From Methylococcus geothermalis (lineage in GTDB: Bacteria; Pseudomonadota; Gammaproteobacteria; Methylococcales; Methylococcaceae): a DNA stretch of 64,000 bases. The translations under genes were made by a program, and so were the position numbers. The stretch spans positions 62,001-126,000 of the forward strand of contig NZ_CP046565.1 in the NCBI RefSeq assembly GCF_012769535.1, given 5' to 3'. The notes beneath the pieces were generated by a model that made no database searches, was not told where the DNA came from, and was given only the letters and a program-made list of their open reading frames with translations. Below, in pieces: positions 1 through 64,000 of the stretch (position 1 is its first letter; the number at the start of each line of letters is the position of its first letter).

Positions 1-1964
1 TCAACTTCTTGCTCATCTTCCTCTTGGCGGATCGTCCGGCCCTCCAAAAGCATCTTGGCGGTACTGAGTCCTGCCTGAATGCTGGAGCAAATGCGTTGCT
101 CCATGAGGTTCTTCATGAACCCGCCGCCCTGGCCGAGCTTACCGAGTGCCTTACCAAACAAGCGCGCCTCTCGATAGGCTTCACGGAAGTTCTCATTGGT
201 TCGCAGCGCCTTGGCCTCAAATAGCGCATCGAACCGCCGTGGGTCGCCTACAAGCTGGCGATCTGGATGAACGTCGACACCGACCTTGGTCAACAGTCCA
301 GCCTCTTCGAGGCTGACGCGTTTGCGCAGTACGACGTGACGCACCAATGGGTTCTCTCGCTGGAATAGGGTGGCACCGGAAATTCGGCGCTCCAGCTCAT
401 CTTCCAGGATCTCACGGGTGTCCTCCGTCAAATCTGTAACTGTCTTGGCGGTTTGCCATTCCCCATTGACGACCCCCAAATCCTGGCGAATGGCGCTGAA
501 CAACCTTCTTGCGCGTGGCTCTTGGGTGGAGTCAACCAGGGGTAAGGGCGATTTCAGAAGTTGCCAAGCAAATCCAACATCCGTGACCTCCTGCTCACCG
601 GAAAGGATAGGCAGCACATCACGAGGCCGGTGCCACGGCGCAAAGTCATTGCCGAGGACAAAGTTGCCCTTGCCTTGGTGAAGAATGCCGATCAAATCCC
701 ACAAATCCTCGGGTTGGGTCTGGATCGGGGTGGCCGTTCCCAACAACACATGGTCCGCGCGTGCGGCGATCTCGCGCATGAACGCCAGCAGTTCATTCGG
801 CGTGCCGGCTTCCTTGCCGAAGCCTTGACGGGTTCTGGCCTTGTGCGCCTCGTCCAGAATGACGACGCCGAAGCGCAGACCCAGCAGATGCTGCTTTTCC
901 AGCGAATCGCGCATCATCAGGCCCGTCGAGACGATGCCGATGCGCAGCGGGCAGCGGGCGATCTGCTCGCGCCCTGCAGGCGAGATAACGCGCTCTTCTG
1001 TGTCCAGCCAGACCTTGCCTACGGTATCCCAACGTGCGGTCGGAATGCCCAGCTTGTCCAGCATCTCGGTCTGCCATTGTTCGGTAAGCGTGGCCGGGGC
1101 AAAGATCACCACCGGGCGGCGCGGGCCGTTTTCCTTGTCGGACAGCAGGCACAGCGTGAGCGCCGCCGTGGCGAGTGACAGCGTCTTGCCCAGCCCCACT
1201 TCGTCGGCGAGCAGCAGCCTCACGACACCGTATAGTCGGTAGTGGCGCAAACACTCCGTCAGAAAGCCTTGCTGCCACGGCTGGAGTTGTTGTCCCTCGC
1301 GGTACAGCGGCGACTCGATCAGCACCGCGGGTGCCAGGTCTTCTTCGTCCTCGATTTCGGTAAACTGGATCTCGCGCCGATAACCGCGTCTGCGCACTTC
1401 CCGGATCACGGCCTGCGGCAGCGGCTTGGCGGCGTTCCAGAGAAAGTCGAACTCCTCCTCGATCCACGCTACTCCCTCCGGCGACTCGTCTTCCCACAGG
1501 ATTTCGTAGTGGCGCTGCCAGCCGCTGCGTGTCTCGTTCATCGAGCCAATGAAGCCCAGCCTGCGGCCATCGGCCAGCGTGATCACGCCCGCCTTGCCAT
1601 GCACGAAGCCGCAGATATCGTCAGGCGCGACGCGTACAGCCTGTCCATGCTTACGAAGGAAGGCGTCCAAACGCCGGTAGCGCTCGCGGTTCAGCAGGGC
1701 TTCAGCTGCCAGGCCACGTTCGTTCCAGCGGCCCAGCATCTTGCTCTCGCGCAGTTGCGCCACCTTCAAGTCGTCAGGGTGGATGTCCACATTGCAGACG
1801 ATCTTGACCTCGGGGATGTGCTCCAGCGCCTCGCCTGCCACCTCGAACAAGGAGCTGGTGAAGTAGCCCGCAATGCGCTTGTAGCTCTTGGCACCGGCCA
1901 GATGCTGCATCAGGAAGCTGGCATCCAGGCGGTGCGTGCGCGAAGAAAAGCGCCGAATGCCCAT
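1..1964 (-). CDS. PLD-domain DEAH helicase, 3' end beyond window
   Basis: The frame is open from an ATG at 1964 to the left edge, giving the first 654 or so residues of a longer protein. The N-terminal part looks like a phospholipase-D nuclease domain, with an HGK at about residues 122-124 followed by GSMNE near 140. A SNF2/superfamily 2 helicase core follows: DEVGLGKT (254-261, Walker A), DEAH (371-374, Walker B) and GTATPIQT (409-416, motif III). The start lies 11 nt after the DUF1156 methylase stop, so it is probably the last known gene of the defence operon. By family knowledge it would translocate on or remodel DNA, with PLD as a possible nuclease. The C-terminal helicase half is not visible, and whether the PLD fold is catalytically complete cannot be judged. 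Confidence 0.85.
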   Translation of the reverse strand, partial: MGIRRFSSRTHRLDASFLMQHLAGAKSYKRIAGYFTSSLFEVAGEALEHIPEVKIVCNVDIHPDDLKVAQLRESKMLGRWNERGLAAEALLNRERYRRLDAFLRKHGQAVRVAPDDICGFVHGKAGVITLADGRRLGFIGSMNETRSGWQRHYEILWEDESPEGVAWIEEEFDFLWNAAKPLPQAVIREVRRRGYRREIQFTEIEDEEDLAPAVLIESPLYREGQQLQPWQQGFLTECLRHYRLYGVVRLLLADEVGLGKTLSLATAALTLCLLSDKENGPRRPVVIFAPATLTEQWQTEMLDKLGIPTARWDTVGKVWLDTEERVISPAGREQIARCPLRIGIVSTGLMMRDSLEKQHLLGLRFGVVILDEAHKARTRQGFGKEAGTPNELLAFMREIAARADHVLLGTATPIQTQPEDLWDLIGILHQGKGNFVLGNDFAPWHRPRDVLPILSGEQEVTDVGFAWQLLKSPLPLVDSTQEPRARRLFSAIRQDLGVVNGEWQTAKTVTDLTEDTREILEDELERRISGATLFQRENPLVRHVVLRKRVSLEEAGLLTKVGVDVHPDRQLVGDPRRFDALFEAKALRTNENFREAYREARLFGKALGKLGQGGGFMKNLMEQRICSSIQAGLSTAKMLLEGRTIRQEEDEQEV

Positions 1965-1975
1965 GCCTCAAGCCC

Positions 1976-4954
1976 TCACTCGCCGAAGCGCAGGTTCTTG
2001 AGGCGCGCGCCCAAGACCTCAGCGGCAGTGCGCACCTCCGGTTCCGGTGAGTTGCGCTCGATGAAGGCCAGCATGTCCACCAGCAACGGGCGCACCTCCA
2101 AGAAGTCCGCCATTTCGCCGCGCAACTGATCGACGATGACCTGCGGCTCGGCGTCCTTCAGCCGTTGTTGCAAGGCGATGATCAGCCGCCCCAGCCGGGT
2201 GGCGCCGATCTCAGTGGCCTCGGTCAGATCACGCGAGGCGAATTCGCTGATGCGCTTCAGGCGCGCGTGGTTGGGGCGCATGTCGCCCATCACGCGGCTG
2301 TAGTCCGTCACCCGGAACGCCTTGGCGAAGTTCTGGTAGTTGTCCAGCTTGGTCGAGCCGGTGGTCTTCATGTCCAGCATCCGCAGCACGAAGCGCTCGA
2401 TCCCAGTGAGTTTGGCCCACGTCTCTGCAGACAATTCTTCGGGCACCAGCAGACTCGACGCGGTCTCAGCCGCCTGCTGCACGATTTCGTCCACCACGGT
2501 GACCTCGCCCCGCACGCGCGGGCGCAGGGCATAGCGGGTGACATCCTCGCCGCCGATGTGGGTGTAAGCAGTCAGCACCTTCAGCGCCGCCGCGTATCCG
2601 GCCATCTGCAAGTCGGCGTCGCTCCACACCGGCTCGCCGTGCTGCGTCTTCACGGTGTCATTGAGGTGCATCATGGTTTCGATCTGGCGCGCTACTTCCT
2701 GCCGCACGGCGGGCAACAGGCGCTGCTTGAAGCCGGTGCGTTCGCCTGCGGCGCGCTTCTTCAGCATCAGGATGACCGTGCCCTGGACGTAGCCGCCTTT
2801 CTTGAGTTCCGAGGTGGTTTCGGTGGCGATGTACCACGCGGCCACCACTTGCAGGCCCGCCGCCCAGAAGATGCCGATCAGGTCGCCCCAGACGCTGGTG
2901 TCCTGATGCGTGAACATCACGCATTGCATGCCGTTGTCCGGCATGTGCTCGGCCATCGCGGTGTAGGCCGCGACCATGCCGCGCCGGAAATCTTCATCCT
3001 CACCTTTGATGGCAAGCGCGCGGCGGCTGTCCCAGACCCAGTGCGCGAACTCCGGCGGCGGGTTCTTGCGCAGCCAGGCGATGAAGAATTCGGTGATCTC
3101 CTCGTACTTCACCGCGTCGGCGTAGGGGGGGTCGGTGATGAAGAGGGGTATGAGTGGATGAACACTGGATAGCTCATCAGCCGCCCGGCAATTGATCGAT
3201 TTTTCGATGGCGTTGCTAAGCGAGTCAATTGGGAAATTCGGCCGCAGGTAACCCTGTAAATTAGCAACCCCCCTATGCCCATAGTTGAAAAGCGTATTGA
3301 GCGCTTGGTTATCGAAAGTGTTCGAGGTGTTACCTCCTGCGCCTTTACTCCCACTCCCATTCCATCGTGAAAGCCTGCTGTTCAGATCGAGGGTAGCGAA
3401 GATAGAGAATGCATGAAAAGCTGAGGCTTGCTTTCGCATCAGCGCCCCCAGCAGCAACTGCCGCGGGTTGAAGAGATGGTGCCAGTGGGTCCAGCCGCGC
3501 GTGCGGATCGGCTCGTCGGTCTTGTCCCCCGGCTCGATGCGCATGTCGGGCACCCAGCCCTGCTCCTGCCACTCGGCCAGGTGCTTGGCTACATACTCCT
3601 CGACGATGCGCTCGCGCTCGAGGTCCTCCTCGGTCACCGCCCGGAACTCGTAGTCGTAGCTCTTGCCCGAATCCCTGGGCCGCATCCACTGGATGCAGTA
3701 GAGCCGCTCCTGGAAGATGTCCTCGGGCCGGGGCTTGAAGTCGTGCTTCTCCCACAGGCGCAGCTGGTTGCCGGTGGTGCCGTCGGGCTTCTTGTAGTCG
3801 CCGCGTAGCGTCGAGATCTTGGTGCGGTACTCGCGGCCATCCACCGTGTGGACCATGTAGGGGTCCTGCCCGCGGCCATCCGAGCGCACCGTGCCGAGCT
3901 CCGCGGCCTTGAGCTCCGCGTCGCTCACGTCGGAGCGGATGGCGATGTCGTAGCGTTTGCGCCCGGGGTCGGGCACCAGCTCGGCGGTCACCTTGTAGCC
4001 CTTGCTCACCACCAGCGTCGGCAAGAGCGGCACCATCCAGCCGGTCTGCGGGCAGCGGACCTCGACGCAGTAGAGAAACACCTTGGCGCGCCAGCCCTGG
4101 CCGTCGGTCTCGATGCCGAGGCGGTCGATCTCGGCCAGCACCTTCTTGACCAGCGCCTGCTGGTCGCGCTTGAGCTGCTCGCGCTCCTCCTTGGAGCCGC
4201 CGACGATGTGGAAGGCGCCCCAAGTCAGCATGCAGGCGATGGGGTTGAGGTCGGAGGCGTAGGCGTCGCAGCCGATGCGCGCGGCCTCGAAAGGAATGGA
4301 GCCGCCACCGCAGAAGGTATCGCCCACGCGCGGGCGGTGGCCGTAGCGCAGGATGCCCAATTGCTCGACCAGCTCCGGCAAAGACTGCGCGTTCACACCC
4401 AGGTGGGCGTAGTGACGATTGACCTCCGGCCACACCGGGGCGTACAGCCAGTCCTGATCCACTTCTTCCGGACGCTTGCCCAGGCTGGCCTTCTCTTCGT
4501 AGCTGGATAGCGTGGTCAGCGCCTGCCGGTACAGCACCAGCTTGTCGTCGTCGGTGAGGTCGCGCCGCCAGCCGCGCCCGCGGAAGTAGCGTTCCGGGTC
4601 GGCAATCGGAATCAGCGCTTGCAGTTTGCTGGCAGAAAACGCATTGGCCGCCAGCGCGCGGCGCGCCAGGCCTTCATCGTCGAAGGCCATCAATTTCTCG
4701 AAGATGGCAAGATCGGCCTCCGCATCGCCGGTGGCGGGCAACAAGCTGCCCAGCACGATGGCCCGCACCAGAATCAGCGGCTTGCGGCCCTTCCAATAGG
4801 AACCCAGACCGGTCAGGGTTTGACCAGCACCGGCCTTGCGTTCACTTTGCGCTTCGAACGACACCTTCTGCGCCGGGAAAACCGTTTCAATCAGCGCGGG
4901 TGCGTCTTTCAGTGCCAGCGGCGTGAGCGTTGTCGTTGTTGTCTTTGCATGCAT
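1976..4954 (-). CDS. DUF1156 adenine-specific DNA methylase
   Basis: This 992-residue protein begins with a DUF1156 region. It then shows the SAM-binding motif FCGGGS at about 214-219 and the catalytic DPPY at about 608-611, the signature of amino-methyltransferases acting on adenine N6 or cytosine N4. The two motifs are separated by nearly 400 residues, which is long and may include the target-recognition part. The start is 13 nt after the darG stop and the gene is followed 11 nt later by the helicase. Its role is inferred to be self-marking, or a methylation-dependent step of the defence operon. From roughly 3140 to 3445 the DNA is visibly richer in A and T than the rest of the gene, coding for about residues 504-605 just before DPPY. 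Confidence 0.9.
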   Translation of the reverse strand: MHAKTTTTTLTPLALKDAPALIETVFPAQKVSFEAQSERKAGAGQTLTGLGSYWKGRKPLILVRAIVLGSLLPATGDAEADLAIFEKLMAFDDEGLARRALAANAFSASKLQALIPIADPERYFRGRGWRRDLTDDDKLVLYRQALTTLSSYEEKASLGKRPEEVDQDWLYAPVWPEVNRHYAHLGVNAQSLPELVEQLGILRYGHRPRVGDTFCGGGSIPFEAARIGCDAYASDLNPIACMLTWGAFHIVGGSKEEREQLKRDQQALVKKVLAEIDRLGIETDGQGWRAKVFLYCVEVRCPQTGWMVPLLPTLVVSKGYKVTAELVPDPGRKRYDIAIRSDVSDAELKAAELGTVRSDGRGQDPYMVHTVDGREYRTKISTLRGDYKKPDGTTGNQLRLWEKHDFKPRPEDIFQERLYCIQWMRPRDSGKSYDYEFRAVTEEDLERERIVEEYVAKHLAEWQEQGWVPDMRIEPGDKTDEPIRTRGWTHWHHLFNPRQLLLGALMRKQASAFHAFSIFATLDLNSRLSRWNGSGSKGAGGNTSNTFDNQALNTLFNYGHRGVANLQGYLRPNFPIDSLSNAIEKSINCRAADELSSVHPLIPLFITDPPYADAVKYEEITEFFIAWLRKNPPPEFAHWVWDSRRALAIKGEDEDFRRGMVAAYTAMAEHMPDNGMQCVMFTHQDTSVWGDLIGIFWAAGLQVVAAWYIATETTSELKKGGYVQGTVILMLKKRAAGERTGFKQRLLPAVRQEVARQIETMMHLNDTVKTQHGEPVWSDADLQMAGYAAALKVLTAYTHIGGEDVTRYALRPRVRGEVTVVDEIVQQAAETASSLLVPEELSAETWAKLTGIERFVLRMLDMKTTGSTKLDNYQNFAKAFRVTDYSRVMGDMRPNHARLKRISEFASRDLTEATEIGATRLGRLIIALQQRLKDAEPQVIVDQLRGEMADFLEVRPLLVDMLAFIERNSPEPEVRTAAEVLGARLKNLRFGE

Positions 4955-4967
4955 CGCTTGTTCTTCT

Positions 4968-6026
4968 TCAATGGGTCGCCAGGCCTGCGGGCGGCAGCCA
5001 GCCCTGCGACTTCAGCCGTTCCTCCGCGATGGCGAGCTGGCGGGGCGTGAACTGCTGCTTGCGGGGGTTCCAGGCATAGACCCGACGCGCCACGCTGTCG
5101 TGTTGGGTCGCGCCTTCGCGGCTCATCACCCAATGCACGGTGGCCAGCAGCTCCAGGCCGTAGGGCGATTCGAATCCTTCGACCAAGCGTGTGACGCGCT
5201 CGAAGCGGATGCGGCTGATTTCGTGCTGGTCGAGGAAGTCCTTGGCTTCCTCGACTGCACCGGGCACGAGGCTCAAGGGCTTGTCGGGGGCGTCGCCGCC
5301 GTCGGCGTAACCCGCGATCAGGTGACCTTCGACCGTGCGCAGCACGTGGCGAAGATTTTCCGCGTAAGGGCCATAAGGCCCCTTGACGTACTTCAGCCGC
5401 AGGGGCTCCCCCGCCTCCTGCATGAAGTACATCAGCTTGTGGACTTCCAGCAGAGTGACGAAGGGGTCGAGCAGGCCGTCAAGGTAACGTTGAATGAGTT
5501 CAACCAAAGCAGCACGGCCTGCCGTCATCTTGGGCACTTCCCGGACGTGGGCCATCCTGTCGCTGGCGGGAGCGCCGTTGGGTTCGAACACCAGCACCTG
5601 CACGTCGGCAAGACCCGCCAGGGCTCGCTCGATGCGAGGGCGCACCTCGTTCCAGTCCAGCCCACCCAAGCCACTGCCCAGCGGGGGGATGGCAATGGAG
5701 CGGATGCCCTTGTCGCGGATGACCTTCACGAGATCGACAAGGCCCGACTCGATGTCTTCGATACGGCTTTTGCCGCGCCAGTGGCGCTTGGTCGGGAAGT
5801 TGATGATGAAACGTGGCGGCGTGAGTTGGCCGGTCTCGAAGACGAACATGCGACCGGGCTGCACGGTTTCGCGCTTGCAGGCAGCCTCGTAAGCCTTGAA
5901 GTTTTCGGGGAAGGTGTTCTTGAACTGCAAGGCGATGCCGCGCCCCATGACGCCAACGCAGTTGACGGTGTTGACCAGCGCGTCTGCCTCGCACCTAAGG
6001 ATATCGCCAGAGGTGTATTCGATCAT
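4968..6026 (-). CDS. darG: DarG macrodomain antitoxin
   Basis: This 352-residue protein opens with a macrodomain, with NTVNCVGVMGRGIALQF in the first 40 residues and PPLGSGLGGLDW near 115. That fold in DarG removes ADP-ribose from thymidine in DNA. The C-terminal half, containing YGPYAENLRHVL, matches the DarG domain that binds and blocks DarT. I chose the ATG at 6026 because GAGAGGAG lies just upstream; a GTG at 6047 would directly abut the darT stop. It follows darT by 21 nt and precedes the methylase by 13 nt, so toxin, antitoxin and methylase are likely co-transcribed. Confidence 0.9.
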   Translation of the reverse strand: MIEYTSGDILRCEADALVNTVNCVGVMGRGIALQFKNTFPENFKAYEAACKRETVQPGRMFVFETGQLTPPRFIINFPTKRHWRGKSRIEDIESGLVDLVKVIRDKGIRSIAIPPLGSGLGGLDWNEVRPRIERALAGLADVQVLVFEPNGAPASDRMAHVREVPKMTAGRAALVELIQRYLDGLLDPFVTLLEVHKLMYFMQEAGEPLRLKYVKGPYGPYAENLRHVLRTVEGHLIAGYADGGDAPDKPLSLVPGAVEEAKDFLDQHEISRIRFERVTRLVEGFESPYGLELLATVHWVMSREGATQHDSVARRVYAWNPRKQQFTPRQLAIAEERLKSQGWLPPAGLATH

Positions 6027-6047
6027 GGCTGTGCTCCTCTCACTCAC

Positions 6048-6698
6048 TCAGTAATACCATTCCGGGCGGACTTCGACCGTGGGCCGGTGCCCGTGTGCGG
6101 GAATGGCGTTGACCACTTGTCGATACACCGTGTCCGACTGCACGCCGATACGCTCGATCAGGTGCCAAGGGAAGCGGTTCTCCAGCAGGAACTCTGCCTG
6201 TTTGCCTTCCTTGTGTGCTCGCCAGTCGCGGGCCTGCACGGCTGTCCAGTCGATCTCGTACAGATGCGCAAGATCACTGCGATCCTCGAAATAGTTCGAG
6301 CCTGCATTCGAGAGCGTGAAAGCCCAGCGCACGGACTGTGCGTTGGCCCAGGCGACCGTGGCATGCAGATCCGCCTCGAAGTGCAGGATCGGCCCTTGCC
6401 CGCCACGATAGGCCAACTCCTGATGATTGCCCTGATGGATCAAGTAGAGCATCACCGAGCGCGGACAGAAATAGAATGGGACGCAGTCGCCGACGTGCAG
6501 GTCGGGATGGCTGCTTAGACGCAGCTCGTTCAAGCGCCGCTGCTTGATGCTGCTCATGCCGATGGTTGTGCCCCCAGGCGCGCGCCGCACAACTTCCGCG
6601 TCGCACCAAAGACATCCATCAGCCACGATGGAGGGTAGGCGATCCACATGGGCGATGTGATAGATCTTTGGCCGGGGCGGCACGAGCACGGCACTCAT
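6048..6698 (-). CDS. darT: DarT DNA ADP-ribosyltransferase toxin (DUF4433)
   Basis: The 216-residue product matches the DarT/DUF4433 family, which attaches ADP-ribose from NAD+ to thymidines in single-stranded DNA and stops replication. Visible hallmarks are the N-terminal KIYHIAHVDRLPSI (11-24), GMSSIKQRRL (47-56), and KQAEFLLE, whose glutamate at about 169 fits the catalytic position. The start overlaps the DUF3780 stop by 4 nt (ATGA), and darG follows. DarTG pairs are known phage-defence modules. Here the pair sits inside a larger defence operon, not on its own. Confidence 0.9.
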   Translation of the reverse strand: MSAVLVPPRPKIYHIAHVDRLPSIVADGCLWCDAEVVRRAPGGTTIGMSSIKQRRLNELRLSSHPDLHVGDCVPFYFCPRSVMLYLIHQGNHQELAYRGGQGPILHFEADLHATVAWANAQSVRWAFTLSNAGSNYFEDRSDLAHLYEIDWTAVQARDWRAHKEGKQAEFLLENRFPWHLIERIGVQSDTVYRQVVNAIPAHGHRPTVEVRPEWYY

Positions 6699-7321
6699 GG
6701 CGTCTCGTCCCCGAACAGATCGAGCAAGGGGCGACCATCGTCCCGATCACGAATGCCGCGGCGCGAACGCGGAGCGAGCAGGTCGCTCTGTACCACGTCG
6801 CCCAGGGCGTGCTGCAGGGCTGCGCGCCAGCCCTTGCCCGCATCCATGACCCCTCCGGTGCTCATCACGGTCATGCCGAACAGCCACCAGCGTTCTTCCG
6901 GACGCAGCGCCAGCCAGTTGCGCACGGCCACGGGGATCTTTTCCATGTCCATGCGCTCGACGGCCCAGGCCAGCACGCACAGCTCTTTGCCCAGCAGGCG
7001 GTCCACTGGATTTTCGCCGACTTTCCATGCGCTGGGTTTCAAGCCGTGCGCCGACAGGCGCGCATTGAAGGCGCGTTGCACTTCGGCGCGGATGGCAGTC
7101 CAGCGTGGGCGATCCAGCACCACACGGTCGATGATCGCATGGTTGGAGTTGACGACCTGTAAGCCCAGATATTCGCTGATCTGAACTTTGCCGGTGCTGC
7201 TTCTGGGGATGATGACCTTGAAGTGATGAGGATCGGAGGTTGCGGGCACACCGAAGCCCAGCGTGTGGGGCACCTGCGCACGCGCCTTGGGTGATTCGGT
7301 GTTTGCTGCGGCCTTGGCCAT
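6695..7321 (-). CDS. DUF3780 anti-phage-associated protein
   Basis: This 208-residue protein resembles the DUF3780 family, which I recall being labelled 'anti-phage-associated' in public annotation together with DUF499 and DUF1156 proteins. No catalytic motif is visible. The middle is tryptophan-rich and mostly helical in character (ERWWLFGMTVMSTGG). It starts 2 nt after the DUF499 stop and overlaps darT by 4 nt, so translation is probably coupled in both directions. Its biochemical role is unknown; an adaptor or specificity function within the operon is only an inference. Confidence 0.75.
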   Translation of the reverse strand: MAKAAANTESPKARAQVPHTLGFGVPATSDPHHFKVIIPRSSTGKVQISEYLGLQVVNSNHAIIDRVVLDRPRWTAIRAEVQRAFNARLSAHGLKPSAWKVGENPVDRLLGKELCVLAWAVERMDMEKIPVAVRNWLALRPEERWWLFGMTVMSTGGVMDAGKGWRAALQHALGDVVQSDLLAPRSRRGIRDRDDGRPLLDLFGDETP

Positions 7322-7323
7322 CT

Positions 7324-10300
7324 TCAGTCCTCTTGGCTGACGTCACCCGGCTTCAATTCGACCGCGGCGAGCTTGGCGAATTCCTTCAGCGCAAAGCCGG
7401 TTTCGAATTGAATGCCCTCGCTGATGGCGATGTTGAGTGGCGCATCCGGCTCCCGCAGCAGCTCGCGCAAGCTGTTGACAACCCCTTCAATGATGGCCGC
7501 CGTGACTTCGCGCTCCTGAAAGCGAACGGTCACGGTATTTTCTCCTTCGCCGATCTCGATGCGCACACCTTTGAAGCGCGTGCCCGGCTGATCACGAAAA
7601 CGGTTGATGACCCCGAAGACGCGGTCGGTGGTGTCGAGCGCGACGCGCTTGCCCTGCAGGCGCGCCGGCTTGCTGTCGATGATTTGAACCGTCTTGTCGC
7701 CGCTGGCGGGAATCTGGAAGTCCGCCGTCTTGTTCGCCTCGCCAGCGCAGGCAAACACCAGCAGGCGGTAGGCTGCAGGACCGATCTCGAACGGCCCCTC
7801 ATAGCGGATGCCGTCCTTGGGGTTGGAGCCGTCGAGCGTGTAGTAGAGCTCGGCGCGCGGTGTGGCGGCCAGGGTTACGCGGCGCTTGTCGGCAATAGAT
7901 TCCACCTGGTGGCGGATCTTGAGATCCGCCAGCCAACGCACGGGTGGGGCGCTTTCATGTTGCCCGGTGGTGTCCTTGACCCAGAAGTAGAGGGTGCCTT
8001 CCGTGGTGCTGAAGTTGTCGATGTCCTCGACCTTTCGATCCTTGTCGGACACGTCCGGCTTGGTGGACCAGTACACGACCGGGCTATCGCCGGCATGGCG
8101 CGGCGTGAGACTCAGAGCCGTTTCACCGGTTTCCGTTTTGGCATTGACGACGGTGACGTTGACGGTGGCCTTGTCTTTGGGGAACGGGCCTTTTTCGATG
8201 TAGCCATCCTCGCCCAACCGCCAGCGGCCTTGTTTTAACGCCTCAGTCTTGAGGGTGTCCAATCCGCTCGCACCTGGCATCCAAGGCCAAATGGGAGAGC
8301 ATTTGGCGCGGGTGACAACATCCTTCCATGGGGTACGGCGGTTGTCCTTGCCGGAGGGCCACAGATAGGCCTCGGCCTGCGCGAAGTACTCGTCGAGGTT
8401 GCCTTTGTTGAGCTCGGCCACGAGCTTGTAGTCGGCGCGCGGACTTGACAGGAGGTTTTCAATCTGGGTTTCGGCGGACTGGTCGCCCTGCCCAAGCTTG
8501 AGACCCTGATCGATGGTGACCCCGGCTAGCGCGTCGCGCCCGTCCACCGGATCGTTGCCAGGAAAGTAAAGGCGGTTGTAGGCTGCCGATAGTGCCTTGT
8601 TGAAGCGGTCCTCGGCTTCTTCCAGGCGGTCGCGGGCTTCCTCGTACAAGGTGTCGCCGGGTTTGAGGCGTTTGAAAATCTGTTCGATCGCGTACAGCTC
8701 GCGCAGACGGTCTTCTACCGCGTCGGCCAGATGGCTGTCCTGGCCCGTCAGTACCAACAGGTTATTCTTCTCCTGTTGGTAATTGAAGAAGTTCTGCAAC
8801 TCGCTAGGGGGTAACTTACCGTCGGGCTTGATGACGATCAGGGTACGCGGGCCGCCGAGCTTGAGTTCGTCCAGCTTGGGCAGCACCTGCACATCCTGAT
8901 AGGCGATCTTGCGAACCGGATCGAGAATGCCCGTGAGGCGGTTGATGAGCGCCTGATCGACCTTGGGCTGTGGTACCTCCTTGGCATTGCGCTCGATCTG
9001 GCGCGACAGGTTCTCCGTTTCCTTGATGAAGAAGCGCTGCTCCTCGCGGTGGAGGTACCACGCGGATTCCCGCAGGCGCTGCAGCGCTTGCAGAAATTCA
9101 TCCGGTTTGCGCTGAGGGGCGGCGAGAAACTCGATCAGCTCGCTGTCGGACAAGCCAATGCGTCCGCCGACGGCGCGCGACAGGCTCGACGCCAGCAGCA
9201 ATGTCATGAGCTGTTGCGCCGCGTCGCTCCCCAGCTCGGCATCGATGTGCTCGGCAATGGCGTTGCCGTTGTCGGCGATGTCTCGCGTCACGGCAGGCAT
9301 CAGCCTGGGAGCGATGCGCTCGATCTCGTCCTTGACCTGATCGTCGTTGAGGTTGAGGTGCTGTGTGCCGATGAGGAAGACATCGTCCGTCGTGCGCTCA
9401 TCGACGCTTTTGAGCAAGCGCGCGGTGAACTGCATCAGGCCACGGGTCTGGCGGAAACCTTCGTTCTCCTTGAACAGAGCAACGAGGTGCTTGAAGGACG
9501 GATGGAAGGGGTAGGTTTCTCTGACCTGCTCGGCGATCTGCTCGATGCTGCTAGCTACGATATAGCCGCCATCCTCGGCCTTCTTGACTTGCTGCGCGTA
9601 TTCCTCCGCGATGTCGGAGACGACGCGCTCGTCCGGCAGTTCGTCGATAAGGCGCTTCTTGAGGATTTCGTAGATTTCGTTGCCCGCCAGTTGCACTGGC
9701 GTGATGGTCATCGCTTGACGGCGGGTTTCCTGCTGCAGGTTGGAAATGGCATCGGCGAGCGCCTTGGTCTGGGCCTTGTAACTGCCCGAGAGGTTGGCGA
9801 CCACGATGGCGCAGTTGGGCAACTCCAGTGCGGCGCTCATCAGGCTGCTCAGGCTGTAGACCACCATGTTGGCCAGCGTGCCTTGCCCGAACACCTGCGT
9901 GCTGGCGTTGTCCAGATAGGGCGGCAGCTCGTCCAGGAGGATGAGCGTAGGTTCGTCGCCGATGATCTCCTTCCACACGCGCTGGTCGACGGCCTTCGGC
10001 CCGTTGACCCAGTAGGGCTTGATGGCTTCAGCACAACCGAGCTGGGTGGCGATTTCACCCCAGATGTAGTTGTCAGGATTGTTGCGGCCATTGAAGGCGG
10101 CGATACGGGCCTGACCGAAATCCACGCGAGCACTCAAGTCAGCCGTGAGAACTTCTGAACGCAGATGAGGGTGACGCGCCAGCAGACCGAGTGCAATCAT
10201 CATGTGCGTCTTACCGCCACCCATGGCTTGGGTCAGTTCGAAGACGGCCTGATCAGACTTACCGGACAAGCGCAGTAGGCCTTCGCGGAAGAGTTGCTCC

Positions 10301-10449
10301 ATGCCGTGCGTGACGAAGTTACGCGAGAAGAACTCGTGACCATCACCCGCGTCATGAATCAGATCGGCCAGGTTCTCGATGCCCTGACTCATCCGGTAGT
10401 CTTGAATGACCGGATTGAACCGGCAGGCCTGCTTAACCGTCTTGATCAT
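7324..10449 (-). CDS. DUF499 P-loop ATPase of the defence operon
   Basis: From the ATG at 10449 the protein is 1041 residues. The open frame extends further upstream, but that extension is mostly antisense to nothing recognisable and overlaps the regulator gene. A Walker A motif AMGGGKTH is at about 75-82 and a Walker B LILLDE at about 169-174, defining an AAA/STAND-like ATPase of the DUF499 family. The C-terminal 300 residues look like beta-rich repeats ending in an acidic tail. The start overlaps the upstream ribbon-helix-helix gene by 4 nt (ATGA). The family is found in defence islands beside DUF1156 methylases; its substrate is not established. Confidence 0.88.
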   Translation of the reverse strand: MIKTVKQACRFNPVIQDYRMSQGIENLADLIHDAGDGHEFFSRNFVTHGMEQLFREGLLRLSGKSDQAVFELTQAMGGGKTHMMIALGLLARHPHLRSEVLTADLSARVDFGQARIAAFNGRNNPDNYIWGEIATQLGCAEAIKPYWVNGPKAVDQRVWKEIIGDEPTLILLDELPPYLDNASTQVFGQGTLANMVVYSLSSLMSAALELPNCAIVVANLSGSYKAQTKALADAISNLQQETRRQAMTITPVQLAGNEIYEILKKRLIDELPDERVVSDIAEEYAQQVKKAEDGGYIVASSIEQIAEQVRETYPFHPSFKHLVALFKENEGFRQTRGLMQFTARLLKSVDERTTDDVFLIGTQHLNLNDDQVKDEIERIAPRLMPAVTRDIADNGNAIAEHIDAELGSDAAQQLMTLLLASSLSRAVGGRIGLSDSELIEFLAAPQRKPDEFLQALQRLRESAWYLHREEQRFFIKETENLSRQIERNAKEVPQPKVDQALINRLTGILDPVRKIAYQDVQVLPKLDELKLGGPRTLIVIKPDGKLPPSELQNFFNYQQEKNNLLVLTGQDSHLADAVEDRLRELYAIEQIFKRLKPGDTLYEEARDRLEEAEDRFNKALSAAYNRLYFPGNDPVDGRDALAGVTIDQGLKLGQGDQSAETQIENLLSSPRADYKLVAELNKGNLDEYFAQAEAYLWPSGKDNRRTPWKDVVTRAKCSPIWPWMPGASGLDTLKTEALKQGRWRLGEDGYIEKGPFPKDKATVNVTVVNAKTETGETALSLTPRHAGDSPVVYWSTKPDVSDKDRKVEDIDNFSTTEGTLYFWVKDTTGQHESAPPVRWLADLKIRHQVESIADKRRVTLAATPRAELYYTLDGSNPKDGIRYEGPFEIGPAAYRLLVFACAGEANKTADFQIPASGDKTVQIIDSKPARLQGKRVALDTTDRVFGVINRFRDQPGTRFKGVRIEIGEGENTVTVRFQEREVTAAIIEGVVNSLRELLREPDAPLNIAISEGIQFETGFALKEFAKLAAVELKPGDVSQED

Positions 10450-10640
10450 GAACGCTCTCCACTCTTGTTCTCGGCTTCGGAGTCGGGGATGGCAATGCCT
10501 CGTTGCTCGCAGTAGCCCCGAATCAAGACCTCGATCATGTTCGCGATGGAGCGATGCTCCGCGCGAGCTGCGACGCGCAATGCCTCCTTCAGGTTCGGAT
10601 CGATCCGAAAGGTCAGTGTGGCGGTTTTGCTGTTGGCCAT
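10446..10640 (-). CDS. Ribbon-helix-helix regulator of the defence operon
   Basis: A 64-residue protein starting at the ATG at 10640, preceded by AGGAGAGG. The segment TATLTFRIDPNLKEALRVAA followed by a helix-turn-helix-like stretch is typical of CopG/Arc ribbon-helix-helix DNA-binding proteins. An upstream in-frame ATG at 10691 would add 17 residues, but it lies across the likely operator, so I prefer the shorter form. The gene leads the operon and overlaps DUF499 by 4 nt. An autoregulatory role is inferred from that position and from the dyad just upstream. Confidence 0.8.
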   Translation of the reverse strand: MANSKTATLTFRIDPNLKEALRVAARAEHRSIANMIEVLIRGYCEQRGIAIPDSEAENKSGERS

Positions 10641-10664
10641 AGCCTCTCCTGACTCCACTGCAAA

Positions 10665-10680
10665 TGTAATGCATTTTACA
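10665..10680. promoter_or_regulatory. Candidate operator dyad upstream of the regulator
   Basis: The 16-base sequence TGTAATGCATTTTACA contains the inverted repeat TGTAA-N6-TTACA. It lies 25 bases before the start of the ribbon-helix-helix gene in an AT-rich patch. Such short dyads are typical RHH targets; binding by this particular protein is inferred from position only. Confidence 0.45.
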
Positions 10681-11052
10681 GTATTGCTCATCCCCCAACA
10701 AGTCGGCGTCTGCCGTCAATCGTGCTGGGGTTGCTCGGGCAGGAGCGAAGAACTGCAACGTGGCGCCCCTGGCTTGGCGAAAAAGCTGCGCGCCAACGCC
10801 AAGCCTCAGTGTCTCGGCCCGTTCCGGGCCGCATTCCACTCTCTCCTGGCCATTCCTCTCTCCGGCCTCGCTCCCTGGAACTGACCCGAAGTCCGCAAAG
10901 CCAGCGAACAACACCATTACAGATCAATTGGTTATGCACGGACGAATTAAGCGGTTGGATTGAGAGCCGGCCCCGGAAAATAGGACAGCCGCTTAGGTGA
11001 GGTTTCTGTTCTAATCACCGGCCCTAGGAAGGGCTGAAATCGGAGAACAGAG

Positions 11053-11313
11053 ATGAAGAGAAAGAGAAGAAATCACTCGGCGGCCTTTAAGGCCAAGGTG
11101 GCCCTGGCAGCGCTCAAAGGCGATAAGACGTTGGCGGAGTTAGCGGAACAGTTTGAAGTTCACGTCAACCAGATCACGCAGTGGAAGAGCCAGTTGCAGG
11201 AGCGGGCGAGCGACGTGTTCGCCACAGCCGCGGAACGCAGTGAGTCGAGCGGGCCAGACGTGAAGGAACTCCACGCCAAGATCGGGCAGTTGGCGATGGC
11301 GAATGATTTTTGA
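11053..11313 (+). pseudogene. IS3 transposase OrfA, prematurely stopped
   Basis: The 86-codon frame encodes the helix-turn-helix N-terminal part of an IS3 transposase (SAAFKAKVALAALKGDKTLA and EQFEVHVNQITQWK). It ends at a TGA at 11311-11313 after AMANDF. The same frame stays open beyond that stop for another 14 sense codons, ending at a TGA (11356-11358) that overlaps the orfB ATG in the usual ATGA arrangement. This suggests the original orfA was 101 codons and was cut short by a nonsense change or compensating indels at the TTTTT run. A programmed frameshift at that run is an alternative. Confidence 0.75.
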
Positions 11314-11354
11314 GTCGCCGCGCTTGGTCGCGTCGGCGATGCGAGCGCAAAACG

Positions 11355-12182
11355 ATGATTGACCGGTCTGACAAGCTCCCTGTGGTGCGCCAGTGTGAGT
11401 TGCTGGAGCTATCCCGCTCTTCGGTGTATTACGTGCCCCAGCCAGTTTCAGAAAGCGATCTGGCCTTAATGCGTCGGATCGACGAGTTGCACATCAACCA
11501 TCCGTTTGCTGGCGCCCGCATGCTGCGCGACCTGCTGCGCCTGGAAGGCATTCAGGTGGGCCGCCGGCATGTGTCCACGCTGATGAAGAAGATGGGCATC
11601 GAGGCGCTGTATCGACGGCCGAACACCAGCCGGAAGCATCCGCAGAACCCGATCTTCCCCTATCTGCTGCGCGGTCTGGAGATCACCAGAGCGAACCATG
11701 TAGGGGCCATGGATATCACCTACATCCCCATGCGCAAAGGCTTCGTGTACCTGGCTGCGGTACTCGACGGGGCGACCCGGCGGGTGCTGTCTTGGCGACT
11801 GTCCAACAGCCTGACCACGGACTTCTGCATCGAGGCCGTCGAGGAAGCTCTACAGCGTCATGGCAAGCCGGAGATCTTTAACACCGACCAAGGCAGCCAG
11901 TTCACCAGCACAGAGTTTGTCGATCTGCTCCAAGGTCAAGGTCTCCGAGTCAGCATGGACGGCAAGGGCCGCTGGGTCGATAACGTATTTGTCGAACGGC
12001 TTTGGAAAAGCGTGAAATACGAGGAAGTTTACTTGCATGCTTACGACTCAGTTTCTCAAGCAAGGCAAGGCTTACAAAGCTATTTCAAGTTTTACAATGA
12101 ACGGCGGCCTCATTCATCGCTTGATGGCAAGACCCCGGATAGCGTGTACTTTAATTCGCTGCCACTCCAGAAGGCAGCCTAA
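11355..12182 (+). CDS. IS3-family transposase OrfB (DDE integrase domain)
   Basis: The 275-residue product starts at ATG 11355, overlapping the ancestral orfA end. It contains an HTH_21-like region (HPFAGARMLRDLLRLEGIQ) and an rve integrase core with MDITYIP (first D), FNTDQGSQFTS (second D) and the downstream FYNERRPHSSLDG block with the catalytic E. The reading frame is intact. A longer frame continuing from the TTTTT run in orfA would give a fused transposase by -1 frameshift. Activity depends on whether the damaged orfA can still be read through. Confidence 0.93.
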   Translation: MIDRSDKLPVVRQCELLELSRSSVYYVPQPVSESDLALMRRIDELHINHPFAGARMLRDLLRLEGIQVGRRHVSTLMKKMGIEALYRRPNTSRKHPQNPIFPYLLRGLEITRANHVGAMDITYIPMRKGFVYLAAVLDGATRRVLSWRLSNSLTTDFCIEAVEEALQRHGKPEIFNTDQGSQFTSTEFVDLLQGQGLRVSMDGKGRWVDNVFVERLWKSVKYEEVYLHAYDSVSQARQGLQSYFKFYNERRPHSSLDGKTPDSVYFNSLPLQKAA

Positions 12183-12240
12183 ACCGCAGAAGCCCACTTA
12201 AGCCCGGTAAAATCCTGTCTAAAAAACCGGGGCCACCGCA

Positions 12241-12372
12241 GTGTGCATGCATTGCCACCGCGAGGTGGTGATTATCAATTTCACCGGAACCATCAAGAGT
12301 GGAAACCTGCTGCTGGTCGGCAAATGTGCCGAATGCCATGGTGACGTGGCGCGAGTGATCGAGGGAGCGTGA
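12241..12372 (+). pseudogene. Small CxxC/CxxC zinc-ribbon remnant beside the IS
   Basis: A 43-codon frame starts at GTG 12241 (or ATG 12247) immediately after the right IS end. It shows CMHC near its start and CAEC about 30 residues later, a spacing that could bind zinc. No ribosome-binding site is visible because the IS end sits directly upstream, so it is more likely the 3' remainder of a gene cut by the insertion than a complete gene. Function is unknown. Confidence 0.4.
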
Positions 12373-12458
12373 GCGCGTTGCCGCAGAAACCCGAAGCAGT
12401 GCCCATTGGCCCCAACAGCAAGTTGTTCGGTAGTAAACTGCACGCCACCACCATTCCA

Positions 12459-12484
12459 AGGCCAGACGTCGCTCTGGCCTTTTT
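12459..12484 (+). terminator. Rho-independent terminator
   Basis: A perfect stem AGGCCAGA / TCTGGCCT with a 6-base loop (12459-12480) is followed by a T run. It could end transcription leaving the IS and zinc-ribbon remnant. Confidence 0.7.
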
Positions 12485-12876
12485 CTCGCCCGCGAAGGGC
12501 CAGTACACGCGGGGTTTCGCGGGCGCTGCGAATTTCGATGAGCGCCGGGCGGCATCGTTTTCGCCCTGCCGGCCACCCGAACTCCTCCCTTTTCTCTGTT
12601 TTTGTCCAGCCCGGTCGAGGCGCGACACCCTGTAACCATGCGGGTTTCCGGGCGGCAGCGGCTTCGAGGATGGCGGCTTGGGTGGGGGTGATATGGACGT
12701 TCATCGCGGGCTCCTGATGTGATTGACGACGCCGCCATGAACGCGCTGTTTTGCAGGCAAGCCAAGCTATTTCTAACCAGCACAAAACCTCCCCGAAAAC
12801 ACGCCGCCTTCGCAATAAGTCGCATTTTGTTAATGTGTAGTTGCATTGAAATGATATTGTTGTTAGATTGGCCACC
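12485..12876. other. Non-coding stretch before the DUF4143 ATPase
   Basis: About 390 bases hold no gene I can support. On the minus strand an ATG at 12705 opens a frame beginning MNVHITPTQAAILEAA, which recalls the start of short mobile-element proteins (DUF3489-like), but it soon becomes unlike protein and I take it as a remnant. The last 100 bases are AT-rich and may hold the promoter of the following gene. Confidence 0.35.
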
Positions 12877-14316
12877 ATGAGGGTATCGAAAGAAGAGCTC
12901 GTCGCCGTCCTGTCCCAGTTCAACCCCTGGTGGCGGGATGAGGCCATTGCCGACCTGCCCCAGTGGCGGCGCGCGGCCTTTCGCGAACTGCACGGCTGGC
13001 TGACCCATCCCCCGGCACCGCGCGCCGTCCTGCTTTCCGGTGCCCGGCAAATCGGCAAGACCACCTTGATGCTGCAGGCGGCCGACGCCTTGCTGCGCGA
13101 TGGCGTGCCGCCGGCCAACATTCTCTACGCCACCTTCGACCATCCGATCCTCAAGCTCGCCGGCATCGACACCGTGCTGGAGGCTTGGCGCGAGCGCGAA
13201 CCCAAGGCCGATGGGCCGGAGTATCTGTTCCTCGACGAGGCCCAGTTCATCCGCGACTGGGGCACCTGGGTCAAGCATCAGGTCGATTTCCGCAAGGATC
13301 GGCGCATCGCCTTCACCGGCTCGGCCATGCCCCTGGTCGAGGTCGGCCAGGAGTCCGGTGTCGGCCGCTGGCACACCCTCCGCCTGACCACCCTCTCGTT
13401 CTACGAATATCTCCAGATCAAGAATCTGTCGCTGCCGGCACTGCCTCGCCTCAAGTCCTTGCGCGATCTGTTCGACTGGCCGCAGTCAGATTTCTATCGC
13501 GTGACGGAGGCGGCCGCGCCCTACGTCGGGCATTTCCATGAATACCTGGTGCGTGGCGGTTTCCCGCAAACGGCCCAAGTGGACAGCATCACCCAGGCCC
13601 AGCGCCTGCTGCGCGAGGACATCATCGACAAGGTGTTGAAACGCGACATGACCGCATTGTTCGGCGTGCGGCGCGTGCTGGACCTGGAGCACACCTTCCT
13701 CTACCTGTGCATGCACGATGGCGGACTGCTCGACATGGTCGACCTCTGCGCCCATCTGGAAGTCAAACGGCCGACGGCGCAGAACTTCATCGAGCTGCTG
13801 GAGGCGACGCACCTCATCTACCGCCTGCCACCCTTCGGCTATGGCAAGGACGTGCTGCGCGCCCGCTTCAAGATTTACCTGGCCGATGCCGCCATCGCGC
13901 CGGCAGTGATGCTCAAGGGCAAGTCCATCCTAGAAGACCCCGCCGCCCTGGGCGTGGCGACGGAAACCGCCGTGTTCAAGCACCTGTTCGCCCGCTACTA
14001 CGCACAGAACGTGCGCTTCAGCTACTGGCGCGGCAAGAAAGATCGCGGGGTCGATCTTGTCGCCGAAGTCGGCGGACAGATCATCCCCTTCGAGGTGAAA
14101 TACCGTGCCCAGCACACCGGCCTGCGCGATCTCAAGGGCCTGCTCGAACTTTGTCAGCAGAAATCCATCGAGCGCGGCTACGTGGTCACGAAATCGCTGG
14201 ACGACTTCGGCGTGATGGCCGATCTGCCCGACACCACCACCCGCATCCTGCGCATCCCGGCGCCGCTACTGTGTTACTGGATGGGCGAGTCGGAACTGAC
14301 ATCGGAATCCCCATGA
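12877..14316 (+). CDS. AAA ATPase with DUF4143 (AAA_14 family)
   Basis: The 479-residue protein starts at ATG 12877; a TTG three codons earlier is possible, and neither has a strong ribosome-binding site. It has a Walker A LLSGARQIGKTT near residue 55 and a Walker B YLFLDEA near 115. A C-terminal DUF4143 nuclease-fold-like domain includes DRGVDLVAEVGGQIIPFEVKY, reminiscent of the D...ExK arrangement of PD-(D/E)XK enzymes. The family is widespread, mobile and poorly understood. It ends 40 nt before jetA on the same strand, so it may be co-transcribed with Wadjet, although it is not a standard Wadjet component. Confidence 0.85.
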   Translation: MRVSKEELVAVLSQFNPWWRDEAIADLPQWRRAAFRELHGWLTHPPAPRAVLLSGARQIGKTTLMLQAADALLRDGVPPANILYATFDHPILKLAGIDTVLEAWREREPKADGPEYLFLDEAQFIRDWGTWVKHQVDFRKDRRIAFTGSAMPLVEVGQESGVGRWHTLRLTTLSFYEYLQIKNLSLPALPRLKSLRDLFDWPQSDFYRVTEAAAPYVGHFHEYLVRGGFPQTAQVDSITQAQRLLREDIIDKVLKRDMTALFGVRRVLDLEHTFLYLCMHDGGLLDMVDLCAHLEVKRPTAQNFIELLEATHLIYRLPPFGYGKDVLRARFKIYLADAAIAPAVMLKGKSILEDPAALGVATETAVFKHLFARYYAQNVRFSYWRGKKDRGVDLVAEVGGQIIPFEVKYRAQHTGLRDLKGLLELCQQKSIERGYVVTKSLDDFGVMADLPDTTTRILRIPAPLLCYWMGESELTSESP

Positions 14317-14356
14317 ACATGACTACCTCGCACGACGAAGCTGCTTAGCCCCGACC

Positions 14357-15829
14357 ATGGACCACGCCACCCTCAGCGCCCTGCGCGACCACCACCCCGC
14401 CTGGCGGCTGCTGGCCTCGCCGCACGCGCCGCTGGTGGCGAGCTTCCTGCACCGGGTGTTCGTGGCACCCAATGTGCGCGTGATGAGCGAGGCCGATCTG
14501 GCCGAGGCGCTGGAGGACGAGCTGTTCGCCTTGCGCGAGCAGTTCGGAGCCGAGGCTTACCCCAAGGGCGCTCAGGACTACCTCAATGACTGGGCCGCGC
14601 CCGACAAGGGCTGGCTGCGCAAGTTCTACAAGCCGGGCACGGACGAGGCGCAGTTCGACCTGACGCCGGCTACCGAGAAGGCCATCGCCTGGCTGGGGCA
14701 GCTGACTGAGCGGCCCTTTGTCGGCACGGAGTCGCGCCTGCTCACGCTGTTCGCGTTGCTGGAGCAGATCAGCGCCGGCACCGAGGCCGACCCGATCAAG
14801 CGCGTGGCTGATCTACGCCAAAAGCGCGACGAGTTAGACGCCGAAATTGCCCGCGTACTCTCCGGGGATGTGCCGCTCTTGGACGACACGGCGGTCAAGG
14901 ACCGCTTTTTGCAGTTCCAGCAACTGGCGCGCGAGCTGCTGGCCGACTTCCGCGAGGTGGAGCACAACTTCCGCCAGCTCGACCGCAAAGTGCGCGAGAA
15001 GATTGCGCTGTGGGAAGGCAGCAAGGGGGCACTGCTCGACGAGATCATGGGCGAGCGCGATGCCATTGGCGACTCCGACCAGGGCCGCAGCTTCCGCGCC
15101 TTCTGGGACTTCCTGATGTCCACGCGGCGACAGGAGGAACTCTCCGAGCGGCTGGATCAGGTGCTGGCGCTGCCCGCTGTGGCGGCACTCAAGCCCGAGC
15201 CGCGCACCCGCCGCGTGCACCACGACTGGCTGGAGGCCGGCGAACACACGCAGCGCACCGTGGCCCAGCTGTCGCAGCAGTTGCGCCGCTTCCTGGACGA
15301 CCGGGCCTTTCTGGAGAACCGCCGCATCCTGGACTTGCTGCACGGCATCGAGAGCAAGGCGCTGGCGCTGCGCGGGGCGACGCCCGCTGGCACGGTGATG
15401 CACCTCGACGCGATGGGCGCGGACATCGAACTGCCGCTGGAGCGGCCGCTGTTCACGCCGAGCGTCAAGCCGCGCCTGGCCGAGCTGGCGCTCGTGGCTG
15501 GCGAGGACGACATCGACACCGCGCGACTGTTCGAGCAGATCGTGGTGGACAAGGCGCGCCTGCGCTCGACGGTCCAACGGGCACTGCGCCGCCAGCCGCA
15601 GATCACGCTGCGCGAGCTGCTGGAGGCCGAGCCGCTGCAACAGGGCCTGGCCGAACTGGTGGCGTATCTGGAGCTGGCCCATGCGGGCGATGGCAGCAGC
15701 GCGCTGGATGGCGTGCGCGCCCTCGTCGATGAAGCCGTGGAAGAGCCGATCCGCTGGGAGGCCCGTAGCGCCGCGGGCGATGCCGTGACGCGCGAGGCAC
15801 GTCTGCCCCGCGTGATCTTCACACGCTGA
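14357..15829 (+). CDS. jetA: Wadjet subunit JetA (DUF3375)
   Basis: This 490-residue protein matches DUF3375/JetA, the kleisin-like subunit of the Wadjet SMC complex that detects and removes small circular plasmids. The beginning (LSALRDHHPAWRLLASPHAP) and the charged coiled central part with many Arg/Glu heptads (about 150-300) fit the family. It is the first gene of a jetABCD set whose order is the classical one. The downstream spacing to jetB is 30 nt. No catalytic motif is expected. Confidence 0.92.
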   Translation: MDHATLSALRDHHPAWRLLASPHAPLVASFLHRVFVAPNVRVMSEADLAEALEDELFALREQFGAEAYPKGAQDYLNDWAAPDKGWLRKFYKPGTDEAQFDLTPATEKAIAWLGQLTERPFVGTESRLLTLFALLEQISAGTEADPIKRVADLRQKRDELDAEIARVLSGDVPLLDDTAVKDRFLQFQQLARELLADFREVEHNFRQLDRKVREKIALWEGSKGALLDEIMGERDAIGDSDQGRSFRAFWDFLMSTRRQEELSERLDQVLALPAVAALKPEPRTRRVHHDWLEAGEHTQRTVAQLSQQLRRFLDDRAFLENRRILDLLHGIESKALALRGATPAGTVMHLDAMGADIELPLERPLFTPSVKPRLAELALVAGEDDIDTARLFEQIVVDKARLRSTVQRALRRQPQITLRELLEAEPLQQGLAELVAYLELAHAGDGSSALDGVRALVDEAVEEPIRWEARSAAGDAVTREARLPRVIFTR

Positions 15830-15859
15830 AGGCATGGGGCGGCCAGAGGAACGAAGCAA

Positions 15860-16537
15860 ATGAACGACACACTGCAAGAGAACGATCCAGTCGAGATTCC
15901 GCCCAACGCGCCGCCGGCGGTGCCGGAGTTGTCGCAGTTGATGGTGCACCTGCTCAAGGGCGTGCTCTACCGCGACGACGACGAGCGGCTGTGGGCCAGC
16001 CTGCTGCGCCTGCAGGCGCGGGTGCGGGAACAGGCCGCCGTGCTGCTGCTCGACCTGGTGCTGGACGAGTCCGAGGGCTACGCCTTTCTGAAGAGCCGCC
16101 CGGACCCGGACGAGGCCGAGGGTGCGCCGCGCCTGCCGCGGCTCGTCGCGCGCCGGCCGCTGTCCTACCCGGTGAGCCTGATGCTGGCGCTGCTGCGCAA
16201 GCGCATGGCCGAGTTCGACGCCGGCGGTGGCGACACGCGGCTGGTGCTCTCGCGCGAAGACATCGCCGAGCTGATGCGGGTGTTTCTGCCGGATGGCACG
16301 AACGAGGCCCGGCTGATCGACCAGGTGGACGCGACCATCACCAAGGTGGTCGATCTGGGCTTTCTGCGCCGGCTGAAAGCCGCTGCCGGCGCGGCGCAGG
16401 ACAGGGGCAACTACGAGGTGCGGCGCATCCTGAAGGCCTTCGTCGACGCGCAGTGGCTGGCGGATTTCGATGCGCGGCTGGAGGTCTACCGCACCGCGCA
16501 GTCGGACGAGGCGATACAAGGTGGCAACCATGAGTGA
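15860..16537 (+). CDS. jetB: Wadjet subunit JetB (DUF4194)
   Basis: The 225-residue product is of the DUF4194/JetB family, a KITE-like protein with winged-helix domains that bridges the kleisin JetA and the SMC JetC. Recognisable stretches are [20 protein letters not shown] near the N-terminus and [16 protein letters not shown] in the second half. An upstream GAGGAACG can serve as ribosome-binding site. The stop overlaps the jetC start by 8 nt, indicating coupled translation. Confidence 0.92.
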
Positions 16538-19500
16538 AATGCAAACGCTGGGTCTGGACTTCGTGGCCGACGACAGCCGCGTGGGCTTCCGGATGCAGCG
16601 GCTGGAAGTGCTGAACTGGGGCACCTTCGACAAGCGTGTCTGGCGCTACGAGCTCGACGGGCGCAATGGCCTGCTCACGGGCGACATCGGTTCGGGCAAG
16701 TCCACGCTGGTCGACGCCATCACGACCTTGCTCGTGCCGGCGCATCGCGTGGCCTACAACAAGGCGGCCGGGGCGGATGCCCGCGAGCGCTCCTTGCGGT
16801 CCTACGTGCTGGGCCACTACAAGAGCGAGCGAAACGAGGTCACGGGTAGCAGCAAGCCCGTGGCGTTGCGCGATGCGTCGAGCTACTCGGTCATCCTCGG
16901 CGTCTTTCACAACGAGGGCTATGACCAGGTCGTGACGCTGGCCCAGGTCTTCTGGCTGAAGGACCCGCAAGGCCAACCCGCGCGCCTGTTCGTGGCGGCC
17001 GAGCGGGCATTGACCATCGCCGATGACTTCAGGGTCAACGGCGGCGACATCACCGCCCTGCGCAAGAAGCTGCGGGGCGCGGGCTGCGAGCTGTGCGACA
17101 GCTTCCCGCCTTACGGCGCCTGGTTCCGACGGCGTTTCGGCATCGACCACGAGCAGGCCCTGGAGCTGTTCCACCAGACGGTCTCGATGAAGTCGGTGGG
17201 CAACCTTACCGACTTCGTGCGCAGCCACATGCTGGAGCCCTTCGACTCAGGGCAACGCATCGAGGCCCTGATCCGCCACTTCGACGACCTGGACCGGGCC
17301 CACCAGGCCGTGCTCAAGGCCAAGCGGCAGGTGGACTTGCTGACGCCCCTGGTCGATGACGGCAAGCGTCACCAGACACTGACAGCCGAAATCCAGGGCT
17401 GGCGGGAGGCGCGCGATCAGCTTCGACCGTATTTCGCGCGGCTCAAGGGCGAGCTGCTGGACCGCCGCCTCGACTTGCTGGCGGAGGACGCTGCCCGGCT
17501 CGATGCACAGATCGAGCGCCTGGACGCGCAGCGTGAGACCGAGCGCGTGGAGATCGGCCGCCTGGAGCGGGCCCTGCGCGACAACGGCGGCGACCGGCTG
17601 GAGGAGCTGGCGGCGGAGATTCGCCGACTGGAAGGGGAGAAGGCTCAACGCCAGAAGAAATCCGACCGCTTCCAGGAGCTGCTGGCCCGCATCGACGAGT
17701 CGGCGCCTGCGGATGAGGCAGGTTTTCTCGCCCAGCAGCAGAGCATTGCCCAGCGTGCCGAAGGCTTGCGCGAGCGCATTGCCGACCTGGACAACCGGGA
17801 ACACGAAGAGGACTTCGCCTTTCGTAAGGGCCGTGAAGAGCACACCGCCTTGTCCGACGAGATCGACAGTCTCCAGCGGCGCAAGAGCAACATCGACGCC
17901 GCCCAGGTCCGCATCCGCGATGCGCTGTGTGCGGCGCTGGCGATCGGTGAGGACGAATTGCCTTTCGCGGGCGAGCTCCTCCAGGTGCGTGACGACGAGC
18001 GCGATTGGGAGGGTGCCGCCGAGCGGCTGCTGCGTGGCTTCGGCCTCTCGTTGCTGGTGCCGGATGCCCACTACAAGGCGGTTGGGGACTGGGTGGACCG
18101 CCAGCATCTGGGCGCGCGTCTCGTGTACTTCCACGTGCGGCCGCGACGGACGGCGCAAGGCACCGCTCTGCATCCGCAGTCGCTGGTGCGCAAGCTCGCC
18201 ATCAAGACCGATTCACCGCACTACGAGTGGCTGGAACAGGAGCTTCGCCTGCGCTTCGACGTCGCCTGCTGCGAGACCGGGGAGCAGTTTCGTCGCGAGG
18301 CGCGCGCCATCACGCGCGCGGGGCAGATCAAGGACCCGAGCGGTCGCCACGAGAAGGATGACCGCAGCCGGATCGACGACCGCAGCCGCTATGTGCTCGG
18401 CTGGAGCAATGCCGACAAGCTGCGCGCGTTGTGCGACCAGCGCGAGCGTCTGCAAGCGCGGTTGGCAGCGATGGCAGCTCGCATCGGCGAGATCCAGCAG
18501 GCGCGCAACGAACTGCGGGGCCGGCTGGAAGCCCTGAGCAAGCTGGAGGAGTTCACGCGCTTTGCCGACATCGACTGGATGAGCCTGGCCCGGCAGATCG
18601 CGACGCTCACCGAGGAGCGCGCGCGGCTGGAAGCCGCGTCCGACACCCTGCAGGAGTTGACGCGGCAGCTCAAGGCCGCGCAGGCCCGGCTCGACGAGCT
18701 GGAGGCCAAACGCACCGAGGCCGTGGGTCAGCGCGGCGAGCTCAAAAACAAGCGCGAGACCGCGCAGGCGCTGCGCGATCAGGCAAGCAACATTTGGAAC
18801 GCCATGCCGCTCACCGACGCGCAGATCGCGCATCTGGACGTGCTACGTACACAAGGCTTGGGTGAGCACAAGCTGTCGGTCGAGTCCTGCGACAACCGCG
18901 AGCAGGCGCTGCGCGGTTGGCTTCAGGACCGCATCGATACGGAGGACAAGCGCCTGGCGCGCCTGACCGAGCGCATCATCAACGCCATGCGCGGCTTCAA
19001 GGAGGAATTCAAGACCGAGACGGTCGAGATGGACGTGAGCCTGGCGGCGTTGCCGGAGTACGCGCGGATGCTGGCCGGATTGAAGCGCGACGATCTGCCG
19101 CGCTTCGAGGCACGCTTCAAGGAGCTGCTGAACGTCAACACGATCAACGAGATCGCCAACTTCAACGCCCAGCTCGCCCACAATCGCGAGAAGATCAAGG
19201 AGCGCGTCGACCTCATCAACCAGTCGCTGCAGGCCATCGACTACAACCCGGGCCGCTACATCAAGCTGGTGGCGTCGCCCAGCCCGGATGCGGAGATCCG
19301 CGACTTCCAGCAGGCTCTGCGGGCGTGTACCGAGGGCGCAATGACGGGCTCGGCCGACGAACAGTATTCGGAAGCCAAGTTCCTGCAGGTCAAGGCCATC
19401 ATCGACCGCTTCCGCGGCCGCGAAGGGCTGTTGGATGCTGACCGGCGCTGGACCGCCAAGGTCACCGACGTGCGCAACGGATTCCTGTTCTCGGCCAGCG

Positions 19501-19931
19501 AGCGCTGGCGCGCCGACGGTGCAGAGCACGAGCACTATTCCGACTCGGGCGGCAAATCGGGCGGCCAGAAGGAAAAGCTCGCCTACACCGTGCTGGCCGC
19601 GAGCCTGGCCTATCAATTCGGGCTGGAATGGGGCGCGGTGCGTTCGCGGTCGTTCCGCTTCGTCGTCATCGACGAAGCGTTCGGGCGCGGGTCGGACGAG
19701 TCGGCGCAGTACGGCTTGCGCTTGTTCCAGCAGCTCAACCTGCAGCTGTTGATCGTCACGCCGCTGCAGAAGATCCCCATCATCGAGCCCTTCGTTTCCA
19801 GCGTCGGCTTCGTGCACAACGAGGGCGGGCGCGATTCGCGGCTGTGCTGCCTGTCGATCGAGGAGTACCGGGCTCGAAAGGCGGAAGGGATGGCCGCCAC
19901 AGACGCGGCGGAAGGCGGCGCGGCGCCATGA
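16530..19931 (+). CDS. jetC: Wadjet SMC-like ATPase JetC
   Basis: From the ATG at 16530 (preceded by AAGGTGG) the protein is 1133 residues, an MukB/SMC-like motor. Walker A GDIGSGKS is at about 51-58. Long coiled coils occupy roughly 280-480 and 640-900. Near the C-terminus are the ABC signature [11 protein letters not shown] and Walker [17 protein letters not shown] frame extending 20 codons upstream exists but overlaps jetB further and lacks support. By family knowledge the dimer extrudes plasmid DNA loops for cleavage by JetD. The stop overlaps jetD by 4 nt. Confidence 0.95.
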
Positions 19932-21139
19932 GCTGGACCACGCCGGCAGATCTGCGCGCTCAGGTCCAACGCTTGTGGGACCGGGGCGACTTGCTGCGGG
20001 CGGCGGTGACCGATGCGCTCGCATGGCCTTTGCGCCTGAGCCTGAAGGCCCCCACCGCGGCGGACCTGTCCAATCGCTTCGAGGCGGTGCGCGACTGGGT
20101 GGGTTTGATCCAAGAGACGCCGCAGGTGCGGATCGAATGGCGCGAATGGAACCACCGCGTCCAGGGCCTGCAGCGGCTCCCGGCGGCCGTCTGGATCGAT
20201 TCCCTGCAGGATGCGCTGGCCTTCATCGGCAAGGCTCGTCCAGCGCAGCGCTTCGCGGCGCTCTGGCAGCAGACGGCAGCCGTGCAGCCGGCGCTTTTGG
20301 CGTGGCTGTCACGGCGGCCGATCCGGGCGCTGGATCTGGCCGACCGCTGGCAGCGTCTGCTGGCCGTCGTCACATGGATGCAGGCCCATCCTCGACCGGG
20401 CGTGTACCTGCGCCAGGTCGATGTGCCCGGCGTGGACAGCAAGTTCATCGAGGCCCATCAGGGCGTGTTGGGCGAACTGCTGGACCTGGCTCTGCCAGCC
20501 GAAGCCATCGAGCGTGACGCGACAGGCGTCGCGCAGTTCACGCGCCGATTCGGCTTCCTGGACAAGCCCGTGCGGATTCGGTTTCGCCTGCTCGATGCCA
20601 CCTTACCCAGCCTGCCGGGGTGCGCAGGCCTGCCCGACATCACGCTGGACGCCGCGAGTTTCGCGGCGCTGGCGCTCCCCGTCCGGCGCGTCTTCATCAC
20701 CGAGAACGAGACCAACTTCCTCGCCTTCCCGCCCGCAGCCAGCGCCATCGTGATCTTCGGCGCGGGCTACGGCTGGGAGGCTCTGGCACCCGCCGCGTGG
20801 CTGCAGCGCTGCCAGTTGCACTACTGGGGCGACATCGACACCCACGGGTTCGCCATCCTCGACCAGCTGCGCAGTCACTTTCCGGGCGTGGCGTCCTTCC
20901 TCATGGATCGGGAGACGCTCCTGGCCCACCGCCTGCACTGGGGCGAGGACCCCAAACCTGTGCGCCACGACCTGGCGCGGCTCACACCCGAGGAGGCAGC
21001 GGTCTATGATGAGCTCAAATTCAATCGCCACCAGCCCCGGCTGAGACTGGAGCAGGAGCGGGTGGGCTTTGGCTGGCTGTGCGATCGACTGGCGTGTGCC
21101 CCCTCGGGAGTCCGCTCAGTGCCACCCCCTTGCTCGTAA
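19928..21139 (+). CDS. jetD: Wadjet nuclease JetD (DUF3322/DUF2220)
   Basis: The 403-residue protein starts at the ATG overlapping the jetC stop (ATGA). The N-terminal half fits DUF3322. The C-terminal half fits DUF2220, a Toprim-like nuclease domain, with the acidic motifs ENETN (about 259-263) and WGDIDTHGF (about 299-307) that would hold metal. JetD cuts the plasmid once the complex has finished loop extrusion. The usual family ending ([11 protein letters not shown]) is followed by a short, odd proline/cysteine-rich tail of about 20 residues that looks like readthrough into non-coding sequence. Confidence 0.92.
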
Positions 21140-21186
21140 GCTCCGGAGGCGCTTTTCGCTGGGTAAACCAACCGCCACCAGACACC

Positions 21187-21217
21187 AAGCCGGAGACTAT
21201 TCTCTCTGGCTTTTTTT
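21187..21217 (+). terminator. Terminator of the Wadjet operon
   Basis: A hairpin with arms AAGCCGGAGA and TCTCTCTGGC (small internal bulge, CTAT loop) is followed by seven T residues. It lies 48 bases after the jetD stop. Confidence 0.65.
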
Positions 21218-21693
21218 GCCTGTCTGCAGGCCGGCTGGCGCGGTTTGCGCGCTGGGCAACAAATTCCGAATGTCAGCGGGAATAGCCCGAGTGCTTTCCT
21301 GTGGAATGCCTTCCAGCCGGGTTCGGTGGTGTGCGCGGACGGATGGAGCGGTGACAACGCGCTTGCGAGCCATGGTAACCCGCGGCAGAAGGTTGTATGG
21401 TCTGCCACAGGAGATACTGCGCATGTCGCGATGGCGGGAGCGCACAGGCCGGATCGGGTGTCAGTACCTCTTGTTCCGGCAAAGGCCACTGCCGTCCGAG
21501 TTCAGCTTCGCTGCTCTTCGAGTCAGCTTCGCTGCTCTTCGAGTCAGTGCTCGAGAAAATGGACTTTAGTACTCATAAGGAAGATTCTAAGGAAGATTCG
21601 AAAAAAGGCGGGGCAAGAGCGTCGGTATGCTGCCAGAAACTTTCGGCTCGGCTGAGGATGGACATGGATGACAGCGCATACGGTCCCACGGTC
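21218..21693. other. Gene-free stretch with a tandem repeat
   Basis: No gene can be supported in these 476 bases. The stretch contains the 21-bp tandem repeat listed separately and a short repeated AAGGAAGATTC-like motif (21580-21600). It separates the defence island from the DUF1003 gene and looks like a junction of transferred and older DNA. Confidence 0.5.
21504..21545. repeat. Two tandem copies of a 21-bp repeat
   Basis: The unit beginning AGCTTCGCTGCTCTTCGA occurs at 21504-21524 and 21525-21545 without mismatch. The reverse complement of the same unit appears as a second tandem pair at 23704-23745. Two copies with no spacer rule out a CRISPR array. Confidence 0.9.
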
Positions 21694-22269
21694 TCAAGGC
21701 TCGTCTTCGCGTTTCCGTGTTGGTTGAGCCAGGGCCGACGCAAGCGCGTCCAATCGCTTTTCCATGGCCTCGATTCTGCGGTAGGTCTGGATCGTCACCT
21801 CGTAATCCAGCTCGGCACGCATGTCGGCGTAGGCACTCTGCCGGTTCTGGCTGATCAGGACGAAGCTGCCGATCAGTATCGCCTCGATCGCCAGGATGAT
21901 GCCGAGCAAGCCGTAGGGATATTCATCGAAGGCGTGGAAGAACGCCAGCATCCCCGAATTGGCCAGTATCCACACGGCAAACCATAGCAGGTGGATGGTG
22001 AGGAAGTGCGGATGTCCGGTGAAGCGAGTCACGCGATCCGCCAGTTTTTCAAACCGGCTGCGGTGGGCTTTGAGTTCCTCCAGGACATAGCGAAACTCCC
22101 CCAGCGCCTTGTGGCACGCCTGGTTGATGCAGAAGACGGTGTCGGCCGGGTTGGCTGTGCCGCATCCCGGACAGATCAGGACGCCGCCGCCCGGCTGCGG
22201 CGGTGATTGCCGGCTGTCCGTCAGGCTGGATTCCACACCGCACCTAGTCTGGGGATCGATCGTCGCCAT
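21694..22269 (-). CDS. DUF1003 membrane protein with zinc ribbon
   Basis: The 191-residue protein starts at ATG 22269, with AGGAGG six bases upstream. A zinc-ribbon-like part comes first (CPGCGTANPADTVFCINQAC, about 34-53). The DUF1003 region follows with two membrane segments (FLTIHLLWFAVWILANSG and LLGIILAIEAILIGSFVLIS), and the C-terminus is a coiled segment. DUF1003 proteins are inner-membrane proteins of unknown role. A longer frame upstream overlaps the neighbouring methyltransferase and is not protein-like. Confidence 0.85.
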   Translation of the reverse strand: MATIDPQTRCGVESSLTDSRQSPPQPGGGVLICPGCGTANPADTVFCINQACHKALGEFRYVLEELKAHRSRFEKLADRVTRFTGHPHFLTIHLLWFAVWILANSGMLAFFHAFDEYPYGLLGIILAIEAILIGSFVLISQNRQSAYADMRAELDYEVTIQTYRRIEAMEKRLDALASALAQPTRKREDEP

Positions 22270-22388
22270 TTGGGCCTCCTGAAGCCGGTACTGCGGGAAG
22301 GATAACGCCGAAGCGTTTCCCGGATGGTATCCCAACGGCGCCGCCGCTTCAGCAGAAATCGAACCCCATCCCAACCGGAGCAACACCG

Positions 22389-23219
22389 TCACACACCCGC
22401 TGTGTCGAGCTCTTTCAGCGGACGGCGTCCGATCACCTGGAATACCTGGGCGGTACTCTGGATGGACCGCGGATCGGCCTCGTGTCCCGCCAGCTCGCGA
22501 GCCAAGCGGTCGATTTCCTCGCGGCAAGTCAGCCCGGACGCCATCGCCGACTCGGCGATATTCGAGAGCGTGATCCGCGCGACCGTCTTGCCCTCGCCTT
22601 GCCGGAAGACGGGCATGGAAACCGCTACGTCCACGGCTTCCAGGCCGGCGTCGATCAGTAAGGCAGGAAGACGCGGACCGATGCCCGGATCGACGCCCCG
22701 AGCGCGCCCGGTGGCGGTGTACAGCTCGACGTAGCGCCGGAACGCCGCGCTCGGCGGCCAGTGGACATGGGCGGAGATGTCGATGTCCTCGACCACGACT
22801 CGGCCCAGCGGCCGGACGGCCCTGCACATCCGCCGGAGCGCGTCGCGGGGATCGGGGAGGTGAGACAGAAGGAAGCGCGCGTAAACGAGGTCGAACGAGT
22901 CCGTCTCGTCGACGTCCTCGATGCGGGCTTGCCGCCACTCAATCGGGAGGCCACAAGCGTCGGAATCCCGTTTCGCGTGCGCAAGGACGCCGGCGTCCAT
23001 GTCGATCCCCACGACCCGCCCGGTGGAGCCGGCGACCCGCGCAATCTCGACCGTCATGTCCCCGCTTCCGCAGCCCAGATCCAGCACGTCCATTCCGGGC
23101 GCCAAGCCGGCTCGCCCCAGAACCGCAAGGCTCGCCGGCCGCATGACGCGGCCGAGCACGTGCAGCCGTTCTGCCCCGGATTCGCCGCCGCGGATGATGT
23201 AGTGCGATTCGTTCGCCAT
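22389..23219 (-). CDS. Class I SAM-dependent methyltransferase
   Basis: The 276-residue protein has the Rossmann methyltransferase motif I VLDLGCGSGDMT (about 45-56), an acidic residue after beta-2 (VVGIDMDAG), and a motif IV-like FDLVYARFLLSHLPDP. This places it in the UbiE/Methyltransf_11-like group; the substrate cannot be told. It stands 119 nt upstream of the DUF1003 gene on the same strand. The ribosome-binding site is weak. Confidence 0.85.
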   Translation of the reverse strand: MANESHYIIRGGESGAERLHVLGRVMRPASLAVLGRAGLAPGMDVLDLGCGSGDMTVEIARVAGSTGRVVGIDMDAGVLAHAKRDSDACGLPIEWRQARIEDVDETDSFDLVYARFLLSHLPDPRDALRRMCRAVRPLGRVVVEDIDISAHVHWPPSAAFRRYVELYTATGRARGVDPGIGPRLPALLIDAGLEAVDVAVSMPVFRQGEGKTVARITLSNIAESAMASGLTCREEIDRLARELAGHEADPRSIQSTAQVFQVIGRRPLKELDTAGV

Positions 23220-23353
23220 ACGCCGTATCGGTTTTCGCCCCGTATGCCGATGGATTTTACTAAAGAGTTCCCGAGTCGCCGTCCGGCGATGCCGAAGGTA
23301 GCGATCCTCGGCAGGGTTCAGCCTCTCGACGGGACGGTCCGCCTGTCGATTGA

Positions 23354-23703
23354 TCCGGAAGTGCCGGAAACCGGGGCGGCACCACCAGGATCAACCCGGC
23401 CCTGGCCTACGAGACGCCGGACGAGGCCACCCCGCGCCGCATCGACGGCCTGCGGCTCATCGCCTACAATCCATCCAAGCGCAAGCCGGGCGGCCCGCGT
23501 CCCCCAGCAGCGAGACCTTCCCCTACCTGCTGGTGCGCACCCCTCCCGAGAGCGGCAGGAAGCGGCCGTATCTCAGCGCCGCCACCGAAGTGGAAATCGC
23601 CGGCTGGGAGCCGCGTTTCGCTCACCGCCGCCACTGGCGCGTGGGCGACATCGTGTTCCGGGACCACCAGGCGACCGTGCATGCGCGAACCCCGTTCCCC
23701 GCC
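23354..23703 (+). pseudogene. Decayed gene in two reading frames
   Basis: Protein-like text runs in one frame (INPALAYETPDEATPRRIDG, then LIAYNPSKRKPGGP) up to about 23505. It then continues in another frame (ETFPYLLVRTPPESGRKRPY, then AHRRHWRVGDIVFRDHQATV) to about 23700. The switch falls at a CCCCC run, so a one-base indel is the likely cause. No start or ribosome-binding site is clear and I do not recognise the family. Confidence 0.35.
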
Positions 23704-23745
23704 GACTCGAAGAGCAGCGAAGCTGACTCGAAGAGCGGCGAAGCT
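23704..23745. repeat. Second tandem pair of the 21-bp repeat, inverted
   Basis: The copies at 23704-23724 and 23725-23745 are the reverse complement of the pair at 21504-21545. The first is identical and the second has one A-to-G change. The pair ends 19 bases before the start codon of the nitroreductase-like gene. Confidence 0.9.
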
Positions 23746-23764
23746 GAGCCATCGATCGAAAACC

Positions 23765-24586
23765 ATGAGCCAGATCCGAACGCTACTCGCCTCACGATAC
23801 GGCCGGCACGAACCCGTCCCGGCCATCGCCTCGAACGAGGTCCTGGAACACCTGCTTTCCCACCGCTCGGTCCGCGCCTACACCGCCGAGCCCTTGGCCC
23901 CAGGCACGCTCGAAGCCTTGGTCGCCGCGGCCCAGTCCGCCGCCAGTTCGTCCAACCTCCAGCTCTGGAGCGTGGTCGCGGTCGAGGACGGCGAGCGGCG
24001 CGCCCGCCTGGCCGAATTGGCCGGCAACCAGGCCCACATCGTCCAGGCGCCGCTGTTCCTGGTCTGGCTGGCCGACCATGCCCGTCTGCGGCGGATCGCG
24101 GCCCAGCGCGGCATCGCCGCGGAGGGGCTGGATTACCTGGAGATGTACACCATGGCCGTGGTCGACGTCGCCCTGGCTGCGCAGAACGCCGTGGTCGCCG
24201 CCGAATCCTTGGGATTAGGCACGGTCTACATCGGCGCGATGCGCAACCACCCGGAACAGGTGGCGGCGGAACTCGGCCTGCCGCCGGGGGTTTTCGCCGT
24301 GTTCGGGCTCTGCGTCGGCCATCCCGACCCCGCCGTCCTCCCCGCCATCAAGCCGCGCCTGCCGCAGGAGGCGGTGCTGCACCGGGAAACCTATGCCCTG
24401 GAGGCGCAGGACGACGCGATTGGCCGTTATAACGCCGCCATGTCGGCGTTCTACGCCGAACAGAACATGGCGGTCTCGGGCGACTGGTCGAAACACTCCG
24501 CCGCCCGTATCTCCAGTCCCGCCAAGCTGTCCGGCCGCGACCGGCTCAAGGCGGCCCTGAACGCCCTCGGCTTCGAGCTGCGCTGA
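23765..24586 (+). CDS. NfsA-like NADPH-dependent flavin oxidoreductase
   Basis: The 273-residue product matches the NfsA/FRP branch of nitroreductases, which are FMN enzymes using NADPH to reduce nitro compounds or quinones. The signature HRSVRAYTAEPLAPGTLEAL is near residues 32-51. The middle has AAQSAASSSNLQLWSVV, and the FMN-binding end includes GLGTVYIGAMRNHPEQVA and FGLCVGHPDP. I start it at ATG 23765, because upstream lies the repeat pair. The ribosome-binding site is weak. It stops 1 nt before the deformylase remnant begins. Confidence 0.87.
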   Translation: MSQIRTLLASRYGRHEPVPAIASNEVLEHLLSHRSVRAYTAEPLAPGTLEALVAAAQSAASSSNLQLWSVVAVEDGERRARLAELAGNQAHIVQAPLFLVWLADHARLRRIAAQRGIAAEGLDYLEMYTMAVVDVALAAQNAVVAAESLGLGTVYIGAMRNHPEQVAAELGLPPGVFAVFGLCVGHPDPAVLPAIKPRLPQEAVLHRETYALEAQDDAIGRYNAAMSAFYAEQNMAVSGDWSKHSAARISSPAKLSGRDRLKAALNALGFELR

Positions 24587-24587
24587 C

Positions 24588-25176
24588 ATGGCCGGTCTTG
24601 CACTCAGGCTAAAGATCGTCCAGGCCGGCGAACCGGTGCTGCGGCGGCGGGCGCGCCCCTCGAGCCCGGAAGACCTCGGGCGTGGGACTCGCCGCCCCGC
24701 AAATCGGCCTGGGCCTGCAATTGGCCGTCATCGAAGACCGCGCCGACGACCAGAAGGGCATGCCGGCCGAGGAACTGGCCGCGCGAGGACGCGAACCGGT
24801 GCCCTTCCACGTCATCGTCAATCCGGAAATCGTCGCCCGCTCGGAAGAGACCGACGTCTTCCACGAAGGCTGCCTCAGCCTCGCCGGCTTCAGCGCGCGG
24901 GTCGAGCGAGCGCGCTCGGTGCGGGTGTCCTGCCTGGACCAGCGGGGCGAAGCGGGGATCATCGAGGCCAGCGGCAGGTCAGCCCGTATCCTCCAGCCCC
25001 AGATCGACCGCATGGACCCGAGCAGCTTCACCAGCCAGGCCACTACGCCCGCTAAGGGGACGGCGAAACCGGCTGATGCCGGAGCTGAGGATGCTTGCAA
25101 AGCAGCACCTTTGCCCTTCCGATGGGGCGTCGCAGAATTCGAAAAAAATGGTGAGACCAGCCCAAGCGCTCCTTGA
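24588..25176 (+). pseudogene. def: Peptide deformylase pseudogene
   Basis: The start (LRLKIVQAGEPVLRRRARP) is typical of a peptide deformylase. After EDL the frame breaks and about 20 codons are missing before GVGLAAPQIGLGLQLAVIED resumes in another frame. The second conserved motif EGCLSLAGFSA is intact. The third, the metal-binding HEIDH, is missing: sequence jumps from RILQ directly to PQIDRMDP. With a frameshift and without the HExxH zinc ligands and catalytic glutamate, the product cannot be active. The remaining frame drifts on to 25176, ending next to the merR stop. A functional copy must exist elsewhere. Confidence 0.85.
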
Positions 25177-25611
25177 TTACCCCGCGCCGCCGGCCGGAAG
25201 CACTTTTACCCCTTGCAGCGCCCCGATCAATGGACAGGAAACGTTCCCCTTCGACGCATGGCAGGCCCCTATCAGATCGGACAGCGCAGCCTCCATGCGC
25301 GCCAAGTCCGCCTGTTTCTCACGCACATCCTTGAGCTTGTGCTCAGCCAGGCTGGCGGCTTCCTCGCAATGGGTGCCATCATCCAGGCGCAGCAGCTCGG
25401 CGATCTCGTCCAAGCTGAATCCCAGCCGTTGAGCTGACTTCACGAACCGCACCCGCATCACATCCGTCTCGCCATAACGGCGAATGCTGCCGTAAGGCTT
25501 GTCCGGCTCCGGCAACAAGCCCCTGCGTTGATAGAACCGGATGGTTTCCACATGGACTCCGGCCGCCTTGGCGAAGGCGCCGATGGTCAGGTTTTCCGGA
25601 TTTTTCTCCAT
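25177..25611 (-). CDS. merR: Mercury-responsive regulator MerR
   Basis: From ATG 25611 the protein is 144 residues, the standard MerR length. The helix-turn-helix ([20 protein letters not shown]) is at about 10-29. All three Hg(II)-binding cysteines are present: GTHC at about 82, GAC at about 117 and VSC at about 126. It represses and, with mercury, activates the divergent merTPA promoter by untwisting it. The gene is divergent from merT, with the shared promoter between. Confidence 0.95.
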
Positions 25612-25616
25612 GACGC

Positions 25617-25647
25617 TTGACTCCGTACACAACTACGGGAGTAAGGT
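25617..25647 (+). promoter_or_regulatory. merTPA promoter with MerR operator
   Basis: The -35 box TTGACT (25617-25622) and -10 box TAAGGT (25642-25647) are separated by 19 bases, the over-long spacing that MerR-type activators correct. The dyad CCGTA-N6-TACGG (25623-25638) lies inside the spacer as the MerR operator. The merR start codon lies just outside the -35. Confidence 0.92.
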
Positions 25648-25682
25648 TACGCTACCCATTGCAGATTCGAAAGGACAACCGC

Positions 25683-26033
25683 ATGACTGAATCACAAAAC
25701 GGGCGCGGCGCCCTCTTCGCCGGCGGGCTGGCCGCCCTTCTTGCTTCTGCTTGCTGCCTGGGGCCGCTAGTCTTGGTCGCGCTGGGTTTCAGTGGGGCCT
25801 GGATTGGCAACTTGACCGTGCTGGAGCCGTATCGCCCAATCTTCATTGGAGCGGCACTGGTGGCGCTGTTTTTCGCATGGCGACGTATTTTCCGCCCGGT
25901 GGAAACCTGCCATCCGGGCGAGGTCTGTTCGGTCCCGCAGGTGCGCGATACCCACAAGCTCATCTTCTATGTTGTGGCCACGCTGGTCGTGGCCGCGATC
26001 GTGTTTCCCTACGTCCTTCCCTTGTTCTACTGA
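25683..26033 (+). CDS. merT: Mercuric transporter MerT
   Basis: The 116-residue inner-membrane protein has three predicted membrane helices. The paired cysteines ACCLG sit in the first helix (about 24-25) and a cytoplasmic pair, CHPGEVC, lies between helices two and three. These hand Hg(II) from MerP to MerA. The length equals that of classical Tn21/Tn501 MerT. I start at ATG 25683, 36 bases after the -10 box. Confidence 0.95.
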   Translation: MTESQNGRGALFAGGLAALLASACCLGPLVLVALGFSGAWIGNLTVLEPYRPIFIGAALVALFFAWRRIFRPVETCHPGEVCSVPQVRDTHKLIFYVVATLVVAAIVFPYVLPLFY

Positions 26034-26046
26034 TCACGGGTTCACC

Positions 26047-26325
26047 ATGAAAAAACTGCTTGCATCGTTCGTATTCGCCAGCCTCGTGGCCACGCCGGCA
26101 TGGGCGGCGATTCAAACCGTCACGCTGTCCGTGCCGGGCATGACCTGCGCCGCCTGCCCGATCACCGTCAAGAAAGCACTCTCCAAGGTCGATGGCGTCA
26201 GCAAGGTCGACGTGAATTTCGAGAAGCGCCAAGCCGTCGTGACCTTCGATGATGCCAGGACCCATGTGGAGGCGTTGACCAAAGCGACAGCCGATGCGGG
26301 CTATCCATCCGAAGTGATGCAATGA
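26047..26325 (+). CDS. merP: Periplasmic mercury-binding protein MerP
   Basis: The 92-residue protein has a signal peptide (MKKLLASFVFASLVATPAWA) and one heavy-metal-associated domain with GMTCAAC. Its two cysteines bind Hg(II) in the periplasm and pass it to MerT. It lies 13 nt after merT and 44 nt before merA in one operon. Confidence 0.95.
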   Translation: MKKLLASFVFASLVATPAWAAIQTVTLSVPGMTCAACPITVKKALSKVDGVSKVDVNFEKRQAVVTFDDARTHVEALTKATADAGYPSEVMQ

Positions 26326-26357
26326 GTACATCAAGATCGAAACCTGACTGGAGATGA

Positions 26358-28055
<1,698 letters not shown>

Positions 28056-28619
28056 GCGATGAAAGAACGCATGGCGTCCTTTAGCCGTGACGATTCCGGC
28101 GGGTGGCGTCCGGTGAATGCCGGACAGCGCCGGGCGAGGCTGATCGTCGGTGCGTCCCGAAGTTCTCGCGACGCGCCTCGAAGGCTTGCTTGATCACACC
28201 CCACACATCCGGCTCACCGAAAACACCGCCTCATGGTCGCGCCAGTTGCCACAGGTTCCTGGCCAGCGAGCCGCGCCAGATTGTTCGCCGCGCCGGCCGA
28301 CACGGAACGGGCCCACGCCGCTACCCGCTGCGCGCCGTCTTCCTCGATGTTCGAACACCCGGCCACCTTGGTGAGAGCCTGCGGGGATACCGCCTGAAAG
28401 ACCATCCAAAGGCTGGGTTCATTGAGCCGCCTGATCGAATGCCGCTGAACCGCTTCAGCGGAAGACCCTCGCCCAGCTGCCTCCGCGATGTTTACGACGA
28501 TAACGAAGCAAGTATGATTGCCCGTCGATGAAGGCGATTTTCCGGACAGGCCACGACGGCATGCCGAACGGTGGGTCACCTTGCAGACATCCCAGCTCCC
28601 GGACGCATGAGGCACACCC
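28056..28619. other. Gene-free stretch after merA
   Basis: About 560 bases without a gene I can support. A short hairpin GTCCGG / CCGGAC at 28108-28125 lacks a T run. On the minus strand, protein-like text crosses between frames (AAWARSVSAGAANNLARLAG, then VIKQAFEARRENFGTHRR), which may be a decayed mobile-element gene; I cannot name it. This is probably the right edge of the mercury-resistance insertion. Confidence 0.4.
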
Positions 28620-30956
28620 ATGAGCTTGAACTTGAGCGACTACCAGGAACATCTCGAACGGCTCGATCCCCACGTCAAGGACACCCTGGAGGCGAGCTTT
28701 CATGAGGCGGCACGGGTCATGTCGCCGAGCGCGCTGAAAAACTACATCGAAGGCGCGCGGGCGCTTTCCGAACTCGGGCGCGGCGCCGGCTTGGTGCTCG
28801 GCTATGTCCAGCAAATGCCGCTGGTGTGCAAGGAAGTCGGCGACGAAGTGATCGCGGACGTCGTCACCGGCGTGATGAAGCTGGCGTCCATGGTCAGCGG
28901 AGCGGTGATCGAGCGACTGTTCGACAGCCTGCCCACCGCGGCCAGACGGCTGGGGGACGCCGAACTGCTGCGGCAATACCTCGGACTGATCCATCAGCTT
29001 TCCGCCAAGGCGCCGCGTGGCCTTAGGCCGATGCTGGACCACCTCGACCCGCTGTTCGACAAACTGACCCTGGGGGGTCTGCGGCGCTGGGCGCTGTGGG
29101 GCGCCCAGGCCCATGCCCGCGATTTCGAGACCCTGGCCAAATATTTCGCGCTGGAGACCGCCGACAGCCTGGCGGTGCTGCAGCAGGAGCGACGCGGCAC
29201 CCTGTTCGTCGACACCCAGCGCAAGCTGAACTTTTACCTGCGCGCGCTGTGGGGACGTGACTTCTACCTGCGCCCGACCTCCGGCGATTTCGAGACGCGC
29301 GAAGGCTACAAACCGTACATCGAACACGGGGTGATCTTCGTACCCGATGCGTACGACGACTTCGGCCCGCTGTCGGGCAAGGAACTCTACCGGGCGACCG
29401 CGGCCCATGCCGCTGCCCACCTGGTTTACACCACCCGCCCGCTGTCCGCGGAGCAGCTGACGCCGGTGCAGATGTTCCTGATTGGGCTGTTCGAGGACGC
29501 CCGCGTCGAGGCGCTGGCGATCCGGGAATTCCCCGGGCTCAAACAGCTCTGGGCGCCTTTGTTCGAAGCCGCCCTCCGCAGCGACCGCAACGCCGACCCG
29601 ATGGTACTCTGGCTGGAACGGCTGGCTCACGCCCTGCTCGACGAACGGATACGGACCGACGATCCGATCGTGGCGGAACTGCGCGAATCCTTCCATGCCG
29701 CGCTGGCCAAGGATCCGGCCGACAACCGGCTGAGCTGGGACCTGGGCGTCACCCTCTCCAACCGCATCAAGGACCGGTGGGGCCTGCCCTCGCTGCGCGT
29801 CCTGGAGAGCTTCGGCGTGCCGTACCGGGACGACAACCGCTTCCTCTGGACCTTCGGCGAAACCGAATGGGCCGAGGCCGACTACGTCGCCCCCAGCCAG
29901 CGCCAAGTGCGCAAGAAAGTGTCCTTGATGGCGATGATCGACGAAGTGGACTGCGAACTGGCCGGGGACGACGCCCAGGAAGTCTGGACCCTGGAAACGC
30001 CGTTCTATCTCGATCAGGAAGGCTGCACCATCAACGAGCTGGAAGGGAAGGAACCGGTCAGCGACCCCTATCACTACCCGGAATGGGACTACCAGGTCCA
30101 GTTGCACCGCCCCAACTGGGCCACCGTGCTGGAGCGTCGCCAAACCAAGGACGACCCGGCGCTCGTCGAACGGATCCTGCTCGAATACAAACCCATCGCC
30201 AGCCGCCTCAAGCACATCATCGACGCCCTGCAGCCGCAGGGCGTGATCCGCCAGCGGCGGCGGGAAGACGGCGACGAGATCGACCTGAACGCCGCGATCC
30301 GGGCCATGATCGACATCCGCATGGGCGAGATGCCCGACCCCCGCATCAACATCCGCACGATCCGCAAGACTCGCGACCTCGCGGTACTGCTGCTGCTCGA
30401 TTTGTCGGAATCCACCAACGAAACCCCGCCCGGCAGCGACCGGCCGATCATCCAGCTGGCGCGCGAGGCCTGCACGCTGCTGGCCTGGGCCATCGACGGC
30501 ATCGGCGATCCCTTCGCCATCCATGGCTTCGCCTCCGACGGCCGCCACGACGTGCAGTACTATCGCTTCAAGGACTTCGACCAGCCTTTCGACGACCAGG
30601 CCAAGTCCCGCCTCGCCGGGATGAAGGGCGGGCTGTCCACCCGCATGGGCGCCGCCATGCGGCATGCCGCACACCATCTTGGACATCAGCCCCGGCAGAA
30701 AAAGCTGCTGCTCCTGGTCAGCGACGGCGAACCGGCCGACATCGACGAGCGCGATCCGCAGTATCTCCGCTTCGACACCAAGAAGGCAGTGGAGGAATTG
30801 GCCTCCTCGGGCATCATGACCTACTGCCTGACGCTCGACCCGGAAGCCGACGATTACGTCTCCCGGATTTTCGGCCCCAACCGCTATACGGTGGTGGACC
30901 ACGTCCAGCGCCTGCCCGAACGGCTGCCCATGCTGTTCGCCAGCTTGACGGCCTGA
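28620..30956 (+). CDS. CbbO/NorD-family vWA protein
   Basis: The 778-residue protein ends in a von Willebrand A domain with the metal-site motif DLSESTNE (DxSxS) at about residue 595 and a later threonine/aspartate context. The long helical N-terminal part and total length fit CbbO, the adaptor of CbbQO-type Rubisco activases, better than the shorter NorD of nitric-oxide reductase clusters. The two families are homologous and I cannot fully separate them by eye. The MoxR-type ATPase partner (CbbQ or NorQ) and any Rubisco or Nor genes are absent from this window. A GAGG lies 9 bases before the ATG. Confidence 0.8.
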   Translation: MSLNLSDYQEHLERLDPHVKDTLEASFHEAARVMSPSALKNYIEGARALSELGRGAGLVLGYVQQMPLVCKEVGDEVIADVVTGVMKLASMVSGAVIERLFDSLPTAARRLGDAELLRQYLGLIHQLSAKAPRGLRPMLDHLDPLFDKLTLGGLRRWALWGAQAHARDFETLAKYFALETADSLAVLQQERRGTLFVDTQRKLNFYLRALWGRDFYLRPTSGDFETREGYKPYIEHGVIFVPDAYDDFGPLSGKELYRATAAHAAAHLVYTTRPLSAEQLTPVQMFLIGLFEDARVEALAIREFPGLKQLWAPLFEAALRSDRNADPMVLWLERLAHALLDERIRTDDPIVAELRESFHAALAKDPADNRLSWDLGVTLSNRIKDRWGLPSLRVLESFGVPYRDDNRFLWTFGETEWAEADYVAPSQRQVRKKVSLMAMIDEVDCELAGDDAQEVWTLETPFYLDQEGCTINELEGKEPVSDPYHYPEWDYQVQLHRPNWATVLERRQTKDDPALVERILLEYKPIASRLKHIIDALQPQGVIRQRRREDGDEIDLNAAIRAMIDIRMGEMPDPRINIRTIRKTRDLAVLLLLDLSESTNETPPGSDRPIIQLAREACTLLAWAIDGIGDPFAIHGFASDGRHDVQYYRFKDFDQPFDDQAKSRLAGMKGGLSTRMGAAMRHAAHHLGHQPRQKKLLLLVSDGEPADIDERDPQYLRFDTKKAVEELASSGIMTYCLTLDPEADDYVSRIFGPNRYTVVDHVQRLPERLPMLFASLTA

Positions 30957-31406
30957 AAAAGCCTCGGCCTGCGAAGCCGACGGCGCCATCGCTCGGATCG
31001 AGCTTAGTTGAGCGCGAAAAATAATCGAAGTTCTAGTAAATTACTCTCGCCACGCATGGCTGATCGCGGACCGGGCCAGTCGAACGCCCGCCGAAAAACA
31101 CCTTGCCGAAAAAGAAAAAAATAATGACATCACTCGAACACCTACCATCCGATACCCCTTTGGTTTCATTTGGCTCGAGGCCGTGGATCGCGGCAGCTCG
31201 GCGTGGAAGCGACGGCCACGGGTTTCATCCACGAAAGCCGGCCTTGCCACACGGGGCTTCCAATCCTTGCCGGTTCTGAGCCGGTCCCAAGCCCTGTCGA
31301 AAAAGACGCCGACGCACCCATCGGGGTGGATCACCTCGGGACAGGTCTGTCCCGCGAATCCAGGCGTACCCGACCACAGGATGCCCTCTTTCACGGTGAC
31401 AGCCCC
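30957..31406. other. Gene-free stretch before the sulfotransferase
   Basis: No gene is supported in these 450 bases. The first half is unusually A-rich (GAAAAAGAAAAAAATAAT near 31108-31125) and may hold a promoter. The frame of the sulfotransferase is open upstream to 31170, but that part is low-complexity and lacks a domain. Confidence 0.45.
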
Positions 31407-32792
31407 ATGTTCTTCAATTACCGCGGCTTTCTCAAAGCCCTGCGCCTGGCGTTGTTCCAGCGGCCATTCCGGTTCAGGCGCTGGTGTTACGTACTGCTTT
31501 TTTCCGCCTTGTATCTCGCTTTCGTGGCTTTCGTGGCGCTCGGCCGCCTGCTCGACCACCTCTTCTTTCCCGGCTTCCGAACAACCCGCGTCGAACGGCC
31601 GGTATTCGTGATCGCCCCGCCCCGGAGCGGAACCTCCTTCCTGCAGCGTGTGCTCTGCGCGGATGACCAGCGCTTCGTGCACTGGAAGATGTACCAGACC
31701 ATCTTTCCGAGCATCTGCTTTCAGGCTGTCTTCAACGGGCTGGCGTGGATCGACGTCAAGTGCGGCGGCGTGATCCGGCGCCTGATGCAATGGTGCGAGC
31801 GGAAGTGGTTCGGCGGCTGGGACGAAATGCATCGGATGCGCCTGGACCAGCCGGAGGAAGACCAGGCGCTGTTCCTCTACGCTTTCGCTTCCGAGGCGAT
31901 CTTCATGCTGTTTCCGTTCGTGGAGCCGCTTTGGGAGGTGGGTTTTCCCGATGCCCTTCCGCCGGCATCCCGCCGCAAGCTGATGGCCTACTACCGCTCC
32001 TGCATGCAGCGCCAGGTCTACGCCAACGGCGGCGGGCGCATCCTGCTGGTCAAGTCGACCCATGCTTCGGGCGCCATCGAGTCGATCGCGGAGGAGTTTC
32101 CCGACGCCCGCTTCATCACCATCGTTCGCCACCCGGACGAAGCCATCCCATCCCACGTCAGCCTGTTCGTTCCGGTCTGGCAGGCCCATTCGCCGGAAAT
32201 CGGAAAGGACGGGGGCGAGTCGAAAGCCTACGCCGCCCTGGCGGCCGAGTGGTACCGGCATCTGCACCGGTTCCGCGCGCGAGTGGAACCCGCCAATTTT
32301 TACTCCATCGACTACCGCGATCTCCGGACCGATCCGGGCCGCACGATCGCCGCCCTCTACCGCCATTTCGGCTGGAACATGACCGGATCCTACCGGGCGG
32401 TGCTGCGGGAATTCACCGAGCGGCAGCGCACTTTCCAGAGCACCCATCGCTATTCGCTGGAAGAATTCGGGCTGTCGAAACAGTGGATCCGCCAGGAACT
32501 GGGCCCGGTGATCGAAAGCCTCGGCCTGGACGGCGAGGCGGCTTCCATCCGGAAGCAACAGGTGGAAAGCCTAGGGCAGACGCTTGTTCCAGGCGGGTAC
32601 CGGCAATCCTCGGCGTTCGGCCAGCAAGCGGTAATGGGCGGCATGCAGGAGTCCGAGGAGGATCAGGGCAAGCCCGTCGGCCACCACCACCGCCACCACC
32701 TTCGTGCCGGCGAAACTTTGCACGGCGACGAGGATGGCCAGGGCGATGTTGCGGTTGGCTGTGCCGAATGCGATCACTCGCCTGCCCTGTGA
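31407..32792 (+). CDS. Sulfotransferase-family protein
   Basis: The 461-residue protein starts at ATG 31407, followed by a hydrophobic helix (WCYVLLFSALYLAFVAFVAL). The PAPS-binding loop PPRSGTSFLQR is at about 70-80, and a second PAPS motif (ITIVRHPDEAIPSHVSL) is at about 235. It probably transfers sulfate to a lipid or glycan at the inner membrane. The expected family end is near SLEEFGLSKQWIRQELG. Beyond that the frame runs about 220 bases antisense through the end of the neighbouring transporter gene, with a histidine-rich, non-family tail, suggesting the original stop was lost. Confidence 0.8.
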   Translation: MFFNYRGFLKALRLALFQRPFRFRRWCYVLLFSALYLAFVAFVALGRLLDHLFFPGFRTTRVERPVFVIAPPRSGTSFLQRVLCADDQRFVHWKMYQTIFPSICFQAVFNGLAWIDVKCGGVIRRLMQWCERKWFGGWDEMHRMRLDQPEEDQALFLYAFASEAIFMLFPFVEPLWEVGFPDALPPASRRKLMAYYRSCMQRQVYANGGGRILLVKSTHASGAIESIAEEFPDARFITIVRHPDEAIPSHVSLFVPVWQAHSPEIGKDGGESKAYAALAAEWYRHLHRFRARVEPANFYSIDYRDLRTDPGRTIAALYRHFGWNMTGSYRAVLREFTERQRTFQSTHRYSLEEFGLSKQWIRQELGPVIESLGLDGEAASIRKQQVESLGQTLVPGGYRQSSAFGQQAVMGGMQESEEDQGKPVGHHHRHHLRAGETLHGDEDGQGDVAVGCAECDHSPAL

Positions 32793-33485
32793 GTCCGGCC
32801 CGCCGAAGGCATAGCCCAAGCAGAACGACAGCTCCCCCGCCAGAACGAATGCCATGAGGGGTTTCCACCCGGTGGCGAGGAGTGTGGAGGATTCGACCCA
32901 GGTCACGAACGCCAGGGACACGGCTCCCGCCGTTTCCGCCAGGACATCCAGAGGCCGGACCAGGCGGCCGGCCAGCCGAGGCAGTCCGAATCTGAGTGCC
33001 ATGCCCAAGATGAGCGGCAGGCTGACAGTGCAGGACAGCACCGCCAGAAGATTCAGATAGCTGAACCTGAGCGTAGCGCCGCCGCCCAGCGCCGCGAAAC
33101 CGGCATCGAAAGCCAGCGGCGTGAGGAACATGGCGAACACGGGAAAAATCGCGGTCAAACCGGCCGCCAGCGCCAGATCGCCCCGCGCCATTTTCACGAA
33201 GACCGGTACCACCGGGGCGAAGGGTGCGGCGGCCAGCAAAAGCATCCCTGCCGCATAGTCCGGCGGCAGGGCGAAAGACCGCGCCAGCCCGTAAGCCAGC
33301 AGCGGAACCGCGATGAAATTGAGCGGCAGTACGACGGACCAACGGCAGTCCCGGATGGCCGCCACAACCGCTGCAAGTTCGAGCCGAAGGCCGATCGCGA
33401 ACAACAACCCTCCCAGGGAAGCCATGGTCAGGCCGCGGATCAGAAGCTCAGGCTGTATCGGAAGATGGTAGGACACGGAAGTCAA
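32571..33485 (-). CDS. Bile acid:sodium symporter (BASS) family transporter
   Basis: The 304-residue protein has nine or ten hydrophobic segments and the family motif FGTANRNIALAIL at about 243. It belongs to the SBF/BASS group, sodium-coupled importers of organic acids in characterised members; the substrate here is unknown. Its 3' end overlaps the convergent sulfotransferase frame by 222 bases. Start at ATG 33485. Confidence 0.85.
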   Translation of the reverse strand: MTSVSYHLPIQPELLIRGLTMASLGGLLFAIGLRLELAAVVAAIRDCRWSVVLPLNFIAVPLLAYGLARSFALPPDYAAGMLLLAAAPFAPVVPVFVKMARGDLALAAGLTAIFPVFAMFLTPLAFDAGFAALGGGATLRFSYLNLLAVLSCTVSLPLILGMALRFGLPRLAGRLVRPLDVLAETAGAVSLAFVTWVESSTLLATGWKPLMAFVLAGELSFCLGYAFGGPDSQGRRVIAFGTANRNIALAILVAVQSFAGTKVVAVVVADGLALILLGLLHAAHYRLLAERRGLPVPAWNKRLP

Positions 33486-33847
33486 GAGGAAGAGGCAGGA
33501 TCGGGAACCGGCTTTCCTGGCGGCTGGAATACGACGTCCATCGACAGCAGAACAGGCACGCCAAAAGAATTTGAATATGAAACGCTGCGCGGCACTTTTT
33601 GAATGTGGGTATCCGAACCCACGGTCGGATTACGCTGCGAAACCCCTCCATGGGTTTCGCCCTACGGGCCAGCCTTCGGCTGTTCAACTTGGCTCCAGGC
33701 AAAGTTGGCGCTTTCGACGAGGGTCCATCGAAGGGGCGCCTGCCCCTCGACGGACGAGCCCCCTGCGGCTCCCCTTCGGGCCATTCTCGCCGAAAGCTGC
33801 GATGCTCGGCGCGGCCTAACGGAATGGTTCAAATAAGGAGGCACGTT
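33486..33847. other. Intergenic region upstream of hpnN
   Basis: This 360-base stretch between divergent genes has no gene. It is rich in short GC-palindromes (33690-33800, such as GCGCCTGCCCCTCGACG) that look like an intergenic repeat. A strong AAGGAGG (33835-33841) marks the hpnN start. The GGTTCAAAT at 33826-33834 is not part of a tRNA. Confidence 0.5.
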
Positions 33848-36559
33848 TTGATCACGCGAAAAATACGCCTGCGGACCCGCATCGACCGCCTGTTGTCCAT
33901 CTGGTTCTATTTTTCGATGCGCCACGCCGTGGCGGTGATCGCTTTTTCGATCCTCGCCGCCACGGCCGCCGTAAACTACACGATCCACAACCTCCGCATC
34001 AACACCTACCCCGGCAATGTGCTGTCGGACGAACTGCCGTGGCGCCAGGACAAGCTGGCCTACGAAAGGGCCTTCCCGCAGTTCCGCGATGCCATCGTCA
34101 TCGTCCTGGACGCCCCGACGCCGGACCAGGCGCGGGATGCGGCGGCCAGACTCTATCACCGGCTGCGCGAGGATTCCGTCCACTTCGAATGGGTGTTCTA
34201 TCCGCCGGAAAGCGGATTCTTCCGCGAGAACGGCTTGCTGTTCGACGACGCCGCGGACCTGGAAAAACTGTCCGATCACCTGGCCAAGGTGCAGCCGTTC
34301 CTGGCGGAGGTGTCCGCCGACCGGAGCCTCCGCGGCGTGTTCTCGCTCCTGGAGCGAGCCCTGCGCACCGGAGAGGACAAGGACATCGATTTCGCCACCG
34401 TGTTCGATCGGATCGCCTCGGCGCTGCGCGGTTATCTGGACGGCTCCGGGACGCCCCTGTCGTGGATCGAACTGATGGCCGGCGAGGACGCCAAGCCCGC
34501 CGACAGGCGCGTGCTGCTGGAGGTCATGCCGCGGATCGAATACAGCTCGCTGGCGCCCGGCGAAAACCTGATGGCGACGATCCGCCAGACCGGCAAGGCG
34601 CTGCGCCTGGAAGAAAGCGGCGTCTTGATGCGGCTCACCGGCGCCGCCGCCCTGTCCGTGGACGAACTCAAGAGCGCCAGCATCGGCGCCCAGATGGCGA
34701 GCCTCGGTTCGTTCCTGGGGGTCAGCCTGGTCATGCTGATCGGGTTGCGGTCGCTGTGGCTGGTGCTGGCGGTGCAGATCGGCCTGGTGCTCGGTCTGAT
34801 CTTCACCGCCGCCTTCGCCGCCGTGGCGCTCGGCCAGCTCAATCTGATTTCGGTCGCCTTCTCCGTGATGTACATCGGCATCGGCGCCGATTACGCCATT
34901 TATCTGAGCCTGCGCTACCGTGAGCTGGCCTGCCGTTCGCACAGCCACCGCAGCGCCCTGAAACGTGCCGTCCGCCACGTCGGCGGCTCACTGGAAATCG
35001 GTACCCTGACCACCGCTATCGGCTTCTTTTGCTTTGTGCCCACCAGCTACCGGGGAGTCGCCGAGTTGGGCATCATTTCGGGCGCCGGCATGTTCATCAG
35101 CCTGCTGGTGACGCTCGCCATCCTCCCCGCCTTCCTCGGCCTCCGACGCCCTTCCCGTTACCTCGGCCCCCATGCCGGGCATGCCGAGCCGCCGCGCTGG
35201 CAGCGGAATTTCCTGACTTTTCCGCTGCGTCATTCGCGAAGCGTTCTGGTCGCTGCGGCCATCGTCGCCGCCCTCGCCTTCGTGCAACTGAAGTCGGCGC
35301 GCTTCGACCAGAATCCGCTCAACCTCCAGGACCCCTCTGCCGAATCGGTCCGGACCTTCCGCGAACTGCTGGCCGATGGCTCCCATTCGCCCTGGTTCCT
35401 GGCGGCGCTGGCCAAGGATGGCGAAGAAGCCGCGGCCATGAAGCAGCGGCTGGAAAGGCTGCCGGTGGTGGACAAGGTCCTGACGCTCGAGGATTTCGTG
35501 CCGGGAGACCAGGACGAAAAACTGGACCTGATCGACCAGATGGCGCTGACCCTGGGGCCGCAGCCGGCATCGGGCGACACCAAGCCGCGGCCCGCGCCCG
35601 ACGAGGAGGCCGCAGCCGTGCGCCGGTTCCTGGCGACCCTCACGGCCCACCTCTCGGTCCACCCCGACGCCGCCGACGCACCGGCCGGCTTCCGCCTCGC
35701 CGCGGAACAGGCCCGGCTGGCCGAACGCATCCAGTCCGCGCAGGGCGAGACCCGCACCGAAGCCGTAGAGCGGGTGTCGCACACCCTGGTGGGGGGGCTC
35801 GGCAGCCAGTTGGCACGGCTGGTGGATGCGCTGAAGGCCCGCCGGGTCGGCATCGGCGACCTGCCGGACGACTTCCGCTCCCGCTGGATCACCAAGGATG
35901 GCGTCCAGCGGGTCGAAATCCGGCCGAAAGAGGACCTGCACGATCCGCAAGCCATGCGCCGGTTCGTGGACCAGGTCCGGCAGGTGGTGCCGCACGCCAC
36001 CGGGGTGCCAGTGCTGTTCCTCGAATCCAGCGACGCGGTGGTGACGGCCTTCCTGCAGGCCTTTGCCTACGCCATCGTGGCGATCACCGTGATCCTGTTC
36101 CTGACCATGGAGAAAAAGATCGACGTGCTGCTGGTCCTGCTGCCGCTGCTGCTGGCTTCCCTGCTGACGGGAGCGGCCATGGCGCTGGCGAAGGTACCCT
36201 TCAACTTCGCCAACATCATCGCCCTGCCGCTGGTCTTCGGCATGGGGGTGGACAACTGCATCCACATGGTCCACCGCTTCCGCACCGCGCCGCCGAAGGA
36301 CGGCATCCTCCTGCACACCAGCACTGCCCTGGCCGTCGTGCTGAGCGCGCTCACCAACATCAGCGGCTTCGGCAACCTCGCGGTATCGCCCCATCTCGGC
36401 ATGGCCAGCATGGGGATCATGCTGAGCATCGGCATCCTCGCCACGCTCTTGTGCAGCATGATCGTGCTGCCGGCGCTGCTGGCGCAGACGGAGGATTGGG
36501 GGCGATTGAAACGATCGCCTTGCGATCGGAGGGGTGAGGAGATTCCCGGCTTGGAATGA
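33848..36559 (+). CDS. hpnN: Hopanoid-associated RND transporter HpnN
   Basis: I start this 903-residue protein at TTG 33848, six bases after AAGGAGG; the frame is open further upstream but is not protein-like there. It is an RND/MMPL exporter with two six-helix blocks and two large periplasmic loops. The first loop opens with NLRINTYPGNVLSDELPW and the second with LKSARFDQNPLNLQDPSAES. The second membrane block contains FGMGVDNCIHMVHRF. HpnN moves hopanoids to the outer membrane, which fits a methanotroph with hopanoid-rich membranes. No other hpn gene is nearby. Confidence 0.87.
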   Translation: MITRKIRLRTRIDRLLSIWFYFSMRHAVAVIAFSILAATAAVNYTIHNLRINTYPGNVLSDELPWRQDKLAYERAFPQFRDAIVIVLDAPTPDQARDAAARLYHRLREDSVHFEWVFYPPESGFFRENGLLFDDAADLEKLSDHLAKVQPFLAEVSADRSLRGVFSLLERALRTGEDKDIDFATVFDRIASALRGYLDGSGTPLSWIELMAGEDAKPADRRVLLEVMPRIEYSSLAPGENLMATIRQTGKALRLEESGVLMRLTGAAALSVDELKSASIGAQMASLGSFLGVSLVMLIGLRSLWLVLAVQIGLVLGLIFTAAFAAVALGQLNLISVAFSVMYIGIGADYAIYLSLRYRELACRSHSHRSALKRAVRHVGGSLEIGTLTTAIGFFCFVPTSYRGVAELGIISGAGMFISLLVTLAILPAFLGLRRPSRYLGPHAGHAEPPRWQRNFLTFPLRHSRSVLVAAAIVAALAFVQLKSARFDQNPLNLQDPSAESVRTFRELLADGSHSPWFLAALAKDGEEAAAMKQRLERLPVVDKVLTLEDFVPGDQDEKLDLIDQMALTLGPQPASGDTKPRPAPDEEAAAVRRFLATLTAHLSVHPDAADAPAGFRLAAEQARLAERIQSAQGETRTEAVERVSHTLVGGLGSQLARLVDALKARRVGIGDLPDDFRSRWITKDGVQRVEIRPKEDLHDPQAMRRFVDQVRQVVPHATGVPVLFLESSDAVVTAFLQAFAYAIVAITVILFLTMEKKIDVLLVLLPLLLASLLTGAAMALAKVPFNFANIIALPLVFGMGVDNCIHMVHRFRTAPPKDGILLHTSTALAVVLSALTNISGFGNLAVSPHLGMASMGIMLSIGILATLLCSMIVLPALLAQTEDWGRLKRSPCDRRGEEIPGLE

Positions 36560-37027
36560 ACCAACGGCCAGTCTGCCGAACAAGAGCAAAACATGCGCGA
36601 GATCCTTGGCAGATAGCGCGCAGGCGCCGATGGCAGGGCCCGCACGGCGACTTCGCCCAGCGGCCAAGCGGGATTCAACCGGGACGTCACCGGTTCGACC
36701 CAGCGCTCCCTGACCGGCGATTACCGCCGCTTCGGCAACCTCATCATCCTGGCCCGGCTGCCGATCGGTCTCTACCGCAGGGAAAACCTCCCCAACACCC
36801 GCGCATCATGGGCCTGGAAAGGCAAGGCGCGACGGCCTGGATCGCGCAATTCAGCAGCGGCATCGATTCCACCCTCAGTTCGAACGAAAACCTGGACACC
36901 GGCGACCCCCTGCCGCACCGGCCCGACAACAGCGGTGTACGGTGGAGACGGGCGAGTTTGCCCTGACCGGGTTCGATCATTCCATTTCTGGCCCCCGCTC
37001 GATACGAACAGGTGTCCAGATGACCTG
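36560..37027. other. Gene-free stretch with a possible gene remnant
   Basis: About 470 bases lie between the convergent hpnN and pncB. Plus-strand text near 36675-36790 (GDYRRFGNLIILARLPIGLY) looks like a piece of a beta-rich secreted or outer-membrane protein, but it has no start and quickly loses character. I treat the stretch as non-coding. Confidence 0.4.
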
Positions 37028-38377
37028 TCAGCTACCGCCATCCATCGCTTGAACCAAAGCCCTCAATCGCCCGGCGATTTCGACCGGGTAAGCCGGCGCC
37101 GGTGACAGCCGGCGTAACGCTTCCGGCAGGCGGCCGAGCTGTTCGATCGCATAAGACCGGAGGGTCTGCAACGGCGGGCTCGCTCCGAGCCGCCGGCCGT
37201 GGCGCATCACCGGGCGCAGCAGCGGTTCACCGGGCTGCGGGTCGTCGACCAGCGTCAGGCTGTCCCGCTGCATGGTCCCTTCGCCGTCGTAATAGCGGTA
37301 AACCTGTTTACGGCCGGGCCAGGTCGCCTTGCCTTCCGAACGCTTGCGCCGGGGGATGCCGGCATATTCCTGGAGCTTGTAGGCGCAGTCGAGATAGGGG
37401 GCGTCGGACGAGGTATCCATGCGGGTGCCGATGCCGTAGCCGTCGATCGGCACGGCTTCCGCGGTGTGCCTGGCCAGCAGCGTTTCGTCGAGGCTGCCGC
37501 TGGCGAAGATGCTGACTTGGCCGAGGCCGCCGCGGTCGAGGATACGCCGGACCCGGCGGGCGTGCTCGGCCAGGTCGCCGCTGTCCAGGCGCACGCCCTG
37601 GATGCGAATGCCTTTGGCGGCCAGGCGTTCGGCCAGGGGGATGAGCTTCTCCGCGGCGGCTTCGGTGTCGTAGGTGTCGATCAGCAGCACCAGGTTGTCC
37701 GGCTGGGCGAGGGCGAAATGCTCGAAGGCGGTGAGTTCGTCGTCGTGGGCCTGAATGAAGGAATGGGCCATGGTGCCGTACAGCGGGATGCCCCAAAGCC
37801 GGCCGGCGAGCACGTCGGACGTGCCGGAGAACCCCGCGAGGCAGGCGGCGCGGGCCGCCAGGAGCCCCGCTTCGGCGCCGTGGGCGCGGCGGAGGCCGAA
37901 ATCGACCAGCAGTTTGCCCGGCGCGGCCAAGGTCATGCGCGCCGCCTTGGAAGCGATGAGGGTCTGGAAATGCAGCAGGTTGATGAGCCGCGTTTCGGCC
38001 AGTTGCGCCTCGGGAAGGGGCGCCGTCACCCGCACTATCGGCTCGTCGGGAAAGAACACCGTGCCTTCCGGCATGGCATCCACGTCACCGCTGAAGCGCA
38101 ATGCGGCAAGAGCGTCGATGAAATCCGGCGCGAATCGTCCGGTGGCGCGCAGCCACTCGATCTCGTCGGGCCGGAACCGCATGCCTTCCAGAAACTCCAG
38201 CGCTTGCTCCAGTCCGGCCGCAAGCAGGAAGTTGCGCTTGGGCTCGGCTCCGCCGGGAAGCTTGCGCACGAAGAACTCGAACACCGCGGTCTCGTTCATG
38301 CGCTGGGCTTGATAGCCCTGCAACATCGTCAATTGATACAGATCGGTGAGCAGGACGCTGTCGACCGGCAGGCTCAT
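37028..38377 (-). CDS. pncB: Nicotinate phosphoribosyltransferase
   Basis: The 449-residue enzyme converts nicotinate and PRPP to nicotinate mononucleotide in NAD salvage. Family marks include LLTDLYQLTMLQGY (9-22), PIVRVTAPLPEAQLAETRLI near 113, GTMAHSFIQAHDDE near 200 and GVRLDSGDLAEHARRVR near 255. It overlaps pncA by 4 nt (ATGA), so nicotinamide is deamidated and re-activated by one operon. The C-terminus carries a 70-residue extension common in the longer subgroup. Confidence 0.93.
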   Translation of the reverse strand: MSLPVDSVLLTDLYQLTMLQGYQAQRMNETAVFEFFVRKLPGGAEPKRNFLLAAGLEQALEFLEGMRFRPDEIEWLRATGRFAPDFIDALAALRFSGDVDAMPEGTVFFPDEPIVRVTAPLPEAQLAETRLINLLHFQTLIASKAARMTLAAPGKLLVDFGLRRAHGAEAGLLAARAACLAGFSGTSDVLAGRLWGIPLYGTMAHSFIQAHDDELTAFEHFALAQPDNLVLLIDTYDTEAAAEKLIPLAERLAAKGIRIQGVRLDSGDLAEHARRVRRILDRGGLGQVSIFASGSLDETLLARHTAEAVPIDGYGIGTRMDTSSDAPYLDCAYKLQEYAGIPRRKRSEGKATWPGRKQVYRYYDGEGTMQRDSLTLVDDPQPGEPLLRPVMRHGRRLGASPPLQTLRSYAIEQLGRLPEALRRLSPAPAYPVEIAGRLRALVQAMDGGS

Positions 38378-38970
38378 TCGAAATCCTTACAGCTGGCGAA
38401 GCGGGCGCCTTCCTCTTGCATCCTGGCCAACGCGCGGCGGCCGTCATCCGGCTCTAGGTCGACGGCACGCACCGCGTCTTCGAGAACGACGACTTCGAAA
38501 CCCAGGCGCCGGGCGTCGAGCACCGTATGCAGCACGCAGTAGTCGGTCGCGAGGCCGCCGATAAACAAACGGCGAACGCCTATATCCTGCAGGATATAGG
38601 CGAGGTCCGTGCCTTCGAAACTGGAATAGGCTTCCTTTTCCGGCCACACTGCCTGGGAAAAGATCGGGACATCCTCGGGCAGTGCGAGGTCGGGCGCAAA
38701 CTCCGCCCCCGGGCTTCCGGCCACGCAATGCGGCGGCCAGGGCCCACCTTGGGCGTGGAACGAGCAGTGGTCCGGCGGATGCCAGTCACGCGTCGCGATG
38801 ACAGGCAGTCCCGCCCGGACGAAGCGCGCGATGTATTGATTCAGGACCGGTATCACCTCGTCGCCTCCCGGCACGGCGAGGCTGCCGCCCGGTAGAAAAT
38901 CGTTCTGCACATGCACTACGATCAAGGCATCGCCCGGTGAGGGCAGGAATGCAGCAGTCTCGGTGTTCAT
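38374..38970 (-). CDS. pncA: Nicotinamidase
   Basis: The 198-residue protein is an isochorismatase-fold amidase hydrolysing nicotinamide to nicotinate. The catalytic triad is visible: Asp in VVHVQNDFLPGG (about 23), Lys in WPEKEAYSSFEGTD (about 114), and Cys in ATDYCVLHT (about 152). The metal site DWHPPDHCSFH is also present. The start at ATG 38970 was chosen because the frame upstream lacks similarity. It is the upstream partner of pncB. Confidence 0.93.
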   Translation of the reverse strand: MNTETAAFLPSPGDALIVVHVQNDFLPGGSLAVPGGDEVIPVLNQYIARFVRAGLPVIATRDWHPPDHCSFHAQGGPWPPHCVAGSPGAEFAPDLALPEDVPIFSQAVWPEKEAYSSFEGTDLAYILQDIGVRRLFIGGLATDYCVLHTVLDARRLGFEVVVLEDAVRAVDLEPDDGRRALARMQEEGARFASCKDFE

Positions 38971-39095
38971 ATCAGCCACTCCATCAGGATGGCCGGATGA
39001 TACGCCGTCGCCGGGCAAGGAGGGAACGGATTGAGTTTTCCGGCATCAGGCCCTATAAATGCCGCATCCTATGAGAATGCAGGAAGGAAAATACC

Positions 39096-39356
39096 GTGCC
39101 GAAATACGATTATTTTTGCGAAGCGAACGATCGACTCGTGGAAGTCAGCCACCCCATGCACGAGCGCCTGGCGACCTGGGGCGAAGTGTGCGAGCGCGCC
39201 GGGCTGGCGGCGGGTGATACCCCGCTCGATACGCCGGTCAGGAAGCTGATTACCGGCGGCGGCATCGTCCGCTCCGGCGCCCTCAAGAATCCGGAAGCGC
39301 CCCCTTGCCAGAGCGGCGCGCCCTGCTGCGGCGCCGGGGCCTGCGGATTCAACTGA
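39096..39356 (+). CDS. FmdB-type zinc-ribbon protein
   Basis: An 86-residue protein starts at a GTG (39096) preceded by AGGAAGGAAA. The beginning MPKYDYFCEANDRLVEVSHP matches the FmdB/CxxC_CxxC regulatory-protein family, although the usual first CxxC is reduced to a single cysteine here. The end is a cysteine-rich PCQSGAPCCGAGACGFN. The role is unknown; related proteins lie near C1-metabolism genes in other bacteria. Confidence 0.75.
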   Translation: MPKYDYFCEANDRLVEVSHPMHERLATWGEVCERAGLAAGDTPLDTPVRKLITGGGIVRSGALKNPEAPPCQSGAPCCGAGACGFN

Positions 39357-39372
39357 CGGGAAGGAAGGACTT

Positions 39373-40155
39373 TCAGCGCGCGGCCCGGTTGGCCCGCGCC
39401 TCGTCTTCGAACTTCCGCCGGTACTTCAGGATTTCGCCGACGATTTGTTCCGCCGTCTTTTCGATGTCTTTGCCGGTCGCATTTTTCTCCATCACGAACT
39501 TGGCGGCGGCAACATAGGGGTTCATGGTCACGACCGCGCCCGGCATCTTGCTGGGGTCCTTCACCGTGCCGAACACGATGAAGGGCTGGCGCGGGTCCTT
39601 GCCGGCGAGATCGCTCACGCCGACCTGCACGTCCATGGCGGTCGCCCCGGCTCCGAAACCGATCACCGCGCGCTCGAGCCGGCTGCCTTCGTCGACCTCG
39701 GTGAACATGCCCTGCACCAGCCAGCCGTCGCGCGGCAAGGCGCCGGCCGTGGAGGCGATGCGCTGTGCAGGCAGCCCCTTGTCCGACAGGCTCTTCACCA
39801 GCGCGGCCGCCATGGTGTCGACGATTTCCCGGGCTTGGTCGCCGGGACTGCCGGGGCCGAAGGGTTTCCTCAGGCGTTGGCCGAGTCCGCCCAGCAGCCC
39901 CGGGCGTTGCGATTGCGACTGGCCGGGCAGCAGGCCTCTGACGCCGGGATCACCCTGGATGTTTTCGGCATCCAGCGCGAAATCCGCGACATACACCGTC
40001 CTCGGCCCTTCGCCGGGTTTGACGGCGCCGAGCTGTTCGTTGCGGACCTCCACGCCGCCCAGAAATTTGCGGGACCGGTCCGAGCTGCATCCGCCGAGCG
40101 CGATACCGGCAACCGCCAGACAAACCAGAAGGGAAAGGGAAATCCGGCGTTTCAT
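39373..40155 (-). CDS. DUF4410 lipoprotein
   Basis: The 260-residue protein has a signal peptide with the lipobox LGGC (cysteine about 23), so it should be anchored to the outer membrane. The rest fits DUF4410: the VADF strand near residue 58, a long helical region, and GDGLV-like beta segments (FGAGATAMDVQVGVSDL). The function is unknown. It converges on the FmdB-like gene, with 16 bases between stops. Confidence 0.75.
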   Translation of the reverse strand: MKRRISLSLLVCLAVAGIALGGCSSDRSRKFLGGVEVRNEQLGAVKPGEGPRTVYVADFALDAENIQGDPGVRGLLPGQSQSQRPGLLGGLGQRLRKPFGPGSPGDQAREIVDTMAAALVKSLSDKGLPAQRIASTAGALPRDGWLVQGMFTEVDEGSRLERAVIGFGAGATAMDVQVGVSDLAGKDPRQPFIVFGTVKDPSKMPGAVVTMNPYVAAAKFVMEKNATGKDIEKTAEQIVGEILKYRRKFEDEARANRAAR

Positions 40156-40263
40156 GTACTCTCCTTGAGGTTTCGGGGGAGCCGAACATCGGGGGCTTCG
40201 AGACCGATGTCCAATGATAGCAGCCGCCGAGCTCGCCCCGCAGCCGGAGTCCGGTGTCGTTCA

Positions 40264-40405
40264 GTCGCACTCCCATAGATCCAGCGCGACCCGGTCGTGC
40301 CGCTGCGGATCGTACTTGACCGGAACCGTGCGGCCCGGCTGGGCGCTGGGCATGGCGGTCGACCGTGGCGCTCAGGCGGGTTCTCGAATCGGCGGGCGGC
40401 GTTTT
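40264..40405 (-). pseudogene. Remnant of a small gene
   Basis: On the minus strand the text ending GRTVPVKYDPQRHDRVAL, then DLWECD and a stop resembles the C-terminus of short DUF3592-like membrane-associated proteins. The upstream continuation (RTRLSATVDRHAQRPAG) is in another frame, so an indel separates them. No full-length start is found. The 390 bases between the DUF4410 and DUF29 genes hold nothing else I can support. Confidence 0.35.
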
Positions 40406-40542
40406 CAAAAGCAGTTTCCGGTTACCAAAGTCTCACGAAATAGCTTGGCATCGTGCTCTCTTCATGGGGTGAGTAGGTGTCACATCCCAGAACGTGATGG
40501 CCGCAATATGTCGAGGCCCGATGGCACAGCCTCTCGGCGAAC

Positions 40543-40977
40543 TCACTCGGGCAGATAATCCGGATCCAGCACTTCGACCAGATCGAACGGCGGCTGCGCT
40601 GGAAAGGCATCCAGCGTCAGCCCTGTCTCCATCATGGCGCTGAAGCGGGCGTTGTCGTAGGTCTCGAGAAAACAGACGTGGAGAGCGGGCTTCAGGCTGG
40701 GGTTGGCTTCCATCAGCTTGGCCAGGCGCCTGCGCTGGTCGAGTATGGCCGATTCCCAGCGCTGCCCGTGAGATTCGGGCTGGTGGCCCCATTTCAGCAA
40801 ATGCGTCAGCAGCACTTCGAGGCGCCGGGTCAGCTGCAGCCGCGCACTGCGGCCCAAGGCCTCGATTTCCTCGCAAAGGTGCTCGGTATCCAGCTCGGAG
40901 AACCGGCCGGCTTTGAGGAGTTCGGACTGTTGCAGGGTCCAGCCGAAAAAATCGCGTTCGTAGAGACTGGCGTTCAC
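40543..40977 (-). CDS. DUF29 family protein
   Basis: This 144-residue protein has the DUF29 pattern: YERDFFGWTLQQSELLKAGR at the start, then the helix LDTEHLCEEIEALGRSARLQ and LTHLLKWGHQPE. DUF29 proteins are small helical proteins common in cyanobacteria and methanotrophs, with no known function. It lies 58 nt upstream of nothing on its own strand, and 58 nt after pntB's stop comes its start region reversed, so co-transcription with pntAB is possible. Confidence 0.85.
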   Translation of the reverse strand: MNASLYERDFFGWTLQQSELLKAGRFSELDTEHLCEEIEALGRSARLQLTRRLEVLLTHLLKWGHQPESHGQRWESAILDQRRRLAKLMEANPSLKPALHVCFLETYDNARFSAMMETGLTLDAFPAQPPFDLVEVLDPDYLPE

Positions 40978-41035
40978 AGAATGACCCTCGTTGTCTGGAG
41001 TGCGGGACGGGACCCCCCGTCCCGCGGATTTCCGC

Positions 41036-42433
41036 TTATCCCCTCAGGTGCTGCAGGACTTCGTCCAGCATCTTCTTGGCATCGCCGAACAGCATCCGGT
41101 TGTTCTCCTTGTAGAACAGCGGATTGTCGACGCCGGCATAGCCGGACGCCATGGAACGCTTCATGACGATGGAAGTGCCCGCCTTCCAGACCTCCAACAC
41201 CGGCATGCCGGCGATGGGGCTGTTGGGGTCTTCCTGGGCGCCCGGATTGACGATGTCGTTGGCGCCGATGACCATCGCCACGTCGGTTTCCGGGAAGTCC
41301 TGGTTGATTTCGTCCATTTCCAGCACGATGTCGTAAGGCACCTTGGCTTCGGCCAGCAGCACGTTCATGTGCCCAGGCATGCGGCCGGCCACCGGATGGA
41401 TGGCGAAACGCACGTTGACGCCCTTGTCCCGCAGGTACTTGGTGATTTCATACACCGTGTGCTGAGCCTGCGCCACGGCCATGCCGTAGCCCGGCACCAG
41501 AATGACGTTCCTGGCATTGCGCAACAGCTCCGCAGTCTCCTCGGGGGTGATGGGCTGCACCTCGCCCTCCGGCTTTGCCCCCGTCACGGCAGTGCCGCCC
41601 TCGGTGCCGAACCCCCCGGCGATCACCGCAAAAAAATGGCGGTTCATGGCCCGGCACATGATGTAGGACAGGATCGCGCCGGAAGAACCCACCAGGGCAC
41701 CGGTGACGATCAGGAGATCGTTCGACAGCATGAAGCCCGTGGCCGATGCGGCCCAGCCGGAATAGCTGTTGAGCATGGACACGACCACGGGCATGTCGGC
41801 GCCGCCGATCGCCATGACCATGTGGATGCCGAACAGCAGGGCGATGCCGGTCATGATGCCGAGCGGCACGATGCCGGTCGCGATCGAATCGGCGTCGAGA
41901 AACTGCTTGCCGACCACGATAACGGCGATCAGGAGCCCCAGGTTGAGCCAGTGGCGTCCCGGTATCAGCATCGGCTTGCCGCTGATCTTGCCGGACAGCT
42001 TGCCGAAAGCGATGACCGATCCGGAAAAGGTCACGGCGCCGATGAGGACTCCGATGTAGATCTCCGATTCGTGGATGGTCTTCTCGACGCCGCTGAAGTG
42101 CGCGCTCGGGTCGAAATAGTTGGCGAAACCGACCAAGGCTGCCGCGAGACCGACCAGGCTGTGCATGAGCGCCACCAGTTCCGGCATCTCGGTCATCTTG
42201 ACCTTGATCGCGGCATACACGCCGACACTGCCGCCGACCAGCATGGCGATCAGGATCGGCACGTAGCTGGTGACTTTCGGCCCCAGCAAGGTCGCCAGGA
42301 TGGCGATGGCCATGCCTGCGATGCCGTAGAAATTCCCTCGCCTTGCCGTTTCCGGATGGCTCAGCCCGCCCAGGCTGAGGATGAACAGGATGGTCGCGCC
42401 GATGTACGCGACCGTAACCAAACCTTCAGACAT
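41036..42433 (-). CDS. pntB: NAD(P) transhydrogenase subunit beta
   Basis: The 465-residue subunit has eight or nine membrane helices in the first 260 residues. A NADP(H)-binding domain III follows, with [13 protein letters not shown] and the later [20 protein letters not shown]. With PntA it uses the proton gradient to reduce NADP+ with NADH. A GGGAGAAG lies 5-7 bases before the ATG at 42433; the start is 18 nt after pntA. Confidence 0.96.
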
Positions 42434-42451
42434 GATCTTCTCCCGTCCTTG

Positions 42452-43990
42452 TTATCTTCTGAACATGCGCAGCATGCGCTGGGTCACCCAGAATCCGCCC
42501 GCCATGTTGACCGCCGTCAGGGCGATGGCCAACCCTGCCAGCGCCAGGATCAGCGTGCCGGGCGAGGAAATCTGGATCAGTGCGCCGATCGCGATGATGC
42601 TGGAGATGGCGTTGGTGACGCTCATCAAGGGTGTGTGCAGCGCGGGCGTCACGTTCCAGATCACCATGTACCCGACGAAGCAGGCGAGCACGAACACGGT
42701 GAAATGTTCCATGAAGTCGGCCGGGGCGTTGACCCCGATCAGGTAGAAGATCAATGCGCCGATACCGATGCCGAGGCCGGTTCGGGCCCAGGCCGGCAGC
42801 AGCGGCTTCTTTTCGGCTACGACCGGCGGCGCGGCCGTGGCCATCTGCGGAGCCGCCGCGCTGATCTTGGGTGGTGGTGGCGGCCAGGTAATGATGCCGT
42901 CCTTGATCACCGTCGCACCGCGGATCACTTCGTCGTCCATGTCCACCACGATATTGCCATCCTTCTGCGGGCACAGCTCTTCAAGCAAACGCAGGAGGTT
43001 GGTGGCATAGAGCGTACTGGACTGCCGAGCCAGGCGGCTGGGCAGATCGGTGTAGCCGATGATGGTGACGCCATGGCGCACCACGACCTCGCCGGGGACG
43101 GTCAGCTCGCAGTTGCCGCCCTGTTCGGCGGCCATGTCGACGATCACGCTGCCCGGCTTCATGGACTTGACCATGCCGACGGTGATCAGCTTGGGCGCAG
43201 GCTTGCCGGGAATCAGGGCGGTGGTGACGATGACGTCGACGTCCATGGCTTGGCGGGCGATCATGTCGGCCTGGGCCTTCTGATAGCCTTCGCTCATGAT
43301 CTTGGCATAGCCGCCGACGCCCGTACCCTCCTCCTGGTATTCCACCTCGACGAACTCGGCGCCCATGGACTTGACCTGGTCCTTCACTTCCGGCCGCGTA
43401 TCGGTGGCGCGCACGATGGCGCCCAGCCCGCCGGCGGCGCCGATTGCGGCAAGTCCCGCCACGCCGGCGCCGATGACGAAGACCTTGGCCGGCGGCACCT
43501 TGCCGGCCGCCGTCACCTGGCCGCAAAAAAAGCGGCCGAAATGATAGGCCGCTTCGATCACCGCACGGTAGCCGGCGATGTTCGCCATGGAGCTCAGGGC
43601 ATCGAGTTTCTGCGCCCTGGAAATCCGCGGCACGCTGTCCATGGCCAACACGGTTCCGCCAGTGGCGGCCAGCTTGTCCATGAGTTCGGGGTTCTGGGCG
43701 GGCCAGATGAAACTGACGAGACACCCGCCCTGCCGCATCAGATCGACTTCGGCGAGCGAAGGCGCGCGCACCTTGAGGACGATGTCGGAACCGGCCCAAA
43801 CCTCGGCGGCGTTTTCGATGACCGCAACGCCGGCTTCCCTGAACGCATCATCGGAGAAACTCGCCCCATCCCCGGCGCCGGACTCGACCACGACCTCGAA
43901 CCCAAGCTTCTTTATTTTCTCGGCCACTTCCGGTGTGGTCGCTACCCGGCACTCCCCGGGAAAGATTTCCTTCGGTATTCCAATTCGCAT
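42452..43990 (-). CDS. pntA: NAD(P) transhydrogenase subunit alpha
   Basis: The 512-residue subunit has the alanine-dehydrogenase-like NAD-binding domain I, with KEIFPGECRVATTPEV at the start and GAGVAGLAAIGAAGGLGA near 175. Four C-terminal membrane helices follow. The length equals the undivided enterobacterial PntA. The gene heads a pntAB operon with its own promoter 153 bases upstream and supplies NADPH, probably important for biosynthesis during C1 growth. Confidence 0.96.
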   Translation of the reverse strand: MRIGIPKEIFPGECRVATTPEVAEKIKKLGFEVVVESGAGDGASFSDDAFREAGVAVIENAAEVWAGSDIVLKVRAPSLAEVDLMRQGGCLVSFIWPAQNPELMDKLAATGGTVLAMDSVPRISRAQKLDALSSMANIAGYRAVIEAAYHFGRFFCGQVTAAGKVPPAKVFVIGAGVAGLAAIGAAGGLGAIVRATDTRPEVKDQVKSMGAEFVEVEYQEEGTGVGGYAKIMSEGYQKAQADMIARQAMDVDVIVTTALIPGKPAPKLITVGMVKSMKPGSVIVDMAAEQGGNCELTVPGEVVVRHGVTIIGYTDLPSRLARQSSTLYATNLLRLLEELCPQKDGNIVVDMDDEVIRGATVIKDGIITWPPPPPKISAAAPQMATAAPPVVAEKKPLLPAWARTGLGIGIGALIFYLIGVNAPADFMEHFTVFVLACFVGYMVIWNVTPALHTPLMSVTNAISSIIAIGALIQISSPGTLILALAGLAIALTAVNMAGGFWVTQRMLRMFRR

Positions 43991-44142
43991 GCAAGCCGCT
44001 CCTTATCCCTGTTCTGGTTGGGAGATGGGCCTCGCATGGACGCCGCCCGCCGGAGCGCGCGGCAAATCGTTACTCGGAGGAAACGACCCATCTCGTGAGT
44101 CTGGATTGACAAAAGCAAATCGGGCGCCGTGCGCCCATGCTT

Positions 44143-44171
44143 TTAATACCGGCAAAGCGGAGCCGGGTCAA
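44143..44171 (-). promoter_or_regulatory. Sigma70-type promoter of pntAB
   Basis: Read on the minus strand, TTGACC (44171-44166) and TATTAA (44148-44143) are separated by exactly 17 bases. A hairpin GGGCGC / GCGCCC at 44122-44136 falls at or just after the expected start, leaving a leader of about 145 bases before pntA. The hairpin could be a regulatory site. Confidence 0.6.
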
Positions 44172-44201
44172 CCTTTTTTCCAAAGAGGAGGGGCGAGCGG
44201 C

Positions 44202-45407
44202 TCAGTGAAATCGAGGCAGGCGTTCGGCCAGACCCATGGCGTGGCGGGCCAGCAGGTGTTTGGCCGGCGGCAGGCAATCCAGCGCAAACAGACCGATATT
44301 GCGAATCAGCGCGAGAGGCAGGAAATCGCTGGAAAAAATCCGGATCAGGCTGTCGGTAAAGGCGACGGTGTTGCGGAGGTCGCGCTGGCGGGCATCGGCG
44401 TAGCTGTGGAGAAAAGCCGGATCGCCGATGTCTTCGCCGAAGCCCTGCTTCACGATCAGGCGTTCGGCCAGTTGGGCGGCATCACGCAACCCCAGGTTGA
44501 AGCCCTGCCCCGCCACCGGATGGAGCTGGTGCATGGCATTGCCGATCAGCACCACCCGGTCGTCGGCCATGCGGCCGGCGCGGATCAGCTTGAGCGGGAA
44601 GGTCTGGCGCGGACCGACCGGACCCAGCGCTCCCAGCCAGTAGCCGAAGGCCTCCTGAAAGCGGGCCAGGAATTCGGCTTCCGATAGGGCACGCAACTCT
44701 TCGGCTTGGGACGGGACCAGCGTCCACACCACCGAGCAGCGCCGCCGCCCGAGCGGCAGCACGGCCAGCGGGCCGGAGGAGGTGAAGCGTTCGTAGGCGA
44801 CGTTGCGGTGGTCGAGTTCGGTGGCGACTTCGAACACCAGGGCGGTCTGCCCGTATTCGCGGACGATCTGGGGGATTTCCAGCAACCGGCGGACGGTGGA
44901 ATCGCTGCCGTCGGCGCCGACGACGAGACGGGCGGAAAGCATCAGGGTTTCCTCGCCGCGCTTGAGGCTGACGTGAACCGAATCCGGCCCGGCCCGCAGC
45001 CCGATCAGGCGGGCGGGCTGGATCAGCTCGACCGTTCCGGAATGCAGGGCGTCGGCCACCGCATCCTCGACATCGCGCGCGGTGACTACGTACCCCAAGG
45101 CCGCGACACCCTCGCGTTCGGCGCTGAGCCGGGTCTTGCCGAAATGGCCGCGGTCCGAGACATGGATGTCGCGGATCGGCGTGGCTTTCGGCTCGACCGC
45201 GGCCCAAACGCCCAGCGTCTCGAGTATCCGGGCTGTGCCGCGGGCCAGCGCCAGCGCGCGCGCCCCGGCGGGAGCCGTCTGGCGTTCGGATTCGGTGCGG
45301 CTCTCCACCACGGCCACCTTGAGCGGCGAACCGGCCAGGGCCAGCGCCAGGCTGCCGCCAGCCAGGCCGCCGCCGATGATGAGGACGTCGTAATCGAAAG
45401 TTTTCAT
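44202..45407 (-). CDS. ubiH: 2-octaprenyl-6-methoxyphenol hydroxylase-type UbiH
   Basis: The 401-residue flavin monooxygenase of ubiquinone biosynthesis has VLIIGGGLAGGSLALAL (FAD motif, 8-24), the DG motif VGADGSDSTVRRLL (about 183), and GNAMHQLHPVAGQGFNLGLRD (about 293), which contains the family GxNLGLRD element. It follows pepP with a 4-nt overlap in the conserved ygfB-pepP-ubiH order. UbiI, often next in enterobacteria, is not found here. Confidence 0.93.
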   Translation of the reverse strand: MKTFDYDVLIIGGGLAGGSLALALAGSPLKVAVVESRTESERQTAPAGARALALARGTARILETLGVWAAVEPKATPIRDIHVSDRGHFGKTRLSAEREGVAALGYVVTARDVEDAVADALHSGTVELIQPARLIGLRAGPDSVHVSLKRGEETLMLSARLVVGADGSDSTVRRLLEIPQIVREYGQTALVFEVATELDHRNVAYERFTSSGPLAVLPLGRRRCSVVWTLVPSQAEELRALSEAEFLARFQEAFGYWLGALGPVGPRQTFPLKLIRAGRMADDRVVLIGNAMHQLHPVAGQGFNLGLRDAAQLAERLIVKQGFGEDIGDPAFLHSYADARQRDLRNTVAFTDSLIRIFSSDFLPLALIRNIGLFALDCLPPAKHLLARHAMGLAERLPRFH

Positions 45408-46726
45408 GGCCGCATCAGCGCTTCAATCTCGGCGACCGTCTTGGGCACGCCGGAAGTGAGGACCTCGCAGCCCGCCGGGGTGACGAGGACGTCGTCCTCG
45501 ATGCGGATGCCGATGCCCCGAAACCGCGGATCGACGTCCTCGCAGTCCGCCGGCACATAGAGCCCCGGCTCGACCGTGAGCACCATCCCGGGCTCCAGCT
45601 TGCGCCAGTCGCTGCCGGCCTTGTAGTCGCCCACGTCATGGACGTCCATGCCCAGCCAGTGCCCGGTCCGGTGCATGTAGAACTTCTTGTAGGCCTCGTC
45701 CTTGACGAGCCTGGCGGGCTTGCCTTCGAGCAGCCCCAGGGCGACCAGGCCTTTGGTCAGGACCCGGACCGCGGCGTCGTGCGGATCGTTCCAGTGCTTG
45801 CCCGGCCTGACCTCGCCGATCGCCGCCGTTTGCGCCTCCAGCACCAGTTCGTACAGGGCGCGCTGGGCCTCGCTGAAGCGGCCGTTGACCGGGAAGGTCC
45901 GGGTGATGTCGGCGGCGTAATGATCGTGCTCGGCGCCGGCATCGACCAGCAGCAGGTCGCCATCGCGCAGTATCGCGTCGTTGGCGGTGTAGTGCAGCGT
46001 GCAGGCATTGTTGCCACCGGCGACGATGCTGGGATAGGCGGGCGAGCGCATGCCGTGGCGAATGAATTCGTGCAGGATTTCCGCCTCGATCTGGTATTCG
46101 TACATGCCTGGGCGGCAGGCCCGCATGGCCCGCCTGTGCGCCGCGGCGGAGACTTCGGCGGCCCGCCGCATCAGCCCGATCTCGAGCTCCGACTTGAACA
46201 GCCGCGCCTCGTGCAGGAGCTTGTCGAGCGAGACGAACTGCTCCGGCACGCCAACCCCACTGCGCGCCCGGCTGCGGATGTTGTTGATCGCCCGCATCAC
46301 CTGATCGTCGAATTCGGACTGATGCCCGATCGGGTAATACACGGTTTCGTGGTTTTCCAAGAGACCCGGGAGCACGGCATCGAGTTCGGTGATCGGATAC
46401 GCCTCGTCCGCCCCAAACACCTCGCGGGCCCCCTCGAGCCCGGCGCTGCGCCCGACCCAAACGGCCATCTTGGCGTCGAATTCGCGGCAGAACAGCACGA
46501 ATTCGCCCTCTTTCCGGCCAGGGATGAACACCGCCAGCGACTCGGGCTCGGTAAAGCCGGTGAGATAGGCGAAGTCGCTGTCCTGGCGGTAGGGGAACTC
46601 GACGTCGCGGTTGCGCACCGCGGCGGGCGCGCCGGCGATGAGCGCGACGCTCCTTTTCTTCATGCGCTTGAGCAGGCGGCGACGGCGCTGCTGGAATTCG
46701 GACAAGGGCAACATCGGATGACTCAA
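45404..46726 (-). CDS. pepP: Xaa-Pro aminopeptidase P
   Basis: The 440-residue metallopeptidase releases N-terminal residues preceding proline. Metal-binding parts are visible: VDAGAEHDHYAADITRTFPV (two Asp, about 260-275), HRTGHWLGMDVHDVG (His, about 355), and MVLTVEPGLYVP plus the final IEDDVLVT (two Glu). It overlaps ygfB upstream and ubiH downstream by 4 nt each, indicating coupled translation. Confidence 0.95.
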   Translation of the reverse strand: MSHPMLPLSEFQQRRRRLLKRMKKRSVALIAGAPAAVRNRDVEFPYRQDSDFAYLTGFTEPESLAVFIPGRKEGEFVLFCREFDAKMAVWVGRSAGLEGAREVFGADEAYPITELDAVLPGLLENHETVYYPIGHQSEFDDQVMRAINNIRSRARSGVGVPEQFVSLDKLLHEARLFKSELEIGLMRRAAEVSAAAHRRAMRACRPGMYEYQIEAEILHEFIRHGMRSPAYPSIVAGGNNACTLHYTANDAILRDGDLLLVDAGAEHDHYAADITRTFPVNGRFSEAQRALYELVLEAQTAAIGEVRPGKHWNDPHDAAVRVLTKGLVALGLLEGKPARLVKDEAYKKFYMHRTGHWLGMDVHDVGDYKAGSDWRKLEPGMVLTVEPGLYVPADCEDVDPRFRGIGIRIEDDVLVTPAGCEVLTSGVPKTVAEIEALMRP

Positions 46727-47259
46727 TGAAGCTGGGGAGCGGCGTTCTGCTCGAATTCGCTGCGGACGAGCTGCACCCCGGCCCGGACGAATTCGGTCAG
46801 CTCGGCGTAAGCCTCTTCGTCGGTTTCATCGGCGTGTTCCGAGTCGAGGCGGGAAAGCTGTAGGATGTCGTCGAGCACCTCGGCGCATTCGCCGGGCCAG
46901 TCGCTGTCGGCCAGCTTGTAGCCCAGCCCATACAGGAATCCCTGACACCATTCGCCCAGCGCGCGGGCGCGGTCGCTCATCGCATGGTCGTCGTCCGGCA
47001 GGCACAGTTCGAAGCTGAAATCGAAGGCATCCAGTTGCTCGCGCGTGCGGTTGCACAAACTTTCGCAGCACGCCTGCTCGTCCGCATTCAGCCCGGCCTT
47101 GTCGTCGCCGAAGATGGCACTCAGCCACTGCTCGCAATCGAGCCGGCCGTCGACGCACAAAAGGCCCGCCAATGTGCCGTGGGCCTCGGCGACGCTGGCA
47201 GGGACGTGATGGTTGAGGAATATCGCCTGGATGTCCTCGTAAGAGGGACTCTCGTGCAT
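46723..47259 (-). CDS. UPF0149 (YgfB/YecA) family protein
   Basis: The 178-residue acidic protein matches YgfB: IQAIFLNHHVPASVAEAHGT at the start, then GLLCVDGRLDCEQWL and WCQGFLYGLGY in the middle. It is the first gene of the ygfB-pepP-ubiH operon, divergent from zapA. In pseudomonads YgfB modulates a regulator linked to antibiotic resistance; in this organism the role is unknown. Confidence 0.9.
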   Translation of the reverse strand: MHESPSYEDIQAIFLNHHVPASVAEAHGTLAGLLCVDGRLDCEQWLSAIFGDDKAGLNADEQACCESLCNRTREQLDAFDFSFELCLPDDDHAMSDRARALGEWCQGFLYGLGYKLADSDWPGECAEVLDDILQLSRLDSEHADETDEEAYAELTEFVRAGVQLVRSEFEQNAAPQLH

Positions 47260-47388
47260 GAGTGACTTGTCGAACTTGGGAGTATTTCATTATGCTAACA
47301 TCCCTTGGGCTAGGGCCGGTACCCAAAGCCATGGCCACCAGCCCCGCAATACCCCTGACTTCGTCCCCATCTCCAGGAAATACGCGCC

Positions 47389-47682
47389 ATGAGCGAACAT
47401 CGCCCCATCAAAGTGCAGCTTCTCGGCAAGGAATACCCCATCGGCTGCGCCGAGGATGAGCAGCACGACCTGCTGATCGCCGCCCGTTTCCTCGACGAGA
47501 GAATGCGCAAGATCCGCGAAACCGGCCGCGTGATCGGCACCGAACGCATCGCGATCATGGCGGCCTTGAACATCGCCCATGAACTGGTCCAGGCCCAGCA
47601 CGAGATCCGGCTCCTGAACCAGGGCCTGGCCAATCAGCATGCCATGAATTCGCTGGGTTCCGGCGGCGGCTGGAACGGTTGA
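47389..47682 (+). CDS. zapA: Cell-division protein ZapA
   Basis: The 97-residue protein has the ZapA beta-strand start VKVQLLGKEYPIGC-like (IKVQLLGKEYPIGC) and the C-terminal coiled helix (ALNIAHELVQAQHEIRLL). It cross-links FtsZ filaments at the division ring. Placed between the divergent ygfB operon and 6S RNA, this is the standard gammaproteobacterial order. Confidence 0.93.
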   Translation: MSEHRPIKVQLLGKEYPIGCAEDEQHDLLIAARFLDERMRKIRETGRVIGTERIAIMAALNIAHELVQAQHEIRLLNQGLANQHAMNSLGSGGGWNG

Positions 47683-47754
47683 CCTCCGCGATAGCGGGAA
47701 TTCCCAGACACGTCAAGTCTCTCACCTGCGCCGTTTATCGGGTAAGATAACTCC

Positions 47755-47945
47755 CCAGTATTCCCTGTAACGCTCGAAGCGTGCTGGGTTACTCTTTGAG
47801 CCTAATCTAAAACCCCGGGACTTTCGGGTGTTCGATGTGCGCAAGTCCGCTCCGAGCGGAAAGCCTGATTCGGCATCCTCAAATCCCACCTGAACCATAT
47901 GGTTCAAGGGCGAAAGCATGCTACGGCGCAAACGGGGAATACTCT
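47755..47945 (+). ncRNA. ssrS: 6S RNA
   Basis: The segment between zapA and fau has the 6S architecture. The 5' end AGTATTCCC (47757-47765) pairs with GGGAATACT (47935-47943). Near the 3' part is the hallmark hairpin TGAACCATATGGTTCA (47891-47906), and a large internal loop lies between. 6S RNA imitates an open promoter and holds RNA polymerase in stationary phase. A possible -10 TAAGAT lies at 47743-47748. Ends are accurate to a few bases only. Confidence 0.88.
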
Positions 47946-47955
47946 TTCTCGCCCC

Positions 47956-48564
47956 ATGTCCATGACCGCGCCAACCGGCATCCGGACTCGAATCCGCGAG
48001 TGGCGACGCAGCCAATCTCCCTCCGAAGCTCGCCGAAAAAGCCTGCAAATCGCCAAGCAGTGCATCGGCTCCGGCTGGTTCGACGCCAAGGTCAGGATAG
48101 CGGCCTATCTTGCCCATGATGGCGAGGTGGAAACCACAGCCCTCTTCGAATACCTCCGCGAACTTGGCCGCACCGGCTTCGTCCCCATCCTGCGGAAGGA
48201 GCCCCGGCGCATGCTCTGGTTCGGCCCGTATGCCGGCACGGCCTCGATGCGTCCCAACCGCTACGGCATTCCCGAACCCCCTGTCGACCAAGGGACGATC
48301 ACCGACGCCCGGGAACTCGATCTCGTGTTCATGCCCCTGGTGGCATTCGATCCGCGGGGAAACCGGCTCGGCATGGGCGGCGGCTATTACGACCGGACCT
48401 TCGCGTTCCGACTCGACGAACCCGCGTCCGCAAAACCCCGGCTGATCGGCCTCGCTTTCGAAGGCCAGAAGGTCGAGCGACTGGAAGCACAACCGTGGGA
48501 CGTCCCGCTGGACGCCGTGGTCACCGAGGCAGGCATCTACCGCTTTCCAGCCCCTTCAGCCTGA
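47956..48564 (+). CDS. fau: 5-formyltetrahydrofolate cyclo-ligase
   Basis: The 202-residue enzyme (YgfA) converts 5-formyl-THF to 5,10-methenyl-THF. It has the family end MGGGYYDRTF (about 136-145), the LVFMPLVAFDPRGNRLG stretch, and an N-terminal ARRKSLQIAKQ. I start at ATG 47956, just beyond the 6S RNA; a second ATG two codons on is possible. Being downstream of ssrS it is probably partly co-transcribed with it. Confidence 0.9.
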   Translation: MSMTAPTGIRTRIREWRRSQSPSEARRKSLQIAKQCIGSGWFDAKVRIAAYLAHDGEVETTALFEYLRELGRTGFVPILRKEPRRMLWFGPYAGTASMRPNRYGIPEPPVDQGTITDARELDLVFMPLVAFDPRGNRLGMGGGYYDRTFAFRLDEPASAKPRLIGLAFEGQKVERLEAQPWDVPLDAVVTEAGIYRFPAPSA

Positions 48565-48652
48565 ATCCGTGCTGGAAAATTGCCGGAATGGGGAGTATTT
48601 TCCTCTTGCGGCAGGTCGAATGATCGTTGCCGGCCAACACGGAGTCCTGTGT

Positions 48653-49303
48653 ATGCCAACGAGCCTCAACGTCCGCAAACCCCTCTCGCACGGCAGGACC
48701 GAGCCCTTGGTCCACATCGTCGACGACCAGCCGGCCGTGCGGGACGCGCTGAAAGCTCTGGTCGAGTCAGAGGGCTTGCCGGCGCGCTGCTTCGCCACCA
48801 GCAAAGCCTTTCTGGATTACTGCACCCCCGACACCCACGGCTGCATCGTGCTGGACCTGTGCCTGCCGGAAATGTCCGGCCTCGAACTGCAGAAGACTCT
48901 GACCGGCAAAGGGATACGGACGCCTATCATCTTCATCACCGGCCAGGGCGACGTGCCCGCGCTGGCGGAGGCCTTCCGGGGCGGTGCCTTCGATTTCATC
49001 GAAAAGCCGTTTGAAAATGAGGGCTTCCTGAACCGCCTCAGGGAAGCCATCGCCCTGGACCTGAGGAGTTCGGAGCACCGGCGCCGGCAAGCGGAAGCCC
49101 TTGCGCAATATGCTCGCCTCAGCAAGCGGGAGAAGCAGGTCCTGCACTGCACGGTCAAGGGTTACTCGTCCAAGGATACGGCCAAATCCCTCGGCATCAG
49201 CCATCGGACCGTCGAAATCTATCGCGCCAACGTGATGCGGAAGATGCAGGCCGAAACCCTGGCGGAACTGGTGCGGATAGCCCTGCTGCTCGAACCCGAT
49301 TGA
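48653..49303 (+). CDS. FixJ-type LuxR response regulator
   Basis: The 216-residue protein has a receiver domain with the acidic pair VDDQ (about 23-26), the phospho-acceptor Asp in VLDLCLPE (about 68) and the KPF lysine near 117. A LuxR helix-turn-helix (LSKREKQVLHCTVKGYSSKD) is in the last 60 residues. It resembles FixJ/TodT regulators. No histidine kinase is beside it, so the partner is elsewhere. ATG 48653 was chosen for the GGAG upstream and because the frame before it lacks domain character. Confidence 0.88.
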   Translation: MPTSLNVRKPLSHGRTEPLVHIVDDQPAVRDALKALVESEGLPARCFATSKAFLDYCTPDTHGCIVLDLCLPEMSGLELQKTLTGKGIRTPIIFITGQGDVPALAEAFRGGAFDFIEKPFENEGFLNRLREAIALDLRSSEHRRRQAEALAQYARLSKREKQVLHCTVKGYSSKDTAKSLGISHRTVEIYRANVMRKMQAETLAELVRIALLLEPD

Positions 49304-49316
49304 GCCCTCAATCGGG
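49295..49316. terminator. Inverted repeat across convergent gene ends
   Basis: CCCGATTGAG and CTCAATCGGG form a perfect 10-base stem with a 2-base centre, spanning both stop codons of the response regulator and the DUF2934 gene. It could be a bidirectional terminator, although no T run follows on either side. Confidence 0.5.
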
Positions 49317-49538
49317 CGTGGGAATCGAAAGTTTCTCCTGCATTTCCAGCACTTCCTTCTCGGCCTCCAGCCAGTCTTCCAGCTCGCCGCCTCCGGCGAA
49401 GCCGCGTTTTTCGGCCCGGTAATAGGCCGCCTCCGCGATCAGCGCATGCAATAGATCGGGATCGGGCGGCGGCGGTACCGTCTCCACCTCGTCGTACGGA
49501 ACAGGCTTGACGGTTCGGGACAATGCGGTTGCGACCAT
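49308..49538 (-). CDS. DUF2934 protein
   Basis: A 76-residue protein ends with the DUF2934 pattern LIAEAAYYRAEKRGFAGGG, followed by LEDWLEAEKEVLEMQEKL. Such small proteins of unknown function often lie near stress or transport genes. Start at ATG 49538, with GAGGTG upstream. Confidence 0.75.
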   Translation of the reverse strand: MVATALSRTVKPVPYDEVETVPPPPDPDLLHALIAEAAYYRAEKRGFAGGGELEDWLEAEKEVLEMQEKLSIPTPD

Positions 49539-49614
49539 GATGTTTTCACCTCGTTAGAAGTTATGAGGTCGGAATCATTCTTTTCCTCCTCGATTTCTCC
49601 TTGATTTCTCCTTG

Positions 49615-50802
49615 TCACAGCCTTCCGGCCAGATCTTCCGGCCCCAAAGGCCCTGGCTCTTCAATCAGCGCCCGGGCGGCATCGACCCGGTCCCAGACGT
49701 TCCACAACAGCACGCCGCGCACACGGCCCTGGGCGAGGTAGTAGACCACGCCCTTGCGATAAGGCTCGGACCAGTCCTCGATGGTTTCCAGCCGCGAATC
49801 CAGTTCCCCCACCGCTTCATAGCCCAGCTCGAAGAGATCGGAATAGAAGTAGGGCAGATGCCGGTACGGATTCGCCTCGCCGGCCATGTTGCGCCCGGCC
49901 AGCCTGCCCATGGTGCGGGCGTTGTCCTCGTGTTCCACGTGCATCCAGCGGTCTAGGGCAGGGTTGTGAAAGGAGGCGACATCGCCGGCGGCATACACAT
50001 CGGGATGGCCCGCCTGCAGAATCTCGTTGACGACGATGCCTCGGTCGACCGGAAGCCCGGCCAATTCGGCAAGCCGAGTTTCCGGCTCGATGCCGATGCC
50101 GGCGACGACGCCGTCCACGACGATTGCCTGCTCGCCCGGTGAGCCGGTCTCGCCGAGTGCGAGCCGGCATTTTTCTCCCTCCCGCGCGACGCCGGTGACG
50201 GTCCGGCCGCTGAGCAGTTCAACGCCTTGGTCGCCGTAATAGCCGTTGAGAAATCGGCAGAGGTCCCCCGGAAATACCCGAGCACCGATGCACTCCTCGG
50301 GGAAGATCATCACGACTTCCTTCCCGATCGAAGCCAGGGCCGCGGCGATTTCCGATCCGATGAAGCCGCCGCCGATGACGGCGAACTTCCGTCGACGATC
50401 CGTCAGCGCCCGCAGCCGAAGGTAGTCGTCGACGGTGCGGAAATACAGGATATCGTCGCCGCCGAACGGGAAACGGCGCGGCCGCCCCCCGGTGGCGAGG
50501 AGCAGCTTTTCGAAGCGGTAGAGCGTACCTTCGTCGTCGGTGACGCATTTGCCGGCCAGATCGAGCCCGGTCGCCGTCCGCCCCAGGAATGCGCTGATCC
50601 CGCACGTTTCGGTGCCGTACCATAGCTGGTCGAAAGACTTGCCGAGCCAGAGCCCCTTGGACAACAGCGGCCGTTTATAGGGCAGGTGCGGTTCCGCGCC
50701 GATGAGACCGATCGAACCTTGCGGATCGACCTCGCGTATGCCCCGGATCGCCGCATCCGCAGTCATGCCGCCGCCGACAATCAGGTATTTGTGGGTGTGC
50801 AT
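49615..50802 (-). CDS. FAD-dependent pyridine-nucleotide oxidoreductase
   Basis: The 395-residue protein resembles ferredoxin/rubredoxin reductases. It has YLIVGGGMTADAAIRGIRE (FAD motif), FAVIGGGFIGSEIAAAL (NAD(P) motif at about 140) and VYAAGDVASFHNP (second FAD motif at about 268). Its electron acceptor is not identifiable from sequence. GGAGGA precedes the ATG at 50802. It lies 30 nt after the DUF5335 gene, in the same unit as fae. Confidence 0.88.
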   Translation of the reverse strand: MHTHKYLIVGGGMTADAAIRGIREVDPQGSIGLIGAEPHLPYKRPLLSKGLWLGKSFDQLWYGTETCGISAFLGRTATGLDLAGKCVTDDEGTLYRFEKLLLATGGRPRRFPFGGDDILYFRTVDDYLRLRALTDRRRKFAVIGGGFIGSEIAAALASIGKEVVMIFPEECIGARVFPGDLCRFLNGYYGDQGVELLSGRTVTGVAREGEKCRLALGETGSPGEQAIVVDGVVAGIGIEPETRLAELAGLPVDRGIVVNEILQAGHPDVYAAGDVASFHNPALDRWMHVEHEDNARTMGRLAGRNMAGEANPYRHLPYFYSDLFELGYEAVGELDSRLETIEDWSEPYRKGVVYYLAQGRVRGVLLWNVWDRVDAARALIEEPGPLGPEDLAGRL

Positions 50803-50832
50803 GATCGTCCTCCGTGGATAACAAGAACCTTG

Positions 50833-51237
50833 TCAAAGCCAAGGGGTGAAGAGTCCATCCAGGCGTTCCGGCCGGGCCGGCGCGCGGAACCTCAGTATCA
50901 TGGCGCCATGGCCGGTGCTGTCGATGCGCAAGCCGGCATGAACGCCTTGTCCCGCTTCCAGCAGGCCGATCGCGGTGACTTCCGCGATCGATTGAGTGAT
51001 CTGCAGCGCCCCTTCCCCCAGCGACACGGAAAGGCTGCCGTCCTTCGGCTCGAAGGACAGGCCGCGGAACCGCACATCGCGCACGACGCAACGTTCTTCC
51101 GCGACATCGGCCATGTCGTTTTCCGCCGCAAGCAGTTTGTCCTTGATGCTGGTCGTCACCAGCCAGCCCCGGTGTTGACGGCTGAATTCCTCGCAGAAGG
51201 TAGCCCACTCGGGCGCAGCGACAGACTTGGTGCTCAT
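50833..51237 (-). CDS. DUF5335-like protein
   Basis: This 134-residue protein begins MSTKSVAAPEWATFCEEFSR and contains FSRQHRGWLVT, the pattern of small DUF5335 proteins. No catalytic motif or signal peptide is visible. It lies 22 nt after the crystallin-like gene and 30 nt before the reductase, so it is probably in one transcript with them. Confidence 0.6.
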   Translation of the reverse strand: MSTKSVAAPEWATFCEEFSRQHRGWLVTTSIKDKLLAAENDMADVAEERCVVRDVRFRGLSFEPKDGSLSVSLGEGALQITQSIAEVTAIGLLEAGQGVHAGLRIDSTGHGAMILRFRAPARPERLDGLFTPWL

Positions 51238-51259
51238 TTCGTTCGCACCTTGACGACGC

Positions 51260-51700
51260 CTAGTCCATGCATCGGACCTTGAGCGCACTGACCTGGTCAT
51301 GGAGACCGTATTCACCGAGGTGGTGCACCTTGTGTCCAGCGGTGAAAGTCGCAACCTGGCTGCGGTAATTCTCATCCTTGTTGCCCCAGCTCCGGATTTC
51401 CTGCTCATGATAGACCGGGCCGGAGGGAAGAGCGAAGTTTTCGTTCCCATAGACGCTCACCTCCGCGCCGGGACCGACTTCCAGGCTTTCGATCGCATCG
51501 TTCCAATCGGCCCCTTGAAGATTCTTCAGGCTCGCCAACTCGGTCGGACCGAAGATCCTCACCTGGGTACCCGTAAAGTCCGGACCGTTGTAAACGTCCA
51601 CCCAGCAACTGCCGGAACGCGGGGCGGCCGATGCTGCCGAACCGCCTGCGACGAACACGAGTATCGTCAGCCAAGGATGAATAGCCGATGTCATTTTCAT
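51260..51700 (-). CDS. Secreted beta/gamma-crystallin-like protein
   Basis: The 146-residue protein starts with a signal peptide (to about residue 25, SAASAAP). The rest has the aromatic/acidic beta-strand pattern of beta/gamma crystallins (VDVYNGPDFTGTQVRIFGP, then SVYGNENFALPSGP), a fold that often binds calcium. It is probably periplasmic or secreted. AGGGAGG lies shortly before the ATG. Confidence 0.55.
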   Translation of the reverse strand: MKMTSAIHPWLTILVFVAGGSAASAAPRSGSCWVDVYNGPDFTGTQVRIFGPTELASLKNLQGADWNDAIESLEVGPGAEVSVYGNENFALPSGPVYHEQEIRSWGNKDENYRSQVATFTAGHKVHHLGEYGLHDQVSALKVRCMD

Positions 51701-51736
51701 ACGTCCTCCCTGCCGCCGGAAACCCGGCCGGCTCTG

Positions 51737-52107
51737 TCAAGGGAATGCCGGAATCGTCGGACCGGTGACCTCGAATGCGGCTTCCGGATGATGCTTCTGG
51801 ACCCGTTGGTGCGTTTCTTCCACGCGCTCGCACGGCACATCCACCGTCAGCAAGAGATCGCGTTTTTCGCCCCACCGATCATTCTTGAGCAGAGAATCGG
51901 CTGCGTCCAGTCCCATCACGCCGACGCGCGCGATGCCTCCCATGGCCAACCCCGATCCACCGCCGCGGAAATGAATTCGCTCTGTCGAGAATAGAAGACC
52001 TCCGGACGATCGTCCAATGGCGTTCACGCCCTGGCCGGGATAGGAATACGCCGTTTTTCGATGCGCGCCAGCTCGGCCGTGGGGACCAGGACATCAATGC
52101 GCTTCAT
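51737..52107 (-). pseudogene. Split small gene between fae and the crystallin-like gene
   Basis: A good start with GGGGAG (ATG 52107) opens a frame MKRIDVLVPTAELARIEK that stops after 27 codons at 52024. A second frame, from GTG at 52027, continues with LFSTERIHFRGGGSGLAMGG and ends TGPTIPAFP at 51737. The two overlap by 4 nt. The first piece recalls the start of PII-like proteins, and together they would make a protein of about 120 residues interrupted by an indel. Two separate tiny genes are the alternative. Confidence 0.4.
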
Positions 52108-52124
52108 CGCAGCTCCCCGGCCCT

Positions 52125-52643
52125 TCAGTCATGGGCAGCGAGAGGATGGTGAACGACGTCTTCCTGCGCGATGACTTCCGCAATATCGGGCTTGCCCTCC
52201 ACCGCACGGGAAATCGCCAGCTTGGTCGCCTGATAGTTCCAGTCCTGGATTTTGGCGTTGTCCTTGGCGTCCCAATGGATGAACACTCCGACACAAATGA
52301 ACACGTGCTCAGCCTCTGCCTGCGGGATGATGCCTTCCTTGACCGAATCCACCACCGCCTTGGCCACGCCGCGTTCCGCCGGCCCGAACATCTGGGTCGC
52401 CTGCTTTTCGTTCTTGATCTCCACTTTGTTGAACATCACCGTGGCGGGTTTCGCCATCAGATTGGGCGCAACCAGAGCCAGCAAGGCGTTGTCGCCGCGC
52501 TTCTGATTGGTGAGGGTCGTGCAGAACGCTACTTCCGCGGCGCTCCCGCGGGGCCCCATGATGAGATCGATATGCGCCAGTTCGTTGCCTTCGCCGACCA
52601 GAGCCTCGCCCACCAGAACCCGATCGATCTTCAAACCGTTCAT
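52125..52643 (-). CDS. fae: Formaldehyde-activating enzyme
   Basis: The 172-residue enzyme condenses formaldehyde with tetrahydromethanopterin, the entry to formaldehyde oxidation and detoxification in methylotrophs. Family marks are [20 protein letters not shown] (8-27), [18 protein letters not shown] (30-47), and the C-terminal [23 protein letters not shown] sits 8 bases before the ATG. It is the first gene of the likely unit that continues with the split gene, crystallin-like, DUF5335 and reductase genes. Confidence 0.95.
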
Positions 52644-52968
52644 CTCGGTTTCTCCTGTATGTCTGTGGGGGACGGACCGCTGGTCCGACGAACATGTGGG
52701 ATCACCTGTCCATCCTTCCCGCTTTGTAATGCCGGGGGCTGGCCGGCGCCAATACGAAGCGCTCCCTAAGTAGGTTTACGTATGGCGTGGAGCATCGAAC
52801 GGTGGTTCACATCCGGCTATTTCACCAGCCTCTGGCAAGCGCTGGTCAGCGCATGCGGAATGAGTCGAGACGAGGTAGAGCGGGCGAGAGGCTGACGAAA
52901 GGTCACAGAAAACGCCCGGTGCGATCCCGCCGGAACTCCGTCTGCACGGACGAAGCTCGTCCGGATGC
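52644..52968. other. Intergenic region upstream of fae
   Basis: These 325 bases between fae and the argB stop hold no gene. A dyad GGACC-GCT-GGTCC (52676-52688 region) lies about 35 bases before fae and might be an operator. No clear promoter boxes are seen. Confidence 0.4.
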
Positions 52969-53886
<918 letters not shown>

Positions 53887-53895
53887 TCAGTGGTT

Positions 53896-56328
53896 CTAGA
53901 AAGGCAGGTCGAGATCGGGCCGCACCTTCAGCAGCAACTCCCGGAAGCGCTGCTGAATGCGAGCCAGCCCTTCGGCGGTGTCGGCTTCGAAGCGGATCAC
54001 CAGGGAAGGCGTGGTGTTGGAGGCGCGCACCAGCCCCCAGCCGTCGGCGAAATCGACCCGCAGGCCGTCGATGTCGGTCGTGCGGCCATCGCCGAAGTCG
54101 GCCAGGGCGCGCATTTTTTCGATGAAGGCGAGGTTCTCGCCCTCCTGCAGCCGCACGCCGAGTTCGGGCGTGTTGACGCTGTCCGGCAGCTCCGCGAACA
54201 CCTCGGCGGTGGGACGCGGATCGGCGGACAGGATTTCCACCATCCGGGCGCAGGCGTAGATGCCGTCGTCGAAGCCGTACCAGCGCTCCTTGAAGAAGAA
54301 ATGGCCGCTCATCTCGCCCGCCAGCAGGGCGCCGGTTTCCTTCATCTTGGCCTTGATCAGGGAATGGCCGGTCTTCCACATCAGCGGACGTCCGCCATGG
54401 CGCAGGATGTAACCGGCCAGATGGCGAGTGCATTTGACGTCGTAGATGATGTCGGCGCCGGGTTCGCGGGACAGCACGTCGGCGGCGAACAGCATCATCT
54501 GGCGGTCCGGCCAGATGATGTTCCCGGCCGAGTCGACCACGCCGAGCCGGTCGCCGTCGCCGTCGAAGGCCACGCCGAGGTCCGCGCCTTCCCGCTTCAC
54601 CGTTTCGATCAGCACCGCCAGGTTTTCCGGCTTGCTCGGATCGGGGTGATGGTTGGGGAAATTGCCGTCGACCGTGCAATACAATTCGACCACTTCGCAA
54701 TCCAGGGCGCGGAGGATCTGCGGCGCCACCACGGCGGCCACGCCGTTGCCGCAATCGACCACGATCTTGAATTGCCGGCCGACCTGCACGTCTTCCACGA
54801 TCGCTAAGTGGTAATCGGGGAGCAGGTCGCGACGCTCGACCCGCCCTTCTCCGCTATGAAAATTCCCTGATTCGATGCGGCGCCGGAGGGTCTGGATGTC
54901 CTCGCCGGCCAGGGTCTGCCCTCCCAGCACGATCTTGAAGCCGTTGTAGTTGGCAGGATTGTGGCTGCCGGTCACCATGACGCCGGAACGACCCGCCAGC
55001 TCATGGGTGCCGAAATACAGGACGGGCGTGGGCGCCAGCCCCAGATCGGTGACCTCGCAGCCGGTCGTTCGCAATCCTTCCGCCAAGGCGGCGCAGAGCG
55101 CGGGACTGCTCAACCGCCCGTCGCGTGCGACGACGACCCGCCGCTCTCCTCGATCCAGCGCTTCGCTGCCGATGGCTCGGCCTATCGCCCGGGCCGCCGC
55201 CTCGGTCAAGGTATCACCGACGATGCCGCGAATGTCGTAAGCCCGGAACAGGGTGGGAGCAATGTCCGGAACGGGTCGCATAGCCATGGGAATCTCCTCT
55301 TTTTGATCGTTCATGGCCGGCGGCAACGGCGCCTCTTCCGGCACGGGGAATCGCATTTCCGAGTCACCCGGCAATGACGGGGCCGGGACTCCCTCCGACG
55401 GTATTGCGCCGAACGGCCTCAGGCCATCGACCACGTCCTGCATTTCCTTGAGCCTCGCCCGGCCGGCGTGGCGCGGGAGACTCGAGGGTGCCGCCGGGAC
55501 CAGCGCTGATATCAGCGCCGCATCATGTTTCATCGCCTCCGCCAGCAGACGTCCGGCCCAAAGCAGCGCCGCCAGGATCAGCAGCAGCGCCGTTCCGCCT
55601 GCGGCGAAAGCCCACCACAGCGGGGATGGGTCCTGGGCCGGGCGCCAGTAGACGATCCGCCAGCCGCGGCTGCCCAGCACCGATGCGTCACCGTCCGGAG
55701 GTTCGGCCCGGCGGGCGCGGTCGCCGGTGAAGACCAGGGGCAGTTCGCCTTGCCTGAGCTCCAGCGCGGCGCCAAAAGGCATCGGAACCGAGCGCATGGC
55801 ATCGAGCAGGATATCGGGGGAGAGGCTGGCCAGCAGCACGCCCCGCCCGTCGACGAGCGGCACGGCGAGCGCGACGTGGACGTTCGGGCTGTTGGCCGCA
55901 TGCATCGCCGGCAATGACTCCCCACGCCGGGCATCCCGAATCGCCTCCAGGTCGGCATAACCCATCGCCGGCACGCGGGAAGTATCCAGCAGGTCGCTAT
56001 GGTTGGGCACCAGACGCACGAGGAGCGATCCCGGCAGCGCACCGGTGAGCCGGCTTTCCTCCGCGGCGATCCGAGAGGGATCGCCGGCCGCCAGGGCTTC
56101 GTCCAGCCGGGCATCGCTGCCCATGCCGCTCAAGGCCCGGAAAGACCAGCCGAGACGGTCGCGCACATTGAACGCCGCGGCGTCGGCCGCAGCCGCCATC
56201 GCCTCCCGGCTGGAGGCTTCGACACGATGCCGCTCGGCCCAGACGAGCCCAGCCGCCGTCGCGGCCACCGCCAGCATCGACACCAGACCGACCGACCATA
56301 ACAGCCGGCGAAGGCTCAACAAGGGCAC
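53896..56328 (-). CDS. algC: Phosphomannomutase/phosphoglucomutase with N-terminal membrane domain
   Basis: The 810-residue protein has a C-terminal AlgC enzyme (about 355-810): FRAYDIRG, the phosphoserine loop TGSHNPANYNG (about 450), the metal loop FDGDGDRLGV (about 590) and the end RASNTTPSLVIRFE. The first 350 residues are unusual for the enzyme: a membrane helix (about 10-30), a periplasmic dCache-like part, a second helix (about 245-265) and a proline-rich linker. The enzyme thus appears tethered at the cytoplasmic face of the inner membrane. It supplies sugar phosphates for polysaccharide and LPS. Confidence 0.92.
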   Translation of the reverse strand: MPLLSLRRLLWSVGLVSMLAVAATAAGLVWAERHRVEASSREAMAAAADAAAFNVRDRLGWSFRALSGMGSDARLDEALAAGDPSRIAAEESRLTGALPGSLLVRLVPNHSDLLDTSRVPAMGYADLEAIRDARRGESLPAMHAANSPNVHVALAVPLVDGRGVLLASLSPDILLDAMRSVPMPFGAALELRQGELPLVFTGDRARRAEPPDGDASVLGSRGWRIVYWRPAQDPSPLWWAFAAGGTALLLILAALLWAGRLLAEAMKHDAALISALVPAAPSSLPRHAGRARLKEMQDVVDGLRPFGAIPSEGVPAPSLPGDSEMRFPVPEEAPLPPAMNDQKEEIPMAMRPVPDIAPTLFRAYDIRGIVGDTLTEAAARAIGRAIGSEALDRGERRVVVARDGRLSSPALCAALAEGLRTTGCEVTDLGLAPTPVLYFGTHELAGRSGVMVTGSHNPANYNGFKIVLGGQTLAGEDIQTLRRRIESGNFHSGEGRVERRDLLPDYHLAIVEDVQVGRQFKIVVDCGNGVAAVVAPQILRALDCEVVELYCTVDGNFPNHHPDPSKPENLAVLIETVKREGADLGVAFDGDGDRLGVVDSAGNIIWPDRQMMLFAADVLSREPGADIIYDVKCTRHLAGYILRHGGRPLMWKTGHSLIKAKMKETGALLAGEMSGHFFFKERWYGFDDGIYACARMVEILSADPRPTAEVFAELPDSVNTPELGVRLQEGENLAFIEKMRALADFGDGRTTDIDGLRVDFADGWGLVRASNTTPSLVIRFEADTAEGLARIQQRFRELLLKVRPDLDLPF

Positions 56329-56330
56329 GG

Positions 56331-56786
56331 CTAATGCCGGCCGGTATGGCCGAACCCGCCCTCGGCCCGCCGGCTTTCGGCGAACGCTTCGACCTGCTCG
56401 AAGGCAACCTGGGCCACCGGCACGAACACCATCTGGGCGATGCGCTCGCCGACGGCGATTTCGAAGGCTTCCGAGCCCCGGTTCCAGCAGGACACCATCA
56501 CCTGGCCCTGGTAGTCGGAATCGATCAGGCCCACCAGATTGCCCAGCACGATGCCGTGCTTGTGGCCCAGTCCCGAGCGCGGCAACAGCATGGCCGCCAG
56601 CGCCGGATCGCCGATGTGGATGGCGAAACCGGTCGGGATCAAGTGCGTCTCGCCCGGGCGCAGCACCAGCGGTGCGTCGAGGCAGGCCCGGAGGTCGAGC
56701 CCGGCGGCACCCGGCGTGGCATAGTGCGGCAGCGGGATTTCGTTGCCGAGGCGGGGATCAAGGATCCTGATCTGTATTTTCGGCAT
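56331..56786 (-). CDS. dut: dUTPase
   Basis: The 151-residue trimeric dUTPase has the five motifs: [31 protein letters not shown] (two together), [19 protein letters not shown] and the C-terminal [12 protein letters not shown]. It removes dUTP and provides dUMP. The start overlaps the coaBC end by 29 nt, and algC begins 2 nt after its stop. Confidence 0.95.
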
Positions 56787-57981
56787 AGTAACGTTCGGCT
56801 ATCAATCGAATCAGTCGGTGGGCGATTTCGGTCTTGGAGGCCAGCGGCAAATGGCATTCTCCACCGCGCCAGCACACGAACAGGGCATTTTCGTCGCGCT
56901 CGAAACCGCCCGGCGCCGCGCCGCCCACCTCGTTGGCGGCCACCAGGTCGGCGCCTTTGGCCTCCAGCTTGGCGCGGGCATGGGCCTCGACCTCACCGGT
57001 CTCGGCGGCGAATCCCACGACAAAAGGCTTGTCCGGCAAGGCCGCGATGGAACGGAGGATGTCCCGGGTCCGGCTCAGGGTCAGCTCCAGCCGATCGGCG
57101 TGTTTCTTGATCTTGGCATCCGCCACCCGTGCCGGCGTGTAATCCGCCACGGCGGCGGTGCCGATGTAGATGTCCGTCCGGTCCGTCCGCGCCATGACCG
57201 CCTCATGCATTTCGGCGGCGGTTTCCACCCTCACGGTCTCGACGCCAGCGGGCGCATCGAGCGCGACCGGTCCGCTGATCAAGGTGACGTCCGCGCCGGC
57301 GCGCCGCGCCGCGGCGGCCAAGGCGTAGCCCATTTTTCCGGAACTGCGGTTGCCGATGAAACGCACGGGGTCGATGGGCTCGCGGGTCGGGCCCGCGCTG
57401 ATCAGCACCCTGAGGCCCGAAAGCAGGCCGCCCGCCGCCAGCGCATCGGCGAGGTCGAGGACGAGCCGGGCGGGCTCCCGCATCCGGCCCGGCCCCGTCT
57501 CGCCGCACGCCTGATCGCCTTCATCCGGCCCCAACAGGGCAACTCCCCGGCCGGCCAAAGCGGCGGCGTGGGAGCGGGTCGCCGGATGCAGCCACATCGC
57601 ACGGTTCATTGCCGGCGCCAGAAACAGTGGCACTTCAGCAGCCAGGCACAGGGTGGCCAGCAGGTCGTCGGCCAGCCCGAGGCTGATGCGGGCCATGAAA
57701 TCCGCCGAAGCCGGCGCGACCAGGATGGCATCCGCCCAGCGGGACAACTGGATGTGCCCCATCGCCGACTCGGCACCGGGCATGAACATGTCGTGGGCGA
57801 CCGGATGGCCGGACAGGGCTTCGAAAGTCAAAGGCTGGACGAACCGACAGGCCGCCGGCGTCATCGCCACACGCACCTCGGCGCCGGCCTGGCGCAGGCG
57901 GCGGGTGATCTCTGCGGCCTTATAGGCCGCAATGCCGCCGGTCACGCCGAGGAGAATGCGCTTGTGGTGGAGATCAGCCAA
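56758..57981 (-). CDS. coaBC: CoaBC phosphopantothenoylcysteine synthetase/decarboxylase
   Basis: The 407-residue bifunctional enzyme of CoA synthesis has the CoaC flavoprotein part first ([20 protein letters not shown] at 13-32, APAMNRAMW at about 140). The CoaB part follows from about 190 ([20 protein letters not shown] and KMGYALA). It is divergent from radC, with the promoters in about 100 bases between. The 3' end overlaps dut by 29 nt, the usual coaBC-dut pairing. Confidence 0.95.
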
Positions 57982-58079
57982 GGACGAAGTCAGGGAAGGG
58001 TCACACGGGGCGACATTATGGCAAGTTTAGTCCAGCCCTTCTATGCTTGAAACGACCCGACACGAAAGGATACCCGACC

Positions 58080-58754
58080 ATGCCCATCACCGACTGGCCC
58101 GCCGACGAACGCCCACGCGAACGGCTACTGAAGCTCGGCCCCGCCGCCCTGTCCGACGCCGAATTGCTGGCCATTTTTCTGCGGACCGGCATCGCCGGCA
58201 AAAGCGCGGTCGACCTCGCGCGCGACCTTCTGCAGGAATTCGGCTCGCTGTCCGCCCTGCTCAAGGCGGACCACCAGCGTTTCGTGAGATCGGCCGGGCT
58301 CGGCACGGCAAAGTACACGCAAATCCAGGCCGTGCTCGAACTCGCGCGGCGCCATTTCGAGGAATGCCTGAAGCGCGAGGATGCGCTCACCAGCCCCGAG
58401 CTGACGCGGCAATATCTCTCGAACTGGCTGAAGGGCAAACCTTATGAGGTGTTCGTCGGGCTGTTCCTGGACAACCAGCACCGGGTGATCCGCGCGGAGG
58501 AACTGTTCCGCGGCACCATAGACGGGGCCTCGGTCTACCCTCGGGAAGTGGTCAAGCAGGCGCTCTCCGAAAACGCGGCGGCCATGATCTTCGCCCACAA
58601 CCACCCCTCCGGCATCTGCGAACCCAGCGACGCCGACCGCATGCTCACGCAAAGGCTGAAGCAGGCGCTGGGACTGGTCGACATCCGCGTGCTCGACCAT
58701 TTCATCATCGGCGACGGCATGCCTTATTCCTTTGCCGAGCGGGGGTTGCTCTGA
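58080..58754 (+). CDS. radC: RadC/JAB-domain protein
   Basis: The 224-residue protein has an N-terminal helix-hairpin-helix part ([20 protein letters not shown]) and a JAB/MPN domain with [14 protein letters not shown] near 173, the metal-binding motif. RadC's role is unclear despite its name. The start at MPITDWP is preceded by AAGGA; an ATG at 58047 would add 11 residues. Confidence 0.92.
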
Positions 58755-58758
58755 GCCC

Positions 58759-58827
58759 ATGAGCGACACCCCATCGAGCCGCCCCTGCGGCAGCGGGAGG
58801 AACTTCAAGCATTGCTGCGCCGCTTGA
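58759..58827 (+). CDS. 22-residue SEC-C-type mini protein
   Basis: Four bases after the radC stop an ATG opens a 22-codon frame containing PCGSGRNFKHCC, exactly the core of the SEC-C zinc-binding motif known from the SecA C-terminus. It could be a very small zinc protein translated with radC, or a leftover end of a longer SEC-C gene. No separate ribosome-binding site is strong. Confidence 0.45.
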   Translation: MSDTPSSRPCGSGRNFKHCCAA

Positions 58828-58860
58828 CGGGCGACTCTCCCCTGGTGTCGACGCCGAGTT

Positions 58861-60087
58861 TCAGTTCGACGCCACGATCAGGTACATCCCCAACCCCACC
58901 ATCACCAAGCCGCTGAGCAGCTTGAGCCAGCGGCCTTCGCTCTCCTGGAGCCTGCGCTGGCTCAGGGTGACGACACCGACGCCGAGCACGATGACGTCGT
59001 CCAACATGTAGGCGAGATTGTACAAGAGGAGATACGCGTAGTACTCGGCGCCGCCCAACTGGCGCAGAGTCAGGATCCGGGTGTACAGGGCCGGAAACCC
59101 CGAGGTGCAAAGGAGTTCGACCAACTGGACCAGGACGGCGAGCACCACGGCACCGATCATGGCGCCCCAGAGGTTTTCCGCCTGCAGGATGCGCCGCATG
59201 CGGGCGTAGATGCCTGGCTTGGCGGCCGCCGGTATGGACAGCGAGACGCCGCGGCCGTAAGCCCAGAAATCCTTGAGGTGGATCGATCCGGCCAGAAGGG
59301 CGATCGCCGCGACGACGAGTTCCGATACCCGCGAAATGCCTATCAACACGAACAGATTGAGCCAAGCGGCCATGAACGCGAAATAGGCGATTCCTTCCAC
59401 CGCCACGAAGGCGCCTGCGATCGCCAGCATGCGCAGCCGGTCCTTCATCGGCGCCAGCAGTGAGATCATGAGGATCAGCACCCACAGCGAACACGGATTG
59501 AAGCCGTCAAGGAGTCCCAGGACGACGGTGAAAGCGGGCAATCCGGCCTGTTCGAGGGTGATCCGTTGCCCGAACAGTTCGACCGCGAAGGTTTCGGGCG
59601 TTGCCGGAGCCGCGGTTCCGGGGCCGCAGGTCAGGGACGCCTCGGCTTCGCAGCTCTCCGCCCCGCCCGGTCCGGCCCATCCGGCGTCGCCCAGCGCAGC
59701 GACGATCCGCTGCCCATCGCCTGATTCATCCGAATAGCCGACGATCCATTGCCCGCGCACCAGGAACGACGGGACCCTGGCGGATTGGTGCCGCTCGGCG
59801 GCAATCGCTTGCAACCGGGCCAGAGCGGTTTGGTCCTTCGCGACGTCCCGAATCAGGATGCGCAGGCCGGGGCGCTCGCGGCCGAGCGTTGCGAGAAAAG
59901 CTTCGGCCCGCTCGCAATGCGGACAGCCTTCGCGGACGAAGGCTTCGACGTCCGCCGGGGCCGACTGAACCGCTGCACCGCCTGCGGAAGCTTCCGCTAC
60001 CGCGGCGCCCGGCAGCGCCATGCAGACGGTCAGCGCTAACAGCAGAGGCCAGCGCTTCCATCCGTGTCGAGGCCGCATGCGCCGCAT
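58861..60087 (-). CDS. Glutaredoxin-like domain fused to CcdA-like membrane protein
   Basis: The 408-residue protein starts with a signal peptide or anchor. Next comes a thioredoxin-fold part with the redox motif REGCPHC (about 52-58), then at least six membrane helices beginning with FNPCSLWVLILMISLLAP, whose NPC recalls the CcdA/DsbD reductant channel. It likely carries reducing power to periplasmic thiols. The start ATG overlaps the preceding oxidoreductase stop by 1 nt. Confidence 0.75.
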   Translation of the reverse strand: MRRMRPRHGWKRWPLLLALTVCMALPGAAVAEASAGGAAVQSAPADVEAFVREGCPHCERAEAFLATLGRERPGLRILIRDVAKDQTALARLQAIAAERHQSARVPSFLVRGQWIVGYSDESGDGQRIVAALGDAGWAGPGGAESCEAEASLTCGPGTAAPATPETFAVELFGQRITLEQAGLPAFTVVLGLLDGFNPCSLWVLILMISLLAPMKDRLRMLAIAGAFVAVEGIAYFAFMAAWLNLFVLIGISRVSELVVAAIALLAGSIHLKDFWAYGRGVSLSIPAAAKPGIYARMRRILQAENLWGAMIGAVVLAVLVQLVELLCTSGFPALYTRILTLRQLGGAEYYAYLLLYNLAYMLDDVIVLGVGVVTLSQRRLQESEGRWLKLLSGLVMVGLGMYLIVASN

Positions 60088-61085
60088 CAGTCGATGCGCA
60101 GAACCAACTTGCCGGTGGCGTGGCCGGCTTCGATGGCCTCGTGCACGCGGGCGGCCTGTTCCAGCGGATAGACGCCGCCGAGATGCAGCTCGAGCTTGCC
60201 GGCATCGATCCATTCGCCGCAGGCGCGGAGGATTTCCACATGATGGTCCCGCGCTGCGTCCAGCTTGCGCAGCATCGGCACCAGCATCAGTTCGAAGCCT
60301 ATCCTGAGGTTGCGCATCCGCGCCTCGGCCAAGGACGTGCCGCCGGTATCGAGCAGGGTCACCAGGTCGCCGAAGTGGGCGGTGCACTCGATGCTGCGGC
60401 GGAACACCTCGGGACCGACCGTGTCCAGCACGAGATCGGCGCCCCGGCCGCCGGTCAGGGCGTTGACCTCGGCGACGAAATCCCGATGCCGGTAATCGAT
60501 GGTTTCATCGGCGCCCCAGCCCCTGGCCAGCGCGGCCTTGTCTTCGGAAGACACGGTGGCGATCACCCGCGCGCCGCGCAGTTTGGCCAATTGCACGGCG
60601 ACATGGCCGACGCCGCCGGCGGCGGCATGCACCAGGACGGTCTGGCCCGCCTGCAAGCGTCCGCGGTCGTATAAAGCACCCCAGGCGGTGATGAGCACCA
60701 GGGGACCGGCCGCGGCGCTGATGAAATCCAGCGACTGCGGTATGGGCGCCGCCCAGCGCTGGTCCAGCACGGTGTATTCGGCATAGTTGCCCTGCGCCGC
60801 GCCGAGCCCGCCGTTGCAGAACCACACCCGGTCGCCGACACGGAAGCGGTTGACCTCGGCCCCCGTTTCGACGACTTCGCCGGCGCCGTCGCAGCCGAGC
60901 ACCGCTGGCAGCGCGTCGTCGTAGAACAACCCGCGGCGGCGGACCTTGGTGTCGATGGGATTGACGCCGGCCGCCTTGAGCCGAACCTTGATGTCGGTCG
61001 GCGCCGCCAGCGCCGGCTCGGGCAGTTCGCGCAGCTCCAGCACCTCGGCGGCCTCGCCGGGCTTGGTCATGACGATGGCTTTCAT
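60087..61085 (-). CDS. NADPH:quinone oxidoreductase-type alcohol dehydrogenase
   Basis: The 332-residue protein is a zinc-independent medium-chain dehydrogenase/reductase of the quinone oxidoreductase group: AAGVNPIDTKVR (about 44-55), VGDRVWFCNGG, and the NADPH motif VLVHAAAGGVGHVAVQLAKL (about 150). It reduces quinones or enoyl compounds; the substrate is unknown. GGAGAGGA precedes the ATG at 61085. It overlaps the NlpC/P60 gene by 4 nt. Confidence 0.9.
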   Translation of the reverse strand: MKAIVMTKPGEAAEVLELRELPEPALAAPTDIKVRLKAAGVNPIDTKVRRRGLFYDDALPAVLGCDGAGEVVETGAEVNRFRVGDRVWFCNGGLGAAQGNYAEYTVLDQRWAAPIPQSLDFISAAAGPLVLITAWGALYDRGRLQAGQTVLVHAAAGGVGHVAVQLAKLRGARVIATVSSEDKAALARGWGADETIDYRHRDFVAEVNALTGGRGADLVLDTVGPEVFRRSIECTAHFGDLVTLLDTGGTSLAEARMRNLRIGFELMLVPMLRKLDAARDHHVEILRACGEWIDAGKLELHLGGVYPLEQAARVHEAIEAGHATGKLVLRID

Positions 61086-61627
61086 GGATGTCCTCTCCGT
61101 TGGGTTCGATGGCTGTGATGGGCGGCGGCCACGGTGTCGTCCGACCGCCGGTATCGGGAATCTGGCCGCCGCACGCCCAGGAAGCGGCTCAGCCAATACG
61201 GCTTGCTCAGGCTGGAGACCTTGACGCCGGAATGACTGCTGGAGGCATGGACGAAGGATTCGTTGCCGATGTAGATGCCGACGTGGGAATACGAGCGCCC
61301 GTCCGTCCTGAAAAACAGGAGATCGCCGGGAAGGCGGCAATTCTTGGGCACCTCAGGCAGCTTGCTCGCCATCTCGCGGGCGGTGCGCGGCAGATCGATG
61401 CCGTGCCGCTGATAGACGTGCTGGACGAAGCCGCTGCAGTCGAATCCTCTCTCCGGCGACGCTCCGCCCCACACGTACGGCACCCCTTGCAGACTCAATG
61501 CGTAGGGCACGACCTGGCCGTTGGCGGCGGCCGGCGCGCTTTGCTTCACCTCGGGCGTGCTCGCGCAGCCCGACAGGAGCGCCGGGAGCATCAGCAGGAT
61601 GAAGCGCAATAGCGGAACCACGGCCAT
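61082..61627 (-). CDS. NlpC/P60 endopeptidase lipoprotein
   Basis: The 181-residue protein has a signal peptide with lipobox LSGC (cysteine about 21). An NlpC/P60 peptidase domain follows, with the catalytic cysteine in FDCSGFVQHVY (about 64), histidine in YSHVGIYIG (about 114) and a third polar residue after SFVHASS. It cuts peptidoglycan cross-links. Lipoprotein sorting to the outer membrane is likely. It overlaps the oxidoreductase by 4 nt. Confidence 0.9.
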   Translation of the reverse strand: MAVVPLLRFILLMLPALLSGCASTPEVKQSAPAAANGQVVPYALSLQGVPYVWGGASPERGFDCSGFVQHVYQRHGIDLPRTAREMASKLPEVPKNCRLPGDLLFFRTDGRSYSHVGIYIGNESFVHASSSHSGVKVSSLSKPYWLSRFLGVRRPDSRYRRSDDTVAAAHHSHRTQRRGHP

Positions 61628-61708
61628 CGGCAGTTGAAGCGTGTTAGGTCACGGACCGCCATTATCCGGAGATTCCGCGGCGGGAGAAAGGGCGCGGCCC
61701 GGCTCGCC

Positions 61709-64000
<2,292 letters not shown>

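Follow-up and report, generated by a model that had tools for sequence, protein, structure and literature searches.

Two short tandem repeats in opposite orientation lie in the window, the 64,000-nucleotide stretch of Methylococcus geothermalis DNA that was analyzed here. A preliminary description of this DNA placed tandem copies at these positions, which is confirmed. AGCTTCGCTGCTCTTCGAGTC occurs exactly on the plus strand at 21504-21524 and 21525-21545, and recurs inverted on the minus strand, exactly at 23704-23724 and with one mismatch at 23725-23745. When extended to 21502-21545 and 23704-23747, the arms are 44 nt long, 98% complementary, and separated by 2158 nt. In 100 dinucleotide shuffles of the window there are no matches at three or fewer mismatches, compared to the four observed. 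The left-hand pair (s1) is located between a JetD gene and a DUF1003 gene. The arms enclose the DUF1003 gene, a methyltransferase gene, and a decayed gene that is TauD-like by a weak match below the Pfam cut-off, and the right-hand pair (s2) ends 19 bases 5' of the ATG of a nitroreductase-family gene. The features discussed below are as follows.

21504..21524, minus strand: first unit of s1, which reads GACTCGAAGAGCAGCGAAGCT on this strand (exact match)
21525..21545, minus strand: second tandem unit of s1 (exact match)
21613..23286, no strand given: segment with the DUF1003 and methyltransferase genes that one relative (G002) carries elsewhere, a neighbour outside the element (comparison with relatives)
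23357..23703, plus strand: decayed TauD-like gene, recipient of the s2 units (weak Pfam TauD match, alignment)
23704..23724, plus strand: first unit of s2, at the 3' end of the decayed TauD-like gene (exact match)
23706..23714, plus strand: predicted hairpin 1 of the first s2 unit, CTC-GAA-GAG, with a GNA triloop (fold and covariation)
23715..23725, plus strand: predicted hairpin 2 of the first s2 unit, CAGC-GAA-GCTG, which takes the G of the next GA (fold and covariation)
23725..23745, plus strand: second tandem unit of s2, with A13 changed to G (one mismatch)
23765..24586, plus strand: nitroreductase-family gene, a neighbour outside the element (Pfam PF00881)

Wadjet-type genes occupy 16470-21139, directly upstream of s1, where an SMC-like ATPase gene (SbcC Walker B) is followed by JetD (DUF3322, JetD_C). 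A second, unrelated tandem repeat, TAAGGAAGATTC, is present twice at 21576-21599, 31 bases after s1. Open frames at 25177-28055 resemble what we take to be a mercury-resistance cluster (MerR-, MerT-, MerP- and MerA-like). Within the window, Rfam gives a single match at the gathering threshold, a 6S RNA (RF00013, 79.7 bits) at 47759-47942, and a search of the window for tRNAs found none. A known structured RNA was rejected as the identity of the repeat, which has no Rfam gathering match.

Counted over the entire genome, the unit is dispersed and not confined to the window. The 3.37-Mb single contig carries 21 copies at 17 sites when up to three mismatches are allowed, and a control pattern, the unit read backwards, has no match in this genome at the same threshold. 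The genus set consists of the window's genome (G000) and five relatives (G001-G005). All six Methylococcus genomes contain the unit, with 191 copies at two or fewer mismatches (20, 6, 21, 34, 109 and 1 per genome) and none for the control. An exact-match scan of named genomes returned Methylococcus capsulatus Texas and one Methylococcus metagenome-assembled genome. Allowing one mismatch, 7 of 38 genomes of the family match, the seventh (G015) with a single copy. A looser pattern searched against 311 genomes of the order matches ten of them, which are the six of the genus and G011, G015, G123 and G296, and has no control matches. Ten matches at two or fewer mismatches occur in G296, a member of another family of the order, and about seven of these look genuine by eye. 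One G296 unit lies four codons into what is presumably an ArgH-like protein and another near the start of a presumed ParA-like protein. Some of the 17 matches from outside the genus are probably due to chance, because 3 of 13 genomes had one control match each.

The 71-bp s1 region has no match among phages and plasmids. A single IMG/VR contig contains the unit, as two tandem copies in frame within a 436-aa open frame (5024-6334); judging by its IMG number, we take this contig to be a provirus of M. capsulatus Bath. A search of the published literature that included the letters of the unit and its peptides found no description of it. The part of PMC10341722 that counts dispersed-repeat groups in M. 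capsulatus names no 21-bp unit, and the repeat terms searched have no match in a paper on Methylococcus prophages (PMC12924245).

The preliminary description suggested that the bracketing of 2.2 kb by inverted pairs might mark an inversion, a non-autonomous mobile unit, or a repeat that lies at gene borders throughout the genome. The length, inverted arrangement and complementarity of the arms (44 nt, 98%) would suit an invertible or mobile unit of 2.2 kb; the points against it are as follows. Two of the five relatives searched, G002 and G004, carry a large part of the bracketed segment. G002 has 21613-23286 at a distance of 41 kb from the nitroreductase gene, G004 has the methyltransferase part next to this gene, and in both the segment is oriented relative to the nitroreductase gene as it is in the window, which argues against inversion. 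Mobility of the whole is likewise not supported: the part common to G002 ends short of both repeats, and four relatives have the TauD-nitroreductase junction without the right-hand repeat. Moreover, s2 was gained independently. In the alignment, this site lacks the unit in G001, G002, G003 and G005 and holds a decayed 20-nt copy in G004, and in the window's genome two units replace about 56 bp of the TauD-like 3' end that is present in relatives. For s1, none of the five relatives has matching flanks on both sides. The bracketing needs no special cause, because 17 array sites in the genome would by chance alone yield 0.18 pairs lying within 2.2 kb of each other. A 2.2-kb unit is therefore scarcely credible; the two inverted pairs are best read as independent insertions, and the bracket is incidental. 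The idea of a genome-wide repeat comes nearest of the three, except that the unit is found inside genes, in frame, as well as at their borders.

The 21 letters of the unit divide into GA, CTC-GNA-GAG, C and RGC-GNA-GCY. DNA folding predicts two hairpins, of which the second also takes in the G of the next GA; single-unit fold energies are no better than those of shuffles and are uninformative for so short a sequence. Among the 199 units listed, pair 13-21 is A-T in 113, G-C in 48, G-T in 18, A-C in 16 and of other types in 4, and pair 14-20 is G-C in 182 and A-T in 8. These two stem-2 pairs, 14-20 and 13-21, have the highest mutual information of all 210 column pairs. Covariation over the distinct units (56/57), which counts sequences with shared descent and not events, is 0.199 compared to 0.142 ± 0.012 for shuffles; none of 500 shuffles is as high, and all slides score lower. 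With rows from outside the genus the values are 0.250 and 0.131 ± 0.028, again with 0 of 500 shuffles as high, in a set of 17 rows (16 distinct, some probably chance) and three genus representatives that includes G296 rows of shared descent and mainly tests pair 13-21, as positions 3, 7, 13, 17 and 21 alone are free in the search pattern. T-A and C-G pair types also appear in this set. In neither set do pairs altered on both sides outnumber those in shuffles.

The two loops conform to GNA in 51 and 49 of the 57 distinct units, with a variable middle base between a conserved G and A. Very stable DNA mini-hairpins follow a GNA-loop rule, and GCGAAGC is noted to melt at 78 degrees (PMC4686876). 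The unit contains GCGNAGC. Because the loops obey the rule for stable DNA mini-hairpins, the probable structured form is single-stranded DNA in which the GACTCG strand folds, and RNA is possible too.

Comparisons between close relatives reveal sites that differ by the presence of the unit. The joined flanks of 21 sites were searched against the genus, and 16 sites were then aligned. Clean 21-bp differences from orthologues are found at pmbA, thiD, an RND-pump gene (s11), s5, a DUF6513 gene and locus L102. For example, pmbA reads TCT/unit/GAGACG in G000 and TCTGAGACG in G002. At thiD, G004 and G003 carry the unit, which G000, G001, G002 and G005 lack; at the RND-pump site it is present in G000 and G005 and missing from the other four. 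Four genomes are filled and G002 is empty at s5, four are filled and two empty at L102, and the DUF6513 gene is empty in three genomes and has 9, 1 and 2 units in the other three. Both s11 and the DUF6513 gene also differ just to the right of the insert. At s2, s8, s13, ubiG and polA, sequence is replaced or diverged and the gain is not clean. A wrbA-like gene carries the unit in all six genomes, in decayed form in two, and pyrG has diverged single copies in three genomes and none in two.

The phase of the unit is fixed as far as tested. A search outside known arrays with the unit rotated by half, a design that leaves phases close to the true one beyond its reach, returned only overlaps with known units or their flanks and three-mismatch matches at about the control level. 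In the flanks of 32 bare site families among the matches listed, C is present at -2 in 29, G at +1 in 32, A at +2 in 31, A at +3 in 23 and C at +5 in 20, with GA in 31. These flank positions lie outside the 21-letter pattern that gave nearly all sites; the pattern of the first genome scan included GA. The preferred target is C-N^GA. Because GA is shared, each event can be read either as an insertion of 21 bp without duplication or as one of 19 bp with a 2-bp duplication of GA. The unit is very probably a mobile element with fixed ends.

Arrays of the unit occur in two contexts. At least 199 units form at least 96 arrays across 72 loci; the collection lacks a few G004 sites, and the totals of units, arrays and site families are lower bounds. 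Among the matches listed, 33 of 96 arrays lie in the loop of a GTAG-tagged REPIN-like palindrome, GTAGGGTGGATAAGCG..CATCCACC-N-[unit]n-GAATTTGG-CGGATG..CTTATCCGCCCTAC, where n ranges from 1 to 14. At least 24 of these are in G004, five in G002, and two each in G003 and G000. REPINs that lack the unit were not found by an exact gapped pattern. The other 63 of the 96 listed arrays, which represent 32 site families including one in G015, have no REP stems. Sites s1 and s2 are both of this bare kind, in or beside genes.

GTAG-tagged inverted REPs are described as the mark of REPINs (PMC3116915, PMC3733652). Y1 genes are present in all six genus genomes, and a RAYT flanked on both sides by the carrier REP is found intact in G003, as one intact and one broken gene in G004, and broken in G002. 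The G003 gene matches NF047646 with 187.8 bits against a cut-off of 80, and one of its REP flanks has a single mismatch. Among the Y1 matches examined, no carrier-REP RAYT was found in G000 or G001, both of which carry units. Other Y1 transposase genes in G003 (L152) and G002 (L154) are flanked by different GTAG REPs, GTAGGTCCGATTAGCG and GTAGGGCGGGTTAGCG, and the genus therefore has several RAYT-REP pairs. In G003 (L147, L114) and G002 (L157, L128), the carrier-REP RAYT is located about 2-7 kb from a cluster of bare units. This cluster surrounds tonB, a TonB-dependent receptor gene, and genes that we take from their sequences to be exbB and exbD.

The unit is seven codons long, and inserts keep the reading frame, including those in ispD, polA, pyrG and thiD. 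Hosts recognized by Pfam are IspD, the CTP synthase C-terminus, ThiD, PmbA, TonB, TonB-dependent receptors, sulfate permease, DUF447, and DNA polymerase I, where the unit lies between the two exonuclease parts; a methyltransferase host is called UbiG from its sequence. Codon usage, open frames and Pfam assign a frame in 22 of the 32 site families among the matches listed, and the ten outside this count are s1, s2, s8, s13, L100a, L114b, L127, L124c, ispDup and G015. Fifteen families read DSKSSEA or variants, three TRRAAKL, two SSAALRV and two QLRCSSS, and the frame with a stop is used by none of the 22. Such a pattern is expected if units insert and only the tolerated inserts survive selection. 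In G004, a TonB-dependent receptor (L107) contains 13 tandem units in frame and a DUF6513 protein (L103) contains nine, all of them within the consensus, which suggests recent array growth. At L025 of the window's genome (1310-1729), the frame of a TacA1 antitoxin continues across one unit into a likely GNAT acetyltransferase end, an arrangement that a deletion joining two genes at the unit could have produced.

The reading that best accommodates these observations, to which we assign a probability of roughly 0.58, is that the unit is a mobile element of ultra-small size, inserted at C-N^GA in the form of a folded strand. The element would be the 21 nt GA + CTC-GNA-GAG + C + NGC-GNA-GCN', moving as folded single-stranded DNA. 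Its GACTCG strand would carry two GNA mini-hairpins whose feet coincide with the ends of the element. A putative enzyme may act at these feet on C-N^GA, a step that we put at slightly below even odds. For arrays borne by REPINs, the RAYT (Y1 HUH) transposase that belongs to the carrier REP could provide a further means of dispersal; RAYTs would account for the spread of these arrays, and any role on bare units is only putative. More tentatively still, the 21-nt double mini-hairpin may itself be the transposing species. It would then be one of the smallest elements known and would consist of single-stranded DNA, with an HUH-type or similar nuclease, acting in trans, that cuts and joins it at C-N^GA at its hairpin feet. 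Such an element could add whole seven-residue blocks to essential proteins, and its GNA triloops would be under DNA-level selection in more than one family of the order.

Clean transposition is opposed by the several sites where sequence is replaced or diverged and by the resemblance of the target to the unit's own junction, which template switching would also give. The main rival is slippage in trans that needs no dedicated enzyme. Here, a nascent strand with C-N-GA at its end would anneal to C-Y-GA in an array elsewhere, copy one or more units and return, while the two mini-hairpins of the copied unit hold the bulge until it is fixed. This route would fit targets that share C-N-GA and C at +5 with the unit junction, the common tandem arrays of 1-14 units, and the right flanks of s11 and the DUF6513 gene, which look partly converted towards GACTC. 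Nevertheless, GA occurs four times in the unit and the half-rotated search found no rotated copies, and GAA is favored at the target (A at +3 in 23 of 32 listed families) where the unit has GAC. We regard slippage as unlikely, if less so than the other alternatives.

It is also conceivable that the unit is merely part of a REPIN, with RAYTs moving whole REPINs and the copies in genes having lost both stems. The 33 of 96 listed arrays in REPIN-like loops, and the RAYT of the carrier REP in three species, agree with this. However, the 63 stemless listed arrays, in 32 site families, have the same ends, several stemless sites differ from orthologues by whole units only, and exact loss of both stems so many times is unlikely. 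In addition, G296 has units in or beside genes, and in the stretches read the carrier REP is absent from the 60 bases on either side. These facts make such an origin quite improbable. Even less probable is that the unit is kept for its peptide, with protein-level selection having spread DSKSSEA as a beneficial linker or tag. The use of this frame or variants by 15 of 22 families has a P of 1e-6 if the five open frames are equal, but selection against harmful frames after insertion explains the skew, the remaining seven families use other frames or the opposite strand, and the REPIN-borne copies are non-coding.

In function and anatomy, the unit resembles the small dispersed repeats (SDRs) of Nostoc and relatives. 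Elhai and coworkers reportedly described these in 2008 as dispersed repeats of 21-27 nt whose predicted structure has compensatory changes. SDRs are also said to occur often inside mini-transposons and to insert precisely at a preferred target. By these criteria, the Methylococcus unit is a dispersed 21-nt repeat with defined ends, its predicted structure is backed by compensatory changes, and it has been gained recently at sites that are empty in close relatives (pmbA, thiD, s5 and others). In contrast to SDRs, it comes from another phylum, has another sequence and two GNA-triloop mini-hairpins, lies in frame in essential genes and in long tandem arrays, has GTAG REPINs as carriers, and targets C-N^GA. 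SDR5 is cited as inserting in HIP1 (PMC4390886). Membership among SDRs would require a shared sequence or mechanism, and the unit is therefore set beside them as an element of a similar kind.

Other small elements share single traits with the unit. Like REPIN/RAYT systems, it is found in GTAG-tagged inverted-REP loops (33 of 96 listed arrays) with a RAYT in three species, but it lacks the GTAG tag and has its own ends and its own target. Since the stems are missing in 63 of the 96 listed arrays, the unit is not itself a REPIN. Rickettsia palindromic elements are larger single palindromes of about 100-150 bp. They insert in frame into genes for likely functional proteins (PMC3733652), as does the unit (22 of 32 listed families have an assigned open frame). 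Assignment to this type was rejected, as the unit is 21 bp with two short stems and tandem arrays in place of one long palindrome. The predicted hairpin feet that mark the ends, and the presumed single structured strand, resemble those of IS200/IS605 (Y1) elements. Unlike these, the unit has no internal gene and prefers bases on both sides (C-N and GA), not one 5' target tetranucleotide.

To our knowledge, the mechanism of ultra-small elements has been an open question since the cyanobacterial SDRs. If the Methylococcus unit moves as folded single-stranded DNA, it would represent mobile DNA near its lower size limit and would link ultra-small repeats to hairpin-recognizing transposases. It would also provide a simple natural route to short in-frame protein inserts. 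The combination of defined ends, a preferred target, and sites that vary between close relatives makes the mechanism directly testable in culturable methanotrophs.
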